Positions 1 through 64,000 of a stretch of 64,000 bases of DNA are shown piece after piece. The DNA is taken from positions 29,234-93,233 of the forward strand of contig LVAN01000021.1 in assembly GCA_001604045.1 (NCBI GenBank). The letters are read 5' to 3'. This DNA comes from Clostridiales bacterium Firm_08. Lineage in GTDB: Bacteria; Bacillota; Clostridia; Oscillospirales; QAKW01. The notes beneath the pieces are model-generated. The model was not told where the DNA came from. It made no database searches and saw only the letters and a list, made by a program, of their open reading frames with translations. How positions within the stretch are numbered: the first letter of the stretch is position 1; the number at the start of each line of letters is the position of its first letter. The position numbers and the translations under genes are program-made.

Positions 1-501
1 CTGCGCAGGCGGATCAAGGATATTTATTATTCCGTTTCCGCCACAACGCGGGCGCCCCGCAAAAATGAAACAGAGGGTGTTGATTATTTTTACATCAGCA
101 AATCCGAATTTGAGGATCTGATTCGCACGGACAGCGTGCTGGAATACACGGAATACTGCGGCAACTATTACGGAACACCAAAAAAAGAAGTTGATAAGAT
201 GCTTTCTCTCGGTAAGATCGTTTTGCTTGAGATCGAAACGTGCGGCGCGCTGCAGGTGATCGAAAAATGTAAAGAGGCGGTCTCCGTCTTTATCCTGCCG
301 CCGTCGTTCGAGGAACTCAGAAACCGTCTGACCGCTCGCAGCACCGAGCCGCCGGAGGTCGTAGAGTCCCGGCTTGAAAAGGCGAAATGGGAGATAGAAC
401 AGTCAGTCAAATATCAGTATAGGGTGATAAACGATACGGTGGAAAACGCTGTATCCTCGATCATAGATATCATCAATGAAAACAGAAAATCGGAGGAATG
501 A
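1..501 (+). CDS. gmk: Guanylate kinase, 5'-truncated by window edge
   Basis: Frame open from base 1 (LRRRIKDIYYSVSATTRAPRKNETEGVDYFYISKSEFEDL...), typical Gmk; followed by rpoZ. Confidence 0.93.
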   Translation: MRRRIKDIYYSVSATTRAPRKNETEGVDYFYISKSEFEDLIRTDSVLEYTEYCGNYYGTPKKEVDKMLSLGKIVLLEIETCGALQVIEKCKEAVSVFILPPSFEELRNRLTARSTEPPEVVESRLEKAKWEIEQSVKYQYRVINDTVENAVSSIIDIINENRKSEE

Positions 502-504
502 ATT

Positions 505-705
505 ATGCTTTATCCCGCAGTCACAGATTTGGAAAAAACCACCAAAAGCCGCTATGGGCTTGTGATCCTCACCGCAAAAAGAGCGCGTCAGCTGGCGGAG
601 ACGAGCGAGGCCAACGGCGTTCCGATGTCGGAGAAACCCATCAAGCAAGCGATCCTTGATATCGCGGACGGCAAGGTGCGTTGTAAAGATCCTGACGAAG
701 AATAA
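505..705 (+). CDS. rpoZ: DNA-directed RNA polymerase omega subunit
   Basis: 66 aa, KSRYGLVILTAKRARQLAE omega signature; gmk-rpoZ-priA synteny. Confidence 0.9.
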   Translation: MLYPAVTDLEKTTKSRYGLVILTAKRARQLAETSEANGVPMSEKPIKQAILDIADGKVRCKDPDEE

Positions 706-717
706 GGACGTGTAGAG

Positions 718-3135
718 ATGGCTCTGGTCGTTCGTGTGGCGATCGCCGATATTGTTGAAAAGATCGACAAACCGTACGATTATATTTGCCGGATCCCTGT
801 GGATGATCCGGTCGGACGCCGTGCGCTCGTGCCGTTTGGAAACGCGGACACACCCCGGAAATGTCTGATCGTTGACAAATTTGAAACTGACGATGTTTCA
901 AATCTCAAAACATTGATCACATTTGTAGACGACGCGCCGGTCGTTGACAGCGAGAGGATAGATCTGCTGTTTTTCCTGAAAGAGCGTTATTTTATCACGC
1001 TTTACGGTGCGCTTAAATGTCTGCTGCCGCCGGCAATGGATCCGAAAATCCGGAAACAGTATTCCTACGCGGGCGGAGCGTATGATGAAAAATATCGACC
1101 GGTCGTTGACTTTTGCCTTAAAAAAAAGAAACCGGTCGCGCCGGATAAGTTCCCGGCGGATCTTATCCCGCTTGTTCGCCAGGCGATCGATGACGGTGTT
1201 TTGTCGGAAGTCATTACATCGTCGGGGCTTATGGGGGATCTTTCCGAAAAAATGATCTCTCTTGCCGTTCCGCCGGAGCAGGCGGACGGGTATATCTGTG
1301 ATCTGCCGAAGCGATATCAGGCGCAGGCGGATATCCTTGCGATGCTGATCGATACGCCCATCGTTTCCGTCAAGGAACTCATGTATATGACGGGGTGCGG
1401 TTTGTCATCTGTCAAAACATTGGAGAAAAAAGGCCTTATCACTTTATTTCGGCAGAGCGTTCCGAGGGAACCGTATGGTAAGCTGCCGAAAAAGATCGAC
1501 CACAGCGCTGTACCTCTCAATGCGGAGCAGCAGAAAGTCGTTGATGACATCATAGCGTCAATGGACAAGGGCGCGTCTACTCACTTGCTGTTCGGTGTGA
1601 CCGGCAGCGGCAAGACGAACGTATATATGAGCCTGATTCGCCAAACGCTTTCACGAGGCAAAAGCGCTATGTTCCTCGTGCCGGAGATTTCGCTGACGCC
1701 GCAGACATTGTCAAGGTTTTACGCGCGGTTCGGCGATGAGGTCGCCGTTATCCACAGCGGCCTTTCCAGAGGGCAGCGGCTGGATGAATGGAAAAAGATC
1801 CGGGACGGGAAAGCCCGTATCGTCGTTGGGACGCGCAGCGCCGTATTCGCGCCTGTAAAAAACCTCGGTATCATCATTATGGATGAGGAACACGAGGCGA
1901 GTTACAAATCAGAGGCGGCGCCGAGATTTCACGCGAGAGATATCGCGAAATACTTGTGCGCCCGCTTTTTGGCGCCTCTTGTGCTCGGATCCGCGACGCC
2001 GTGTATCGAGTCATACCGGGCGGCGGAGACCGGTAAATATATATTACATACACTGAAAACACGCGTCAATCATCAGCCGCTCCCCACAGTGGAGATGGTT
2101 GATATGCGCGAGGAGGAACAAAGCGAAGGCCTTCCCGTTATCAGCGCTTCATTGCGGGAAAAGATCCAAAAGGCCGTCGATCATAAAAAACAGGTCATTC
2201 TGTTTTTGAACAGAAGAGGCGCGCATACGATGGTAGCGTGCCGCAAATGCGGGTACGTACTGCGCTGCCCGAATTGCGGGATCACCATGACGTACCACTC
2301 CGCCAATCAAAGGTGTATCTGCCATTTCTGTTCGTACAGTGTTCCGGCGGTCCGTGAATGTCCGCAGTGTAAAGACCGCAACATCCGCATGTCGGGTGTC
2401 GGTGTTCAGCACGTTGAGGAAAAATTGCGGGAAATGTTCCCGCAGGTCGGCATCCTGCGTATGGATATGGACACGGTCACCGGTTATATCAGTTATCATA
2501 CAAAACTTGATGATTTTGCCAGGGGGAAATATCAGATCCTTTTAGGGACGCAAATGGTGGCGAAAGGACTCGATTTTCCGAATGTAACGCTGGTGGGCGT
2601 TTTGCAGGCGGATCAATCGCTTTACTTTGAAGATTTCCGGGCGGGGGAGAGGACTTTTTCTCTTTTGACGCAGGTGTGCGGCAGATCGGGACGCTCGGAG
2701 GACGCTGGCACCGCGGTGATCCAGACGTATTGCCCGGATCACGAGGTCCTGCGATACGCGAAAGAACAGGATTATCTTTCTTTTTACAAATATGAGATCG
2801 CGTTCCGTAAGGCGGTGACATACCCGCCGTTCTGCGATCTGGCGCTTTTTTCAATTTTCGGAAAGAACGCTGACCTGGCGATGGACGCGGCGAAAGCGTT
2901 GTTTTCCTCTCTTGAGAAACACGCCGCTACCGACGCGGCGGACATACCGCTTCGTTTGCTTCGTCCGACCGTACCGAAAATCGAAAGGATCAATGAAAAA
3001 TACAGGACCCAGTTGATCGTCAAATGTAAGAATTCAAAAAAATTACGGGATATCATACGTTGCTCGATGGCAGAGATCAGGCAAAAGTTTTCTGTCAACA
3101 TCAACGTTGATCTGTATCCGGTCACGTTTTTTTAG
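718..3135 (+). CDS. priA: Primosomal protein N' (replication restart helicase PriA)
   Basis: Walker A GVTGSGKTNVY, DEEH box, zinc-binding Cys pairs (CRKCGYVLRCPNCG...CHFCSY...CPQC). Confidence 0.97.
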   Translation: MALVVRVAIADIVEKIDKPYDYICRIPVDDPVGRRALVPFGNADTPRKCLIVDKFETDDVSNLKTLITFVDDAPVVDSERIDLLFFLKERYFITLYGALKCLLPPAMDPKIRKQYSYAGGAYDEKYRPVVDFCLKKKKPVAPDKFPADLIPLVRQAIDDGVLSEVITSSGLMGDLSEKMISLAVPPEQADGYICDLPKRYQAQADILAMLIDTPIVSVKELMYMTGCGLSSVKTLEKKGLITLFRQSVPREPYGKLPKKIDHSAVPLNAEQQKVVDDIIASMDKGASTHLLFGVTGSGKTNVYMSLIRQTLSRGKSAMFLVPEISLTPQTLSRFYARFGDEVAVIHSGLSRGQRLDEWKKIRDGKARIVVGTRSAVFAPVKNLGIIIMDEEHEASYKSEAAPRFHARDIAKYLCARFLAPLVLGSATPCIESYRAAETGKYILHTLKTRVNHQPLPTVEMVDMREEEQSEGLPVISASLREKIQKAVDHKKQVILFLNRRGAHTMVACRKCGYVLRCPNCGITMTYHSANQRCICHFCSYSVPAVRECPQCKDRNIRMSGVGVQHVEEKLREMFPQVGILRMDMDTVTGYISYHTKLDDFARGKYQILLGTQMVAKGLDFPNVTLVGVLQADQSLYFEDFRAGERTFSLLTQVCGRSGRSEDAGTAVIQTYCPDHEVLRYAKEQDYLSFYKYEIAFRKAVTYPPFCDLALFSIFGKNADLAMDAAKALFSSLEKHAATDAADIPLRLLRPTVPKIERINEKYRTQLIVKCKNSKKLRDIIRCSMAEIRQKFSVNINVDLYPVTFF

Positions 3136-3143
3136 GAGGCAGT

Positions 3144-3611
3144 ATGGCGTATAGAAATATAGTAAAAAACGATATGACCTTTCTGACAAAAAAATCAAGA
3201 GAGGTCGATCGTTTTGATGATAAACTGAAAACGCTTGTTGAGGATATGAAAGAGACGCTGACGCGGGAACAGGGCGTTGGTCTGGCCGCGCCGCAGGTCG
3301 GCGTACTGCGCCGCCTGTTCATCGTTGATTTCGGTGAGGAAGACAAGCATGATTTCCAGGTGTTCATCAATCCCGTTATCGTAAAGAAAAAAGGAAAAAA
3401 CCGTGATTATCAGGAGGGGTGTCTTTCATTTCCCGGAAGGCTGTTTTCCGTGGAACGTCCGGATATCGTTAAGATCAAGGCGCAGGATACGGACGGAAAG
3501 GAATTTACGGCGGAGTTCAGTGATTTCAAAGCACGCGCCATCATGCATGAAAACGATCATCTCAATGGCGTTGTGATCCCGATGATCGGTGAGGAAGAAG
3601 AAAAAGAATGA
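3144..3611 (+). CDS. def: Peptide deformylase
   Basis: GVGLAAPQVG, EGCLSFPG and HENDHLNG (HExxH-like) motifs. Confidence 0.96.
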   Translation: MAYRNIVKNDMTFLTKKSREVDRFDDKLKTLVEDMKETLTREQGVGLAAPQVGVLRRLFIVDFGEEDKHDFQVFINPVIVKKKGKNRDYQEGCLSFPGRLFSVERPDIVKIKAQDTDGKEFTAEFSDFKARAIMHENDHLNGVVIPMIGEEEEKE

Positions 3612-4534
3612 TCCGTATAATGTTTATGGGCACACCGGATTTTGCCGTACCGACGCTGGAGGCACTGATCGAAAAGCACGATGTCGTATGCGTCGTTTCC
3701 CAGCCTGATCGCCCGAAAGGACGCGGACATAAAACGCAGCCCACCGCGACAAAAGAGACAGCCCTTCGCCGCGGCATTCCCGTGGAACAGCCTCTCACTC
3801 TTAAGGACGACGCTTTTAAGGGTACATTGGAGAAATATCATCCCGATATGATCGTAGTGGCGGCGTTCGGGCGGATCCTGCCGGAATATGTTCTGCGGTA
3901 TCCGAAATATGGATGTATAAACGTACACGGATCTGTTCTGCCGAAGTACCGAGGCGCCGCGCCCATTCAGTGGGCGGTGCTGAACGGTGAGACGGAAACC
4001 GGCGTCACCATCATGCATATGGCGCGCGAACTGGATGCCGGAGATATCATTTCTATCAAAAAAACAAACATTCTTCCGGCGGAGACGAGCGGGGAACTTT
4101 TTGACAGATTGAGCCGTCTCGGCGCGGAGGCGCTGATGGAAGTCATTGACAGCATTCGCGATGGTTCCGCGCCGCGCGTGCCGCAAAATGACGCGGAGGC
4201 GACTTATGCGCCTATGATCGATAAAAAGATGGCGCTTCTTGATTTTTCAATGCCCGCGGATCGTTTTGAACGCTTTGTAAGAGGGCTTGATCCATGGCCT
4301 GTCGCTTCCGTTGGCTTCAGGGGAGAACCGGTCAAGATCCGCAAAGCGGCGCCCGGACCGACCGTAAAAGCTAAGGCGGGCACGGTGTGCGATGTCACAA
4401 AGGACGGGATCACCGTTGCCTGTTCCGACGGAGGGTCCGTATGTATCAAACAGATCCAAAAACCCGGAAAAAAGGCGATTGACGCATATGCGTTCGCGCA
4501 AGGCGAGCATATTAAGATCGGAGATGTTTTTTAG
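3608..4534 (+). CDS. fmt: Methionyl-tRNA formyltransferase
   Basis: MGTPDFAVPTLEAL, HGSVLPKYRGAAPIQWA; overlaps def stop. Confidence 0.97.
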   Translation: MIRIMFMGTPDFAVPTLEALIEKHDVVCVVSQPDRPKGRGHKTQPTATKETALRRGIPVEQPLTLKDDAFKGTLEKYHPDMIVVAAFGRILPEYVLRYPKYGCINVHGSVLPKYRGAAPIQWAVLNGETETGVTIMHMARELDAGDIISIKKTNILPAETSGELFDRLSRLGAEALMEVIDSIRDGSAPRVPQNDAEATYAPMIDKKMALLDFSMPADRFERFVRGLDPWPVASVGFRGEPVKIRKAAPGPTVKAKAGTVCDVTKDGITVACSDGGSVCIKQIQKPGKKAIDAYAFAQGEHIKIGDVF

Positions 4535-4545
4535 GAGGAGCCCTG

Positions 4546-5226
4546 ATGCAGTATTATGATCTGTATTATATGATACTTGTCGTACCCGCTATCCTTCTCT
4601 CGCTTGTGATACAGGTACATCTGAAAAGAACGTATGCAAAGTTCGAAAAGATACCGAACGCAAAGGGTTACACCGGCGCGCAGATGGCGCGGGATATCCT
4701 TCAGCACGCAAAAAGCCCTGTTGTTGTGGAAAGCATTCCGGGCACACTTTCCGATCATTTCGATCCCACGGCGCAGCGGGTCAGACTTTCTTCCGACGTT
4801 TATAACGGAACCTCTGTTGCGGCGATCGGTGTCGCGGCGCATGAATGCGGGCACGCATTGCAGTTTCAGGCGCATTACGCCCCGATGCTTGTCAGAAACG
4901 CCGTTGTAAAGATCACCAACATCAGTTCGGCGCTGATCTATCCGCTTATCCTTCTTTCCGTGATCTTACAGATCAGCGGACTTTTGAGAATCGCCGTTGT
5001 CTGTTTTTTCATTGTCTTTCTGTTCCAACTCATCACGCTTCCCGTGGAATTTGACGCCAGCAGAAGGGCGTTGAATATCATTGAAAACAGCGGTTTTTCC
5101 GAGCGGGATGTCAGCGGTGCCAAAAGTGTTCTCGGCGCTGCCGCGATGACCTATGTCGCGGCGATGCTTGTCGCGTTGATGAACTTCCTTTCTTTCCTGC
5201 TGCGCGTGCGCAGGCGCGCCAAGTGA
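4546..5226 (+). CDS. Neutral zinc metallopeptidase, YugP-type membrane protein
   Basis: HECGHALQ zinc motif, TM segments, conserved position between fmt and rsmB. Confidence 0.88.
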   Translation: MQYYDLYYMILVVPAILLSLVIQVHLKRTYAKFEKIPNAKGYTGAQMARDILQHAKSPVVVESIPGTLSDHFDPTAQRVRLSSDVYNGTSVAAIGVAAHECGHALQFQAHYAPMLVRNAVVKITNISSALIYPLILLSVILQISGLLRIAVVCFFIVFLFQLITLPVEFDASRRALNIIENSGFSERDVSGAKSVLGAAAMTYVAAMLVALMNFLSFLLRVRRRAK

Positions 5227-6485
5227 TGTCCGCACGTCAGGTCGCACTGGATCTTTTGATCCGCGTGGACCGGGAAAAAAGTTATCCGAATATTTTACTG
5301 GCGGAGCGGCTTTCCGTCTTGCCGGAAGCGCGGGACCGTTCGTTTTGCACAGAACTTGTCTGCGGCGTGACGGAACGAAAGATCACTCTGGATTACCATA
5401 TCGCGAACTGCCTTTCCATGCCTTTTAGGAAACTTCATATCGTCACACGAAACATACTTCGACTCGGAACGTATCAGATCCTCTTTATGAACGTTCCCGC
5501 GTCCGCCGCCTGCAACACATCGGTGGATCTCGCGAAGAAAAACGGTCAGGCAAGGTCCGCGGGACTTGTCAACGCAATTCTCAGAAAACTTGCCGTAACC
5601 CGGGAAACGCTGACTGTATTTGACGAAGATCCTGTCAGGTATCTTTCCATTCTGTATTCTGTCGATCCGTCGATCATATCGCTTCTCATAAAACAGTACG
5701 GTCAGGAATTCACGGAGGCGTATTTTACCGCTTTACAGAACAAACCGAAGGATCGCTCTGTGATCGCCGTTAATGTACTGCTCACGACCGGTGAGGAACT
5801 TCGCGGGAGACTTGCCGATGAAGGCGTATCGGCGGAAATGATCCATGACGATCTCATGGAGATCCGTTTTACCGGCAGGATCGAGGATCTCTCCTCTTAC
5901 CGGGAAGGACTTTTCCACTTTATCGGCAGAGAATCGTATGAAGCGATCGGGATGCTCGATGTGACGCCCGGACAAAATGTGATGGATTGCTGCAGCGCAC
6001 CGGGCGGAAAGACATTTCTGATGGCGTACAGAATGAAAAACAAGGGCGAGATCCTCGCCGTGGATATACATAAAAACAAGATCCGCCGTATGGAGGAACA
6101 AGCGGCGCGTCTGAAAATCCAAAATATACGTTTTCTGACCGCGGATGCTTCTCATTTCATGCCGGAACTTGAAGATCGCTTTGACAGAGTCCTTTGCGAC
6201 GTGCCTTGCAGCGGGCTCGGTATGATCGCGAAAAAGCCGGATATCCGCTATAAATCGATGGAGGATCTTTCTCTGATCGACGTGCAGCGTGATATCCTCA
6301 AAAACGCGCTTCGATACGTAAAACCGGAGGGTGCGGTTCTGTATTCAACCTGTACGGTCAACGATGAAGAAAACGGGCAGGCTGTCCGAAGCGTTTGCGG
6401 CGAGTATAAGATCAATGACCGACTGTTTTTACCGCAGACAGACGGTACTGACGGTTTTTATGCGGCACGGATCGAGAAAAAATGA
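5226..6485 (+). CDS. rsmB: 16S rRNA (cytosine-C5)-methyltransferase RsmB with NusB-like N-terminus
   Basis: CCSAPGGKTFLMA, VLCDVPCSGLGMIAKKPDIRY; ORF track begins one codon earlier at a GTG. Confidence 0.95.
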   Translation: MSARQVALDLLIRVDREKSYPNILLAERLSVLPEARDRSFCTELVCGVTERKITLDYHIANCLSMPFRKLHIVTRNILRLGTYQILFMNVPASAACNTSVDLAKKNGQARSAGLVNAILRKLAVTRETLTVFDEDPVRYLSILYSVDPSIISLLIKQYGQEFTEAYFTALQNKPKDRSVIAVNVLLTTGEELRGRLADEGVSAEMIHDDLMEIRFTGRIEDLSSYREGLFHFIGRESYEAIGMLDVTPGQNVMDCCSAPGGKTFLMAYRMKNKGEILAVDIHKNKIRRMEEQAARLKIQNIRFLTADASHFMPELEDRFDRVLCDVPCSGLGMIAKKPDIRYKSMEDLSLIDVQRDILKNALRYVKPEGAVLYSTCTVNDEENGQAVRSVCGEYKINDRLFLPQTDGTDGFYAARIEKK

Positions 6486-7522
6486 TCGATTTAAAATCCA
6501 AAAATTTACAAGAACTGTGTGAATTCGTCACAAAGCTCAGCTATCCTAAATACAGAGCGGAGCAGCTTTTCAGGCGGATCCACGCCAGAGGCGCGCGTTC
6601 TTTTGACGAAATGACGGATCTGCCCAGGGAAATGATCTCGTATTTAAAAGAAAACGCCCGCATTTCCTTTGTGGAAACGGAACGCAAACTTACTTCGTCG
6701 TCGGACGGTACAGTGAAATATCTGTATCGCCTGCATGACGGCCACTTTGTGGAAACTGTTGTTATGAAATATCATCACGGATATTCCGTCTGTCTTTCTA
6801 CGCAGGTCGGCTGCCGTATGGGGTGCGCGTTCTGTCAATCCACCAAGGGCGGCAAGGTACGGGATCTCGCTCCGTCCGAGATCATCGATCAAATGATGTT
6901 CGCGGAGAGAGACCTTGATATAAGGATCGGTAATATCGTCCTGATGGGCATCGGAGAACCGCTGGATAATTTTGAAAACGTGATACGTTTTTTGGAACTT
7001 GTCGGTCATCCCAAAGGGCAAAATATCGGATATCGCCACATCTCGCTGTCCACCTGCGGTCTTGTCCCGAAAATATATCAGCTTGCCGAATACGACTTTC
7101 CCATTACACTTTCCGTTTCTTTGCACGCGCCGTTTGACGATATGAGAAACAAAATAATGCCTGTCAATCGAAAGTATGACATCAGCGCGCTTATGCGGGC
7201 GGTATTCGATTATCAAAAGATCACAAACCGCCGTGTTTCGTTTGAATATACGCTGATCCGCGGTATGAACGATACAAGGGAATGCGCCGCGCAGCTTGTA
7301 AAATTGCTGCGGGGAAGGCTTTGCCATGTAAACCTGATCCCGGTCAATAAGATACAAAATGAACGATTTGACGCTTCAGACAGACGCCATATCGCGGCAT
7401 TTCAGGAGTATCTTACGCAGCGCGGCGTAAACGCGACGGTGCGTCGAACGCTTGGCGCGGATATTTCCGCCTCTTGCGGACAACTCCGAAGCGATCAACT
7501 TGAAAAGGAGGGGACCTCTTGA
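6482..7522 (+). CDS. rlmN: 23S rRNA/tRNA adenine-C2 methyltransferase (radical SAM)
   Basis: CRMGCAFCQS CX3CX2C motif, GIGEPLDN. Confidence 0.97.
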   Translation: MIDLKSKNLQELCEFVTKLSYPKYRAEQLFRRIHARGARSFDEMTDLPREMISYLKENARISFVETERKLTSSSDGTVKYLYRLHDGHFVETVVMKYHHGYSVCLSTQVGCRMGCAFCQSTKGGKVRDLAPSEIIDQMMFAERDLDIRIGNIVLMGIGEPLDNFENVIRFLELVGHPKGQNIGYRHISLSTCGLVPKIYQLAEYDFPITLSVSLHAPFDDMRNKIMPVNRKYDISALMRAVFDYQKITNRRVSFEYTLIRGMNDTRECAAQLVKLLRGRLCHVNLIPVNKIQNERFDASDRRHIAAFQEYLTQRGVNATVRRTLGADISASCGQLRSDQLEKEGTS

Positions 7523-8241
7523 TCACCGCAGCTTTGTCGAATATCGGAAAGATACGAAAAGAAAATCAGGATGCTTACGCTGTCAGGCGGGTATCGGACG
7601 ATATCGTGTTCGCGGTCGTGTGCGACGGAATGGGCGGCGCGAACGGCGGCAGTATCGCGAGCCATATGGCGTGCGATTCACTGATGGAGGTTCTTGAAAA
7701 GAATTTCCGTTCCCGCGGCGACATACGCGGGATCATCCGAAAAGCCGTCAACCACGCGAACAGCATCGTTTTCGACGCGTCACTTAACGATCCTACCCTC
7801 AGCGGCATGGGAACGACGATGGTCCTTGCGATCGTTAATGGCGACGATCTGTATATCGCCAACGTCGGCGACAGCCGCGCGTATCTTTTGACAAATGACG
7901 CTCTTACTCAGATATCTACCGATCATTCAGCGGTACAGGAACTGGTCGATCTGGGCAAGATCACGAAAGAGGAGGCACGTGTGCATCCTCAGAAAAATCT
8001 GATCACGCGCGCGATCGGGGTGGATGATTTTGTAAAATTCGATTTTTATTCCTACCCGCTCGAAAAGAGTGATATCGTGCTGCTGTGCAGCGACGGTCTT
8101 TCCAATTTCTGCGGGGATGAGACGCTGAAAGATATACTGGGATCCGGCAAGGAGCCGGAAGCCGTCGTGCGGGATCTTGTGGATCACGCAAACGAGGAAG
8201 GCGGCAGAGATAACATTACAGCGCTTATCATCAAGCGCTGA
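7519..8241 (+). CDS. prpC: PP2C-family serine/threonine phosphatase (PrpC/Stp type)
   Basis: CDGMGGANGG, NVGDSRAYL, SDGLSNF; TTG start; directly upstream of PASTA kinase. Confidence 0.95.
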   Translation: MITAALSNIGKIRKENQDAYAVRRVSDDIVFAVVCDGMGGANGGSIASHMACDSLMEVLEKNFRSRGDIRGIIRKAVNHANSIVFDASLNDPTLSGMGTTMVLAIVNGDDLYIANVGDSRAYLLTNDALTQISTDHSAVQELVDLGKITKEEARVHPQKNLITRAIGVDDFVKFDFYSYPLEKSDIVLLCSDGLSNFCGDETLKDILGSGKEPEAVVRDLVDHANEEGGRDNITALIIKR

Positions 8242-8267
8242 CGGATATATAAAGTCGGAGGATCTAT

Positions 8268-10574
8268 ATGGAAAGGTACATAGGACAAACACTGAAAAAC
8301 CGATATACGATCAACGAGGTGATCGGCGTCGGCGGTATGGCGGTCGTTTATAAAGCGTATGATGACGTGCTCGCGCGTGATGTCGCCGTCAAAATACTTA
8401 AAGACGAATATATGCAGAATGAGGAATTCCGCCGTCGTTTTACAATGGAAAGTAAAGCGATCATTATGCTTATGCACGAAAACATCGTTGATATTTTCGA
8501 CGTATGCCTGGAAGGCGACGTTATGTTTATCGCGATGGAATTTCTTGACGGCGTGACACTGAAAGAGTATATCGATTCCGTCGGTGCCCTTGAGTGGCAT
8601 GAGGCAGCGCAGTACATCAAGCAGATCCTCTCGGCCGTACAGCACGCGCATGAAAGAGGGATCGTACACCGCGATCTGAAACCGCAGAATATCATGCTTT
8701 TGCCGGACGGGACCGTCAAGGTGATGGATTTCGGCATCGCGCGTGTGTCCGATTACGAAACGCAGTCTTTCAATGAGGAGACGATCGGCTCCGTTCACTA
8801 TATCAGTCCCGAGCAGGCAAGCGGGGATGCGCTGGACGAGCGTACCGATATCTATTCCATAGGCATCATGCTGTATCAGTTTACGACCGGATCTCTGCCG
8901 TTTGACGGTGAGAGCGCCGTTTCTGTCGCATTGATGCAGATCCGGGAACAACCGACCTTGCCGAGAGATCTCAACGGGAACATTCCCATCGGGCTTGAAC
9001 AGATCATATTGAAAGCCATTATGAAAAATCCCTCAGACCGCTACGCGGAAGCTTCGGATATGCTGACGGATATCGAGCGCATTGAGGGAAACCCCGGATA
9101 TGTGTTTCATTATGACGAGTATACGGAGCTTCCCGAAGAACCGGCGGAGCAGCCGCGGGAAGAACCGGCGGAGATCGAGGATACGGAAGAAGAAACCGTC
9201 CCGCTGACCAGGACGGAAAAGAGGAAACTTTCTACGAAACTGCCCATCATAGGCGGGCTTGCCGGAACATTTTTGCTGTTTGTTTTTCTCGGTGTTTTTA
9301 TGTTCACTTGGCCGAAAATTTTTGAGGCGAAAAAGTACGAAGTCCCTAATCTCATCGACAAAATGTATGATGATGTCATAAAGGACAAAGAGTACGAACA
9401 TTTCAATATCGTTAAAAAAGGCGAAAAATCCAGTGAAAAGAAGAAAGGAACGATCCTTTCTCAAACTGTTGAACAGTTTACGATGGTCAAGCACGGTACG
9501 ACCATTGGAGTGTATGTAAGTTCCGGCGTGCAGACGACGCCTGTGCCGGATGTGGTCGGAAAAACCGAGGAGGAAGCGAAAAACATCTTTGAAAAAGAGG
9601 GCATCCCGTTCATTTGCGAGCGCATTTACAGTGATAGCGTAGCGGAAGGGTATGTCATTCGCACCAGCATTGCGGCGGGAGACGAAGTCAATGTCGCGAC
9701 GGATTCCGTGATCATTTACGTCAGTAAGGGATCGCAATCTGACAGCGTCACCGTGCCTGATCTGGTCGGAAAAACAAAAGAAGCCGCTGAGACCGCGCTT
9801 GGCAGCGCAGGGCTTCGACTCAACGGAGATATTCAGGAGGAGTACAGCGACGATATCGAAAAAGGAAAGATCGTCCGGCAATCTCCCGCGGCGGGCCGAG
9901 AGGTAGAAAAAGGATCGTCTGTTCGTATTTATATCAGTAAAGGACCGGATCCCGCGAAAGAGGAGCAGACGGAAGCAAGCGTTTCCGTTTCGCTGATATT
10001 TGACAAGACCTATACAGACCAGACGATGACGATCTCCATCAAGCAGGGCGCTGTCATCCTGAATTCCGAAAGTGTGACCTACGCGTCCTTGCCGGACGGT
10101 CTTTGGACCTGGGTCGGCACCGCGGAGGTCGGGACCGATGTGACTGTGGTCGTGGACGGTCAGGTGCGGGATACGATCGCGCTTGCCGCCGGGATGAATC
10201 CCGCAAGTACGATCCGTCTGACGGGAGGGGCGTATGTTGAACCCGCGAAAGAGGCAAGCGTGTCGGTCACAATTCAGTTTGACGATACTTACACCGACCA
10301 GACGATGACGATCGAGATCAGCCTGGATGGTTCCGCGATCGAGACAAAAACCGTCAAATACTCGGATTTGACGGGCGGTGTTTTCGGCTGGGGCGGCAAT
10401 GCGTCTATCGGCTCCGAGATCGTCGTGTCCGTAAACGGATCCCCCGAAAAAACAATGATCGTGGGCGAAAAAGGAAATTCTATCAGCATTTCGATGACGG
10501 GGGGCGGCTATGAGCCGCCGGAAGTGCCTGTGGATCCGGCGCCTCCTGAAGAGAATGCCGGTGGGGAACAATAA
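8268..10574 (+). CDS. prkC: PASTA-domain Ser/Thr kinase (PrkC-like) with 3 PASTA repeats and a C-terminal duplicated module
   Basis: HRDLKPQNIML, DFGIA, SPEQASG; TM segment; three PASTA units; then two ~93-aa copies EASVSV..F[D]..YTDQTMTI. Confidence 0.96.
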   Translation: MERYIGQTLKNRYTINEVIGVGGMAVVYKAYDDVLARDVAVKILKDEYMQNEEFRRRFTMESKAIIMLMHENIVDIFDVCLEGDVMFIAMEFLDGVTLKEYIDSVGALEWHEAAQYIKQILSAVQHAHERGIVHRDLKPQNIMLLPDGTVKVMDFGIARVSDYETQSFNEETIGSVHYISPEQASGDALDERTDIYSIGIMLYQFTTGSLPFDGESAVSVALMQIREQPTLPRDLNGNIPIGLEQIILKAIMKNPSDRYAEASDMLTDIERIEGNPGYVFHYDEYTELPEEPAEQPREEPAEIEDTEEETVPLTRTEKRKLSTKLPIIGGLAGTFLLFVFLGVFMFTWPKIFEAKKYEVPNLIDKMYDDVIKDKEYEHFNIVKKGEKSSEKKKGTILSQTVEQFTMVKHGTTIGVYVSSGVQTTPVPDVVGKTEEEAKNIFEKEGIPFICERIYSDSVAEGYVIRTSIAAGDEVNVATDSVIIYVSKGSQSDSVTVPDLVGKTKEAAETALGSAGLRLNGDIQEEYSDDIEKGKIVRQSPAAGREVEKGSSVRIYISKGPDPAKEEQTEASVSVSLIFDKTYTDQTMTISIKQGAVILNSESVTYASLPDGLWTWVGTAEVGTDVTVVVDGQVRDTIALAAGMNPASTIRLTGGAYVEPAKEASVSVTIQFDDTYTDQTMTIEISLDGSAIETKTVKYSDLTGGVFGWGGNASIGSEIVVSVNGSPEKTMIVGEKGNSISISMTGGGYEPPEVPVDPAPPEENAGGEQ

Positions 10575-10575
10575 A

Positions 10576-11463
10576 ATGATCGGGATGATCATATCCCGCA
10601 TCGCAGGGGTCTATTCGGTCAGAACGGACAACGCGGTCTTTTTCTGCCGCGCGAGAGGGATCTTTCGGAAAAAGGGGATCTCTCCGATCGTCGGAGATCG
10701 CGTCGTGTTCACGCCGCTTCCCGGCGAGGAAGGGATCATTGAGGATATACAGGAGAGAAAAAACGAATTCATTCGCCCCTGTATCGCCAATGTGGATGTG
10801 CTTTGCTATGTCTTTGCGTCCCGCTTCCCGGATCCGGATCCCTATCTGATCGATAAAATGATCGTGCTGTCCGCTTTGAAAAAAGTCGATATCATTTTGG
10901 TTCTCAACAAAACGGACCTTGATGAGGACCGATCTGCCGAAACACTTTTGCAGGCGTATGAAAAACTTGGCTTTCAAGTAATTCGCGTGTGCGCGGCGAC
11001 AGGGGCGGGGATCTCAACGCTGCGGTCGGCGCTGCAAGGGAAATGCGCTGTTTTGTGCGGCAATACCGGTGTCGGGAAATCCAGCATCGTCAACGCGCTT
11101 GACATCGGTGTTGACGTGAAAGTCAGCGAGATCTCTCAAAAACTCGGACGGGGCAGACATACGACGCGTGAGGTTACGTTGTTCCCGTACGGAGATAATT
11201 CCTGCCTCGCGGATACGCCGGGCTTTGGGAACGTGGATCTTATGCTCGAAAAAACACTTTCGACCGATATCCTCGCGTCTTTGTTCAGAGAGTTTCGCCC
11301 GTGGTTGTCGTCCTGTCGTTTTGCCGATTGTACTCACACCGGCGAAACGGGATGTATGGTGCTTGAAAAGATGACCGCCGGGCATATCCCCTCGTCAAGA
11401 TACCAAAGTTACGCGCGTCTTTACCGCGAGCTTTCCGAAAGGGACAATAATAAATACAACTGA
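10576..11463 (+). CDS. rsgA: Ribosome small-subunit-dependent GTPase A
   Basis: GNTGVGKSSIVNAL, DTPGFG; C-terminal CxxxDCTHxxExGC; start chosen at MIGMIISRIAGVYSV. Confidence 0.95.
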   Translation: MIGMIISRIAGVYSVRTDNAVFFCRARGIFRKKGISPIVGDRVVFTPLPGEEGIIEDIQERKNEFIRPCIANVDVLCYVFASRFPDPDPYLIDKMIVLSALKKVDIILVLNKTDLDEDRSAETLLQAYEKLGFQVIRVCAATGAGISTLRSALQGKCAVLCGNTGVGKSSIVNALDIGVDVKVSEISQKLGRGRHTTREVTLFPYGDNSCLADTPGFGNVDLMLEKTLSTDILASLFREFRPWLSSCRFADCTHTGETGCMVLEKMTAGHIPSSRYQSYARLYRELSERDNNKYN

Positions 11464-11470
11464 AAAGAAC

Positions 11471-11540
11471 GGTGCGTTTTCAGAGCGCGCAAATCAGAGA
11501 GATAATTCTCTGTTTGCGCGCTCTTTTCGCACCATTTATT
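11471..11540 (+). terminator. Long stem-loop, probable terminator/processing site after rsgA
   Basis: GGTGCG...GAGCGCGCAAA...TTTGCGCGCTC...CGCACC (arms 11471-11476/11528-11533 and 11483-11493/11513-11523), followed by ATTTATTTTT. Confidence 0.7.
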
Positions 11541-11594
11541 TTTGTGGTTCATATAGTGAATGTGATCGACCGTGCGGGGATGGTGATAGGCTTT

Positions 11595-11750
11595 ATGAAG
11601 GGGAACAACTGTTCATTGGCACTGTTGTTTGTGACAGCTGTTATTTCGTTTGCCGCCGGCATACTTTCGGCGGTGTTTTTGCCGAACATCGTGATCATCG
11701 TTCTCCTTACGGTGTTCGTGGTTGTATTGTGTATTTTATTTTTTAAGTGA
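11595..11750 (+). CDS. Small (51 aa) two-TM membrane protein, unknown function
   Basis: MKGNNCSLALLFVTAVISFAAGILSAVFLPNIVIIVLLTVFVVVLCILFFK; in-frame ATG at 11580 also possible; upstream part of the ORF-track entry lies in the rsgA hairpin. Confidence 0.5.
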   Translation: MKGNNCSLALLFVTAVISFAAGILSAVFLPNIVIIVLLTVFVVVLCILFFK

Positions 11751-11761
11751 GGTGTATCCGC

Positions 11762-11836
11762 ATGAAAGTCGTTGTATATCGTCCGAACGTGTTTGTGGCA
11801 GGGATACTGCGAAAGATTTTCGGGATCAAAGCATAG
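11762..11836 (+). CDS. spoVM: SpoVM-like amphipathic-helix peptide (24 aa)
   Basis: MKVVVYRPNVFVAGILRKIFGIKA with upstream GAGGTG RBS; ungapped resemblance to B. subtilis SpoVM MKFYTIKLPKFLGGIVRAMLGSFRKD (K2, F11, G14, I15, R17, G21, basic residue at 7, Pro at 8 vs 9); adjacent to a SipL-like gene; absent from ORF track because too short. Confidence 0.82.
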   Translation: MKVVVYRPNVFVAGILRKIFGIKA

Positions 11837-11841
11837 AGAAG

Positions 11842-11870
11842 TCATAACTTTTTACTGCCCTTCATAAAGT
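11842..11870 (+). promoter_or_regulatory. Candidate SigE-type promoter upstream of sipL-like gene
   Basis: TCATAAC (11842-11848), 14-nt spacer, CATAAAGT (11863-11870) versus SigE consensus TCATATT-N14-CATACANT. Confidence 0.55.
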
Positions 11871-11891
11871 ATACGGAAAGGGGAGAGGAAT

Positions 11892-13403
11892 ATGGAAAAC
11901 ACGAATTCTTACACAGATATCGGTATTGTCGAAAATATTTACGAGAATTTCGCGGAGGACAGGATCGAGCAGGAGATCGCCATACCGGATTATCAGCCGT
12001 CCGCGAGAAAGATCGTGGAGTGCAGGGCGGAGGCCGCCGTGTTAAATAAGTCAACGACAAATGACAGCGTAACGCTTGACGGCGTATGTTCGTGGGATGT
12101 CATCTATTTGTCTGATGAGGACGAGGCATTGCACGCTATCACCTGCGAAAGACCGTTCAGTATTTCTTTTGCTGTCGGACAGATGCGCGGCAACGTTAAA
12201 TATAAGGTCCGCACGCAGAATACGATCTGTAAACTGCACAGTTCTCAAAAAGCGACCTGTAAAACAACGGTATGCGTCGCGATCAAGATCGAGGATCGAA
12301 AGAACGTGCAGACGCTCGCGGGCGTTGGAGACGAAGATGTAGAACTGCGCGCTGATCGCAAAAACGTTTTGGAACCGCTTGACCGCTGTGAGAAGGAATT
12401 CAAGATCGTAAGCGAGATGCCGATGCGGCAAAATACTGACGTTACGGTTTGCCGCTGTACGGCGGAGATCGTTGTGGGAGATACAAAATGTGATGAGGAT
12501 AAGATCCGGATCACCGGTGTATGCAGATCCAAGGTGATATTGCTCGATCAAAGAAAATGCAGGGCGTCTGCGTTGGAAGGCGAAACGCCCTTTACACAAC
12601 TTATTGACGCGCCGGGTGTCTCAGCCGCCTGTTTCGCGAACGTCAGTTGCGTTCCTGTTGAAAAAGATGCGACCATCATGGATGAAAACGGGGAAAAATC
12701 CGTTTTATTCACGGTGACGGTGCAGGCAAACGCGGCTGTGTATTGTCCGAGAGAAGTAGATCTTTATGTTGACGCGTTCCATCCGAAATATATTCTGGAT
12801 ACTCAAAGGACGGCGCCGGAGATCTGTTGTGATCTCTTTTCAGTCGAGCTTTCAGATCGAATAAATGAAAAGATCCATCTCAATACGCGCGGCATCGACG
12901 TATTGTATACGGAGTCCGCCGCTCGGATCGAAAAGATCGCGGCGCACGAAAATACTCTCGTACTGGAAGGCAACGCCGTCGTCGGTTTTACATACGCGGC
13001 GGACGGCGACGTGACGCACAGCGAGTACACTCTGCCGTTCCAGACGACGAAAACTCTTGACAGAAAGTTCTGCCAACTCCGCTGTGAGGCGGAGGTTTAC
13101 ACGCCGGATCCCGGATTTATCATTCTGAGCGATACGGAGATCGAAGTGGATCTGAATTGCAGGATCTGTCTGAATGTTTTCGATATGCAAAGCGCCGATG
13201 TCATATCCGATATCAAACTGCTTGACGATCCGCAGGAGCAGACGCTTCGTACGCCTCTTGTTCTTTATTACGGCACAAAAGGGGAAACGGTTTGGGAGAT
13301 CGCGAAAAAATATCTTGTGCCTGTAAATGTGGTAATGTCGGCCAATGATCTTGCGGGGGATGTTCTCGAAGAGGATAAGATGCTGTTTATCGGCAGACAT
13401 TGA
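11892..13403 (+). CDS. DUF3794 + C-terminal LysM protein, SipL-like (SpoIVA-interacting protein)
   Basis: 503 aa; repeated DUF3794-like segments; C-terminal LysM YYGTKGETVWEIAKKYLVPVNVVMSANDLAGDVLEEDKMLFIGR; next to spoVM-like ORF. Confidence 0.8.
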   Translation: MENTNSYTDIGIVENIYENFAEDRIEQEIAIPDYQPSARKIVECRAEAAVLNKSTTNDSVTLDGVCSWDVIYLSDEDEALHAITCERPFSISFAVGQMRGNVKYKVRTQNTICKLHSSQKATCKTTVCVAIKIEDRKNVQTLAGVGDEDVELRADRKNVLEPLDRCEKEFKIVSEMPMRQNTDVTVCRCTAEIVVGDTKCDEDKIRITGVCRSKVILLDQRKCRASALEGETPFTQLIDAPGVSAACFANVSCVPVEKDATIMDENGEKSVLFTVTVQANAAVYCPREVDLYVDAFHPKYILDTQRTAPEICCDLFSVELSDRINEKIHLNTRGIDVLYTESAARIEKIAAHENTLVLEGNAVVGFTYAADGDVTHSEYTLPFQTTKTLDRKFCQLRCEAEVYTPDPGFIILSDTEIEVDLNCRICLNVFDMQSADVISDIKLLDDPQEQTLRTPLVLYYGTKGETVWEIAKKYLVPVNVVMSANDLAGDVLEEDKMLFIGRH

Positions 13404-13408
13404 TTTTA

Positions 13409-13446
13409 AAAAATTTCGGTATTTCGGTACCGAAATTTTTTTTGTG
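13409..13446 (+). terminator. Intrinsic terminator after sipL-like gene
   Basis: AAATTTCGGTA TTTCGG TACCGAAATTTTTTTT. Confidence 0.85.
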
Positions 13447-13453
13447 GTTTATA

Positions 13454-13482
13454 TGGACAAACCATCGGTTTTGTATTATAAT
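13454..13482 (+). promoter_or_regulatory. SigA-type promoter for miaB operon
   Basis: TGGACA-17-TATAAT. Confidence 0.65.
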
Positions 13483-13516
13483 ACCAATATGTATTTATAA
13501 GGAGAAGTATACACTG

Positions 13517-14905
13517 ATGTCGGGATCCCCCTTTGATCAAACAGAATATATAGAGAGACTTAATGAGCATTACGCGCGGCGTGACACCGCCCCGCTGGCG
13601 TTTGTCGCGACTTACGGATGTCAGCAAAACGTAAGCGACAGCGAAAAGATCAAAGGTTTTCTGGAAAAGATCGGCTTTTCATTTACCAATGAAACGGCCG
13701 AGGCGGATCTGATCCTGATCAACACCTGCGCCGTTCGGGAACACGCGGAACTGAAAATTTACGGCAATGTCGGAGCGCTCAAACCCGTTAAAGCAAGAAA
13801 GAAAGATCTTGTCATCGCGCTTTGCGGCTGCATGATGCAGCAGGAAAGCGTGCAAAATTACGTAAAGAAAAAATTCCCCCATGTGGATATGGTGTTCGGC
13901 CCGAGTTTGCTTGCTGAATTCCCGAAAATGCTTTATAAGGTCATTTTTGAGCGGGAAAAAATCTTTTCAAGACATGAGATCAGCGAGATCGTTGAGGATC
14001 TTCCGGTACGGCGTGACGATCAGGGCAAGGCGTGGGTCACGGTGATGTACGGATGCAATAATTTTTGTACGTACTGTATCGTACCATACGTGCGGGGACG
14101 GGAAAGAAGCAGAAAAAGCGAGGATATCATAAGGGAAGTCCGCTCTCTGGTCGAAAACGGTTACAAGGATATTACCCTGCTTGGGCAGAATGTCAATTCT
14201 TACGGAAAGGACCTGAAGGAAGGCGTTGATTTCTCGGATCTTCTGTATCGGCTGAATGAGATCCCTGGCGAGTTTTGGCTTCGCTTTACGACAAGCCATC
14301 CGAAAGACTGCACCCGTAAACTGATCGACGCGATGCGGGATTGCGGCAAGGTTTGCAAACATCTTCATCTGCCGTTTCAATCCGGCAGCAGCGAGATCCT
14401 TCGGCGGATGAACCGACACTATACGCGGGAAGACTATCTTTCTCTGGTCGCTTACGCGAAAGAACAGATCCCGGATCTCGCGTTGACGAGCGACGTGATC
14501 GTCGGTTTCCCCGGAGAGACGGAGAAGCAGTTCGAGGAAACGATCAGTCTGATTCGCGAAGTGGAATTTGACAATCTGTTTACGTTTATTTACTCAAAGA
14601 GAAACGGTACGAAGGCGGCGGAATATCCGGATCAGATCCCGCGCGAGATCCAGCAAAAAAGATTTGAAAGATTGCTGGAGGCGCAGACGCCGATCTGTAA
14701 AAAGAAAAATGCCGTTTACGACGGAAAAACGGTCAAAGTATTCGCGGAGCAAATCAGCAAGACAGACGCCTCAAAGGTAAGCGGGCATACGGAGACCGGC
14801 AAAAAAGTGGATTTTACCGCGGATGAAAGCGTGATCGGAAACATCGTTGATGTGGAGATCACAAAGGCTAAAACGTGGTTTTTGGAAGGGAAGATAAAAC
14901 AATGA
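13517..14905 (+). CDS. miaB: tRNA-2-methylthio-N6-dimethylallyladenosine synthase
   Basis: YGCQQNVSDSE, CNNFCTYCIVPYVRG; start at MSGSPFDQTEYIERL. Confidence 0.96.
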   Translation: MSGSPFDQTEYIERLNEHYARRDTAPLAFVATYGCQQNVSDSEKIKGFLEKIGFSFTNETAEADLILINTCAVREHAELKIYGNVGALKPVKARKKDLVIALCGCMMQQESVQNYVKKKFPHVDMVFGPSLLAEFPKMLYKVIFEREKIFSRHEISEIVEDLPVRRDDQGKAWVTVMYGCNNFCTYCIVPYVRGRERSRKSEDIIREVRSLVENGYKDITLLGQNVNSYGKDLKEGVDFSDLLYRLNEIPGEFWLRFTTSHPKDCTRKLIDAMRDCGKVCKHLHLPFQSGSSEILRRMNRHYTREDYLSLVAYAKEQIPDLALTSDVIVGFPGETEKQFEETISLIREVEFDNLFTFIYSKRNGTKAAEYPDQIPREIQQKRFERLLEAQTPICKKKNAVYDGKTVKVFAEQISKTDASKVSGHTETGKKVDFTADESVIGNIVDVEITKAKTWFLEGKIKQ

Positions 14906-15303
14906 CGACATTGAAGGACATTTATAAACTCGCGGAGGCGCTTGGCGATTGTATGAAGGACAGCGATCTTTTTGACGAGTACCAAAGCGCAAAAAAGGCG
15001 TTTGACGAGGACAAGGAGGTCGGCGATCTTGTCGGACAGTTCAATCTTGTCCGTATGAACATCGCGGAAGAATCCGATAAAAACGAACCGGACAGATCCA
15101 GGATCGACGCTTATACGAAAGAATCTCAGCGTCTTTACGATGAAATTATGAAAAATCCGACGATGGCGGCGCTGGACAGGGCAAACCTGGCGCTGGAAAA
15201 TATGATCAAAAACGTCAATCAGATATTACAGGCGTCTATTTCTGATCCTCCGTCGGGATGCACCCACGATTGCTCGACCTGCGGCGGATGTCACACAAAA
15301 TAA
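14902..15303 (+). CDS. YlbF/YmcA-family protein with Cys-rich C-terminal tail
   Basis: Helical YlbF-like body; tail SGCTHDCSTCGGCHTK; between miaB and mutS. Confidence 0.8.
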   Translation: MTTLKDIYKLAEALGDCMKDSDLFDEYQSAKKAFDEDKEVGDLVGQFNLVRMNIAEESDKNEPDRSRIDAYTKESQRLYDEIMKNPTMAALDRANLALENMIKNVNQILQASISDPPSGCTHDCSTCGGCHTK

Positions 15304-15320
15304 CGGAAACGGGAAAAAGA

Positions 15321-17918
15321 ATGGAAAAGATATCACCACTGATGCAGCAGTTTTTTGATATCAAGGAGCGGTACGGCGACCACATCCTTTTTTTCCGCGT
15401 GGGCGATTTTTACGAAATGTTTTACGATGACGCTCTCACGGCGTCAAAAGTCCTTGATCTCACACTGACGGGAAAAAGTTGCGGACAGGAAGAGCGCGCG
15501 CCGATGTGCGGCGTGCCGTTTCACAGTTGTGATACGTATATCGCGAAACTTGTATCAAAAGGTTATAAAGTCGCTATCTGCGAGCAGATGGAGGATCCGG
15601 CGACGACCAAAGGACTTGTCAAAAGAGATGTCGTGCGCGTGATCACGCCGGGGACGGTTTCCGACAAGGCGATGCTCAAGGAGGACCGCAATAATTTCCT
15701 TGCGTGCGTTGCGACGTCCGATGAGGGTACGAGCGTCGCGTTCGCGGATATTTCGACCGGAGAGATCCACCTGACCTCCTTCACGACAGATGTTGAAAAC
15801 TGCATTCTAAATGAGTTCAGCAAGTTTATGCCGGCGGAGATCCTTGTGATGCCCGCTGTGCTTGATAAATACCCCGCGATCCGTGAATTCGTAAAGGAAA
15901 AACTCGGCTCGCTCGTCACGCTGATGGACGATCTGCTGACGGATGGTATGGATGAGATCATAGCGGGTCACTTTAAAGTGGACAAGCCGGAACAGCTTGG
16001 GATCGAAAATGTTTTTCATCAAAAATACTGCTTGTACTATCTCTTGATCTATATTCACAATACGCAGAAATGCGATCTGAAGTACTTGACGCGCCTGGAG
16101 GTATATTCTCCAAAAAAATATATGGCGCTGGACATCACAGCAAGACGTAATTTGGAACTTGTGGAGACGATGCATTCCCGCGAAAAGAACGGATCGTTGC
16201 TTTATGTACTTGACAAAACAAAGTCGGCGATGGGCGCGAGGACGCTTAGAAGTTGTGTGGAACGACCGCTTTTATCGCCGGTCGATATCGAACGGCGGCT
16301 GAGCGCTGTCGAGGAGCTCAACCGTGATGAGATCACGCGTGTGCGCGTCCAAAAGGATCTTTCCGATGTTTACGATCTGGAACGTCTTCTGACAAAAGTA
16401 ATGTACCGCAGCGCCAATCCGAAGGATCTTTTGGCTTTGAAACAGACGTTTGCGCTGATTCCGGATATCAAGGCGGCGGTGTCCGGCTTTTCCTCCGCTC
16501 TTCTCAAAAAACTGTACGCCGGCATCGATGAGATGGGCGACCTCCACGATCTGATCTCCCGTGCCGTGGATGATGAGGCAAGCACCGTGATGCGGGATGG
16601 CGGATACATCAAGGCGGGCTACAACGCGGATGTTGACGAATACAGAAAACTGATCCACGATTCCGCCGCTGTGATCCACGAAGTGGAGAACCGCGAGCGG
16701 GAGAGGACGGGGATCAAGACCCTTAAAGTAGGATATAATCGCGTATTCGGTTATTATATCGAGATCACGAGACAGTATTTTGATATGATCCCCGAGGATT
16801 ATATCCGGAAACAGACGCTTACGGACAAAGAACGCTTCATCACACAGGAACTAAAAGAACTCGAATACAAGATCATTTCCGCGAAGGACAAGGTTCTTGT
16901 TTTGGAACAGCATTTGTTTTCCGAAGTGCTTGAAACGCTCGCTGATTCCTACCGCCGCATTCAGACGACGGCGGCATCTCTTGCGGCGCTTGATGTTTTG
17001 TGTTCGTTTTCACAGGTCTCGCTGGAGCAGAATTATGTTAAGCCCGAGATCACGGAGGACGACGTACTTGAAATCGTGGACGGCAGACATCCTGTTGTGG
17101 AGACGCGGCTGAAAGACAGCCTGTTCGTGCCGAACGATCTTTATCTTAACCAGAACGATCAGCGTATTATGATCATCACGGGACCCAATATGGGCGGAAA
17201 ATCGACTTATATGCGTCAAACGGCGCTGATCGTCATAATGGCGCAGATCGGATGTTTCGTCCCGGCACGCCGCGCGAGGATCGGACTGGTGGACAAGATC
17301 TTTACCCGTGTGGGAGCGGCGGACGATCTTTCCCTCGGACAATCCACTTTTATGCTCGAGATGTCGGAAGTCGCATATATTCTAAAAAACGCAACGCCGA
17401 GAAGTCTTTTGATCTTTGATGAGATCGGCAGGGGAACATCGACCTTTGACGGCATGAGTATCGCGCGCGCTGTTGTGGAGTATATCGCTAAAACACGCGC
17501 GGTACGCGCTAAAACTCTGTTTGCCACACATTATCACGAGCTTTGTACCCTTGAAGGGGAACTTGACGGTGTTCTCAATTGCAGTGTTACGGTCAAAAAA
17601 AGAGGAGAACAGGTCGTGTTCCTTCGAAAGATCGTACAGGGCGGCGCGGATGAGAGTTTCGGGATCGAGGTAGCGGCGCTCGCGGGCATTCCGAAAGAAG
17701 TGGTTTTCCGAGCCAGAAAGATCCTTCAGACGATCACGCCGGAAGGGATCCTGCCGCCGAAAAGTCCGACGGAGCAAACACAGCAGATCAGTTTTGAGGA
17801 CGTCTCCGGGCGTGAGATCACGGAGGAACTCAAAAAACTTGACGTCAGCACGCTGACGCCCATCGAGGCGATCTCGAAACTGTACGAACTTTCCAACAAA
17901 GCAAAAAATAACGGGTGA
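15321..17918 (+). CDS. mutS: DNA mismatch repair protein MutS
   Basis: ITGPNMGGKSTYMRQ, FRVGDFYEMF, DEIGRGTSTFDG. Confidence 0.98.
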   Translation: MEKISPLMQQFFDIKERYGDHILFFRVGDFYEMFYDDALTASKVLDLTLTGKSCGQEERAPMCGVPFHSCDTYIAKLVSKGYKVAICEQMEDPATTKGLVKRDVVRVITPGTVSDKAMLKEDRNNFLACVATSDEGTSVAFADISTGEIHLTSFTTDVENCILNEFSKFMPAEILVMPAVLDKYPAIREFVKEKLGSLVTLMDDLLTDGMDEIIAGHFKVDKPEQLGIENVFHQKYCLYYLLIYIHNTQKCDLKYLTRLEVYSPKKYMALDITARRNLELVETMHSREKNGSLLYVLDKTKSAMGARTLRSCVERPLLSPVDIERRLSAVEELNRDEITRVRVQKDLSDVYDLERLLTKVMYRSANPKDLLALKQTFALIPDIKAAVSGFSSALLKKLYAGIDEMGDLHDLISRAVDDEASTVMRDGGYIKAGYNADVDEYRKLIHDSAAVIHEVENRERERTGIKTLKVGYNRVFGYYIEITRQYFDMIPEDYIRKQTLTDKERFITQELKELEYKIISAKDKVLVLEQHLFSEVLETLADSYRRIQTTAASLAALDVLCSFSQVSLEQNYVKPEITEDDVLEIVDGRHPVVETRLKDSLFVPNDLYLNQNDQRIMIITGPNMGGKSTYMRQTALIVIMAQIGCFVPARRARIGLVDKIFTRVGAADDLSLGQSTFMLEMSEVAYILKNATPRSLLIFDEIGRGTSTFDGMSIARAVVEYIAKTRAVRAKTLFATHYHELCTLEGELDGVLNCSVTVKKRGEQVVFLRKIVQGGADESFGIEVAALAGIPKEVVFRARKILQTITPEGILPPKSPTEQTQQISFEDVSGREITEELKKLDVSTLTPIEAISKLYELSNKAKNNG

Positions 17919-17928
17919 GGAGAACAGG

Positions 17929-19878
17929 ATGGACAGAATACATATTATGCCGCCTTCTCTTGCCGATAAGATCGCGGCTGGAGAAGTGGTCGAGCGTCCG
18001 GCGTCCGTTGTAAAGGAACTTGTTGAAAACGCGCTGGACGCGCACGCCACATCTATTTCCGTGGAAATACGTCAGGGCGGAAAAACGTTTATACGGGTGA
18101 CGGACAACGGCTATGGTATGACGCGTACGGACGCGCGCAACGCTTTTTTGCCGCACGCCACCAGCAAGATCTCCGAATATGAGGATCTCGATTCGTTAAA
18201 AACGTACGGTTTTCGCGGCGAGGCGCTTGCCGCGATCAGCGCTGTGTCGCGCATAGAACTCGTCACCCATACCGACGCCGCGCGTAACGGCGTGTTTCTC
18301 AGCCTGGAAGCGGGTAAGATCATCGAGGAGGATGAGGTGGGCGCGGCGCCGGGTACTACCATTATCGTTCGGGATCTGTTTTTCAACACGCCCGCCCGAA
18401 TGTCTTTTTTAAAAAAAGACAAAACTGAAGCAGCCGCGATCGCGACTTTTCTGCAAAATATGGCGATAGGACGGTATGACATATCATTCTCGCTTGTTTC
18501 CGACGGGAGAACGGTTTTCCGTACCAACAAGAGCAATGATATGAAAAACGCCATTCATTCCATATACGGCGCCGAAATGGTGAGCCGCCTTATGCCCGTA
18601 AAATACAGTTATAAAAATATTTTGCTCAACGGATATATCGACACACCGGCGCACGCGCGGCTGGGACGCAATATGCAGCTCACTTTTCTCAACGGCAGGC
18701 TGATCCGTTCCAAGGTTTGTTATGTTGGTCTTGATGACGGATTTGCGCCGGAATGCGAAAACACGAAGCATCCCGCTTGTTTCATCAACTATACGGTGGA
18801 TCCGAGCGAGGTGGATGTGAATGTTCATCCCGCGAAAACGGAGGTCCGTTTTCTGAATGAAGGCGATATCATCCTGGGTACGAGGTTCGCGATACAGGAT
18901 TCCTTCCAAAGAATGAAACCTTTGTATTATGAGGACGGAAAGACGGTTTCCGAGATCCTGACCATTCCGGGCGTTAAGATCGATCCTGCCGTGAATGGCA
19001 AGTTGGATCTGTTCGAGTTTGTCGGAAAAGTGAAAAAAGGCGAGATATCTATGGACCCGATCCATCGTCATGAGATCGAGATCGGACCGAACGGATTTGA
19101 CGCTGAAACGATGGAAAAACTCGAATATCACTCGCTTCTTAGAAAAAACCGTCTCGGACCCGCGCTGGCCTCCGGTAAACCGGAGGAAGATTCCGTCATC
19201 CCGGAGGAGGATACAAAACTCGTTGAGAAGGAAACGGCTGACGCGGATATTCCGGAAACGCTGTTTGATGATCGGGAGACGGATGAAAACGCCTTGCCGC
19301 CCGGCTTTAAAATAATCGGCGAGATCTTTCAGCTTTATTGTATCGTGGAGCATCACGACGAGATCGTGATCATAGATAAACACGCGGCGCATGAAAAGAT
19401 GCTGTATAATAAACTTGTCCGGACCATGGAAATCTCCTCTCATGTGCCCGCTCAGATCCTTTTGACGCCCGTTGTCATCTCTCTTTCCGCGGAGGAAATG
19501 GACATAACGCTTCGTCATATCGGGGATTTTGTCAAGGTGGGGATGGATCTTGATGAATGCGGTCCCAATCAGATCGCTGTCAAAACGATCCCTATGCACC
19601 TCCCGAATGAGCAGGTGACGGATATCTTTTTTGATTTGCTGAAAACGATTTCCGAGAAAAAAACGGGAAAATTCACGGATTATCAGGAAAAGTTTTTCAG
19701 AACCATCGCGTGCCGCTCCGCCATCAAGGCGGGCAAGGAGACAAGGCCTGAGGAAATGGGACCGCTTGTCGCCCGGATCCTTTCGGATGAGAATATGAAG
19801 TTTTGTCCGCACGGCAGACCGATCTATATGATCCGCTCAAAAAAAGAGCTGGATAAGTTGTTCAAGAGGATCAAGTGA
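17929..19878 (+). CDS. mutL: DNA mismatch repair protein MutL
   Basis: IAAGEVVERPASVVKELVENALDA, GFRGEALAAI, C-terminal DKHAAHEKMLY and CPHGRPI. Confidence 0.98.
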   Translation: MDRIHIMPPSLADKIAAGEVVERPASVVKELVENALDAHATSISVEIRQGGKTFIRVTDNGYGMTRTDARNAFLPHATSKISEYEDLDSLKTYGFRGEALAAISAVSRIELVTHTDAARNGVFLSLEAGKIIEEDEVGAAPGTTIIVRDLFFNTPARMSFLKKDKTEAAAIATFLQNMAIGRYDISFSLVSDGRTVFRTNKSNDMKNAIHSIYGAEMVSRLMPVKYSYKNILLNGYIDTPAHARLGRNMQLTFLNGRLIRSKVCYVGLDDGFAPECENTKHPACFINYTVDPSEVDVNVHPAKTEVRFLNEGDIILGTRFAIQDSFQRMKPLYYEDGKTVSEILTIPGVKIDPAVNGKLDLFEFVGKVKKGEISMDPIHRHEIEIGPNGFDAETMEKLEYHSLLRKNRLGPALASGKPEEDSVIPEEDTKLVEKETADADIPETLFDDRETDENALPPGFKIIGEIFQLYCIVEHHDEIVIIDKHAAHEKMLYNKLVRTMEISSHVPAQILLTPVVISLSAEEMDITLRHIGDFVKVGMDLDECGPNQIAVKTIPMHLPNEQVTDIFFDLLKTISEKKTGKFTDYQEKFFRTIACRSAIKAGKETRPEEMGPLVARILSDENMKFCPHGRPIYMIRSKKELDKLFKRIK

Positions 19879-20789
19879 TGGCGTCGATCGTTTCTGTTGT
19901 CGGTCCGACGGCATCCGGGAAGACTGCTCTCGGGATCGCGCTGGCAAAACAGCTTGGCGCTCATGTCATTTCCATGGACTCCATGCAGATCTACCAAAAA
20001 ATGGATATCGGTACCGCGAAAGTGAAGCCGGAGGAAATGATGGGCGTTCCCCATCATATGATCGATATTGCGTCACCTGCGGAAAAGTACAGCGTTCGGC
20101 AATTCGTTGAAAAGGCGCGCGGGATCGTGGACGAACTTTTGAAACAAAATATCAGCGTCGTTCTCGTCGGAGGCACGGGGCTATATCTTGATCATCTGAT
20201 ACGGGATACAAGATTTGCGGAAGTTGATACGGATGAGCATCTGCGTGTCGCATTGTCTCAAAAAAGCGCGCGGGATCTTTATGACGAACTTGCGGAAGTC
20301 GATCCGTCGTCCGCGGCGAGATTGCACCCGAATGACAAAAAGCGTGTGACCCGCGCGTTGGAGATCTATCTGACAAGCGGCAAAACGGCAACGTACTGGA
20401 ATGAAAAAAGTCACTGTGACAGCAGACCGCTGGACGTCGTTATGATCGGACTTTCATACAGCGACCGTGAAACACTGTATGAAAGGATCGACAAAAGAGT
20501 GGATAAGATGATCTCACTCGGACTTGAACAGGAGGTCCGCTCACTGCTTTCAATGGATGGGTTTCTGCACTCGACCGCCGCAAAGGCGATCGGGTATAAA
20601 GAAATGATCCTGTATTTGCAGGGTGAGATCACGCTGGAGAGCGCGGTACTGATGATCAAACAAAACACGCGCCGTTACGCCAAGCGTCAACTCACATGGT
20701 TCCGCCATGAGACGGATATTCATTGGCTGGAAGCGGATCGGCCTTTTGACCGCATCCTGGCTGACGCTCTCGCCGTCATTAAAGAATAA
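19878..20789 (+). CDS. miaA: tRNA dimethylallyltransferase
   Basis: VVGPTASGKTALGI, DSMQIYQKMDIGTAK. Confidence 0.97.
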   Translation: MASIVSVVGPTASGKTALGIALAKQLGAHVISMDSMQIYQKMDIGTAKVKPEEMMGVPHHMIDIASPAEKYSVRQFVEKARGIVDELLKQNISVVLVGGTGLYLDHLIRDTRFAEVDTDEHLRVALSQKSARDLYDELAEVDPSSAARLHPNDKKRVTRALEIYLTSGKTATYWNEKSHCDSRPLDVVMIGLSYSDRETLYERIDKRVDKMISLGLEQEVRSLLSMDGFLHSTAAKAIGYKEMILYLQGEITLESAVLMIKQNTRRYAKRQLTWFRHETDIHWLEADRPFDRILADALAVIKE

Positions 20790-20799
20790 AGGAGACGTT

Positions 20800-22020
20800 A
20801 TGAAAAACATTTCTGCCTTTGCTAAGACACTTTCCGCGATCTTTATTTTGTTGATCGTGGCAATGGTGGGATATCAGGTCTACAATTTTTTTGTATTGAC
20901 CATTCATACGGAGTATGCGGTCGAAGCCTCTATGGAAGACAGTTTCGAAGTGAGCGGGATCGCGTGCCGGACGGAAAAGATCGTTCAAAAGAGTTCCGAC
21001 GGTTATTACGATATCATACGTGAAAACGGTGAAAAGATCTCGCGCGGCGGAACGATCGCAAACGTTTATTCCGACGTCGATCAGGTCAAGGCGCAGGAAA
21101 GGATCCGTCAGATCATGGCATTGATCGAGGAATATTCCGCCGCGGTGGTCTCGATCCCTTCTTACAGCGGGGATAATACAAATTACGACTTTCAGATCAA
21201 TACCTGTCTCAGATCTTATGAGGATGCGCTCCATTCCGATCAGCCGCAAGCGGCGGCGACCGCGCTTGAAGCGTTTGAAAAGAGCGTATATGTCAAACAG
21301 ATCGTTTGCGGACAGGCTACTGACTATCAGCAGAGGATAGAGGAACTGCGGCAGCAGGAAGCGTCGCTCAGGTCCGGGATCGCCGCAACGTCCGGCAAGG
21401 TCGTAACGGACGCGTCAGGTTATTTTTCAAGAAACATCGACGGATTTGAGGAACAGCTTGTCGTTGGATCGCTTATGGAGTATGACGTAAAAGCCTTTAA
21501 CGAGATATATCAAAAGCTCGAAAACGGAGAAACGCCGGCTCATAAGGAAGGCATAGCCAAGATCATTACCGATTATAAGTGGCAGTATTTCTTCGTTGCG
21601 CCGAAAAACAAAACGGAAAAATACAAGGTCGGAAAAAATATTTCGCTCAGATTTTCGGATTCTTCTTCCGATGTCATCGATGCCAGCATCATCGTTATGC
21701 GTGAGGAGGGCGACAATGTTCTCATTGGTGTTGAATGCGCCAGTCTTGATCCTGATCTTTTGGTTTCGAGGATCCTTGACGCTTCCGTGATCGTTAAGGC
21801 ATACTCCGGTATTCGCGTCGACAGGAACAGCATCCGTATGGTCGATGATCAAACCGGTGTTTTTGTAAAATCCGGTTCGATCATAAAGTTTAAAAAAGTC
21901 AACGTTCTTTATATGGGGAGTTCCTACGCTTTGATCGAAAAGACAGAGGGCGGCGTTGAGAACTATGACGAAGTGCTCACGGATGGTAAAAACCTGTATG
22001 ACGGCAAGATCATATCGTAA
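20800..22020 (+). CDS. HlyD-family/membrane-fusion-like protein
   Basis: N-terminal TM, biotinyl-lipoyl-like and coiled-coil segments; sits upstream of yggS-sepF. Confidence 0.65.
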   Translation: MKNISAFAKTLSAIFILLIVAMVGYQVYNFFVLTIHTEYAVEASMEDSFEVSGIACRTEKIVQKSSDGYYDIIRENGEKISRGGTIANVYSDVDQVKAQERIRQIMALIEEYSAAVVSIPSYSGDNTNYDFQINTCLRSYEDALHSDQPQAAATALEAFEKSVYVKQIVCGQATDYQQRIEELRQQEASLRSGIAATSGKVVTDASGYFSRNIDGFEEQLVVGSLMEYDVKAFNEIYQKLENGETPAHKEGIAKIITDYKWQYFFVAPKNKTEKYKVGKNISLRFSDSSSDVIDASIIVMREEGDNVLIGVECASLDPDLLVSRILDASVIVKAYSGIRVDRNSIRMVDDQTGVFVKSGSIIKFKKVNVLYMGSSYALIEKTEGGVENYDEVLTDGKNLYDGKIIS

Positions 22021-22027
22021 GGGGGAT

Positions 22028-22714
22028 ATGAGTACATATATGTATGAAGGCGTTTTAGAGAACATTCAAAAGATAAACGATGATATAAAAGGCAAAAACG
22101 TCACGCTGCTTGCGGTCACAAAGACCGTACCGGCAGAGATCATCAACCGCGCCATCCTGGAAGGCGGCATACGGTATATCGGCGAAAACCGTGTTCAGGA
22201 ACTGCTTTCGAAATATGACGCTCTTGCAAAGAAAGATGAACTTCACGTCCATCTGATCGGTTCTCTGCAGACGAACAAGGTAAAATATATCATCGATAAA
22301 GTGGAATTGATCCAATCAGTCGACAGCGTCCGTTTGGTCGATGAAATCGAAAAACAGGCGGCAAAGATCGGGAAAACGCAGGATATCCTGATCGAGGTCA
22401 ATATCGGCGGTGAGCAGAGCAAAGGGGGCATCCCGCCTGAAACATTACCTGATTTGATCCGACATGTTTCGATATGCGCTCATGTGCGGTGGCGTGGACT
22501 GATGTGTATTCCGCCGTTTTCGGCAAGTGAGGAGCAACTCTCGCAATATTTTTGTTCAATGCGAAAATTATTGGTTGACAATGTAAACAAAAAGTTAGAT
22601 AATATAGATAGTTATATTCTGTCAATGGGGATGTCCCATGACTATAAGATCGCGATCGAGGCGGGGAGCAATATGATTCGTGTCGGGAGCGCGATCTTTG
22701 GAAATCGTAAATGA
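22028..22714 (+). CDS. YggS-family PLP homeostasis protein
   Basis: LLAVTKTVPAEIIN, IGENRVQELLSKYD, HLIGSLQTNKVKYI, GMSHDYKIAIEAGSNMIRVGSAIFG. Confidence 0.95.
   Translation: MSTYMYEGVLENIQKINDDIKGKNVTLLAVTKTVPAEIINRAILEGGIRYIGENRVQELLSKYDALAKKDELHVHLIGSLQTNKVKYIIDKVELIQSVDSVRLVDEIEKQAAKIGKTQDILIEVNIGGEQSKGGIPPETLPDLIRHVSICAHVRWRGLMCIPPFSASEEQLSQYFCSMRKLLVDNVNKKLDNIDSYILSMGMSHDYKIAIEAGSNMIRVGSAIFGNRK
22575..22603 (+). promoter_or_regulatory. Candidate SigA promoter inside yggS, upstream of sepF
   Basis: TTGACA-17-GATAAT in a locally AT-rich stretch. Confidence 0.4.
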
Positions 22715-22727
22715 CGGAGGAATTCAA

Positions 22728-23261
22728 ATGGACTGGTGGACAAAACTGAAACGGATCATGGGCGTTCCGGAAGATGATTTTATCGCAGATGAGCAGGAAA
22801 CGGATGAAATCGAAACGGAGAATAAACGCAGCAGTTTCTTTGCCGGACGGAAAAGAAAAGAAGTTGAGGCGGATGAGCCGATCCGCCGCGCCGAGGAACG
22901 TGTGAGTGTGCGGCGTGAGCCGCGTAAGGAAACACGTACCGTGAGCCGCGGCAGAGATGAAAAATATATGAACATCCATGCGACGACGCAACTTCAGGTC
23001 GTTCTTGTCAAACCGGAGGAGTATCAGGAGGCGACACAGATCGCCGATCATCTGATCAACAAAAACACTGTCCTTTTGAATTTGGAAGGCGTCGATCGTG
23101 AGACGGTGCGCAGGATGATTGACTTTTTAGGCGGCGTCGCGTACGCGCAGGGCGGTATGCTCAAACGTGTCGCCAACGGCACCTTTATCATTACACCGTA
23201 TGATGTCGATATCGTGGGAGATGTGCTGGATGAACTCAAGATCGATCACATTTCTTTTTGA
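22728..23261 (+). CDS. sepF: Cell division protein SepF
   Basis: C-terminal SepF fold: VVLVKPEEYQEATQIADHLINKNTVLLNLEGVDRETVRRMIDFLGGVAYAQGG. Confidence 0.95.
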   Translation: MDWWTKLKRIMGVPEDDFIADEQETDEIETENKRSSFFAGRKRKEVEADEPIRRAEERVSVRREPRKETRTVSRGRDEKYMNIHATTQLQVVLVKPEEYQEATQIADHLINKNTVLLNLEGVDRETVRRMIDFLGGVAYAQGGMLKRVANGTFIITPYDVDIVGDVLDELKIDHISF

Positions 23262-23267
23262 TCGGAT

Positions 23268-23519
23268 ATGATGTTTCTTTTTGTTTTACGGCTGATCATT
23301 CGCGCGTTTGACTTTATTTTGCTGGCTTACTGCGTTTTTTCATGGTTTATCCGGGATCCATCCAATTCCGTTTACCGTGTGCTCGCTTCAATTTGCGACC
23401 CGATTTTGGATCCTTTTCGGAAACTTCTCTCCCGGATCCCGTTTTTGCAGAACAGCCCGATCGATTTTTCGCCTGTCGCGTTGATGCTCGTTTTGTCGCT
23501 TCTTTTAAGGTTCCTTTGA
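23268..23519 (+). CDS. YggT-family membrane protein
   Basis: 83 aa, two TMs, SICDPILDPFRKLL. Confidence 0.9.
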   Translation: MMFLFVLRLIIRAFDFILLAYCVFSWFIRDPSNSVYRVLASICDPILDPFRKLLSRIPFLQNSPIDFSPVALMLVLSLLLRFL

Positions 23520-23520
23520 T

Positions 23521-24240
23521 ATGTCTGAGATAGAGGATAAGATCGCGACAGCGTTCACCGCTGATAAAACACAATATACCGCGTTTATGAGTATGAGTGA
23601 GATCAGCGACGCGATGCAGTCTGTCGCGTACAGCGGGATATGTTATCGTGTTTGGGGCGGATATGAAAATGCCGAACGTAAAATGATCGGTCTTTCTCCG
23701 CAAAGCGAGCCAAATGATTTTCCGATCGTCATAATGACAGGGGAGACGGATCGTTTCGGCGAGGTCACGCATCGTGATGTGCTGGGTGCCGTCATGTCGT
23801 CCGGGATCGAGCGTAAATGTGTCGGAGACATTTTGGTGGATCCTGAGAAAAACCTCGTATATCTTTTCACTATCGCGCATATGGCGGATTATATCGCAGA
23901 CCAGGTCACTTCTATCGGACGTTGTTCCGTTCGCTGGAAAATCGCAACGGATATCTCCTCTTTGCCGGAAGCCGGCAGGGAAAAGAGAAAGCTCTCGGTA
24001 TCATCTTTGCGTATTGACTGTGTCATTGCCGGCGTATACGGATTGTCCCGCAACACGGCGCAGGATTTGATCCTTCGTCATCTTGTATTCGCGGACCACC
24101 GTGAGATCGTAAAGCCGACGGCGTTGTTGCGTCCCGGATCGTCTGTTACGGTCAGAGGATATGGTAAATTCGTTTTTTCGGGTGTTGACGGAATGTCAAG
24201 AAAAGGAAAAACGTATATTATAGCAGAAGTTTTTAAATAA
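23521..24240 (+). CDS. YlmH-family S4-domain RNA-binding protein
   Basis: S4-like GLSRNTAQDLILRHLVFADHREIVKPTALLRPGSSVTVRGYGKF; between yggT and divIVA. Confidence 0.85.
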   Translation: MSEIEDKIATAFTADKTQYTAFMSMSEISDAMQSVAYSGICYRVWGGYENAERKMIGLSPQSEPNDFPIVIMTGETDRFGEVTHRDVLGAVMSSGIERKCVGDILVDPEKNLVYLFTIAHMADYIADQVTSIGRCSVRWKIATDISSLPEAGREKRKLSVSSLRIDCVIAGVYGLSRNTAQDLILRHLVFADHREIVKPTALLRPGSSVTVRGYGKFVFSGVDGMSRKGKTYIIAEVFK

Positions 24241-24256
24241 AGAGATGGAGGACAGT

Positions 24257-25324
24257 ATGATCAAACCGGAGGATATTAAAAACGTAACATTTGAACAGAG
24301 TGTTTTCAGCGGTTACAAAAAAGAGGAAGTTGATTCTTTTCTTGACAAAATCCAGCAGGAGGTCGCGCGCCTTTATAAAGAGAACGCCGAACTTGTGGAA
24401 AAACTCAAGACCTGCGTGACAAAAATCGAAGAGTATCGACAGGATGAGCAGTTTTTGAAGTCCGCCATCGTCAACGCGCAAAAACTCAATGAGACAACGA
24501 TCCGCGATCTTGAGATCAAACGTAAAAAAGTTGAGTCGGACGCGGAAAAGAGAGCGGCTTCTATCCTTGAAGAGGCACAGGAAAAAGCCGAAGCTCTGAC
24601 CAAAGAGACAGAAGAGAAAGTCGCGCAGTTCAGAGAGAAAACGACGGCGGAATTCAGCGAAAAAAGAAAAAATGAGGAGTATGCTTTTCTTAAGCAAAAA
24701 GAAGAGTACGCGGCCCTTATCGCCGAGGAACAGGCGACACTTGATGGGTTAAAATCGGAAGTTTCCGACTTCCGCAACAGTATCCTCGGTATGTATAAGC
24801 AGCAGGTCACTTTGATTTGCGCGCTGCCGGAGAAACAACCGATGGATGAGCCTGCACAGGAAGATGTGCCTGAGGAAGAACCGGTGAAAACAAAGGAGAT
24901 CCCGCAGGAGGAACCTGTACTTGCTGAGGAGCCGGTCGAAGAGCCCGCATCCGAAATCGTAGAAATTGAACCCGAAGCCGAAGAACAACCGGAAGAGATC
25001 GAACCGGAGACACAGGAAGAGCCTGAAATCGTTTTGGAGGATCCTGTCCCGGTCGCTCTGCCCGTCGTGGATGACGAGCCTGTTTTGACCTTTGAGGAAA
25101 CGACAAGCGACGATGAACTCGCGGAGGTCGCGGAGGAATTTTATGCGGAGGAACCGAAGGTCGCCCGCTCACCCGTAGAGCCTGCCGCGTCCCCTTTACA
25201 TCTCCCGAGCGACGTTGAACGCGACATAGAGGAACCGGTATATTACGAAGAGGAAAACGATAACAAAAAAAGATACAGAAATTTGAAATTCGGTATTGAT
25301 TTTGACGTAAACAGCGATAAGTAG
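24257..25324 (+). CDS. divIVA: DivIVA-domain protein with long acidic/proline-rich tail
   Basis: MIKPEDIKNVTFEQSVFSGYKKEEVDSFLDKI N-terminus, coiled coil, Glu/Pro-rich C-terminus. Confidence 0.9.
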   Translation: MIKPEDIKNVTFEQSVFSGYKKEEVDSFLDKIQQEVARLYKENAELVEKLKTCVTKIEEYRQDEQFLKSAIVNAQKLNETTIRDLEIKRKKVESDAEKRAASILEEAQEKAEALTKETEEKVAQFREKTTAEFSEKRKNEEYAFLKQKEEYAALIAEEQATLDGLKSEVSDFRNSILGMYKQQVTLICALPEKQPMDEPAQEDVPEEEPVKTKEIPQEEPVLAEEPVEEPASEIVEIEPEAEEQPEEIEPETQEEPEIVLEDPVPVALPVVDDEPVLTFEETTSDDELAEVAEEFYAEEPKVARSPVEPAASPLHLPSDVERDIEEPVYYEEENDNKKRYRNLKFGIDFDVNSDK

Positions 25325-25328
25325 AAAG

Positions 25329-25859
25329 ATGAAAAATCTGAAAAAATATTATTGGATCCTCATTTCTTTATTCGTGGTCCTGTCGGATCAGATCACGAAA
25401 TATCTCGTGACCCTCTTTATGGATCTTAATGAGGAGATCCCTGTGATCAAAGGCTTTTTCAGTCTGCTTTATGTGACAAACAATGGCGTCGCGTTCGGAA
25501 TGCTCTCCGGATTTGGCACGATTTCAAAGATCCTGATCGCTTTTTTGACGGTTTTGATCGTTGTTTTCGCGGTGATCATTTTATTGCGCGGTAAATTGCA
25601 GCACTCATTAGGCACGATCAGCGCCGCCATGGTGATCGGCGGGGGCGTGGGAAATCTCATCGACAGAGTCTTCCGCAGATTTGTCGTTGACTTTTTCGCT
25701 TTTACATTCGGGTCCTGGAAGTTTGCCGTTTTTAACATTGCCGATATGTTTGTCACAGTCGGTACGGTGCTGTTTCTGGTGTATTTTATCTTTTTGCATA
25801 AAGAAAAAAAGGAAGAGGAACCTTTAGAGGATGGAACCACTCAAGTTCAGGATCAATGA
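25329..25859 (+). CDS. lspA: Lipoprotein signal peptidase
   Basis: SDQITKYLV, NNGVAFGM, GGGVGNLIDRVFRRFVVDF, FNIADMFVTVG. Confidence 0.96.
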   Translation: MKNLKKYYWILISLFVVLSDQITKYLVTLFMDLNEEIPVIKGFFSLLYVTNNGVAFGMLSGFGTISKILIAFLTVLIVVFAVIILLRGKLQHSLGTISAAMVIGGGVGNLIDRVFRRFVVDFFAFTFGSWKFAVFNIADMFVTVGTVLFLVYFIFLHKEKKEEEPLEDGTTQVQDQ

Positions 25860-26748
25860 AACACAATGTGGTATGCGTCTTGATAAGATCTTGTCTGAAA
25901 CGCTTGCGGATCAGACAAGATCCTTTTTGATACGCCTTTTTGACGGAGACGCCGTTACGGTCAATGGAAAAGCCGTAAAAAAAAGTTATAAGGCGGCGTT
26001 GGACGATGAGGTCGTCGTTATACTTCCGGAGCCTGTCCCGTCGGATATCACGCCGGAAAATATTCCCCTTGAGATCGTTTATGAGGATGACGATCTTCTG
26101 GTTGTGAACAAGCCAAAAGGGATGGTCGTTCACCCGGCGCCGGGACATTATAACGGAACGCTTGTCAATGCGCTGCTTTATCATTGCGGCGACCGGCTTT
26201 CTACCATCAACGGCATCATTCGCCCCGGTATCCTGCATCGGATCGACAAGGATACGAGCGGGCTGTTGCTGGTTGCGAAAAATGATATGTCACATCATTT
26301 TTTGGCTCATCAAATCATGGAACATACGCTGGATCGTTATTATATCGCGGTCGTTCTGGGACGAACGGATCCGATGGGATCAATCGACGCGCCGATCGGA
26401 AGAAATCCGCGCGATCGGCAGAAAATGACGATCTGCTCGAACGGGAAAGAAGCGGTCACGCACTATGAGTCGATGGAGACCTTCAACGGCTACTCTTTGA
26501 TCCGCTGTAAACTGGAAACAGGCAGAACGCATCAGATCCGCGTCCATATGGCGTCGATCGGGCATCCTGTGTTGAATGATCCGCTTTACAACAAACAAAA
26601 ATGCAGGGTAAAGTGTGATTTTGAAGGGCAGTGCCTTCATGCGCAGACCATCGGGTTTGAGCATCCATCTACCGGTGAAAGAATGCTTTTTACGGCGGAA
26701 ACACCGGATTATTTTACAGGGATATTGACAAAACTTCGCGGATCATGA
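25831..26748 (+). CDS. RluA/RluD-family pseudouridine synthase
   Basis: GILHRIDKDTSGLLLVAKND, N-terminal S4 domain. Confidence 0.94.
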   Translation: MEPLKFRINETQCGMRLDKILSETLADQTRSFLIRLFDGDAVTVNGKAVKKSYKAALDDEVVVILPEPVPSDITPENIPLEIVYEDDDLLVVNKPKGMVVHPAPGHYNGTLVNALLYHCGDRLSTINGIIRPGILHRIDKDTSGLLLVAKNDMSHHFLAHQIMEHTLDRYYIAVVLGRTDPMGSIDAPIGRNPRDRQKMTICSNGKEAVTHYESMETFNGYSLIRCKLETGRTHQIRVHMASIGHPVLNDPLYNKQKCRVKCDFEGQCLHAQTIGFEHPSTGERMLFTAETPDYFTGILTKLRGS

Positions 26749-26754
26749 TATAAT
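26725..26754 (+). promoter_or_regulatory. SigA-type promoter for TPP riboswitch/thiT
   Basis: TTGACA-18-TATAAT overlapping the end of the pseudouridine synthase gene. Confidence 0.75.
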
Positions 26755-26765
26755 TTTTGCGAAAA

Positions 26766-26853
26766 ACGGGGAGCTGAGATCACTCGGCTGAGAGAGGCGT
26801 ATCGCGCCGATACCCGAACACCTGATGCGGATAATGCCGCCGTAGGAATGATA
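26766..26853 (+). ncRNA. TPP riboswitch (thi box)
   Basis: ACGGGGAGCTGAGAtcactcggCTGAGAgaggc...GATACCCGAACACCTGATGCGGATAATGCCGCCGTAGGAATGA matches thi-box core. Confidence 0.95.
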
Positions 26854-26866
26854 TGTTTTCTTTCTT

Positions 26867-26897
26867 ATCCTGCGCGGTTTTCGCGCGGGATCTTTTT
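26867..26897 (+). terminator. Riboswitch-associated intrinsic terminator
   Basis: ATCCTGCGCG GTTTT CGCGCGGGAT CTTTTT immediately before the RBS. Confidence 0.85.
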
Positions 26898-26914
26898 GAA
26901 AGGAAAGAAAAAAT

Positions 26915-27733
26915 ATGAACAGAAAAACTGTGATCAAACTGACGGAAAGCGCCGTGATGATCGCGATCGCCACTGTGCTTGGTCTGATCAGGATCGTTGA
27001 ATTGCCGTACGGCGGATCAGTGACGATCGCTTCGATGCTGCCGATCGTGATCATTGCCTACAGAAACGGTATGGGATACGGCCTGATATCCGGCCTGGTT
27101 TATGGCGCGATCCAACAGCTTTTGGGACTTCATACTTTGAGTTGGGTCTCGACCTGGCAATCTGTCCTCGCCGTTATTTTGCTGGATTATATCATCGCGT
27201 TTGCCGTGATCGGATTTAGCGGAATTTTCCGCAGTAAAAAAATTGATCAGGCGGCGGCGCTGACGCTTGGCGCGCTGTTTGTTTGCGTTTTGCGGTATAT
27301 GTGCCACGTGATCTCCGGCGCGACGGTTTGGGCGGGACTTTCTGTTCCCACAGCGGGGGCGCTTATCAATTCCTTCGCCTATAACGCCACATATATGATC
27401 CCGGAGACGATCGTGCTTCTGATCACGGCGTATTATATCGGTTCTATGATCGATTTTAGGACCGGCCGACCGACAAGGCTTATACGGCATAAAGATCAAA
27501 AACGGATACCAGTGATCTATTATCCCGCGGGGCTTTGCATTGTCGGCGCTTTGATCTTTGATATCGCAAGTGTGTTTTCAAAACTCCAAAACGGCGTGAC
27601 GGGGGAGTGGAACATTGCGGGATTATCACAGGTAAATTGGATCGCCGTGATGATCGTATCTTTGTCGGCCGCTTTGATCGCCGCGGTTCTTTGCCTGATC
27701 GCGAAAAAAACAAGGGGAAACAAAAACAGCTGA
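26915..27733 (+). CDS. thiT: Energy-coupled thiamine transporter S component (ThiT-like)
   Basis: ThiT-like LPYGGSVTIASMLPIVIIAYRNGMGYGLISGLVYGAIQ; downstream of TPP riboswitch; extra C-terminal TMs. Confidence 0.88.
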   Translation: MNRKTVIKLTESAVMIAIATVLGLIRIVELPYGGSVTIASMLPIVIIAYRNGMGYGLISGLVYGAIQQLLGLHTLSWVSTWQSVLAVILLDYIIAFAVIGFSGIFRSKKIDQAAALTLGALFVCVLRYMCHVISGATVWAGLSVPTAGALINSFAYNATYMIPETIVLLITAYYIGSMIDFRTGRPTRLIRHKDQKRIPVIYYPAGLCIVGALIFDIASVFSKLQNGVTGEWNIAGLSQVNWIAVMIVSLSAALIAAVLCLIAKKTRGNKNS

Positions 27734-27753
27734 CGGGAAATATTTTGAATTCA

Positions 27754-27797
27754 CCTCCGCGGTTTTATTTACGTGACCGCGGAGGATTTTTGTAATT
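27754..27797 (+). terminator. Intrinsic terminator after thiT
   Basis: CCTCCGCGGT...ACCGCGGAGG ATTTTT. Confidence 0.9.
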
Positions 27798-27831
27798 TTC
27801 ATATAACATTTTGATTTTTTTTTAAATTCTA

Positions 27832-27860
27832 TTTACAAACACTGTAAAATTTTGTATGAT
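27832..27860 (+). promoter_or_regulatory. SigA-type promoter for pyrH operon
   Basis: TTTACA-17-TATGAT. Confidence 0.65.
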
Positions 27861-27891
27861 ATTATATAACAAGATATAGGGGTGATTTACA

Positions 27892-28608
27892 ATGGGCGAA
27901 CTGAAATATAAAAGGATCCTGCTCAAACTCAGCGGGGAAGCGCTGGCGAACGGTAAGCCGATGGGGATCGATTTTCCCAATCTGCTTGAGATCTGTTCCA
28001 GGATCAAGGTATGTAAGGAGATGGGCGTCGATATCGCGATCGTCGTCGGCGGCGGCAATTATTGGAGAGGCAGAAGCAATCAGTATATGGATCGTACGCG
28101 CGCTGACCATATCGGGATGCTTGCCACCACGATGAATGCGCTTGCCATTCTTGACGCGTTTTCACAACTGGATGTTCCCGCGAGAGTGCAGACCGCGATC
28201 GAAATGCGGCAGATCGCCGAGCCGTATATTCGTAACAAGGCTGTAAGGCATCTTGAAAAAGAGAGGATCGTGATATTCGGCTGCGGCACAGGCAATCCGT
28301 TTTTCTCCACTGATACCGCCGCGGCGCTCAGAGCCGCGGAGATCAATGCCGATGTCATTTTCAAAGCCACAAACGTGGACGGCGTATATACGGACGATCC
28401 CCGTAAAAATAATTCGGCTCGCCGCTACGAAACGCTGACCTTCGATGAAATGTTCGCGAAGGATCTGCACGTTCTGGACGGCGCCGCCACCGCGATATGC
28501 AGAGACAACAATATCCCCATTTACGTCTTTGATATGACGGATCATGATAATATCATCCGCGCCGTAAAAGGCGAGAATATCGGAACACTGGTTGCAAAGG
28601 AGATTTGA
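27892..28608 (+). CDS. pyrH: UMP kinase
   Basis: [37 protein letters not shown]. Confidence 0.97.
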
Positions 28609-28610
28609 CA

Positions 28611-29162
28611 ATGAGTAAGTATGAAGAATTTGAAACAAAAATGCAAAAGACTATCAGCGTGTTGAGCCACGATCTTGCCGCGCTTCGCGCCGGCAGAGCC
28701 AACCCCGCGATCCTGGATAAGATCACTGTCTCGTATTACGGTACGCCCACGCCCCTCAGCCAGGTGGCGGCGATCTCCGTGCCGGAGCCCCGTATGATCG
28801 CGATCCAGCCGTGGGACGTCAGCCTTGCCAAGGAGATTGAAAAGGCGATCCTTGCTTCTGATATCGGCATCACTCCGACGTCCGACGGCAAGATCATCCG
28901 TCTTGTTTTCCCTCAGCCGACAGAAGAAAGACGTCGTGAACTGGTAAAAGATGTCAAACGTTTCGGAGAGGACAGTAAAGTCGCCATCCGCTCTATTCGA
29001 CGCGACGCTATTGAAAAATTCAAAAAAATGCAGAAAAATTCCGAGATCACCGAGGATGATCTGAAAGAGACGGAGACCGATATCCAAAAACTTACCGACA
29101 AATACTGCAAAAATATTGACGAAATGGTCACCGATAAAGAAAAAGAAGTAATGTCGGTATAA
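28611..29162 (+). CDS. frr: Ribosome recycling factor
   Basis: [25 protein letters not shown]. Confidence 0.97.
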
Positions 29163-29166
29163 GGAG

Positions 29167-29910
29167 ATGTCTTTTCTGTTCGGAAAGAAAAATAATCAAA
29201 AACCGGATCCTGAACATTTGCCGGCGCACATTGGTATCATAATGGACGGCAATGGGAGATGGGCGCAAAAAAGAGGTCTACCTCGTACGGCGGGTCACGC
29301 CGCGGGAGTGAAAACATTTAAAAATATTTCGCTTTACGCGCAGGAGATCGGCATCCGGCAGATCACTTTTTATGCTTTTTCCACAGAAAATTGGAAGCGC
29401 CCTAAACAGGAGATCGACCGGATCATGCAGCTTTTGGATCAGTACATCGAGGAAGGTCTCGCAGAGTATGCGGAACGCAAGGCCCGCATTCGGTTTGTCG
29501 GGGATCTTGCGCCTATTCCGCCCAAAATGGCGGAAAAGATCAGGCGTTTGGAAGCGCTGACAAAAGATTATACCGGCTGGACCCTGAATATAGCGCTCAA
29601 TTACGGCGGGCGCGCCGAGATCGTAAATGCCGCGCAAAAGATCGCGCGGGAAGCGGTCGAGGGTACGCTTGCCCCGGAAGAGATCAGTGAGAATACGATC
29701 GCTTCTCGTCTATATTACGACGATATGAGCGAGTGCGATCTGATCATCCGACCGAGCGGGGAGTACAGACTTTCTAATTTTCTCTTATGGCAAAGCGCGT
29801 ACAGTGAATTTTGGTTTGACAAAATTTTGTGGCCTGATTTCAAACCGGAGGATCTTGATCGGGCGATCTGTGATTTTCAAAAAAGACAAAGGAGATTTGG
29901 AGCAATATGA
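29167..29910 (+). CDS. uppS: Isoprenyl (undecaprenyl) diphosphate synthase
   Basis: HIGIIMDGNGRWAQKRGLPRTAGH, FYAFSTENWKRP. Confidence 0.96.
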   Translation: MSFLFGKKNNQKPDPEHLPAHIGIIMDGNGRWAQKRGLPRTAGHAAGVKTFKNISLYAQEIGIRQITFYAFSTENWKRPKQEIDRIMQLLDQYIEEGLAEYAERKARIRFVGDLAPIPPKMAEKIRRLEALTKDYTGWTLNIALNYGGRAEIVNAAQKIAREAVEGTLAPEEISENTIASRLYYDDMSECDLIIRPSGEYRLSNFLLWQSAYSEFWFDKILWPDFKPEDLDRAICDFQKRQRRFGAI

Positions 29911-30761
29911 AGCAAAACATTTTAACGAGGTTTTATACAAGTCTTATCATTTTCGCGGTGTTTATGCTGATTTTTCTTACCTCGTTCCTATCTCCTCTTT
30001 TTGAGATCGCGATCTCCTTTCTTTCAATGTTTTGTATATGGGAGGCGATACGCGGTACGGGATATGGCGAAAAGCGTATTTTTATGGTCCCGAGCCTGAT
30101 CTTTGGTGGACTCATGCCGCTTGTTTTTGCCTTTAAACCATATATTTTCCCGAATCGCAGCGCGTGGTACGGCGTGATCGTTCTCGGCTTTTTGTACTGC
30201 ATTGCCTCCTTTATCATTATGATGTGCAATGTTCAGACGCTGAAATTTCATAATACTACCGCCATTATGTTCATGTCGCTTCTTATCTCCGCGTTTCTTT
30301 CAACGCTGGTGTATATCCGGCGTCTTGGAGATCACGGCTTTTTCTATATGGTTCTCGCGATCGTTTGTTGCGCGTGGGTCACGGATATCTTTGCCTATCT
30401 TGTCGGCATGATGTTCGGAAAGCATCATTTTGTGCCGCATATCAGCCCTAAAAAAACCATCGAAGGATCGCTTGGCGGCGCCCTGTTCTGCATTGTGTTT
30501 TTTGTCCTGTTCTGTTTCATTTATAAACTGATGTATCATGTTTCTTTTCATTGGGGGCTGGTCATCCTGTATGCGTTCGTCTGTACGATCGTCGGACAGA
30601 TCGGTGATCTTTCTTTCTCCCTGATCAAACGATCATACGGCATCAAGGATTTCGGCAGGATCCTGCCGGGACACGGCGGCGTGCTGGATCGTCTTGATTC
30701 TCTTATCTTTATCGCGCCGACGTTTTATATGCTGCTGAGTTTACAGCCGCTGATACGATGA
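29907..30761 (+). CDS. cdsA: Phosphatidate cytidylyltransferase
   Basis: ISPKKTIEGSLGG, SLIKRSYGIKDFGRILPGHGGVLDRLDSL. Confidence 0.96.
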   Translation: MKQNILTRFYTSLIIFAVFMLIFLTSFLSPLFEIAISFLSMFCIWEAIRGTGYGEKRIFMVPSLIFGGLMPLVFAFKPYIFPNRSAWYGVIVLGFLYCIASFIIMMCNVQTLKFHNTTAIMFMSLLISAFLSTLVYIRRLGDHGFFYMVLAIVCCAWVTDIFAYLVGMMFGKHHFVPHISPKKTIEGSLGGALFCIVFFVLFCFIYKLMYHVSFHWGLVILYAFVCTIVGQIGDLSFSLIKRSYGIKDFGRILPGHGGVLDRLDSLIFIAPTFYMLLSLQPLIR

Positions 30762-31909
30762 AAAAATTCATTTCCATACTCGGAAGCACCGGTTCTATCG
30801 GAACACAAGCGCTTAAGGTGATCCAACGCCTTGGATATACCGTAAGCGCTTTAAGTGCTTTTAGAAACATCGATCTTTTGGAAAAACAGGTCCGCGCGTT
30901 TCGTCCCGCTCTCGTGTCGGTGTATGATGAGACCGCGGCGCGCGAACTCAGGGAACGACTCAAAAGATTTAAAGATGTGACGGTTTTGTCAGGAAAAGAG
31001 GGAAACCTTGCTGTCGCGACGGAACCGACAGCGGATATGGTGCTTACTTCCATGGTCGGTATGATAGGACTTGAACCGACGATCGCGGCGATCCGCGCGG
31101 GAAAAGATATTGCGCTTGCCAACAAGGAAACGCTGGTCTGTGCCGGGCAGCTTATTATGGATCTCGCGAGAAAAAAAGGAGTAAACATTTATCCGGTCGA
31201 CAGTGAGCACAGCGCGATCTTTCAATGCCTGCAGGGCAAAAGGAACAACACAGTCAAAAAAATATGGCTGACCGCGTCCGGCGGACCGTTCAGAGGGTTT
31301 ACACGCGACCAGCTGCGGCATGTGACAAAGGAGCAGGCGCTTCATCATCCCAACTGGTCGATGGGAGCGAAGATCACGATCGACAGCGCCACGATGATGA
31401 ACAAAGGCCTTGAGATCATTGAGGCAAGATGGCTGTTTGACGTCCCCCAAAAGGATATCAATGTGGCGGTGCATCCCGAGAGTATCGTTCATTCCATGGT
31501 ACAGTTTGAGGACAACGCCATCCTTGCGCAGCTTGGCGTGCCGAGTATGGAGATCCCCATCCAGTATGCTTTGACGTATCCCGATCGTGTTGAGACGGAG
31601 GACGCGCTTCTGCTTGATCCGTTTGAAAAGTCCCTGCATTTTGAAAGAGCGGATGATACGACTTTCCCGCTTATGTCGGTTTGCCGAAAGGCGCTTGATA
31701 TGAGCGGTCTTATGCCGGCGGTCGCCAACGGCGCCAACGAAGCCGCTGTGGAACTTTTTTTGAATGACGTGATCGATTTTTATCAGATCAACGAAGCGGT
31801 GGAAAGCAGTTTTGCCGCATTTTCCGCCAATAAACAGACATATACTATAAAAGACGTCATTGAAGCAGATCAAACGGCGCGTTTTCACGTTTACGCCAAA
31901 TATCTATAG
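30758..31909 (+). CDS. dxr: 1-deoxy-D-xylulose-5-phosphate reductoisomerase
   Basis: ILGSTGSIGTQALKVI, NKETLVCAG, DSEHSAIFQCLQG, ASGGPFRG. Confidence 0.97.
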   Translation: MKKFISILGSTGSIGTQALKVIQRLGYTVSALSAFRNIDLLEKQVRAFRPALVSVYDETAARELRERLKRFKDVTVLSGKEGNLAVATEPTADMVLTSMVGMIGLEPTIAAIRAGKDIALANKETLVCAGQLIMDLARKKGVNIYPVDSEHSAIFQCLQGKRNNTVKKIWLTASGGPFRGFTRDQLRHVTKEQALHHPNWSMGAKITIDSATMMNKGLEIIEARWLFDVPQKDINVAVHPESIVHSMVQFEDNAILAQLGVPSMEIPIQYALTYPDRVETEDALLLDPFEKSLHFERADDTTFPLMSVCRKALDMSGLMPAVANGANEAAVELFLNDVIDFYQINEAVESSFAAFSANKQTYTIKDVIEADQTARFHVYAKYL

Positions 31910-31917
31910 GAGATCTT

Positions 31918-32964
31918 ATGCAGCTTGTTTTTAAAATTCTGATCACGGTCCTTTTATTCGGCGTGTTGATCTTCATACATGAACTCGGGCATTATCTGAC
32001 AGCGCGGTGGTCCGGGGTAAAGATCCTTGAGTTTTCTCTGGGTATGGGGCCGGCGATCCTGAAAAAAGAAAAGAAGGGGATCCAATATTCGCTTCGCGCT
32101 TTTCCCATCGGCGGATTTGTTCAAATGGATGGTGAGGACGGCGACGGGACAGATGAAAACTCTTTTGACAAAAAACCAAAACGCAAGCGTTTGATCATTC
32201 TCGCGGCGGGCGCGTTCAATAATATTGTTTTCGGCTTTTTACTGATTTGTCTTGTTTACGGTCTGATGCGCGGGATCACACTATATCCGACGACTTATGT
32301 AGCGGAGTTCGACGAGAATGCTCAATCGTCGTCGAGTGGTCTCGCGGAGAAGGATAAGATCGTATCCGTCAACGGCTACCGCATTTACAGTTATACGGAT
32401 CTCGCATACGCGTTTTCTCTTGATACAGACAAGGATCTGACACTGACGGTTATCAGAAACGGAAAAAAACAAGTTCTTGAAAACGTAAAACTCCCTGTGG
32501 TCGACGATGAATACGGAAAACGGTATGAAATAGATTTTACCGTTTACGGTACGAAAAAAACGGTTTGGAGTACCGTCAAATACTCTTTTGACAACACCAT
32601 TTCTCTCTCACGGTCCATCTATTCGTTTATCGGTTCTTTGTTCACGGGGAAAGCGGATCTTAAAAATGTCAGCGGCCCTGTCGGGACGACAAAGATCGTC
32701 GGCGACGCGGTGGTCAGTGAAAAAGGTTTTGATTTCGCCTCTCTTTTTTTGATGATGGCGATGATCTCCATCAATCTGGGGATCGTAAATCTGTTGCCTT
32801 TTCCGGCACTTGACGGCGGCAGGATCCTATTGCTCGGCTATGAGGCGATTTTTAAGAAAAGACTGAATAAAAAAGTGGAGGCGGCCATCAATACGACAGG
32901 ATTTATTCTATTGATGGGGCTTATGCTGATCATTACGATCAAGGACGTTGTCCATCTGTTTTGA
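31918..32964 (+). CDS. rseP: Site-2 protease RseP (RIP metalloprotease)
   Basis: HELGHYLTAR, PDZ domain, LPFPALDGGRI. Confidence 0.95.
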   Translation: MQLVFKILITVLLFGVLIFIHELGHYLTARWSGVKILEFSLGMGPAILKKEKKGIQYSLRAFPIGGFVQMDGEDGDGTDENSFDKKPKRKRLIILAAGAFNNIVFGFLLICLVYGLMRGITLYPTTYVAEFDENAQSSSSGLAEKDKIVSVNGYRIYSYTDLAYAFSLDTDKDLTLTVIRNGKKQVLENVKLPVVDDEYGKRYEIDFTVYGTKKTVWSTVKYSFDNTISLSRSIYSFIGSLFTGKADLKNVSGPVGTTKIVGDAVVSEKGFDFASLFLMMAMISINLGIVNLLPFPALDGGRILLLGYEAIFKKRLNKKVEAAINTTGFILLMGLMLIITIKDVVHLF

Positions 32965-32971
32965 GGGTAGT

Positions 32972-34009
32972 ATGAGAAAAGAAGTGAAAATCGGAAACGT
33001 TATGATCGGCGGCGGCCATCATATCGCGATACAATCGATGCTTTCCACGCCGAGCGATCAGCCGGAGGCGTGTGTTCGTCAGGCGCTTGAACTTCAAAAG
33101 GCGGGTTGTGAGATCGTTCGTGTGGCGATCCCGGATCTGACCGCGGTAAAAACGATCGCGGCGCTCAAAGAAAGAATAGATATTCCGGTGGTCGCCGACA
33201 TTCATTTTGACTATAAACTCGCCCTGGAGTCCGCCGCGGCGGGCGTGGACAAGATCCGCATCAATCCCGGCAATATCGGCTCTGACGATAAGGTCAGGTC
33301 GGTCGCCGACGCCTGTCGGCAAAAAAGCATCCCGATCCGGATCGGTGTCAACGGCGGTTCTCTTGAAAAGTCTATTCTCTCCAAATACGGCGCGCCGACG
33401 GCCGAGGCGCTCGCGGAAAGCGCGATGTTCCACGTCGGTCTGCTTGAAAAATTTGATTTTGACGACATTGTGATCTCTATCAAGTCGTCCAACGTGCAAA
33501 GCATGATATCTGCTTTTCGCATGGTGGCCGAGAGGTGCCGTTATCCTCTCCATATCGGTGTGACAGAGGCCGGTCCCGGCAGAAAGGGCGTTATCAAAAA
33601 CGCGATCGGTATCGGATCCCTGTTGTGTGACGGGATTGGTGATACCATTCGCGTCTCATTGACAGATGATCCGATCGAAGAGATATATGCCGCGAAGGAT
33701 ATTCTCGCTTCTCTCGGCATGCTTGCCGATACGCCGCAGCTTATTTCCTGCCCGACTTGCGGCAGAACGCGTATCGACCTTATTTCTCTTGCCGAAAAAG
33801 TTGACGCTATGCTTCGCGACGTTCATAAACCGGTCAAAGTCGCTGTGATGGGGTGTGCCGTCAACGGCCCCGGAGAAGCCCGGGAAGCCGATATCGGCGT
33901 TGCCGGCGGCAAGGATGAAGGGATCATTTTTAAGAAGGGAACGATCTTGAAAAAAGTGCCTTATGATGATATCATTCGGGTACTGCGGGAAGAGATCGAT
34001 AAACTGTAA
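32972..34009 (+). CDS. ispG: 4-hydroxy-3-methylbut-2-en-1-yl diphosphate synthase
   Basis: ADIHFDYKLA, RINPGNIG, ISCPTCGRT, MGCAVNGPGEA. Confidence 0.97.
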   Translation: MRKEVKIGNVMIGGGHHIAIQSMLSTPSDQPEACVRQALELQKAGCEIVRVAIPDLTAVKTIAALKERIDIPVVADIHFDYKLALESAAAGVDKIRINPGNIGSDDKVRSVADACRQKSIPIRIGVNGGSLEKSILSKYGAPTAEALAESAMFHVGLLEKFDFDDIVISIKSSNVQSMISAFRMVAERCRYPLHIGVTEAGPGRKGVIKNAIGIGSLLCDGIGDTIRVSLTDDPIEEIYAAKDILASLGMLADTPQLISCPTCGRTRIDLISLAEKVDAMLRDVHKPVKVAVMGCAVNGPGEAREADIGVAGGKDEGIIFKKGTILKKVPYDDIIRVLREEIDKL

Positions 34010-34020
34010 CGGAGGCATAC

Positions 34021-37000
34021 ATGGCACAACGGGCTTTTTTTGATTTATTCAGTAAACTTGATCCTTCGAAATACGATCCGAAGGTTTGCTCGGCTATGGT
34101 GTCCGATATCAGGATCCAGCGCGAAAAGAGAGTTTTGGTCGGTAGCGTGGTCTTTGATAACTATCTTTCGCAGAACGAAATATCCTCGTTGCTGGATGAC
34201 GTCCGTTCAGTATACGCTTTGTCAGAACTGCGCCTTAAGGTTTCTTTTCAGGGAGAATTTTTTTCCGAAGATAAATGGCAGGATATCGTTACCGTGATAC
34301 GGCAGAAAAACGTAAACTGCAACGGTTTTTTCAATGACAGTACGGTCAGCGTCTCGGAAGACGTTGTTACCGTAGAACTCCGACACGGCGGACTTTCGAT
34401 CCTTGAAAAATTCCATTTGGACAGGGATGTTGCCGCTGCGATTGAGGAGCGTTTCGGCAAACGGTATCAGGTCGTTTTTTCCGGTGTCACGGAGGCAACG
34501 GTCGACCGGAATGAGATCGCGTCTCTCGAGATACCGAGGTTTGAGGCGCCGTCTCGCCCTGTTCCAGTAACGCCGCCGGAACGCCCCGTGACAAAATACA
34601 ATCACCGACGCGAAAAACCGGATCCTTCTATCACGCTTTCCGGCAAGGATCTCGCGTTCGATCTGACGGATATCGAGCTTTTAAAAGGAAAAAAAACGGG
34701 GGACGCCGTGATCAGGATCTCGGAACTCAACGCTGATTTTTCCCGCGCGACGATCGTCGGTGAGATATTTTATTTTGACAGTCGCCCCACATGGGACAAA
34801 AGGAATGTCAGAGTAACGATCTATATTACGGATGACACCGGCTCTTTTGTTGTCAAATTTATGGACAAAGCGGAAAACTTCGATGAATATGCCGATAAGC
34901 TCAAAATCGGTCATTCCGTACTTGTCACGGGCGATGTGATGTATGATAAATATGAGTCGGATAACGTTTTGCAGGCAAGCGCGGTCGCGTCGGTTCGCCG
35001 CAGGAAAGCGATCGATCCTTATCCCGAAAAAAGAGTGGAACTGCACCTTCATACCAAAATGTCAACGATGGACGCGACAAACGATATCGAAGAATTCGTA
35101 AAACGCGCCTCGGAGTGGGGGCACAAGGCGATCGCTGTCACTGACCACGGAAATGTTCAAGCATTCCCGCAGGCACAGGCGGCAGGCGATGAATACGGTG
35201 TCAAGATCATATACGGGATGGAAGGTTATTTGATCAACGATATGACGAATGCCGTCGTATTCGGTGATGGCAAGGCTGATTTTAAAGATACCTATGTTAT
35301 ATTCGATCTTGAGACGACAGGCCTTTCGGCGGCGGAAAACCGTGTGACGGAGATTGGCGCTGTAAAGATGAAAGACGGCGAGATCATTGACACATTTCAA
35401 ACCTTTGTTGATCCCGAAACCTCTATTCCGGCAAAGATCGTGGAACTCACGGGTATAACCGATGAAATGGTGAAGGACGCACCGACGTTCGCGGAAGCGT
35501 TTGAAAATTTTGCGGCTTTTTGCGGGAACAACGCGGTACTGGTCGCGCATAACGCCAATTTTGATGTCGGCTTTATGCGCGCCGGAGCGGAGCGGATCGG
35601 CAAAACCTTTGACTATACGTATATCGATACCGTTCCCGTGTGCCGGTATGTGTTCCCTGATATGCGTTCCGTAAAACTTGATCTTGTCGCCTCGCGCATC
35701 CGTCTTCCGAAATTCGATCACCATCGCGCCGTGGACGATGCGAAAACGCTCGCGGGGATCGTTCAGTATCTGTTCGATTTTCTGCAAAGCCATGATAAGA
35801 TCACTTCTCTTGACGATATGCGCGAATATATCAACAAGGTGGATTATAAAAGCAAAAACACAAGATATTCGCATGTTGTTCTGCTCGCCAAAAACAAGGT
35901 CGGTCTTAAAAATCTCTATAAACTCATTTCGAAATCAAGCATCGAGCATTTTTATAAAAAGCCGCTGATCTTTAAAAGCGAACTCGCGGCACTGCGGGAA
36001 GGACTTATCATCGGAAGCGCCTGTGAGGCGGGTGAATTGTACCGGGCAGTCGTGAACGGTAAAACAGAGGAGGAACTCCTGTCTCTCGCGGACTTTTACG
36101 ACTATCTTGAAATCCAGCCGCTCGGCAACAATATGTATCTTTTCCGCAATGGAACGGTCGGCAGCATCGAATCGCTCAAAGACTTCAATCGTAAGATCAT
36201 CAAACTTGGCGAAAAACTCGGAAAGCCTGTGTGCGCGACGTGCGACGCTCATTTTCTAAATAAAAATGACGAGGTGTTCCGCCGCATCCTGCAGGCGGGA
36301 CAGGGATATACCGACGCGGAGGAGCAGCCGCCGCTTTATTTCCGTGACACCAAGGCGATGCTGGATGAATTCGATTATTTGGATCCGGAAAAGGCTCATG
36401 AGATCGTTATTGAAAATCCCAATAAGATCGCGGATCTTTGTGAGCCGATCGTCCCCATTCCGGACGGTATTTATCCTCCTGTGCTTGAAGGGTGCGAAAC
36501 GGAACTTCGTGAGATCGCGAACCGGAGAGCCGTTGAAATATACGGCGATCCCGTACCGGATTTTATAACGGAGAGAATGAACAAGGAACTTGACTCGATC
36601 ATCGGCAACGGATATGCCGTTATGTATATGGTCGCGCAGAAACTTGTAAAGAAATCCAACAAGGACGGATATTTTGTCGGATCCAGGGGTTCGGTCGGAT
36701 CATCTTTCGCCGCGTATATCGTCGGGATCTCTGAGGTCAACCCTCTGCCGCCGCATTATCTTTGCCCGAAATGCAAGCATATTGAAGTATTCAATGACGG
36801 TTCTGTCGGATCCGGATTTGACCTGCCGGATAAAAACTGTCCGAAATGCGGAACGTCCATGAAAGGTGACGGACACGATATCCCGTTTGAAACTTTTCTT
36901 GGATTTAAAGGGGACAAAGTGCCGGATATCGACCTCAACTTCAGCGGTGTTTATCAACCGACCGCGCAAGCCTACGTTGAGGATATGTTCGGCAAAGGAT

Positions 37001-38352
37001 ATGTCTTTAAGGCGGGCACCATCGGAACGGTCGCGGACAGGACCGCATACGGCTTTGTCAAAAAATATCTTGAAGCAAAAGAACTTACTTTGAATAAGGC
37101 GGAGGAACAGAGACTGGTCAACGGATGTGTGGGCGTCAAACGTACCACCGGACAACATCCCGCGGGAATGGTCGTAATTCCCGAAAAATATGAGGTGTAC
37201 GATTTTTGCCCCATACAGCATCCGGCGGACGATCAGACATCCGGTATTCTGACGACGCATTTCGACTTTAATTCGATGCACGACACGATCATGAAGTTCG
37301 ATATCCTCGGACACGATGTGCCGACGCTTCTTAAAAAGTTGGAAGACCTCACCGGCGTTCCCTTTGAGTCGATCCCGATGAACGATCCGGATATCTACGG
37401 GCTGTTGCAGTCTCCGAAAGCGCTCGGAGTGTCGCCGGAAGCGATCCGTTGCGAGACCGGGACGCTCGCGCTGCCCGAAATGGGTACGTCTTTTGTCCGC
37501 GGTATGCTATTGCAGGCAAAACCAAAGAACTTTTCCGATCTGCTACAGATCTCCGGTCTATCGCATGGTACAGACGTATGGCTCGGCAACGCGGCGGATC
37601 TGATCGAAAAAGGGATCTGCGGGATCTCCGACGTAATCGGTACCCGCGACAGTATTATGGTCTATCTCATACATAAAGGCATGGAGCCGTCTCTTGCGTT
37701 CAAGATCATGGAGATCGTCCGGAAGGGGAAATCCAAAAAATTGCTGACGCAGGAAATGATCGACGAAATGAAACGCGTCGGTTGTCCTGAATGGTATGTC
37801 GAGTCCTGTATGAAGATCAAATATATGTTTCCGAAGGCGCACGCCGCGGCGTACGTTATGGGCGCCATCCGGCTCGGATGGTATAAGATCCACTATCCGC
37901 TCGAATTTTATGCCGCGCATTTTTCCGTCCGTCCCGACGGCTTTGACGCGCTGGAAGTCGGCAAAGGCGCGGAATATGTCAAGAATGTCATTGCCTCCAT
38001 CGAAAATCTCGGTAAAGAAGCCAAAGCGACCGACACGGATAAGGCAACAACATATCAGGTGGTCGTAGAGGCGATGGCGCGCGGTATCGAATTCCTGCCG
38101 GTCGATCTTGAACGCTCCGACGCCACACAGTTCCTTCCGGAGGACGGCAAGATCCGTATGCCGTTTTCCGTTTTTTCCGGCGTTGGGGAAGCGGCGGCAA
38201 AAGGGATCGCGGCGGCGCGTGACCGCGGCGGTTATATTTCACAGGAGGAATTCCGCACCATGGCGGGGATCTCCAACACGATTGTTGAATTGTTTGACAG
38301 GGAAAATGTTTTCGGAGGCCTTCCTGCGACCTCTCAAATCACATTCTTTTAA
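34021..38352 (+). CDS. polC: DNA polymerase III PolC-type alpha subunit
   Basis: PHP domain, embedded DEDD exonuclease YVIFDLETTGLSA, Zn cluster CPKCKHIE...CPKCGT. Confidence 0.98.
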   Translation: MAQRAFFDLFSKLDPSKYDPKVCSAMVSDIRIQREKRVLVGSVVFDNYLSQNEISSLLDDVRSVYALSELRLKVSFQGEFFSEDKWQDIVTVIRQKNVNCNGFFNDSTVSVSEDVVTVELRHGGLSILEKFHLDRDVAAAIEERFGKRYQVVFSGVTEATVDRNEIASLEIPRFEAPSRPVPVTPPERPVTKYNHRREKPDPSITLSGKDLAFDLTDIELLKGKKTGDAVIRISELNADFSRATIVGEIFYFDSRPTWDKRNVRVTIYITDDTGSFVVKFMDKAENFDEYADKLKIGHSVLVTGDVMYDKYESDNVLQASAVASVRRRKAIDPYPEKRVELHLHTKMSTMDATNDIEEFVKRASEWGHKAIAVTDHGNVQAFPQAQAAGDEYGVKIIYGMEGYLINDMTNAVVFGDGKADFKDTYVIFDLETTGLSAAENRVTEIGAVKMKDGEIIDTFQTFVDPETSIPAKIVELTGITDEMVKDAPTFAEAFENFAAFCGNNAVLVAHNANFDVGFMRAGAERIGKTFDYTYIDTVPVCRYVFPDMRSVKLDLVASRIRLPKFDHHRAVDDAKTLAGIVQYLFDFLQSHDKITSLDDMREYINKVDYKSKNTRYSHVVLLAKNKVGLKNLYKLISKSSIEHFYKKPLIFKSELAALREGLIIGSACEAGELYRAVVNGKTEEELLSLADFYDYLEIQPLGNNMYLFRNGTVGSIESLKDFNRKIIKLGEKLGKPVCATCDAHFLNKNDEVFRRILQAGQGYTDAEEQPPLYFRDTKAMLDEFDYLDPEKAHEIVIENPNKIADLCEPIVPIPDGIYPPVLEGCETELREIANRRAVEIYGDPVPDFITERMNKELDSIIGNGYAVMYMVAQKLVKKSNKDGYFVGSRGSVGSSFAAYIVGISEVNPLPPHYLCPKCKHIEVFNDGSVGSGFDLPDKNCPKCGTSMKGDGHDIPFETFLGFKGDKVPDIDLNFSGVYQPTAQAYVEDMFGKGYVFKAGTIGTVADRTAYGFVKKYLEAKELTLNKAEEQRLVNGCVGVKRTTGQHPAGMVVIPEKYEVYDFCPIQHPADDQTSGILTTHFDFNSMHDTIMKFDILGHDVPTLLKKLEDLTGVPFESIPMNDPDIYGLLQSPKALGVSPEAIRCETGTLALPEMGTSFVRGMLLQAKPKNFSDLLQISGLSHGTDVWLGNAADLIEKGICGISDVIGTRDSIMVYLIHKGMEPSLAFKIMEIVRKGKSKKLLTQEMIDEMKRVGCPEWYVESCMKIKYMFPKAHAAAYVMGAIRLGWYKIHYPLEFYAAHFSVRPDGFDALEVGKGAEYVKNVIASIENLGKEAKATDTDKATTYQVVVEAMARGIEFLPVDLERSDATQFLPEDGKIRMPFSVFSGVGEAAAKGIAAARDRGGYISQEEFRTMAGISNTIVELFDRENVFGGLPATSQITFF

Positions 38353-38365
38353 GACCGGGAGAAAT

Positions 38366-39262
38366 ATGCTGATCGATTTTCTGAATAAAAACCAAATATC
38401 TTATACGGAAAATGAACCGCTTGCCCCTTTGACGACATTTCGCATCGGCGGCAAAGCGGACATAGTCATACGGCCGAATTCGGAGGGAAAAGCCGCTGCT
38501 CTGATCCGTTTTCTAAATGATACGGGACGGAAATATTTTTTGATGGGCAGAGGCTCCGATCTGCTGTTTTCCGACCGTGATTTCAAGATCCCGATCATCA
38601 AGACGGATCTGCTGGATGAAATGCGCCGGGAAGGGGATCTGTTCACCTTCGGCGCCGGTGTCAAATTGTCCGCTGCCGCGCTGTTTGCCGCCGAAAACGG
38701 CTATTCCGGTTTTGAGTTCGCACACGGCATCCCCGGCAGTATCGGCGGCGCCGTCTATATGAATGCCGGCGCGTATGACGGGATGATCGCGGACGTTTGC
38801 GTCTCCACGACATATGTGAATGCCGGAGGATCTGTTGAAACGATCATGGGCGAGGCGCACAAGTTCGGATACAGACATTCTGTTTTTATGCATCGTGAAA
38901 ATGATTTGATCCTTTCGACGACGATCCAGCTCGTTCCCGGGGACAAACAAGCGATCCACGCGAAAATGGAGGACCTTATGCGGCGGCGCAGGGAAAAACA
39001 ACCGCTCAACTATCCAAGCGCCGGTTCGACGTTCAAAAGACCGGAGGGCGCGTATGCCTCGAAACTGATCGATGAAGCGGGCCTTAAAGGGTACCGCATC
39101 GGAGGTGCCGAGGTCAGCGAAAAACACGCGGGATTTATCATCAATAAAGACAACGCGTCGTTTGACGACGTAAAAAATTTGATTGGATTTGTACGTGATA
39201 CGGTAAAGGAAAAGACGGGATATACGCTTGAGTGTGAGGTCCGTATCATAGAACAGGAGTAA
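38366..39262 (+). CDS. murB: UDP-N-acetylenolpyruvoylglucosamine reductase
   Basis: PLTTFRIGGKAD, GIPGSIGGAVYMNAGAY, YPSAGSTFKRPEG; start at MLIDFLNKNQISY. Confidence 0.96.
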   Translation: MLIDFLNKNQISYTENEPLAPLTTFRIGGKADIVIRPNSEGKAAALIRFLNDTGRKYFLMGRGSDLLFSDRDFKIPIIKTDLLDEMRREGDLFTFGAGVKLSAAALFAAENGYSGFEFAHGIPGSIGGAVYMNAGAYDGMIADVCVSTTYVNAGGSVETIMGEAHKFGYRHSVFMHRENDLILSTTIQLVPGDKQAIHAKMEDLMRRRREKQPLNYPSAGSTFKRPEGAYASKLIDEAGLKGYRIGGAEVSEKHAGFIINKDNASFDDVKNLIGFVRDTVKEKTGYTLECEVRIIEQE

Positions 39263-39266
39263 ACTA

Positions 39267-40121
39267 ATGGAACTTATCATTATCAGCGGAATGTCGGGCG
39301 CCGGCAAATCTCACGCGCTGCGCGCGTTTGAGGATCTGGGGTACAGCTGCGTCGATAACGTTCCGCCGGAGCTGATCGAAAAATTCGCCGAGGTCTGCGC
39401 GATGCCGGATTGCAGTATCAACCGGATGGTCCTGGTTGTCGACAGCCGTTCCGCGGAACTTTTCTCAAAACTTCCAAGCGCTATGGATGTTCTGAAAGAG
39501 AAAAAAGTAGAGTTCAAACTCCTGTTCCTGGATGCCAGCAATGAAGTATTGCTGAAACGTTATAAAGAAACGAGACGCCGCCATCCGCTTTTATCGGACG
39601 CTAATAAATCTCTTGCGGAAGCGATCCAGACAGAACGGATGAAGATACAACTCGCTAAAAACCGTGCTGATATCATCATCGACACGACCCATCTGTCCGG
39701 CAAAGCGCTTACCGGCCATATCATCCGGCTTTTCAGCGCCGGCAGCAACGGTATGAACATTACGGTAATGTCCTTCGGTTTCAAATACGGGATCCCGAAT
39801 GACGCCGATCTTGTTTTCGATGTTCGGTGTCTTCCCAATCCCTTTTATGTTGAGGATCTGCGTGATAAATTCGGATATAACAAGGAAGTTTACGACTATG
39901 TTTTTAAATGGGAAAGCGCCAAGGCGCTCCGCCTGAAACTGGAAGAACTTTTTTCACTTCTTTTGCCGTTATACGCGGAGGAGGGCAAAGCAAGCCTTGT
40001 CATCGCTTTCGGCTGCACAGGCGGGCAACACCGCTCTGTTGCCTTCGCGGAATATTTCGGCGGATTTTGTAAGCACAAAAACTATCACACGTCTCTGATC
40101 CACAGAGACGCGGAAAAATAG
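39267..40121 (+). CDS. rapZ: RNase adapter RapZ/YvcJ-type nucleotide-binding protein
   Basis: IISGMSGAGKSHALRAFEDLGY, FGFKYGIPNDADLVFDVRCLPNPF, IAFGCTGGQHRSVA. Confidence 0.96.
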   Translation: MELIIISGMSGAGKSHALRAFEDLGYSCVDNVPPELIEKFAEVCAMPDCSINRMVLVVDSRSAELFSKLPSAMDVLKEKKVEFKLLFLDASNEVLLKRYKETRRRHPLLSDANKSLAEAIQTERMKIQLAKNRADIIIDTTHLSGKALTGHIIRLFSAGSNGMNITVMSFGFKYGIPNDADLVFDVRCLPNPFYVEDLRDKFGYNKEVYDYVFKWESAKALRLKLEELFSLLLPLYAEEGKASLVIAFGCTGGQHRSVAFAEYFGGFCKHKNYHTSLIHRDAEK

Positions 40122-40124
40122 GAT

Positions 40125-41006
40125 GTGACCGGGTTGTCATTTTGTTTTGATACGAAACAGGAGATCTGCCGTTCGGAGGAAAAGCGTAAGAAAGCGCTTC
40201 TTTACGGCATGATCCTTTTTGCCGATAAGATCGGCAACAATAAAATACAGATCACCTCTGAAAACGTTTTTGTCATCAACCTGCTTGATGATATTCTCAG
40301 CACTTTGTTCGGTTTTCATTTTATGATCAGCGAGACGACGAACGCTTATACCGCGACTCTGGAAGGACAAGCCCTCAAAACCGTATACTCTGAATATCAT
40401 ATGGATCCGACTTCTGTACAGCTTCATTTTGATCCGGATCTTTTGCCGACACAGAAGGACGCGTTTGCGTTCATTCGCGGCGCCTTTCTTGTCAGCGGAT
40501 CGATCACGAACCCTTATACCGGGTATCACGCGGAACTTGTCACGCACTATTATCATATGAGCGGCGAGGTAAAGCGTTTTTTGAACGAACACGGTTTGCC
40601 GTTTCGTTCTGTCGTGCGAAAATCTCACTATGTGCTGTACTTGAAGGACAGTGTGTTCGTTGAGCAGTTTTTGTATGTGATCGGCGCCAATCAGGCCGCG
40701 TTTACCCTGGTGAACGCAAAGATATATAAACAGCTGCAAAACGATAATAATCGGCTGAACAACTGCGACGGATATAATCGTGACAAAACGATGGATCACG
40801 CCATTCGGCAGATCATAGCGATCGAAAAACTGAAAAAAACGGGACGGTACGATATTTTACCGACAGATCTCAGGGAGACGGCGACGCTTCGTATGTCGCA
40901 CCGCTCCGCCTCTCTTTCAGATCTTGTGCGCCTGTCTGACGGAAAATTCAGCAAGGCGGGGCTCAGCCGCAGACTCAATAAACTGATCGAACTATCGGAG
41001 AAATAA
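40125..41006 (+). CDS. whiA: DNA-binding protein WhiA
   Basis: LAGLIDADG-like N-domain; C-terminal HTH LSDGKFSKAGLSRRLNKLIEL; GTG start. Confidence 0.94.
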   Translation: MTGLSFCFDTKQEICRSEEKRKKALLYGMILFADKIGNNKIQITSENVFVINLLDDILSTLFGFHFMISETTNAYTATLEGQALKTVYSEYHMDPTSVQLHFDPDLLPTQKDAFAFIRGAFLVSGSITNPYTGYHAELVTHYYHMSGEVKRFLNEHGLPFRSVVRKSHYVLYLKDSVFVEQFLYVIGANQAAFTLVNAKIYKQLQNDNNRLNNCDGYNRDKTMDHAIRQIIAIEKLKKTGRYDILPTDLRETATLRMSHRSASLSDLVRLSDGKFSKAGLSRRLNKLIELSEK

Positions 41007-41007
41007 A

Positions 41008-44000
41008 ATGACGGATTTCGTACATCTACACGTACATACGGAGTATAGCCTTTTGGACGGCGCCGCGCGGATCGAGGACGTCGTGAAAAAGGCTGTCTCT
41101 CTGGGGCAAAAAGCCATTGCCATCACGGATCACGGCGTGATGTACGGAGCCGTCGATTTTTATCGGACCGCGCGAAAATACGGTATCAAACCCGTGATCG
41201 GATGTGAGGTATATACCGCCGCGCGGACCCGGTTTGATAAAATGTACGAACTGGATGGACAGATCGGACATTTGATCCTGCTTGCCAGGAACAATACGGG
41301 ATATCAAAATCTCATTTATATCGTTTCCAAGGCAAGCGTTGAAGGGATGTATTATAAACCGCGCGTTGATATGCAGCTGCTGAAGGAGCATTCCGAGGGC
41401 ATCATCGCGCTTTCCGCATGTCTTGCCGGAGACGTACAGCGGCTTTTGCTTGCCGAAAACTATGAGGGCGCCAAACAGAAGGCGCTGGAATACGCGGATA
41501 TTTTTCAAGACGGCTTTTATCTTGAACTTCAGGATCATGGCTTGCCGGAGGACAAGCAGGTCCTTGACGGTCTTTTCCGTTTGGCGAAGGAAACAGGTCT
41601 GCCGATGGTCGCCACAAATGACGTTCATTATGTGGAACAGGAGGATGCGAAACTTCAGAATGTTTTGATGTGCATCCAAATGAACAAAACGATCCGGGAC
41701 GACAACGCCTTTTCTTTCAAGACCCGCGAGTTTTATCTTAAATCAGGCGATGAGATGGCATCTCTTTTTCAAGGTGTGCCGGATGCTCTGCAAAACAGCG
41801 TTAGGATCGCGGAGATGTGTGACGTGTCCTTTGAATTCGGGCAGTATCATCTGCCGAATTTCCCGTTGGAAGGAGACCACTATCTTCGCTTGAAAGAACT
41901 CGCGTATGACGGTCTGAAACATCGATACGGCGACAACGCGGAGAAACATATCGAACGTTTGGAATATGAACTTACGACCATTCAAAAAATGGGGTATGTC
42001 GACTATTTTCTGATCGTGCACGATTTTATCCATTACGCCAAGACGAATGATATCCCCGTGGGTCCTGGCAGGGGATCCGCCGCGGGATCCATCGTTTCCT
42101 ACTGCCTTTCGATCACCGAGATCGACCCGATGCGATACGACCTTCTGTTTGAGCGGTTTTTAAATCCGGAACGCGTCAGTATGCCGGATATCGACATTGA
42201 TTTTTGCGTGGAAAAAAGATCGCGCGTTATCGATTATGTCGTAAAAAAATACGGCGCGGCAAACGTTGCGCAGATCATTACCTTTGGAACGATGGCGGCA
42301 CGCGGCGCTGTGCGCGACGTTGGGCGGGCGCTCGGCGCGTCGTATCAGACCGCTGATAAGGTCGCGAAGTTGATCCCCTTCAAACTCGGCATGACTCTGA
42401 CGGATGCGCTGCAGCAATCCAAAGAACTTGCCGCGCTGTATCAGACGGATCTTGAGGTACGGGAGATCATTGATATGGCGAGACGTGTGGAAGGGTTCCC
42501 GCGGCACGCCTCTACACACGCCGCCGGCGTTGTGATCACACAGCAGCCGGTGTACCGGTACGTGCCGATCCAACTCAGTGACGACACGATCGTTACTCAA
42601 TTTCCCATGACGACGCTCGAGGAACTCGGCCTTTTGAAAATGGACTTTCTGGGGCTCCGCAATCTGACAGTGATCCATGAGACCGAGCGCCTTGTCAAAA
42701 ACGTTCTGCCGGATTTCGATATCAGTCAGGTACCGATCGACGATGAGGGAGTTTATCGCTTGCTGTCCGCCGGTAAAACGCAAGGGATCTTTCAACTTGA
42801 GTCGGACGGCATCCGACAGGTGCTGACGCGGCTCAAACCGAAAAACATAGAGGACATCATCGCTGTGATCTCCCTGTATCGCCCCGGGCCGATGGATTCG
42901 ATCGACACATATATCCAAAATAAAAACGATCCGTCAAAAATTCGGTATAAGGACGAGCGCCTCAAAGCCATCCTGGGCGTTACCTACGGCTGTATCGTTT
43001 ACCAGGAGCAGGTGATGCAGATCGTCAGAACGCTTGCCGGATATTCCTACGGGCGAGCGGATCTTGTCAGGCGCGCGATGAGCAAAAAGAAAATGGACGT
43101 TATGCAAAAAGAACGTGACATTTTCATCAACGGACTCACAACATCAGACGGGACGGTGGAGATCGAAGGATGCCTTCGCCGCGGGATCGACGCAAAGACG
43201 GCGGGCGCCCTGTTTGATGAGATGACGGATTTCGCGAAGTACGCGTTCAACAAATCTCACGCGTGCTGCTACGCATACGTCGCGTATCAGACCGCATACC
43301 TTAAAGTTCATTTTCCGTCCGAGTTCATGGCGGCGATGATGACCAGTGTGATGGATAACACACCTAAGATCGTCGGCTATATTGAGGAATGCAAAAAATT
43401 CGGGATCGCTATTGAACCGCCTTCTGTCAATAAAGGTATTGCCGGCTTCAACGTTCATGACGGTCATATTATTTACGGACTTGCCGCCATCAAAAATATC
43501 GGAAAAAAATTCATTGATGAAATGGTCAGGGAACGGGATCGTGACGGGGAATATAGATCTTTTCCGGATTTCATCAAACGGATGCGCAGTCACGACATCG
43601 GCAAACGAACGCTTGAAAGCCTGATCAAAGCAGGGGCGTTTGACGAATTTGGTTTTTCCAGAAGGCATTTATTATCCGTTTATGAAAAGGTCCTATCCGC
43701 CATCGATCGGGAAAATGCCGCCCTGTCCGGCGGGCAGATGAATTTGTTTGGAGAGGTTTTCACGGATGAAGCTTTCTCCATTGAACAGTATTTCAAGAAC
43801 GACGGTCCGGAATTTTCCGATGAACAGAAACTTGCCTATGAAAGGGAAGTGCTTGGACTGTTTATGACGGGGCACCCGCTGGCGGGGCACGCCGAGTTAT
43901 ACGAAAAGCAGGGGTATCTCCATATCGGCGATCTGCTTCGCCGAAATGTAAAGATCGACGAAAACAGGACATGTAAATTGCTCGGCGTGATCTCATCCTG

Positions 44001-44454
44001 TAAAACCAAGATCACTAAAAACAAACGATCCATGGCGTTTATTACGCTGGAGGATGAGAGCGGAAGTATCGAGGTCATCGTTTTTCCGAATGTGTTTGAC
44101 AGAGCGCAGGCAATTCTGAAAGAAGGAAGCGTAATTTGCGTGGAAGGGAAACTGTCCGCGGAGGATGACGACGGACTTAAAATGATCTGTAGTGACATTA
44201 TGTCTGTGCAGCTCAAACGTATTGAAAACAATTTAAAGAAACTTTATCTCAAAGTGCCGTCAAGAGCGTCTTCACAGTGGGAAACAGTACAGCGCCTGAT
44301 CCGACAAAACAGAGGCGGCGCGGGATGTGTGATTTTCTTTGAGGAGGATGGAACGAGAATTTCCACTAAAAAGGATTCCGGCGTCGATATTACGGATGAA
44401 CTGCTTGTTATGCTGCGTAATCTTCTCGGATATAATAATGTGATTTTAAAATAA
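41008..44454 (+). CDS. dnaE: DNA polymerase III alpha subunit DnaE
   Basis: HLHVHTEYSLLDGAARI PHP, GPGRGSAAGSIVSYCL, PDIDIDF. Confidence 0.98.
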   Translation: MTDFVHLHVHTEYSLLDGAARIEDVVKKAVSLGQKAIAITDHGVMYGAVDFYRTARKYGIKPVIGCEVYTAARTRFDKMYELDGQIGHLILLARNNTGYQNLIYIVSKASVEGMYYKPRVDMQLLKEHSEGIIALSACLAGDVQRLLLAENYEGAKQKALEYADIFQDGFYLELQDHGLPEDKQVLDGLFRLAKETGLPMVATNDVHYVEQEDAKLQNVLMCIQMNKTIRDDNAFSFKTREFYLKSGDEMASLFQGVPDALQNSVRIAEMCDVSFEFGQYHLPNFPLEGDHYLRLKELAYDGLKHRYGDNAEKHIERLEYELTTIQKMGYVDYFLIVHDFIHYAKTNDIPVGPGRGSAAGSIVSYCLSITEIDPMRYDLLFERFLNPERVSMPDIDIDFCVEKRSRVIDYVVKKYGAANVAQIITFGTMAARGAVRDVGRALGASYQTADKVAKLIPFKLGMTLTDALQQSKELAALYQTDLEVREIIDMARRVEGFPRHASTHAAGVVITQQPVYRYVPIQLSDDTIVTQFPMTTLEELGLLKMDFLGLRNLTVIHETERLVKNVLPDFDISQVPIDDEGVYRLLSAGKTQGIFQLESDGIRQVLTRLKPKNIEDIIAVISLYRPGPMDSIDTYIQNKNDPSKIRYKDERLKAILGVTYGCIVYQEQVMQIVRTLAGYSYGRADLVRRAMSKKKMDVMQKERDIFINGLTTSDGTVEIEGCLRRGIDAKTAGALFDEMTDFAKYAFNKSHACCYAYVAYQTAYLKVHFPSEFMAAMMTSVMDNTPKIVGYIEECKKFGIAIEPPSVNKGIAGFNVHDGHIIYGLAAIKNIGKKFIDEMVRERDRDGEYRSFPDFIKRMRSHDIGKRTLESLIKAGAFDEFGFSRRHLLSVYEKVLSAIDRENAALSGGQMNLFGEVFTDEAFSIEQYFKNDGPEFSDEQKLAYEREVLGLFMTGHPLAGHAELYEKQGYLHIGDLLRRNVKIDENRTCKLLGVISSCKTKITKNKRSMAFITLEDESGSIEVIVFPNVFDRAQAILKEGSVICVEGKLSAEDDDGLKMICSDIMSVQLKRIENNLKKLYLKVPSRASSQWETVQRLIRQNRGGAGCVIFFEEDGTRISTKKDSGVDITDELLVMLRNLLGYNNVILK

Positions 44455-44478
44455 AAAAGAAAAACCGTCATTTTTTTG

Positions 44479-44507
44479 TTGATTTTTCAGAACTAATGTG
44501 GTATACT
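44479..44507 (+). promoter_or_regulatory. SigA-type promoter for pfkA
   Basis: TTGATT-17-TATACT. Confidence 0.6.
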
Positions 44508-44539
44508 CGTTAAAGATACGAATTTCGGGGGTCATCAGA

Positions 44540-45511
44540 TTGGCAAATTCAGTGAAGAAAATCGGCGTATTGACCAGTGGCGGCGACGCACCGGGTATGA
44601 ATGCCGCGGTCAGAGCTGTTGCCAGGGCCGCCATGTATAATAATATTGAGGTCGTCGGCATTGAAAGAGGATATGCCGGCCTTTTGGGAGAAGAATTCAT
44701 CAAGATGGATCTTCGAACGGTCTCCAATATTATTCAAAACGGCGGTACCGTACTGTATACTGCCCGTTGCCTCGAATTCAAGGAAGATGCTGTTCAGCAG
44801 ACCGCTGTTGAGATTTGTAAAAAGCATCATATCGACGGTCTTGTCGTGATCGGCGGTGATGGATCATTCCGCGGCGCCGCGAAACTTTCTGCTAAAGGCG
44901 TTCCCTGTATCGGCATTCCCGGTACCATTGATAATGATATCGCCGCAAGTGACTACACTATAGGATTTGACACCGCTGTCAACTGCGTGACGGAGATGAT
45001 CGACAAGATCCGTGATACTTCCCGTTCTCATATGCGGTGTTCGGTCGTTGAAGTTATGGGAAGGCGCGCGGGGTATATCGCGTTGCAATCCGGGATCGCG
45101 TCGGGCGCCACCTGTATTTTGGTACCGGAAGTCCCGATGCCGTATTCCGATATCCTCAAAAAGATCGAGGACGGTAAAGCGTCCGGCAAGTCTCACTTTA
45201 TTATCGTCGTCGCCGAAGGTGTCGGCGGTACGCAGGAGCTCACGAAAAAGATCGAGGAGGATACCGGTATCGTTTCCCGCTGTACCATCCTCGGATATGT
45301 CCAGCGCGGCGGATCTCCCACGGTCCGGGACCGTGTCATGGCAAGTGAAATGGGCGCGTATTCCGTCGAACTTCTGAAAAAAGGGATCGGCAATCGCGTT
45401 GTGGTCTATAAGGACGGCAACATTACCGATTTCGACATCCAGGAAGCGCTACATATGAAAAAGGCGTTTCCGATGGATCTCTTTGCTACGGCGGGAGAAA
45501 TATCGATTTAA
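44540..45511 (+). CDS. pfkA: ATP-dependent 6-phosphofructokinase
   Basis: KKIGVLTSGGDAPGMNAAVRA, IPGTIDNDI, GFDTAVN; TTG start inferred. Confidence 0.96.
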   Translation: MANSVKKIGVLTSGGDAPGMNAAVRAVARAAMYNNIEVVGIERGYAGLLGEEFIKMDLRTVSNIIQNGGTVLYTARCLEFKEDAVQQTAVEICKKHHIDGLVVIGGDGSFRGAAKLSAKGVPCIGIPGTIDNDIAASDYTIGFDTAVNCVTEMIDKIRDTSRSHMRCSVVEVMGRRAGYIALQSGIASGATCILVPEVPMPYSDILKKIEDGKASGKSHFIIVVAEGVGGTQELTKKIEEDTGIVSRCTILGYVQRGGSPTVRDRVMASEMGAYSVELLKKGIGNRVVVYKDGNITDFDIQEALHMKKAFPMDLFATAGEISI

Positions 45512-45543
45512 AACAATTCCGACCCTTTTCAAGGGTCTGATAC

Positions 45544-45620
45544 GGAGGCATAGCTCAGCTGGTTAGAGCGTTCGCTTCACATGCGAAAGGTCGCGGGTTC
45601 GAGTCCCTCTGTCTCCACCA
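45544..45620 (+). tRNA. tRNA-Val (anticodon CAC), CCA encoded
   Basis: Cloverleaf: GGAGGCA...TTCGC TTCACAT GCGAA...GGTTCGAGTCC...TGTCTCCACCA. Confidence 0.95.
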
Positions 45621-45622
45621 GG

Positions 45623-45649
45623 AAAAGCACTGCGACAGCAGTGCTTTTT
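45623..45649 (+). terminator. Intrinsic terminator after tRNA-Val
   Basis: AAAAGCACTGC GACA GCAGTGCTTTTT. Confidence 0.9.
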
Positions 45650-45661
45650 CAGTTATATTCG
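45645..45661 (+). repeat. 17-mer shared with the left edge of the palindromic array at 48521
   Basis: TTTTTCAGTTATATTCG identical at 45645-45661 and 48515-48531, both directly after a tRNA terminator. Confidence 0.7.
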
Positions 45662-45685
45662 GCTTAAAAACAGGAGTATAAAAGT

Positions 45686-46360
45686 ATGAAAAAATACAAG
45701 ACCATTTTATTTGATTCCGATCAAACGCTTTTGGATTTTACGATGTCGGAACGTGTAGCTCTTTTTGAAACGCTTTCGTTTTATAACGTGTCGCCCGATA
45801 CCGGTTTGCTTGAAACCTATCGTCGGTGCAATAGGGAAGCGTGGCGTTTGTTTGAACAGGGAAAAATGGAGAAATGCGATATCGTTTTATATCGCTTTCG
45901 GAAATTTTGCGAGATTTGTCTGCTGAATATCGATCCGGCAGAAATGAACGACAGATATCTGGAACAACTCTGTCAGACAGGATTTCTGATCGACGGCGCT
46001 TCGGACGTTTTGCGCACGTTGTTCGGAAAATATACGCTCTATATCGTAACGAACGGCATTGATCATGTGCAGCGTTCCCGACTGAAAAATGCAGGGATAA
46101 CTCATTTTTTTAGCGATGTTTTTACCTCGGAGGAGATCGGCGCTCCAAAACCATCCCGGACATATTTTGAGAGTGTATTTGAAAGGATCCCGTTCCAAAA
46201 AGAACAAGCGCTGATCATCGGTGATTCTTTGTCGTCTGATATTGCCGGAGGGATCGGATCCGGTATCGATACCTGTTATATCAACTGGGATCATAAAACC
46301 CATGCGGAAGATCCTACCTATGAAGTGTTTGATCTGCGGGAAGTCCTTACAATTTTATAA
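45686..46360 (+). CDS. HAD-family hydrolase, YjjG-like
   Basis: ILFDSDQTLLDFTMSE, TNGIDHVQRSRLKNAGI, IIGDSLSSDIAGG. Confidence 0.88.
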   Translation: MKKYKTILFDSDQTLLDFTMSERVALFETLSFYNVSPDTGLLETYRRCNREAWRLFEQGKMEKCDIVLYRFRKFCEICLLNIDPAEMNDRYLEQLCQTGFLIDGASDVLRTLFGKYTLYIVTNGIDHVQRSRLKNAGITHFFSDVFTSEEIGAPKPSRTYFESVFERIPFQKEQALIIGDSLSSDIAGGIGSGIDTCYINWDHKTHAEDPTYEVFDLREVLTIL

Positions 46361-46379
46361 TGATATTTATATTTTTATG

Positions 46380-46408
46380 TTGATATTTTGCGTCGCGCAA
46401 TATATAAT
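46380..46408 (+). promoter_or_regulatory. SigA-type promoter for VanY-like gene
   Basis: TTGATA-17-TATAAT with palindrome TTGCGTCGCGCAA in spacer. Confidence 0.65.
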
Positions 46409-46431
46409 TGTGTAGGTAAAGAGGTGAAAAT

Positions 46432-47253
46432 ATGAACAGATCGAAACACGCGATATGGATGATCGTCGTGATCATCGGTATGATAGCGGCGTCACTTTTT
46501 TTGTTCAGGATGACGTGGCGCTCGGACAAGACCCCGGAAAAACAGACTTCGACCGGTGCGCTCGATACTTCGAAAAACCCGGAACAGACTGAAAGCTTGA
46601 ATGAGGAAAAAGCTGCCCGTATCAAAGAGATAGACGCGATCCTCAGTGATCCGTATATGATCCTCGTGAACGCCGATCATGGCGTAAAGGAGGATTATGA
46701 GCCGGAGGAGATCGTCACGATCCGCGGGATGAATATGGAAAAAGTCTCGGCGGAGCATATGAATAAAATGCTTGTCGCCGCGGAAATGGCGGGATATGAC
46801 GATCTTAATATCTATTCCGCTTATCGCAGCTACGCAAAGCAAAGCGCGAACTTTCAAAATAAGATCGCGCAGTACAAAGCAAAGGGATATTCCGAGAGCG
46901 AGGCGGAAACGCTCGCAGCGAAAATCGTCAACCCGCCTGGCAAAAGTGAACATCAGACCGGCATGGCGGCGGATATATGCACTGAGGAAATGATCAACCA
47001 CTACGGCAGTCTGCCGGAGGAGTTTTCCGAAACGGACACATACAAGTGGCTGTATGAGCATTGCCGGGAATACGGCTTTATCTTACGGTATCCGGAAGAC
47101 AAAGAGGACATTACCGGCATCACTTTTGAGCCGTGGCACTATCGTTATGTCGGCAAGGAAAACGCGGAGATCATTATGAGTCAAAAGATCTGCCTTGAGG
47201 AGTACATCGAAAACCTTGAAAAGGAAAAGGCGGAACTTGAAAAAGGGGAGTGA
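46432..47253 (+). CDS. M15 (VanY-type) D-Ala-D-Ala carboxypeptidase, membrane anchored
   Basis: N-terminal TM; YSAYRSYAKQ, GKSEHQTGMAADI, FEPWHYRYVG. Confidence 0.9.
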   Translation: MNRSKHAIWMIVVIIGMIAASLFLFRMTWRSDKTPEKQTSTGALDTSKNPEQTESLNEEKAARIKEIDAILSDPYMILVNADHGVKEDYEPEEIVTIRGMNMEKVSAEHMNKMLVAAEMAGYDDLNIYSAYRSYAKQSANFQNKIAQYKAKGYSESEAETLAAKIVNPPGKSEHQTGMAADICTEEMINHYGSLPEEFSETDTYKWLYEHCREYGFILRYPEDKEDITGITFEPWHYRYVGKENAEIIMSQKICLEEYIENLEKEKAELEKGE

Positions 47254-47259
47254 CCGTTT

Positions 47260-48132
47260 TTGGGAACGTTGCTTACGGCGTTGTCCGCCTGTAAAACAGT
47301 TCGTGTTTTTGTGGCGGAGACAAAAGATATCGTGCAAAAACTGCGGGACTATCACAACGCTTCTCCTGTGGTGACCGCCGCGCTCGGACGGCTTTTGACC
47401 GCCGCGTCGATCATCGGTACCTTTGCAAAAGGAGAGAAGGATATCGTCACTCTGCAGATCCATGGAGACGGTCCCGTTAAAACGCTTGTGGCGACCGCTG
47501 ACGCCAAAGGCAACGTCAAGGGGTATGCCGGCGAATACTTGATAGACCTGCCGCTGAAAAGTAATGGGAAACTTGACGTCGGCGGAGCGGTCGGACAAGG
47601 GACGCTCACCGTTGTAAGAGACGATGGCGCCGGTGAAATGCCTTATGTCGGAAAGGTGCCGCTTGTCAGCGGGGAGATCGCCGAGGATATCACCTCGTAT
47701 TTTGCCGTCAGCGAGCAGATCCCGACTGTCTGCGCGCTGGGTGTGTTGATCGACACGGATCTTTCCGTCCGTTCCGCGGGCGGCGTTATCATCCAATTGA
47801 TGCCCGGCGCCTCGGAGCAGACGATCGATACGATCGAGCAAAACATTGCGGCGCTTTCGAATGTTTCCTCTTTGTTTATCGACCATTCACCGGAGCAGAT
47901 CGCGGAAAAGGCGCTGAAAAATATCGGTATTTCCATGCATTATTCACGTACTGTCGCATATAAATGTGATTGTTCAGAAGAAAAATGCGAAAGAATGCTC
48001 TCTTCGCTTTCCGCCAGGGATCTGCGCCGGCTGATCGACGAGGATCATAAAGCGGATATCGTTTGCAATTTTTGTTCATCTATATATCATTTTGACGAAA
48101 AACAACTTTTGGCGATCCTGCAAAAAAAATAA
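47260..48132 (+). CDS. hslO: Hsp33 redox chaperone
   Basis: C-terminal zinc site CDCSEEKC...CNFC; TTG start. Confidence 0.94.
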   Translation: MGTLLTALSACKTVRVFVAETKDIVQKLRDYHNASPVVTAALGRLLTAASIIGTFAKGEKDIVTLQIHGDGPVKTLVATADAKGNVKGYAGEYLIDLPLKSNGKLDVGGAVGQGTLTVVRDDGAGEMPYVGKVPLVSGEIAEDITSYFAVSEQIPTVCALGVLIDTDLSVRSAGGVIIQLMPGASEQTIDTIEQNIAALSNVSSLFIDHSPEQIAEKALKNIGISMHYSRTVAYKCDCSEEKCERMLSSLSARDLRRLIDEDHKADIVCNFCSSIYHFDEKQLLAILQKK

Positions 48133-48150
48133 AATTTTTAAAACTTTCTA

Positions 48151-48179
48151 TTGACTTTTCCCGTGAAATATAGTATGAT
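48151..48179 (+). promoter_or_regulatory. SigA-type promoter for tRNA cluster
   Basis: TTGACT-17-TATGAT. Confidence 0.75.
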
Positions 48180-48207
48180 AATTTGCGTCGTTTAAAACAC
48201 GCAATAT

Positions 48208-48284
48208 GGCCCGGTAGTTCAGTTGGTTAGAACGCTAGCCTGTCACGCTAGAGGTCGTGGGTTCGAGCCCCATCCGGGTCGCCA
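48208..48284 (+). tRNA. tRNA-Asp (GTC)
   Basis: Cloverleaf with anticodon loop CTGTCAC, CCA encoded. Confidence 0.96.
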
Positions 48285-48289
48285 TTTTT

Positions 48290-48365
48290 GCCTCTGTAGC
48301 TCAGTTGGTAGAGCGGAGGACTGAAAATCCTTATGTCGTTGGTTCGATTCCGACCGGAGGCACCA
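48290..48365 (+). tRNA. tRNA-Phe (GAA)
   Basis: Cloverleaf with anticodon loop CTGAAAA, CCA encoded. Confidence 0.96.
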
Positions 48366-48369
48366 CTTT

Positions 48370-48402
48370 AAAAGGCGAGAATATGTTTTCTTGCCTTTTA
48401 AT
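48370..48402 (+). other. Stem-loop between tRNA-Phe and tRNA-Cys
   Basis: AAAAGGCgAGAA TATG TTTTCTTGCCTTTT. Confidence 0.6.
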
Positions 48403-48416
48403 TTACAACTTCATAA

Positions 48417-48490
48417 GGTGCCATAGCCAAGTGGTAAGGCCAAGGTCTGCAAAACCTTTATCCCCAGTTCAAATCTGGGTGGCACCTCCA
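48417..48490 (+). tRNA. tRNA-Cys (GCA)
   Basis: Cloverleaf with anticodon loop CTGCAAA, ends TCCA. Confidence 0.95.
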
Positions 48491-48491
48491 G

Positions 48492-48519
48492 AAAAATCCA
48501 CGCTTTTGCGTGGATTTTT
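48492..48519 (+). terminator. Intrinsic terminator after tRNA-Cys
   Basis: AAAAATCCACGC TTTT GCGTGGATTTTT. Confidence 0.92.
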
Positions 48520-48520
48520 C

Positions 48521-48698
48521 AGTTATATTCGCCTTACGGCGAGTTATATTGCTTCGCAGTGATATTCGGCTGACGCCGAGTTATATTGCGCTTCGCGCAG
48601 TTTAAGGCGAATATAATATAACTTTGCGGCTTTGCCGCAAAATATAACTATGCCGTAAGGCATAATATAACTGCCGCCAACGGCGGCAATATAACTTT
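48521..48698. repeat. Composite array of short palindromes with inverted AGTTATATT / AATATAACT spacers
   Basis: Spacer AGTTATATT at 48521, 48542, 48579 (degenerate at ~48560) and its reverse complement AATATAACT at 48615, 48641, 48664, 48688, separated by different GC-rich hairpins; outer arms AGTTATATTCGCCTTA / TAAGGCGAATATAATATAACT. Confidence 0.85.
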
Positions 48699-48722
48699 TA
48701 GGCTATTTCGTCTGTTAATTAT

Positions 48723-48765
48723 ATAAAAGAAACGCCTTTTGATAAACAAAAGACGATTCTTTTAT
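48723..48765. other. Two-tier stem-loop
   Basis: ATAAAAGAA acgc CTTTTG ATAAA CAAAAG acga TTCTTTTAT. Confidence 0.7.
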
Positions 48766-48862
48766 GTTTGTGTCAGCAAGTTGGAATACTAACTGTATGG
48801 GTGACGCTCGGACAACTTTTTTAGCGGTTTTGTTACAAACATAATTTCAATTCGTCAAAAAC

Positions 48863-48887
48863 GATGTTGTGCTTCGTACAAAACATC
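48863..48887. promoter_or_regulatory. Palindrome just upstream of hyd operon -35 box (operator-like)
   Basis: GATGTTGTGC TTC GTACAAAACATC, ends 2 nt before TTGACT. Confidence 0.45.
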
Positions 48888-48889
48888 TA

Positions 48890-48918
48890 TTGACTTTTTA
48901 AAAATAATCTATTATAAT
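48890..48918 (+). promoter_or_regulatory. Strong SigA-type promoter for hyd operon
   Basis: TTGACT-17-TATAAT. Confidence 0.85.
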
Positions 48919-48925
48919 TACACTG

Positions 48926-49031
48926 ACCTGACACGAGGATGCGTCCGAAGGAAAGGCGAAAATGTTATTTTTTGCCTGCTTTTTCTTTGTCGGAAAGGCA
49001 GGCGGCTTTATTTAAAGGGAGGAACAAAACA
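48926..49031 (+). ncRNA. Candidate structured 5' leader of hyd operon
   Basis: Two mutually exclusive hairpins: GGCGAAAA/TTTTTGCC (48955-48962/48969-48976) and GCCTGC..CTTT/AAAG..GCAGGC (48974-48979/48998-49003) sharing GCC 48974-48976. Confidence 0.4.
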
Positions 49032-49289
49032 ATGGAAACAAGAGTGGCTGTTATCGGGATCATCGTTGAGGATCTTGGCTCTATTGAGGAACTCAACAGG
49101 ATTTTGCACGACTATGGAGAGATCATCATCGGCCGTATGGGGCTGCCGTATAAAGAAAAGCATATCAATATCATCAGCATCGCGGTAGACGCGCCGCAGG
49201 ACGTGATCTCGGCACTTTCCGGAAAGATCGGCAACCTGCGCGGCATCAGCGCGAAAGCCGCGTTTTCAAACGTTATAACCAATGAGTAA
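49032..49289 (+). CDS. TM1266-family iron-only hydrogenase system regulator
   Basis: METRVAVIGIIVEDLGSIEELNRILHDYGEIIIGRMGLPY...; directly upstream of hydE. Confidence 0.88.
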   Translation: METRVAVIGIIVEDLGSIEELNRILHDYGEIIIGRMGLPYKEKHINIISIAVDAPQDVISALSGKIGNLRGISAKAAFSNVITNE

Positions 49290-50331
49290 CGCCGCTTTGT
49301 CGCTCGCGGAAAAACTGACGAGGGATCACGCGTTATCCATCGGGGAATATGAACAGCTTGTTGCGGGATATACTCCGGAGGTCGCCGGTTTTCTCGCGCG
49401 AAACGCCGATCGGACGCGCCGTGAAGTATACGGAAACGAAATCTTTGTTCGCGGGCTGATCGAACTTACAAACTACTGTAAAAATGATTGCTTTTACTGC
49501 GGCATCAGAAAAAGCAACATACTTGCGGACAGATACAGACTGTCGGAGCAGGATATTTTGTCCTGCTGTGAGGAAGGATACCGTCTTGGATTCAGAACAT
49601 TCGTGCTGCAGGGCGGGGAGGATCCGTACTTTACCGACGATGTCCTGTGTCCGATCCTGCGTACGATCAAACAGAGATATCCCGACTGCGCCGTCACGCT
49701 GTCGCTGGGGGAACGTGATAAGGAGAGTTATCAAAAGCTTTTTGACGCGGGTGCGGACCGTTATCTGCTGCGCCATGAAACAGCGGATAAAGAGCATTAT
49801 GGATTGCTTCATCCGGATGATATGAGTTTTGACCGGCGGATGAAATGTCTTGCGGACCTTCGGGAGATCGGATATCAGGTCGGGTGCGGTTTTATGGTAG
49901 GCTCTCCCTATCAAACGCCGCGTACGCTGGCAAAAGACCTTAAATTCATAGAGCGTTTTCTGCCGGATATGTGCGGCATCGGACCGTTCGTCCCGCATCA
50001 CCAGACGCCGTTTGGACATTTTGCGAGCGGAACGGTCGAGATGACGTGCTTCCTGTTATCCATCATCCGTCTGATCCATCCGCCGGTGCTTTTGCCGTCT
50101 ACGACAGCGCTTGGCACGGTTGATCCGCGAGGGCGTGAAAAAGGCATACTGGCGGGCGCAAACGTTGTAATGCCCAACTTATCGCCGGTAAACGTGCGTA
50201 AAAAATATGAACTGTATGATAATAAGATCTGTACGGGTGAGGAATCCGCGCAGTGCCGCGGTTGTCTTGAGACACGTATGAGCTCCATCGGTTTCAGGAT
50301 CGTCACAGCGCGCGGAGATATCAGAAAATAA
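49282..50331 (+). CDS. hydE: [FeFe]-hydrogenase H-cluster radical SAM maturase HydE
   Basis: CKNDCFYCGIR CX3CX2C, LQGGEDPYFTDD. Confidence 0.95.
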   Translation: MSNAALSLAEKLTRDHALSIGEYEQLVAGYTPEVAGFLARNADRTRREVYGNEIFVRGLIELTNYCKNDCFYCGIRKSNILADRYRLSEQDILSCCEEGYRLGFRTFVLQGGEDPYFTDDVLCPILRTIKQRYPDCAVTLSLGERDKESYQKLFDAGADRYLLRHETADKEHYGLLHPDDMSFDRRMKCLADLREIGYQVGCGFMVGSPYQTPRTLAKDLKFIERFLPDMCGIGPFVPHHQTPFGHFASGTVEMTCFLLSIIRLIHPPVLLPSTTALGTVDPRGREKGILAGANVVMPNLSPVNVRKKYELYDNKICTGEESAQCRGCLETRMSSIGFRIVTARGDIRK

Positions 50332-50349
50332 GAAAAGAGGAGAATATAA

Positions 50350-51798
50350 ATGTCGGTTTATGATCCGAGATCGCTGAAAGCGGATGAATTTATCAATCAC
50401 GAGGAAATAGAAGAAACTCTGCGTTATGCGGAGGAAAACAAAAACAACGTGGCGCTGATCGACGCGATCCTTGAAAAAGCACGTCCGAAAAAGACGGAAC
50501 ACGGCGCGGTGTGCGCCGGACTTACCCATAGGGAAGCGTCCGTCCTTTTGGCATGCGATATTCCGGAAAAGATCGAGGAGATCTATCGCATTGCCGAAGA
50601 GATCAAACTCGCGTTTTACGGCAATCGTATCGTTTTGTTCGCGCCGCTGTACCTTTCCAATTACTGTGTCAACGGTTGCGTGTACTGCCCGTATCATTTA
50701 AAAAACAAACATATCCCCCGAAAAAAACTGACGCAGGAAGAGGTCAAAAATGAAGTGATCGCCCTGCAGGAAATGGGACATAAACGGCTTGCGATCGAGG
50801 CGGGCGAGGATCCCAAAAACAATCCGATCGAATATATTTTAGAGTGTATCAACACCATTTACGGCATACAGCATAAAAACGGAGCGATCCGCCGTGTAAA
50901 TGTAAATATTGCCGCCACGACTGTTGAAAATTACCGCAAACTGAAGGACGCGGGCATCGGAACGTACATCCTGTTTCAGGAGACATACCATAAGGAAAGT
51001 TATTTGAAACTGCATCCGACAGGTCCCAAGCACGATTACGCGTATCATACGGAAGCGATGGATCGCGCGATGGAAGGCGGCATTGACGATGTCGGGTTGG
51101 GTGTTTTATTCGGGCTGGAACTTTACAGATATGAATTCGCGGGGCTTATCATGCACGCGGAACATCTGGAAGCCGTACACGGCGTTGGTCCTCATACCAT
51201 CAGTGTGCCGCGCATCAAGCACGCGGACGACATCGATCCCGCCGCTTTTGATAATTCCATCTCTGATGAGATCTTCGCTAAGATCACGGCCTGCATCCGC
51301 CTTGCCGTACCGTATACCGGTATGATCATTTCCACAAGAGAATCCGAGCAGGTCAGAAGCAAATTGCTACGCCTCGGGATCTCGCAGGTCAGCGGCGGTT
51401 CCCGCACATCGGTCGGCGGTTACGCGGAAAAAGAGCGCCCGCACGATACCGAACAGTTTGACGTATCGGACCAGAGAAGTCTTGACGAAGTGGTGAACTG
51501 GCTGATGCGCAACGGACATATTCCCTCATTCTGTACAGCGTGTTATCGTGAGGGACGCACCGGTGATCGGTTTATGAGCCTTTGCAAGAGCGGACAGATC
51601 CTCAACTGCTGTCATCCGAACGCGTTGATGACACTGACAGAGTATCTTGTGGATTACGCCTCGGAGGACACAAGAGAAATCGGATATCAGCTTATTGAAA
51701 AAGAACTTGAAAAGATCCCCAATCCGAAGGTCAAAGAGATCGCGCGTCAAAACATCAAGGATATCAAAAACAGCAACCGGCGTGATTTCAGGTTTTAA
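50350..51798 (+). CDS. hydG: [FeFe]-hydrogenase H-cluster radical SAM maturase HydG
   Basis: CVNGCVYCPYHLKNK, IEAGEDPKNNPIEYI, C-terminal CTACYREGRTGDRFM...CHPNA. Confidence 0.97.
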   Translation: MSVYDPRSLKADEFINHEEIEETLRYAEENKNNVALIDAILEKARPKKTEHGAVCAGLTHREASVLLACDIPEKIEEIYRIAEEIKLAFYGNRIVLFAPLYLSNYCVNGCVYCPYHLKNKHIPRKKLTQEEVKNEVIALQEMGHKRLAIEAGEDPKNNPIEYILECINTIYGIQHKNGAIRRVNVNIAATTVENYRKLKDAGIGTYILFQETYHKESYLKLHPTGPKHDYAYHTEAMDRAMEGGIDDVGLGVLFGLELYRYEFAGLIMHAEHLEAVHGVGPHTISVPRIKHADDIDPAAFDNSISDEIFAKITACIRLAVPYTGMIISTRESEQVRSKLLRLGISQVSGGSRTSVGGYAEKERPHDTEQFDVSDQRSLDEVVNWLMRNGHIPSFCTACYREGRTGDRFMSLCKSGQILNCCHPNALMTLTEYLVDYASEDTREIGYQLIEKELEKIPNPKVKEIARQNIKDIKNSNRRDFRF

Positions 51799-51810
51799 AA
51801 GGAGCTGTAT

Positions 51811-53019
51811 ATGAGCTTGAACGAAACAGTCAGCGCGGAACGTACGCATATCGGTTTTTTCGGCGTCAGAAACGCCGGGAAATCAAGCGTGGTCAATGCG
51901 GTAACAGGGCAGGATCTATCCGTTGTTTCCGATGTTTTGGGGACGACGACAGATCCGGTCAAAAAAGCCATGGAGCTTTTGCCGCTCGGCCCCGTCGTTA
52001 TCATCGACACGCCGGGCATCGATGATGAAGGGATCCTTGGCGAGAAGCGTGTAAAAAAGGCAAGGCAGGTCTTGAGCAATACCGATATCGCCGTGCTTGT
52101 AAGCGACGCCGGGAAGGGGATCACAAAAGCGGATGAAGCGCTGATACGATCTTTTAAGGAAACAAAAACGCCCTATATCATCGCCTGCAATAAAAGCGAT
52201 CTGATGGATGAGATCCCCGCGGCGGCGAATGATACGATTTATATCAGCGCGCTGACGGGATACAATATCAATGAACTCAAAGAGAGGATCGCCGCACTGC
52301 AAAAAAAGGTCGAACATACGATCCCTTTGGTATCGGATCTTCTTGTGCCGGGAGAGTGCGCCGTGCTGGTGATCCCGATCGATTCCGCCGCGCCGAAAGG
52401 AAGGATCATCCTGCCGCAGCAGCAGACGTTGCGCGATCTTTTGGACGCGGGGAACACGGCGCTGGTCTGCCGGGACACTGAACTCGCGAAAACGCTTGAA
52501 AAACTTGCCTCTCCGCCGAAACTTGTCATAACCGATTCACAGGTATTCGGAAAAGTTTCTAAAATCGTCCCGGAGAATATTCTCTTAACGTCGTTTTCCA
52601 TACTTATGGCGCGATACAAAGGAAATCTTTCCGCGCTTGTGGAGGGCGCCGCGGCGCTGGATCGCTTGCGGGACGGTGATACTCTTCTTATATCGGAAGG
52701 ATGTACACACCACAGACAGTGCGATGACATCGGAACGGTCAAACTGCCGGGATGGATCCGAAAACATACAGGGAAAAGCCTTGATTTCCGTTTTACTTCC
52801 GGAACGGAATTTCCGGAAACATTTGAGGGGATCTCCCTGGTGATCCATTGCGGCGGGTGCATGCTGACGGAAAAGGAAATGAAAAACCGCATCGGACGGA
52901 CTTTGTCCGCCGGAGTTCCTGTTACCAATTACGGTATCGCGATCGCGCATATGCAGGGAATACTTCGCCGCGTATTATCTCCGTTTCCGAACATCCTTGA
53001 AATACTTGATAAAAAATAA
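51811..53019 (+). CDS. hydF: [FeFe]-hydrogenase H-cluster maturation GTPase HydF
   Basis: GVRNAGKSSVVNAV, DTPGIDDEG, FeS motif CTHH...HCGGC. Confidence 0.97.
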   Translation: MSLNETVSAERTHIGFFGVRNAGKSSVVNAVTGQDLSVVSDVLGTTTDPVKKAMELLPLGPVVIIDTPGIDDEGILGEKRVKKARQVLSNTDIAVLVSDAGKGITKADEALIRSFKETKTPYIIACNKSDLMDEIPAAANDTIYISALTGYNINELKERIAALQKKVEHTIPLVSDLLVPGECAVLVIPIDSAAPKGRIILPQQQTLRDLLDAGNTALVCRDTELAKTLEKLASPPKLVITDSQVFGKVSKIVPENILLTSFSILMARYKGNLSALVEGAAALDRLRDGDTLLISEGCTHHRQCDDIGTVKLPGWIRKHTGKSLDFRFTSGTEFPETFEGISLVIHCGGCMLTEKEMKNRIGRTLSAGVPVTNYGIAIAHMQGILRRVLSPFPNILEILDKK

Positions 53020-53023
53020 GATC

Positions 53024-53066
53024 GGAAGTCCTTCTGCGTCAACAAACGAAGGACTTCCAATTTTTT
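53024..53066 (+). terminator. Intrinsic terminator after hydF
   Basis: GGAAGTCCTTC...GAAGGACTTCC AATTTTTT. Confidence 0.92.
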
Positions 53067-53163
53067 ATTGCATTACAGGCCGGCTTGTGGTATTATTTTA
53101 GATGTATGGTAATATGGATGAATATTTTATCCTTTGCCTTAGAAAGACACCGGGAGAGAATAC

Positions 53164-54255
53164 GTGAGAGAACACAGAAAAAATGCCGGCGCGGCGGCAT
53201 TTCCCATTCGTAAAAAAACGATTGGAACGATCATCTTTATTTTACTCAATATAAGCGTTATCGCCGTCACGGCGATCCTTGAATTTTCAGGCGACACAGC
53301 GCAGGCGCAAAAGATCCCGTTTTTAGGACTCAACTTTCGATTTCTGTTTGCCGCGGCAGGCTGTGTTTTGTTGATGGTCAGCGCGGAGACGTTAAAATAT
53401 TTATTGATGGTAAAATCTTTTACCGGGTATTTTGACGTGAAAACTGCGTTTCAGGTCACGGCGATCGGTAAATATTATGACAATATTACGCCGCTCGGCA
53501 GTGGCGGTCAACCGTTTCAAATATACTTTCTCTCTAAAAAAGGACTTTCAAAAGGCGTCGCCGCCTCTATGCCCGTCAGTTCTTATATTTGTTCAAACAT
53601 TTCTTTCGCGCTCCTTGCGACGATCGTTATGATCGTCAATTCGTCCGTTACCGGATCCGTGGCGATACATATCGCGGCGAGGATCGGCATCCTGTGTTAT
53701 CTGTTCATACCGTTCACAATTACTTTTTTTACTGTCGCGCCGCGCGCCGCAGACAGCGTGCTTCAATTCTTTATCAAGCTGCTGCATCAGCTTCATTTGA
53801 TAAAGGACGAGCGATCCACGAGGAATAAAGTCCTTTTGTCAGTCGATGAATACCGCACAGCGATCCGTGGCATGTCAAAAAAGCGCGGTATGCTTTTACT
53901 GCTTCTTTTGTTATCTCTCGTCTATCAATCCTCTATGTGTTGTCTGCCGTTTTTTATCCTCCGAACGTTCGGGGGCGCCGCAACAATGGCGGAATCCTTC
54001 TGTATCTGCGTTTTCATCTACGCGGCTGTAACGTTCGTTCCGACGCCGGGGAATTCCGGCGCGGCGGAGGGATCGTTTTACGCGTTGTTTTCGGGGCTTA
54101 CCAGTAACTATCTTTTTTGGGCGATGCTCGTATGGCGCTTTTTCTGCTACTACTTTTTTATCATCCTCGGCGGATGTGTATTCGGCTATAACGCGATCTC
54201 ACAACGAAAAGAAAAAATAATAAGACAAAAATGCGCAATAAATAAAGGAGAATAA
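53164..54255 (+). CDS. Lysylphosphatidylglycerol synthase-TM/UPF0104-like integral membrane protein (flippase-like)
   Basis: Multiple TMs, FQVTAIGKYYDNITPLGSGGQPFQIYFL, PTPGNSGAAEGSFYALF; GTG start. Confidence 0.88.
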   Translation: MREHRKNAGAAAFPIRKKTIGTIIFILLNISVIAVTAILEFSGDTAQAQKIPFLGLNFRFLFAAAGCVLLMVSAETLKYLLMVKSFTGYFDVKTAFQVTAIGKYYDNITPLGSGGQPFQIYFLSKKGLSKGVAASMPVSSYICSNISFALLATIVMIVNSSVTGSVAIHIAARIGILCYLFIPFTITFFTVAPRAADSVLQFFIKLLHQLHLIKDERSTRNKVLLSVDEYRTAIRGMSKKRGMLLLLLLLSLVYQSSMCCLPFFILRTFGGAATMAESFCICVFIYAAVTFVPTPGNSGAAEGSFYALFSGLTSNYLFWAMLVWRFFCYYFFIILGGCVFGYNAISQRKEKIIRQKCAINKGE

Positions 54256-54258
54256 TAA

Positions 54259-54846
54259 ATGAAATTGTATTTGATCAGGCACGGAGAAAGTGCGGCAAAT
54301 TTTGAAAAGCGCTTTTCTTTTTTTGAAGAACCTATTACACAAAAGGGGATCGATCAGGCGAAAAAAGTCGGTGAATATCTGAAAGGAATTCATTTTGACA
54401 AGGTATACTCCAGCGATATGGAACGGGCGATCGCTACGGCGCGCATTGCTCTGCCGGGCAAAGAGCCTGAACAGGATCCGATGCTCCGGGAGATCGCGAC
54501 AGGAGATCTCGCCGGAAAACCGATCGATGCTTGCCTCGATCAATACGGACTGTCCCTGCGCAGGGATCGTCTGATCCGCGATTTTACCTCTTACGGCGGT
54601 GAAAATGAGCAGGCGGTGATGGCGAGATCCAGGGTGTTTCTTGCCAAAATGGAGGAACACGCTGATGAAACTGTCGCGGCGTTTACACACGGCGGTTTTA
54701 TCTGCGCAACGCTGGAAGCGTTGTTCGGCGTGAATATCGTCACCAGCAGGACGCTGCTTTGTGATAACGGAATGGTCGCTGTTTTTGAGTGCAGTGACGC
54801 GTGTTGGAAGCTTCATTCCTGGAACGCGAACGGCATGAACCGGTAA
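54259..54846 (+). CDS. Histidine phosphatase family protein
   Basis: LIRHGESAANFEKRF, VYSSDMERAIATA, AFTHGGFI. Confidence 0.93.
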   Translation: MKLYLIRHGESAANFEKRFSFFEEPITQKGIDQAKKVGEYLKGIHFDKVYSSDMERAIATARIALPGKEPEQDPMLREIATGDLAGKPIDACLDQYGLSLRRDRLIRDFTSYGGENEQAVMARSRVFLAKMEEHADETVAAFTHGGFICATLEALFGVNIVTSRTLLCDNGMVAVFECSDACWKLHSWNANGMNR

Positions 54847-54850
54847 AAAA

Positions 54851-55570
54851 ATGAAAAAGGTTAAATTGTTCGCGTTTGATCTTGATGGAACGCTGACCCA
54901 ACATAAGTCAAAACTCGGTCCGGAAAATCGAGAGGTGCTACAAAGGCTCGGAAAAAGATATAAACTTCTGATGGTCGGGGCAGGGCAGTGCCGAAGGATC
55001 TTTGATCAGATGGATCATTTTCCGATCGATATCATCGGAAATTATGGTCTGCAGTTCGCAAAATATGACCCGGCGAGCAAAGACCTTATAATGATCCGGG
55101 ATGAGATTTTTCCCTGCGATCGGACAAGCGTCGAGAAAAGGGTAACGCAAATGCGTGAAAAATACGGCTTCACTGATTTCAAGGGAGACAGCGTTGAATT
55201 TCACGCGTCGGGATGTGTGACGTTCCCGATCCTCGGGACAAAGGCGGATCTTGCCGATAAACTCTCTTTTGACCCTGACCGTTCCAAACGGAGAAGGATC
55301 TATGACGATATCGCCCGCACTTTTGATGAATATATCGTTTTTGTGGGCGGTTCCTCATCTTTTGATATGGCGCCCCGTCCTTTCAATAAATACTACGCGC
55401 TGGATCTGTACTGTAAAGAGAACGGATATAAGCATGATGAGGTCATTTTTGTCGGTGATGATTACGGGCCGGGCGGAAATGATGAGGCGGTCTACAATTC
55501 CGGCTTCGGTTTCTTGCCGGTCGATGATTACCGACAACTTGCCGATCGACTAAAAGAGTATATACAGTAA
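54851..55570 (+). CDS. HAD-superfamily phosphatase, phosphomannomutase-like
   Basis: LFAFDLDGTLTQHKSKL, NYGLQFAKYD, FVGDDYGPGGNDEAVY. Confidence 0.85.
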   Translation: MKKVKLFAFDLDGTLTQHKSKLGPENREVLQRLGKRYKLLMVGAGQCRRIFDQMDHFPIDIIGNYGLQFAKYDPASKDLIMIRDEIFPCDRTSVEKRVTQMREKYGFTDFKGDSVEFHASGCVTFPILGTKADLADKLSFDPDRSKRRRIYDDIARTFDEYIVFVGGSSSFDMAPRPFNKYYALDLYCKENGYKHDEVIFVGDDYGPGGNDEAVYNSGFGFLPVDDYRQLADRLKEYIQ

Positions 55571-55585
55571 CAAGGAGGAGTTATT

Positions 55586-56854
55586 ATGAACATAAGTGAA
55601 TTGCTTGGGGGAAAAAGAAATTGTTCCTGCGGGATGGATCACTTTTGCGCGATCGAAAACGTCGTCATTGAAAAGGGAGCAATTGAAAAGCTGCCTTCTC
55701 TTGTTAAAAAATACCAACATATTCTTGTGGTATGCGATCAGAACACGTATGCGGTCGGTGGAGAAAAGACGATATCGTTTCTGGGAGACAAGATGGAAAA
55801 TCTCCTTGTCTATCAAAGCGGTGACAAATTTCTTGTTCCCAATGAGCAGGCGATCGCCAAGCTTTCCGACATGGTGACGGCGCAAACGGATCTTGTGATC
55901 GGCGTCGGCAGCGGGGTCATCAATGATACCTGTAAATATGTGAGTTTTTTGAAAAAGATCCCGTATTATATCGTCGCCACAGCACCGTCAATGGACGGAT
56001 ACGCGTCGGTCGGCGCCGCTATGATCATCAGGGATATGAAAGTCACCTATGACGCGCATGTTCCGACCGCTATCATCGGGGACGTGGATATGCTCAAAAC
56101 AGCGCCGATGGATATGATACGTTCCGGTTACGGTGATATCATAGGCAAGTATTCGGCGCTCAACGACTGGAAACTCAGCCACCTTATCAATGATGAATAT
56201 ATTTGCGAGTATGTCTATGACATCACATATTCCATGCTTGATAAGACGCTTGCCGTCGCGGACGGCATCCTGAAAAGAGATGACAAGAGCATACAAACGC
56301 TGATGGAGGCGCTTGTCGTTGTCGGGATCGCGATGAGCTATGTCGGCAATTCAAGACCCGCCTCCGGCAGTGAGCATCATTTGTCACATTTTTATGAGAT
56401 CGTCGGACTTCTGAATAATGAGCCGTATTTCAATCACGGCATCGATGTGGTATATTCCACGATCGTGACGCAGAAAATGAGGGAGGCGATCCTTGCGCTT
56501 GATGAATTCCGCGAGGCGGCTCCGTTTGACAGACAAGAATGGGAAGCCCACATTCGCAGAGTATACGGCGCCGCCGCTGAAGGTGTGATAGAACTTCAAA
56601 ACAAGCAGGGATGGTACGAAAAGGATTATATTTCCGTTTACCGCGCGAAAGAACGGGAGATTCGTGAGATCCTGTCCGAGGTGCCAAGCTCCGGGGATCT
56701 TGAGAAAATGCTTGCCAAAGTTGAACTTGATATGTCAGACTTTGAAAGGGAGTACGGAAAGGACAAGATCATAGAGTCTACCCTTATCGCTAAGGATCTT
56801 AAAAACCGTTATTCCGTTCTTTGGCTTTATTACACATTATTTTACAGGAGATGA
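55586..56854 (+). CDS. sn-glycerol-1-phosphate dehydrogenase (AraM/EgsA-like)
   Basis: VIGVGSGVINDTCKYVS, TAPSMDGYASVGAAMI, GYGDIIGKYSALNDWKLS. Confidence 0.93.
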   Translation: MNISELLGGKRNCSCGMDHFCAIENVVIEKGAIEKLPSLVKKYQHILVVCDQNTYAVGGEKTISFLGDKMENLLVYQSGDKFLVPNEQAIAKLSDMVTAQTDLVIGVGSGVINDTCKYVSFLKKIPYYIVATAPSMDGYASVGAAMIIRDMKVTYDAHVPTAIIGDVDMLKTAPMDMIRSGYGDIIGKYSALNDWKLSHLINDEYICEYVYDITYSMLDKTLAVADGILKRDDKSIQTLMEALVVVGIAMSYVGNSRPASGSEHHLSHFYEIVGLLNNEPYFNHGIDVVYSTIVTQKMREAILALDEFREAAPFDRQEWEAHIRRVYGAAAEGVIELQNKQGWYEKDYISVYRAKEREIREILSEVPSSGDLEKMLAKVELDMSDFEREYGKDKIIESTLIAKDLKNRYSVLWLYYTLFYRR

Positions 56855-57558
56855 ACAAAGTGATCGTATACGCACACAGAGGCGCGAGCGAATACGCGCC
56901 GGAAAACACGCTGATGTCTTTTTATCTCGGGATGCTGCAAGGCGCGAACGGCATTGAAACGGATGTTCGCGTTACAAAAGATCAAAAACTCATTTTATTT
57001 CACGACAGTACCGTGGATCGTGTCACGAACGGCACGGGCAATGTGGAGGATTTCACCTATGATGAGTTGCTTCAGCTTGACGTCATCCATCCGAACCTTC
57101 CGGACGTTGTGGACAAGATCCCGCTTTTTGAGGATTTTTTAAGGCTGTTTTCCTTCCGCCCCATTACCTTCGCGATCGAACTGAAAAGCGGCGGTATCGA
57201 AAAAAGAGTGATCGATTTGCTGGAACGCTATGATATGCGGGATAAAACGATCATTACTTCCTTCGAATACGATTATATCAAGGCGGTCAAAAAAGCCGAT
57301 CCACGCTATCGCGTCGGCTGGCTGATCAAGGAGCATACGGAGGAAACACTGCGCGCTCTTTCGGAGATCGGCGCCGAGCAGATCTGTCCGCGGGCGACCT
57401 TTGTCACACCTGAATACGTTTCTGAAATGAAGGAAAAGGGTCTTGACGTCAGAGCGTGGGGCGTGAAAGATACGGATCTAATGGAGAACTGCTGTAAAAG
57501 CAAAGTGGACGGTATGACCGTTAACTTCCCCGACAAACTGCTTGCCTATCTGAAATAA
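56851..57558 (+). CDS. Glycerophosphodiester phosphodiesterase
   Basis: YAHRGASEYAPENTLMSF, GIETDVRVTKDQKLILFHDSTVDRVTNGTG. Confidence 0.95.
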   Translation: MNKVIVYAHRGASEYAPENTLMSFYLGMLQGANGIETDVRVTKDQKLILFHDSTVDRVTNGTGNVEDFTYDELLQLDVIHPNLPDVVDKIPLFEDFLRLFSFRPITFAIELKSGGIEKRVIDLLERYDMRDKTIITSFEYDYIKAVKKADPRYRVGWLIKEHTEETLRALSEIGAEQICPRATFVTPEYVSEMKEKGLDVRAWGVKDTDLMENCCKSKVDGMTVNFPDKLLAYLK

Positions 57559-57577
57559 TACATTCATCAATGAAATT

Positions 57578-57618
57578 AAGGCGTACGATGCGGAGCTTTC
57601 CGCGCCGTACGCCTTTTA
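57578..57618 (+). terminator. Intrinsic terminator after GDPD gene
   Basis: AAGGCGTACG...CGTACGCCTTTT. Confidence 0.88.
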
Positions 57619-57686
57619 TAATGATCTTTTCTGTTCTAAAAGCTTGCCCTTGTCCATATGATTTACAGAGAAGGGAGGGACAACTT

Positions 57687-58682
57687 ATGAGCGACATATT
57701 TGAAAGACTTCGCGGGTATCTGCCGCAGCAGATCTACGACTCCCTCCGCCATTTGCCGGCGCAGGATCTGGCGCGCGTTAATGAGATACGTCTTCGTCTC
57801 GGCAGATATTCCGGATTAACGATCGGACAGAAAAACATTTGTCTGATCGACTATCACACCGGCAGACCTATCCGCTTGAACGAAACAGATATGGAACTGT
57901 GTTTTAAAAGAGTTTGTGAAAATTCTATTTATAAATACGAAAATGAGATCAAAAACGGATATATAACGCTTTCCTGCGGGTGCAGAGTGGGATTTTGCGG
58001 CACTCGTTGTGAAAACGGGATGATACGGGAAATATCCAGTATCAATATTCGTCTGTCTCATCGGATTGAGAACGCGGCGGAAAAAATTATCCCATTAATA
58101 TATCAAAACGGCGTTGTGCGATCATCACTGATCGTCAGCCCGCCCTGCGGCGGCAAAACAACGATCCTTACCGATGTAGCGCGAAGGCTCTCGGAGCATG
58201 ATCAAAGGTGCTGTATCGTGGACGAGAGGGGAGAGATCGCCGCCGCGCTACGCGGCGTTCCGCAAAAAGATGTCGGGGAACTTACAGATATAATGGACGG
58301 ATACCCGAAGGGGATCGGGATGATGATCGCGCTGCGCTCCCTTTCGCCGCAGGTGCTGATCTGTGATGAGATCGGAACGCAGGAGGACGTACAGGCGATG
58401 ATCGAGTCGCTTAACGCCGGTGTTCCCGTGATCGCGACCGCGCATGCGGAGGACGCGGAGCATTTGAGAGAACGTCCGCAGATCGCCCGGCTTATCGACA
58501 ATAAGGCGATCGAGCAGATCATTTTTCTGGAGGGCGCTCGTCATCCGGGAATGATGAAACAGTATATCGAGGCTCAAAAATTATATGAAGATCGCAGGGA
58601 TCCTGCTGATGGTCATCAGCACCGCGTACAGCGTTGTCCTGTATATCGGACAGATGAAAGAAACACTGAAAGAAATGAATGA
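57687..58682 (+). CDS. spoIIIAA: Stage III sporulation protein AA
   Basis: SPPCGGKTTILTDVARRLS Walker A, ISSINIRLSHRI; first of spoIIIA operon; start after GAGGGA RBS. Confidence 0.94.
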   Translation: MSDIFERLRGYLPQQIYDSLRHLPAQDLARVNEIRLRLGRYSGLTIGQKNICLIDYHTGRPIRLNETDMELCFKRVCENSIYKYENEIKNGYITLSCGCRVGFCGTRCENGMIREISSINIRLSHRIENAAEKIIPLIYQNGVVRSSLIVSPPCGGKTTILTDVARRLSEHDQRCCIVDERGEIAAALRGVPQKDVGELTDIMDGYPKGIGMMIALRSLSPQVLICDEIGTQEDVQAMIESLNAGVPVIATAHAEDAEHLRERPQIARLIDNKAIEQIIFLEGARHPGMMKQYIEAQKLYEDRRDPADGHQHRVQRCPVYRTDERNTERNE

Positions 58683-59070
58683 TTGGTGTACCGTACTTTC
58701 CTTTTGGCAGGAAGAGATCACCGCTTACGGTTTCGCGGTGGATGAACTGGGGAAGCGACTGTACACTCACCCGATTTGTCGTTCGATTGCTCTGACAGGA
58801 AAAATTGGCGGGAAAACGATGTCAGAGATCGTGTCATACGTCGCGGGAGATACCTGCGCGCTGCGCGGAGAGGACAAGGAGAATTTATTGCACACCCTGA
58901 CATCCTTCGGTTCTCATTTATCCGAAACACAAGACAGAATGTTGGAGGAAAGCGTCACCATGCTGAAAAAAAGAACAGAGGAGCAAAAAAACGACATTCG
59001 ACAGAAAAGCGCGTTGATCTATAAAATCGCGCCGCTGCTTTGCGGAGCGGTCATCGTGTTGTGTTGGTAA
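58585..59070 (+). CDS. spoIIIAB: Stage III sporulation protein AB
   Basis: MKIAGILLMVISTAYSVVLYIGQMKETLKEM; operon position; overlaps spoIIIAA by 98 nt. Confidence 0.88.
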   Translation: MKIAGILLMVISTAYSVVLYIGQMKETLKEMNDWCTVLSFWQEEITAYGFAVDELGKRLYTHPICRSIALTGKIGGKTMSEIVSYVAGDTCALRGEDKENLLHTLTSFGSHLSETQDRMLEESVTMLKKRTEEQKNDIRQKSALIYKIAPLLCGAVIVLCW

Positions 59071-59074
59071 TGAT

Positions 59075-59263
59075 ATGGAACTTCTGCTCAAGATCGCATC
59101 CGTTGGCATCGTGACAAGCGTCGTCTGCCAGATCCTGACAAGATCCGGCAAAGACGAGTTGTCAATGGTCGCATCGCTCGCGGGAATGATCATCGCGCTG
59201 CTGATGATCGTAGATCAGGTACGGGATCTTTTCGATACCGTCAAAACAATGTTCTCCTTTTGA
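59075..59263 (+). CDS. spoIIIAC: Stage III sporulation protein AC
   Basis: 62 aa, two TMs, GKDELSMVASLAGMIIALLMIVDQ. Confidence 0.92.
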   Translation: MELLLKIASVGIVTSVVCQILTRSGKDELSMVASLAGMIIALLMIVDQVRDLFDTVKTMFSF

Positions 59264-59266
59264 CAA

Positions 59267-59650
59267 ATGTCAGTTTTAAAAGTTATATTACTCGGCGCGG
59301 CGGCATCTTTTCTTGCTGTTGTTTTAAGTGACAGAAAAGATATTTCACGGCTTCTGACGGTATCCGCGGCGCTGACGGCGCTTTCTTTTGCGTCCTCGAA
59401 ACTCGGCACGTTTTTTTATTTTACGGAACGCTTGCGTGATCAAACGGGGATAGAGACACGATATACGGATATCGTTTATAAAGTCATCGGGATCTGTCTG
59501 ATCGGGGAGATCGTTTCCTCAATATGCGCCGATCACCATAATCAAACGCTTAAAACATCGCTGGAGATCGCGTGTAAATGCGCCGTGATCGTTTTGGCGC
59601 TTCCGATCTTTACAGCTGTTTTGGACAGCATCGGAGAACTGCTGAAATGA
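59267..59650 (+). CDS. spoIIIAD: Stage III sporulation protein AD
   Basis: KVIGICLIGEIVSSICADHHNQTLKTSLEIACKCAVIVLALP. Confidence 0.92.
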   Translation: MSVLKVILLGAAASFLAVVLSDRKDISRLLTVSAALTALSFASSKLGTFFYFTERLRDQTGIETRYTDIVYKVIGICLIGEIVSSICADHHNQTLKTSLEIACKCAVIVLALPIFTAVLDSIGELLK

Positions 59651-60726
59651 AAAAAATAATGATCTTTCTGATCGTTTTGTTTTTGTTTTCGCTTCCGTGC
59701 GCGGCGGAAAAAGACGATATGCTTTCTTTGATCCCAGACGAGGTGGCGGAACAGTTTGATAAAATCGAAACGCGGGCGGATGATCCGCAGGATCTCCTCA
59801 AAACGTTGTCGTTTGAAAATCTTGCCGGAACACTGATAAACAAAGCAAAAGATTTTTTACCGGATCTGATGAAATTCATATCGATCATCCTCGGTTATGT
59901 ATTTGCCTTTGCGGTCCTTGACAGGTTTGCGCTTACAAAGGAAAACAGTACGGCAAAATTTGTGGTTCAAGGCTGTATACACGCGGTGTTGCTTATTTTT
60001 TTGCTTGATTCTTTCGCACGGTGCTGTGCAAAAGTCTCTGACAGTCTTGATACCATACGTGTCTTTTGTGAAAGCAGTGTTCCGATGATCACGGCGCTTT
60101 TGATCGAAGGCGGAAAGAACTTTTCCGCCGCCGTGTTTTCCTATGCTGTGAGTATTTGTTCGGCGCTGCTCACAAGCGCGAGCTGTGATATTTTTCTGCC
60201 GCTTTTACGGATCTATATTTCCGTCGGGAGCTGCGGGTTTTTATGGAACGTGATCGATCTTACCGCGATCACGGATCTAATCAAACAAACGATACGGTGG
60301 ACGGTCAGCGTGTTGTTTTCTGTGTTTACTTTCACCGTTTCCGTACAAAGTTTATTGGCAAGGGCCGCGGATTCGGTCACGAGAAAGGCTTTAAAAACAG
60401 CCGCCGCCGCTGTTCCGATGTTCGGCTCGGTATTATCTGAGGGGATAGATGGCGTTTTCACGCTTGCCGGAGGGACGAAAACAGCGGTATCAGGTCTTGG
60501 GATCGCCGTGATCCTCGCCGTCTTTGTCGGGCCCGCGGTCCATATCGCTTTGCAGGGGATGGCGCTGTATATCTCTCATTCGATCTCACGATTGTTCGGA
60601 CAAAAGGAATGTCTTGCCGTGCTGAGCGTTATGAGCGAGGCATACAAAATGCTGCTCGGGATCTTTCTGGTCTGTATTCTGATGTCCGTTGTCTGTTTTT
60701 TGATCTTGTGTCTGGGAGCGTCATAA
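59647..60726 (+). CDS. spoIIIAE: Stage III sporulation protein AE
   Basis: Signal peptide MKKIMIFLIVLFLFSLPCAAE, multi-TM, operon position. Confidence 0.92.
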   Translation: MKKIMIFLIVLFLFSLPCAAEKDDMLSLIPDEVAEQFDKIETRADDPQDLLKTLSFENLAGTLINKAKDFLPDLMKFISIILGYVFAFAVLDRFALTKENSTAKFVVQGCIHAVLLIFLLDSFARCCAKVSDSLDTIRVFCESSVPMITALLIEGGKNFSAAVFSYAVSICSALLTSASCDIFLPLLRIYISVGSCGFLWNVIDLTAITDLIKQTIRWTVSVLFSVFTFTVSVQSLLARAADSVTRKALKTAAAAVPMFGSVLSEGIDGVFTLAGGTKTAVSGLGIAVILAVFVGPAVHIALQGMALYISHSISRLFGQKECLAVLSVMSEAYKMLLGIFLVCILMSVVCFLILCLGAS

Positions 60727-61169
60727 TGGAGACACTGAAAGCAATGACGATCAGTCTGTGCGCCGCTGTTTTCCTGTTTGGGTTGCTGCTCCGGCTGCTG
60801 CCGGGCGGGGCGATGCTTGAAAAGTACGCAAAGACAATCATCGGTATCCTGCTGATCTTAACGATCCTAAAAGGCATGATATCCTTTTCGGGGGAGATCA
60901 AAAAAGAGACGATGCCGTCATTTGACACGCAGAGCGTCGATCTTGAAGATCAGCTCGCTCGTCAAATACAAATATACTTGGATGACAAGATAGGAGAGAA
61001 CTTTAAAAACGTTTTCTGCCGTTCAGTTTCAATGGAGAAAAAAACCGATAAATATGAGATCGAACGGGTCGATATCGCGTGCTCCGAAAAAGAAAAAAAC
61101 GATGTGATCGAATTTGTCTCCCGTTTATGCGGGATCCCGGAGGAAAAGATCCATGTATCAGAGTATTAA
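60726..61169 (+). CDS. spoIIIAF: Stage III sporulation protein AF
   Basis: METLKAMTISLCAAVFLFGLLLRLLPGGAMLEKYAKTIIGILLI. Confidence 0.9.
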   Translation: METLKAMTISLCAAVFLFGLLLRLLPGGAMLEKYAKTIIGILLILTILKGMISFSGEIKKETMPSFDTQSVDLEDQLARQIQIYLDDKIGENFKNVFCRSVSMEKKTDKYEIERVDIACSEKEKNDVIEFVSRLCGIPEEKIHVSEY

Positions 61170-61674
61170 AAAATATATTTCCGCCGATATTGTTCGAAAA
61201 TACAAGATACCGCTCATCCTGACGCCGATCGCCCTGTTGCTGATCGCGGTTTCGGGTGGATCCACTCAGAATAAAGAGATAAAAACAACACAGATCGACG
61301 TTGAAAAGTATTTTCACAGCATCGAAAAACAACTTGAAACCGGGATCTGCCAGATACAGTCGGTCAATGCCTGTGATGTTATGATCACCGCCGCGTCCGG
61401 CGAGGAATACGAATATCTCGAAAACACAGAACGGTCTTTTGGGGTTCGCGGGGAGGAACAGGAAAACGCGGAAACGCGTGAATACATCCTGGTAGATAAC
61501 GGCAGCGGCAAAAACGTCGTGATCCGGTCAAAAAAATATCCGAAAGTAAAGGGGGTGCTTGTCATATATGAGGGAGCAAGTGACATAAATATTAAAAAAG
61601 CGATCACCGATGCCGTTTCCACGGTGCTCGGCGTTCAAAGCAATAAGGTATGTGTTTTATCAAATCATGAATGA
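61153..61674 (+). CDS. spoIIIAG: Stage III sporulation protein AG
   Basis: TM then ring-building-like KGVLVIYEGASDINIKKAITDAVSTVLGVQSNKVCVL. Confidence 0.92.
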   Translation: MYQSIKKYISADIVRKYKIPLILTPIALLLIAVSGGSTQNKEIKTTQIDVEKYFHSIEKQLETGICQIQSVNACDVMITAASGEEYEYLENTERSFGVRGEEQENAETREYILVDNGSGKNVVIRSKKYPKVKGVLVIYEGASDINIKKAITDAVSTVLGVQSNKVCVLSNHE

Positions 61675-61686
61675 GAGGTAACGAGT

Positions 61687-62199
61687 ATGAAGATCAAGAA
61701 AAAACAGTGGCTGGTTCTGGGGCTTTGCGTGATCGTCTGCGCGGCGATCTATCTGAATTTCCGTCTTGGAAACAACACGACGGAAAAAACGGACTCCGGC
61801 AAGGTATTAGGGGAGGCTCAATACGTCAGTACCGAAGTTAAGGATGCGGCGCAGTATTTTACACAATCAAGGCTGACGCGGCAGAAATCGAAAGAGGACG
61901 CGCTGGATCTTTTGGACTCTGTCATATCATCCAAAGAATCGACCGATACGGTGAAACAGCAGGCAAATACCGAAAAGATGCAGATCGCCAAAAACGATCA
62001 AAGCGAAGCGACGATCGAAAATATGGTTAAGGCAAAGGGCTTTGACGACTGCGTTGCGTTTATCAGCGATGAAAACGTAAGCATTGTTGTGCAGAGTGAA
62101 GGACTTGAGGAAAGCCAGGTTGCGCAGATCCAGGAGATCGTGGTATCTGAAACGGGCTACAAGCCGAGCCAGGTAAAAATTGTTGAGGTAAAAAAATAA
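61687..62199 (+). CDS. spoIIIAH: Stage III sporulation protein AH
   Basis: MKIKKKQWLVLGLCVIVCAAIYLNF; EAQYVSTEVKDAAQYFTQSRLTRQKSKEDALDLLDSVI. Confidence 0.93.
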   Translation: MKIKKKQWLVLGLCVIVCAAIYLNFRLGNNTTEKTDSGKVLGEAQYVSTEVKDAAQYFTQSRLTRQKSKEDALDLLDSVISSKESTDTVKQQANTEKMQIAKNDQSEATIENMVKAKGFDDCVAFISDENVSIVVQSEGLEESQVAQIQEIVVSETGYKPSQVKIVEVKK

Positions 62200-62274
62200 A
62201 AAAGTATTCCATTTTTCAAAAAGTATGATATAATAAAAATACGCAGACAACAACAAAGTTAGGAGATCGTACTT

Positions 62275-62649
62275 ATGGATACTCAAAATCAAAAATTCGG
62301 AGAAGTCAGTATCTCGGAAGACGTGATCGCGACGATCGCGGCGGAAGCCGCCGGTTCCGTGGAAGGCGTGCACGCGCTTGCTCAGACGATCACATCGAAT
62401 TTCAAAGAGCTGATCGGCATCAAAAACGGATCGAAAGGCGTAACGGTCACGTTCGGTGACGATAAGCAGGTGACTGTCGTTTTGAACATCACGCTTTCCT
62501 ATGGCTACAAGATCCAGGAGACCGCCACGCAGGTACAGGCCGCCGTTATGCAAGCCATCAATGAAATGACGGGATACGGCATCGCCGCTGTCAATGTCAA
62601 CGTCCTCAATGTGGACATTCCCAAAAAGGAAACCGCAGCCGAAGCATGA
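62275..62649 (+). CDS. Asp23/Gls24 family envelope stress protein
   Basis: ISEDVIATIAAEAAGSVEGVHAL, GYKIQETATQVQAAVMQAINEMTG. Confidence 0.95.
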   Translation: MDTQNQKFGEVSISEDVIATIAAEAAGSVEGVHALAQTITSNFKELIGIKNGSKGVTVTFGDDKQVTVVLNITLSYGYKIQETATQVQAAVMQAINEMTGYGIAAVNVNVLNVDIPKKETAAEA

Positions 62650-63038
62650 ACAGATATGATGCAAGAGAGAGTGCGTTCGCTCTCGTTTTTTCACTTGATT
62701 TTTCGGATGACGCCGATATCGGCGAACTTCTGACGCTGTACTGCGAGAGCGAGAGCGTGGAACGCGACGCTTTTTTCGAGTCGCTCGTGCGCGCTGTGGC
62801 GGATCATAAAAATGATATCGACCACGCGATAGAAGGGAAACTCGCGCACTGGTCTTTGGCGCGGCTTTCCAAGATCACGCTTGCTGTTCTGCGTCTCGGT
62901 ACGGCGGAACTTTTGTATTTTGACGAGACGCCGAATGCCGTTGTCATCAACGAAGCGGTGGAGATCGCAAAAAAATATGAAGGGAAGGAAAGCGGCCGCT
63001 TTGTAAACGGCATTCTTTCCGCCATCGCAGAGCAATGA
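62646..63038 (+). CDS. nusB: Transcription antitermination factor NusB
   Basis: REAAFALVFSLDF-like N-terminus (RESAFALVFSLDF), LARLSKITLAVLRLGTAELLYFDETPNAVVINEAVEIAKKY. Confidence 0.95.
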   Translation: MNRYDARESAFALVFSLDFSDDADIGELLTLYCESESVERDAFFESLVRAVADHKNDIDHAIEGKLAHWSLARLSKITLAVLRLGTAELLYFDETPNAVVINEAVEIAKKYEGKESGRFVNGILSAIAEQ

Positions 63039-63946
63039 GTATTCTCGCGTTCGATACAAGCAACTATACTACGTCCGCGTGTCTTTTTGATGAGACACGC
63101 GGCATTCTTTGGCAAAATCGCATGATCATCCATCCGCCGCTTGAACAAAAAGGTCTGCGGCAAAGTGAAGTGGTGTTTCAGCATATCAAAAATTTTGAAA
63201 CACTTTTGGATGGAATGCCGGATGAAAAGATCACCTGCGTCGCGGCGTCTGACAGGCCGCGCCCGGTTGACGGATCTTATATGCCCTGTTTTCTGGTAGG
63301 AAAGAATTTTGCGCTTTGTATGGCGGATGTCCTGCACTGTCCCGTACGGTTTTATTCACACCAGCAAAACCATATCATGGCGGGTCTTTATACCGCGGAT
63401 GCTTTGCGTATTCTTTCGAACGATTTTGTTGTTTTTCACGTATCCGGCGGTACAACGGATATCCTGTATGTGCAAAACACCGCTTCCGGTCTTTCCATCG
63501 AACGGATCGGCGGATCTGACGACCTGCACGCCGGACAGCTTGTTGACAGAGTCGGCGTAATGATGGGGATGCGCTTTCCGTGCGGCAGGGAAGTTGAAAA
63601 GACCGCGGAGGGGTGCGATACGTTCCACAAAAACAAAATCAAATTGCGGGATCTGTCTTTTTCTCTTTCGGGATTTGAGAATAAGGCACGCGAACTTTTA
63701 GAGAGCGGCACGCGCGCAGACGCGGCGAAATATACGCTGGATATGATCGCGCAGTCTTTGGACGCCGCTATATTCGCCGTACGCGAGAGGTATGCCGGGA
63801 TACCGATCCTGATGGTCGGCGGTGTAATGGCAAATCGTATCATATCCGCTCATTTGACCGCCGGAAAGTCACGGATTTTCTTTGGGGATCCGTTTTATTC
63901 CTCCGATCACGCGCTGGGCAACGCGGTCTCTTGTATTTATTTTTAA
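63035..63946 (+). CDS. TsaD/Kae1-like (peptidase M22 family) paralog
   Basis: ILAFDTSNYTTSACLFD, HQQNHIMAG (HxxxH), FHVSGGTTDIL, VGGVMANRII. Confidence 0.85.
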   Translation: MSILAFDTSNYTTSACLFDETRGILWQNRMIIHPPLEQKGLRQSEVVFQHIKNFETLLDGMPDEKITCVAASDRPRPVDGSYMPCFLVGKNFALCMADVLHCPVRFYSHQQNHIMAGLYTADALRILSNDFVVFHVSGGTTDILYVQNTASGLSIERIGGSDDLHAGQLVDRVGVMMGMRFPCGREVEKTAEGCDTFHKNKIKLRDLSFSLSGFENKARELLESGTRADAAKYTLDMIAQSLDAAIFAVRERYAGIPILMVGGVMANRIISAHLTAGKSRIFFGDPFYSSDHALGNAVSCIYF

Positions 63947-63954
63947 AATACTAC

Positions 63955-63983
63955 TTGACGAAACGAAAAAAATGGTGTATGAT
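63955..63983 (+). promoter_or_regulatory. SigA-type promoter reading out of window
   Basis: TTGACG-17-TATGAT. Confidence 0.65.
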
Positions 63984-64000
63984 AGGTTACGTTGCTTGGG

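Follow-up and report, generated by a model that had tools for sequence, protein, structure and literature searches.

A palindromic array beside a clostridial tRNA cluster as a likely non-autonomous copy of a mobile element family linked to IVP genes

The palindromic array analysed here was found in a 64-kb stretch of clostridial DNA (the window) and belongs to a dispersed, patchily distributed repeat. On balance, the array is likely to be a non-autonomous copy of a mobile family whose members would be served in trans, as folded single strands, by a small protein of the 23S rRNA IVP family. The mobility of the family is well supported by the comparison of sequences between genomes; the chemistry of the move is set out below as a proposal.

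Reading of the sequence showed that the element is a palindrome of ∼177 bases made of mini-hairpins (window positions 48521-48696), adjoining a tRNA gene cluster. Four AGTKATATT spacers are followed by four inverted copies, AATATAACT, with seven mini-hairpins in between (Table 1), and the right half reads like the left half on the minus strand. An earlier note, made from the letters of the window, had claimed three direct and four inverted spacers, a degenerate fourth left spacer near 48560 and seven distinct mini-hairpins. All the exact spacers were read where it had placed them, the degenerate one turned out to be AGTGATATT at 48558, and the mini-hairpins were present as claimed. The note left out a hairpin termed hp0 (48491-48520) that directly precedes the array. 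The element starts directly 3′ of hp0, which is the terminator of tRNA-Cys and separates the element from the tRNA. The Asp-Phe-Cys tRNA cluster to which this tRNA belongs has orthologues in three related genomes (G003, G005 and G007).

The central arm has its complement in the outer left arm AGTTATATTCGCCTTA (48521-48536). This left arm can pair either with the nearby GGCGAGT, forming hairpin 1, or with the central TAAGGCGAATATAATATAACT, forming a long closing stem; because both structures need this left border arm, they compete, and the same arrangement was observed in most family members inspected. The description as a palindrome made of palindromes was confirmed beyond chance. Seven of the 10 exact spacers found on both strands of the whole 64 kb fall inside the 177 bases, and the folding energy of the strand was calculated to be −79.1 kcal/mol, compared with −50.1 ± 3.8 kcal/mol for shuffled sequences (z = −7.6; 0 of 200 shuffles as low). 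A repeat scan detected no second array of such kind elsewhere in the window; a decayed second copy lies directly 3′ of tRNA-Val. Apart from the element, Rfam found a TPP riboswitch at 26757-26865 (60.5 bits), and genes that by eye resemble an iron-only hydrogenase maturation cluster (TM1266-like, HydE, HydG and HydF) were seen at 48939-53019, ∼250 bases past the element.

Table 1. Features of the element and its surroundings (positions in the window)
Feature	Position	Strand	Evidence
tRNA-Cys, last of the Asp-Phe-Cys tRNA cluster	48417..48490	+	Rfam RF00005, 65.6 bits at 48417-48487
hp0, perfect 13-bp hairpin GAAAAATCCACGC-tttt-GCGTGGATTTTTC; tRNA terminator and left border of the element	48491..48520	+	sequence
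Gut-1 RNA match, model positions 1-77 of 77	48520..48591	+	RF01706, 54.4 bits, E 5.5e-8 for the 64 kb window
Left half: spacers alternating with hairpins	48521..48602	+	sequence, direct-repeat scan
Left-half spacers: AGTTATATT; degenerate AGTGATATT	48521, 48542, 48579; 48558	+	sequence
Left-half hairpins	48530-48541, 48550-48558, 48567-48578, 48588-48598	+	sequence
Central closing arm TAAGGCGAATATAATATAACT (= TAAGGCGAATAT-AATATAACT)	48603..48623	+	sequence
Right half: inverted spacer AATATAACT at 48615, 48641, 48664, 48688	48615..48696	-	sequence, repeat scan
Right-half hairpins	48624-48640, 48650-48663, 48673-48687		sequence
Decayed second copy: terminator hairpin GAAAAGCACTGC-gaca-GCAGTGCTTTTTC and AGTTATATTCGGCTTA, directly 3′ of tRNA-Val	45621..45666	+	sequence

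The left half of the element passed the Rfam model of Gut-1 RNA (54.4 bits, with a gathering score of 50 bits); it covers the whole model and has the same spacer-hairpin-spacer layout. Gut-1 was reported in 2010 as a candidate noncoding RNA whose role was not known and which was seen only in environmental sequences from gut metagenomes (Weinberg et al. 2010, PMC2864571). A match to an already described repeat family had been held by the earlier note to speak against its reading; the left half is indeed such a match, but RF01706 accounts for only half of the element. Whereas Gut-1 was described as a stand-alone noncoding RNA, here it forms half of an inverted multicopy element that lies beside terminators and has a protein partner. 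Gut-1 RNA is probably half of a larger inverted mobile element, not a free-standing RNA. In the full-text literature (most subscription journals and bioRxiv preprints lie outside it), PMC2864571 was the only paper found to name Gut-1 RNA or RF01706, and nothing within the same limits tied Gut-1 or heptamer arrays to IVP; an existing description is possible.

The genome that contains the window (1.72 Mb, 86%-complete) showed 28 Gut-1 matches, 10 of them above the cut-off. Among its relatives, matches were obtained in 32 of 59 genomes, with 0-48 copies each, and presence differed within one genus. Because repeats break short-read assemblies, these copy numbers are underestimates; many copies were observed within ∼250 bases of contig ends (G022, G030, G031, G052, G056 and others). 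The exact whole-element pattern matched the window copy only, and the other copies were given by the family search. The spacer-family pattern of the window was found at more than 117 places in a species-level genome collection, mostly in Clostridia from ruminants and the gut. One of the carriers is the cultured Ruminococcus bromii 5AMG, in which tRNA-Arg, hp0, array and IVP gene lie together in ∼600 bp. Most of the copies printed, from many genera, had a common anatomy of hairpin, left border arm, spacer-hairpin array, central closing arm and inverted array. In six loci from different genera (L030, L031, L032, L034, L041 and L051), a stretch close to GAGTTCGAATTCATACGCAAAACTGCCGAAAATATCTTTTTT was noticed 3′ of the array; it resembles a tRNA T-arm and may be part of the right end of the element.

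Four of the 10 above-cut-off copies start exactly 33 nt after a tRNA (binomial p of 3e-11 against uniform placement), and three more lie 216-556 nt after one. By our reading, an array of the window family or a sister family comes after about half of all tRNA transcription units in this genome. The contents of orthologous sites were found to differ between sister species. The hslO-tRNA(Asp-Phe-Cys) site is empty in G003 and G007, it holds an IVP-encoding element with another spacer in G005, and it holds the window element in its own genome. In the two empty sites, the terminator is followed by a pepP-like gene, instead of the hydrogenase-maturation-like genes. At the tmRNA site of three species of one genus, three different spacer families were observed, and at the tRNA-Cys site in the same genus two. 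Together with the dispersed copies and the patchy distribution, these sites, which in sister species are empty or hold another family, support the suggestion of a non-autonomous mobile repeat made in the earlier note. The opposite outcome that the note had considered, one occurrence per genome with no spacer conservation in relatives, was not observed, as there were multiple copies and the spacers were found in relatives. Several Arg/Pro tRNA genes of the same genome as the window (L127, at G000:C69:34100-34600, L118, L115 and L125) were followed by a second palindromic insert, which ends in a copy of the tRNA 3′ half (TTCGAACC...ACCA), sometimes together with its reverse complement. This insert gives the impression of a separate element by which the tRNA 3′ end is duplicated.

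The copies were found to lie directly against hairpins, which in most cases are terminators. Of 81 window-family copies, 54 start exactly where a stem of 8 bp or more ends, compared with 1% of random positions. In its own genome, the hp0 stem of the window was seen with this spacer family next to tRNAs for Cys, Val, Ser and Arg. It may belong either to the element or to the target: one stem occurs at different tRNAs within a genome, yet it is swapped between orthologous copies. In two such copies, the hp0 stem was exchanged as a block in both arms, with the surrounding array nearly unchanged. In a subclass with the hp0 GAGGCGCACTCC-GTAA-GGAAGTGCGCCTC, the upstream sequence is complementary to sequence ∼300-390 nt downstream, as in the split terminator arms AACAAAACACCTGCTC and GAGCAGGTGTTTTGTT, and none of 10 000 permutations reached the observed complementarity score. 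The copies of this subclass lie inside terminator hairpins, within the loop. For the tRNA subclass, which includes the window copy, the split terminator was not significant (650 of 10 000 permutations), and loop insertion was rejected for this class; there, hp0 itself is the terminator. Insertion between the tRNA and its native terminator was also dropped, because a second downstream terminator was present in only 3 of 23 copies. A MITE of a DDE transposon would have terminal inverted repeats and a target-site duplication; here the inverted symmetry was clear, and no duplication was recognised at the inspected borders.

The segments between the spacers were mostly perfect hairpins (189 of 235 distinct segments, compared with 2.4% of shuffles) with 88 different stems; the remark that the spacer is constant while the hairpins vary therefore holds for the family. 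On the spacer strand, TNC loops outnumbered GNA loops by 54 to 1 and TNNC loops outnumbered GNNA loops by 55 to 1, and the pair closing the loop was C-G in 180 of 205 cases. The same loop bias was observed in the GTGAAAT and GCTAAAT families. The excess of TNC and TNNC on the spacer strand means that the complement carries cGNAg and cGNNAg loops. These are exceptionally stable DNA loops, of which d(GCGAAGC) is the classic case. The third base of the GNNA loops was a purine in only 29 of 55, whereas RNA GNRA loops would require a purine there. Folding with DNA parameters favoured the complement (GNA/GNNA) strand in 83 hairpins and the other strand in 10; with RNA parameters the same strand was favoured, but less strongly (69 and 23). 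The loops fit stable single-stranded DNA loops, GNA/GNNA on one strand only, and GNRA-type RNA loops would account for part of the bias. With the right half inverted, the preference passes to the other strand at the element centre; such a change would be expected of a DNA element with two ends, but not of a single RNA.

These observations bear on an account in which Gut-1 would be a genuine noncoding RNA, produced by read-through of tRNA terminators, with a functional structured transcript and with dispersal by gene duplication. We regard this account as unlikely. It would agree with the above-cut-off RF01706 match and the description as noncoding RNA in PMC2864571, with the strong fold (z of −7.6), and with the frequent location of the element on the strand of the upstream tRNA gene. 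But the element lies behind a strong terminator, and its right half repeats the motif inverted, so that one strand would carry both loop types. Moreover, the GNA/GNNA loops of the left half lie on the strand opposite the proposed RNA, and hairpin-less families keep the same inverted heptamer arrangement. The noncoding RNA mentioned in the earlier note as a possible identity is thus matched by what Rfam says of the left half, while the inverted right half and the strand bias of the loops favour DNA.

Directly after several arrays lies a small gene that was assigned to Pfam PF05635 (23S rRNA IVP; also TIGR02436), which encodes a four-helix-bundle protein with the Avd fold. Across 59 genomes, Gut-1 and PF05635 were both present in 29, Gut-1 alone in 3, IVP alone in 6 and neither in 21 (Fisher p of 1e-7, uncorrected for phylogeny), and in many genomes the arrays and the gene were physically adjacent. 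Nearly every IVP gene inspected adjoins a palindromic array, with spacers that are unrelated to each other (GTGAAAT, ATGATAT, ATGATGT, GCTAAAT, TGAATTG, TGAAG, GCGATAT and others). Some IVP-linked families have no hairpins and consist of plain tandem 7-nt units; the gene then often lies between a direct and an inverted array. The best repeat lag was exactly 7 in 26 of 26 such loci around IVP genes, including records of Treponema, Bernardetia, Dolichospermum, Planktothrix, Gloeocapsa, Euhalothece and Monoglobus. Repeats of period 7 thus lie next to the IVP genes of spirochaetes, Bacteroidota, cyanobacteria and Clostridia, and recur in inverted orientation on the other side. The first array statistic around IVP genes had a poor background, with control ORFs taken from loci already chosen for elements; the linkage of IVP and array rests on the tree test described below, the lag test and inspection rather than on that statistic. 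On plasmids (L347, L348 and L349), heptamer-flanked IVP genes were noticed inside defence/restriction operons: between hsdS and hsdR in Monoglobus, between drmD and pglX in Planktothrix and before a HEPN-domain gene in Gloeocapsa.

A tree was made of 79 IVP proteins with 13 spacer families; the proteins are short and many branches are weak. The spacer family changed 15 times on this tree (minimum possible 12), compared with a mean of 45.2 and never fewer than 39 changes after shuffling. In contrast, host family changed 32 times, which was no better than chance (34.5 when shuffled). Since spacer families track the IVP tree and host families do not, array and gene travel together, independently of the host. 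Array and IVP gene form one unit, and each IVP clade has its own spacer. Tight linkage alone could make spacer and IVP co-vary without any binding. IVPs of the AGTK clade were found in 9 of 20 genomes with AGTKATATT arrays and in 1 of 39 without (p of 1e-4, uncorrected for phylogeny); this association, which partly counts adjacent copies, gives an initial and less strong indication of action in trans.

The tree also weighs on the idea of a host-beneficial or neutral palindromic repeat, which would reinforce terminators or provide a nucleoid/supercoiling platform, as has been proposed for REP/BIME, and would be spread by gene conversion and template switching, with the IVP incidental or regulatory. 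The near-perfect hairpins and the stem swapped as a block between orthologues fit template-switch correction, and placement at tRNA terminators could be useful. Nevertheless, the spacer families follow IVP lineage and not the host, one and the same site is taken by several unrelated families in sister species, and many near-complete relatives live without the repeat, which makes a host repeat quite improbable.

Compared with a full-length heptamer-palindrome element, the window copy has a direct spacer array followed by an inverted one and abuts a perfect hairpin/terminator, but no IVP gene was found within it. The two IVPs of its own genome sit elsewhere with other spacer families and clades, and an IVP of the window's spacer clade was not found in this 86%-complete genome. 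Because its spacer family does carry an IVP in relatives, the gene-less window copy is called non-autonomous. It would depend on an IVP supplied in trans and may by now be stranded.

The structure of the IVP was predicted by AlphaFold with a pLDDT of 94. The model matched 2RLD and 2GSC, each of which is a PDB entry with five chains (A-E), and it also matched the Avd protein of diversity-generating retroelements (DGRs; 4DWL/8UB7) with a TM of about 0.75 at a sequence identity of about 15%. No nuclease or recombinase fold was recognised in it. Avd forms basic pentamers with affinity for nucleic acid. By analogy, nucleic-acid binding by the IVP is plausible, while catalysis is not. The likeness of PF05635 to Avd had been noted before (PMC10053308). 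A type III toxin-antitoxin system, which has the layout of a repeat RNA upstream of a small protein gene, was considered as a candidate and rejected, since the protein belongs to the IVP/Avd four-helix bundles and gave no nuclease-like match.

The Avd fold raises a further account, that of a retroelement acting at the RNA level, in which the Avd-like protein would bind the array RNA and recruit a reverse transcriptase in trans, with the cDNA inserted at terminators. Targeting of terminators resembles that of group IIC introns and so speaks for this account; only the target is alike, with no reverse transcriptase and no group II intron match in Rfam. In DGRs, Avd works as a partner to the reverse transcriptase (PMC10053308; structures 8UB7 and 8UBE), which likewise agrees with this account. 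On the other hand, RVT_1 had no match in the own genome (G000), nor in the element-rich, near-complete G014, G056, G029, G051 and G026, and reverse transcriptases were present in 7 of 32 carriers and 9 of 27 non-carriers, with no excess in the carriers. A resident reverse transcriptase as partner was rejected for want of association, and we consider a retroelement of this kind improbable. A RayT-type transposase, which the earlier note had suggested looking for, fared similarly. The Y1 transposase PF01797 had no match in the own genome and is lacking in many element-rich relatives; its presence in 14 of 32 carriers and 11 of 27 non-carriers showed no association with the repeat, and it was rejected as a partner. 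An Avd-like four-helix-bundle protein was found instead.

We therefore return to a mobile family served by the IVP as the preferred reading. A full-length member consists of a left array of a repeated 7-9 nt spacer, often interleaved with hairpins, an inverted right array and one IVP/Avd-like gene. The IVP multimer would bind the cognate spacer arrays of its own copy and of gene-less copies, so that copies such as that of the window would be served in trans. The arrays would act as folded single strands, more likely of DNA than of RNA, exposed in replication, transcription or cruciform extrusion. The protein may then synapse the two inverted arrays, and host replication/repair enzymes would do the joining at a target that is an extruded hairpin. 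Insertion at a hairpin loop or beside a terminator would spare the host gene.

Several known systems share parts of this picture. The 23S rRNA intervening sequence (IVS) forms a hairpin within the loop of the structured region that it interrupts, and in some cases encodes a protein of the IVP (PF05635) family. It thus has the same protein family and the same preference for hairpin loops, but the present element occurs at protein-gene/tRNA terminators, with many gene-less copies per genome and with spacer arrays; the window element lies between tRNA-Cys and protein genes, not in a 23S rRNA gene. With DGRs the likeness is limited to the fold of the partner protein, since reverse transcriptase, template repeat and variable repeat are absent from the present element. 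REP/BIME-RAYT systems also have dispersed palindromic repeats read as folded single strands and served in trans, which is an analogy only; the present element differs from them in having no Y1 association, and in having repeated spacers and full inverted symmetry. The cyanobacterial heptanucleotide STRR are simple tandem repeats described without a partner gene. In Planktothrix, Dolichospermum, Gloeocapsa and Euhalothece, IVP genes were found here to have tandem 7-nt units to their left and right, and we propose that STRR and the IVP-flanking heptamers are the same. More broadly, and only tentatively, these systems might form an enzyme-less mobile class spread over several phyla, in which a pentameric Avd-like protein would grip heptamer arrays on folded single-stranded DNA and host enzymes would insert the element at extruded hairpins, terminators among them, within the loop. 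Gut-1 RNA, the 23S rRNA IVS and the cyanobacterial heptanucleotide repeats would then be forms of this class, and the Avd of DGRs a descendant that became coupled to a reverse transcriptase.

For annotators, Gut-1 calls would mark the borders of mobile elements, and tRNA terminators and terminator loops would be insertion hot spots in gut Clostridia. The reading proposed here offers an explanation for a database ‘noncoding RNA’ whose role was open, proposes a role for a large protein family that has gone by the name ‘four helix bundle protein’ alone, and suggests where the Avd of DGRs may have come from. If the IVP binds the arrays and is needed for movement, the family would be mobile without bringing along a gene for a strand-cutting enzyme.
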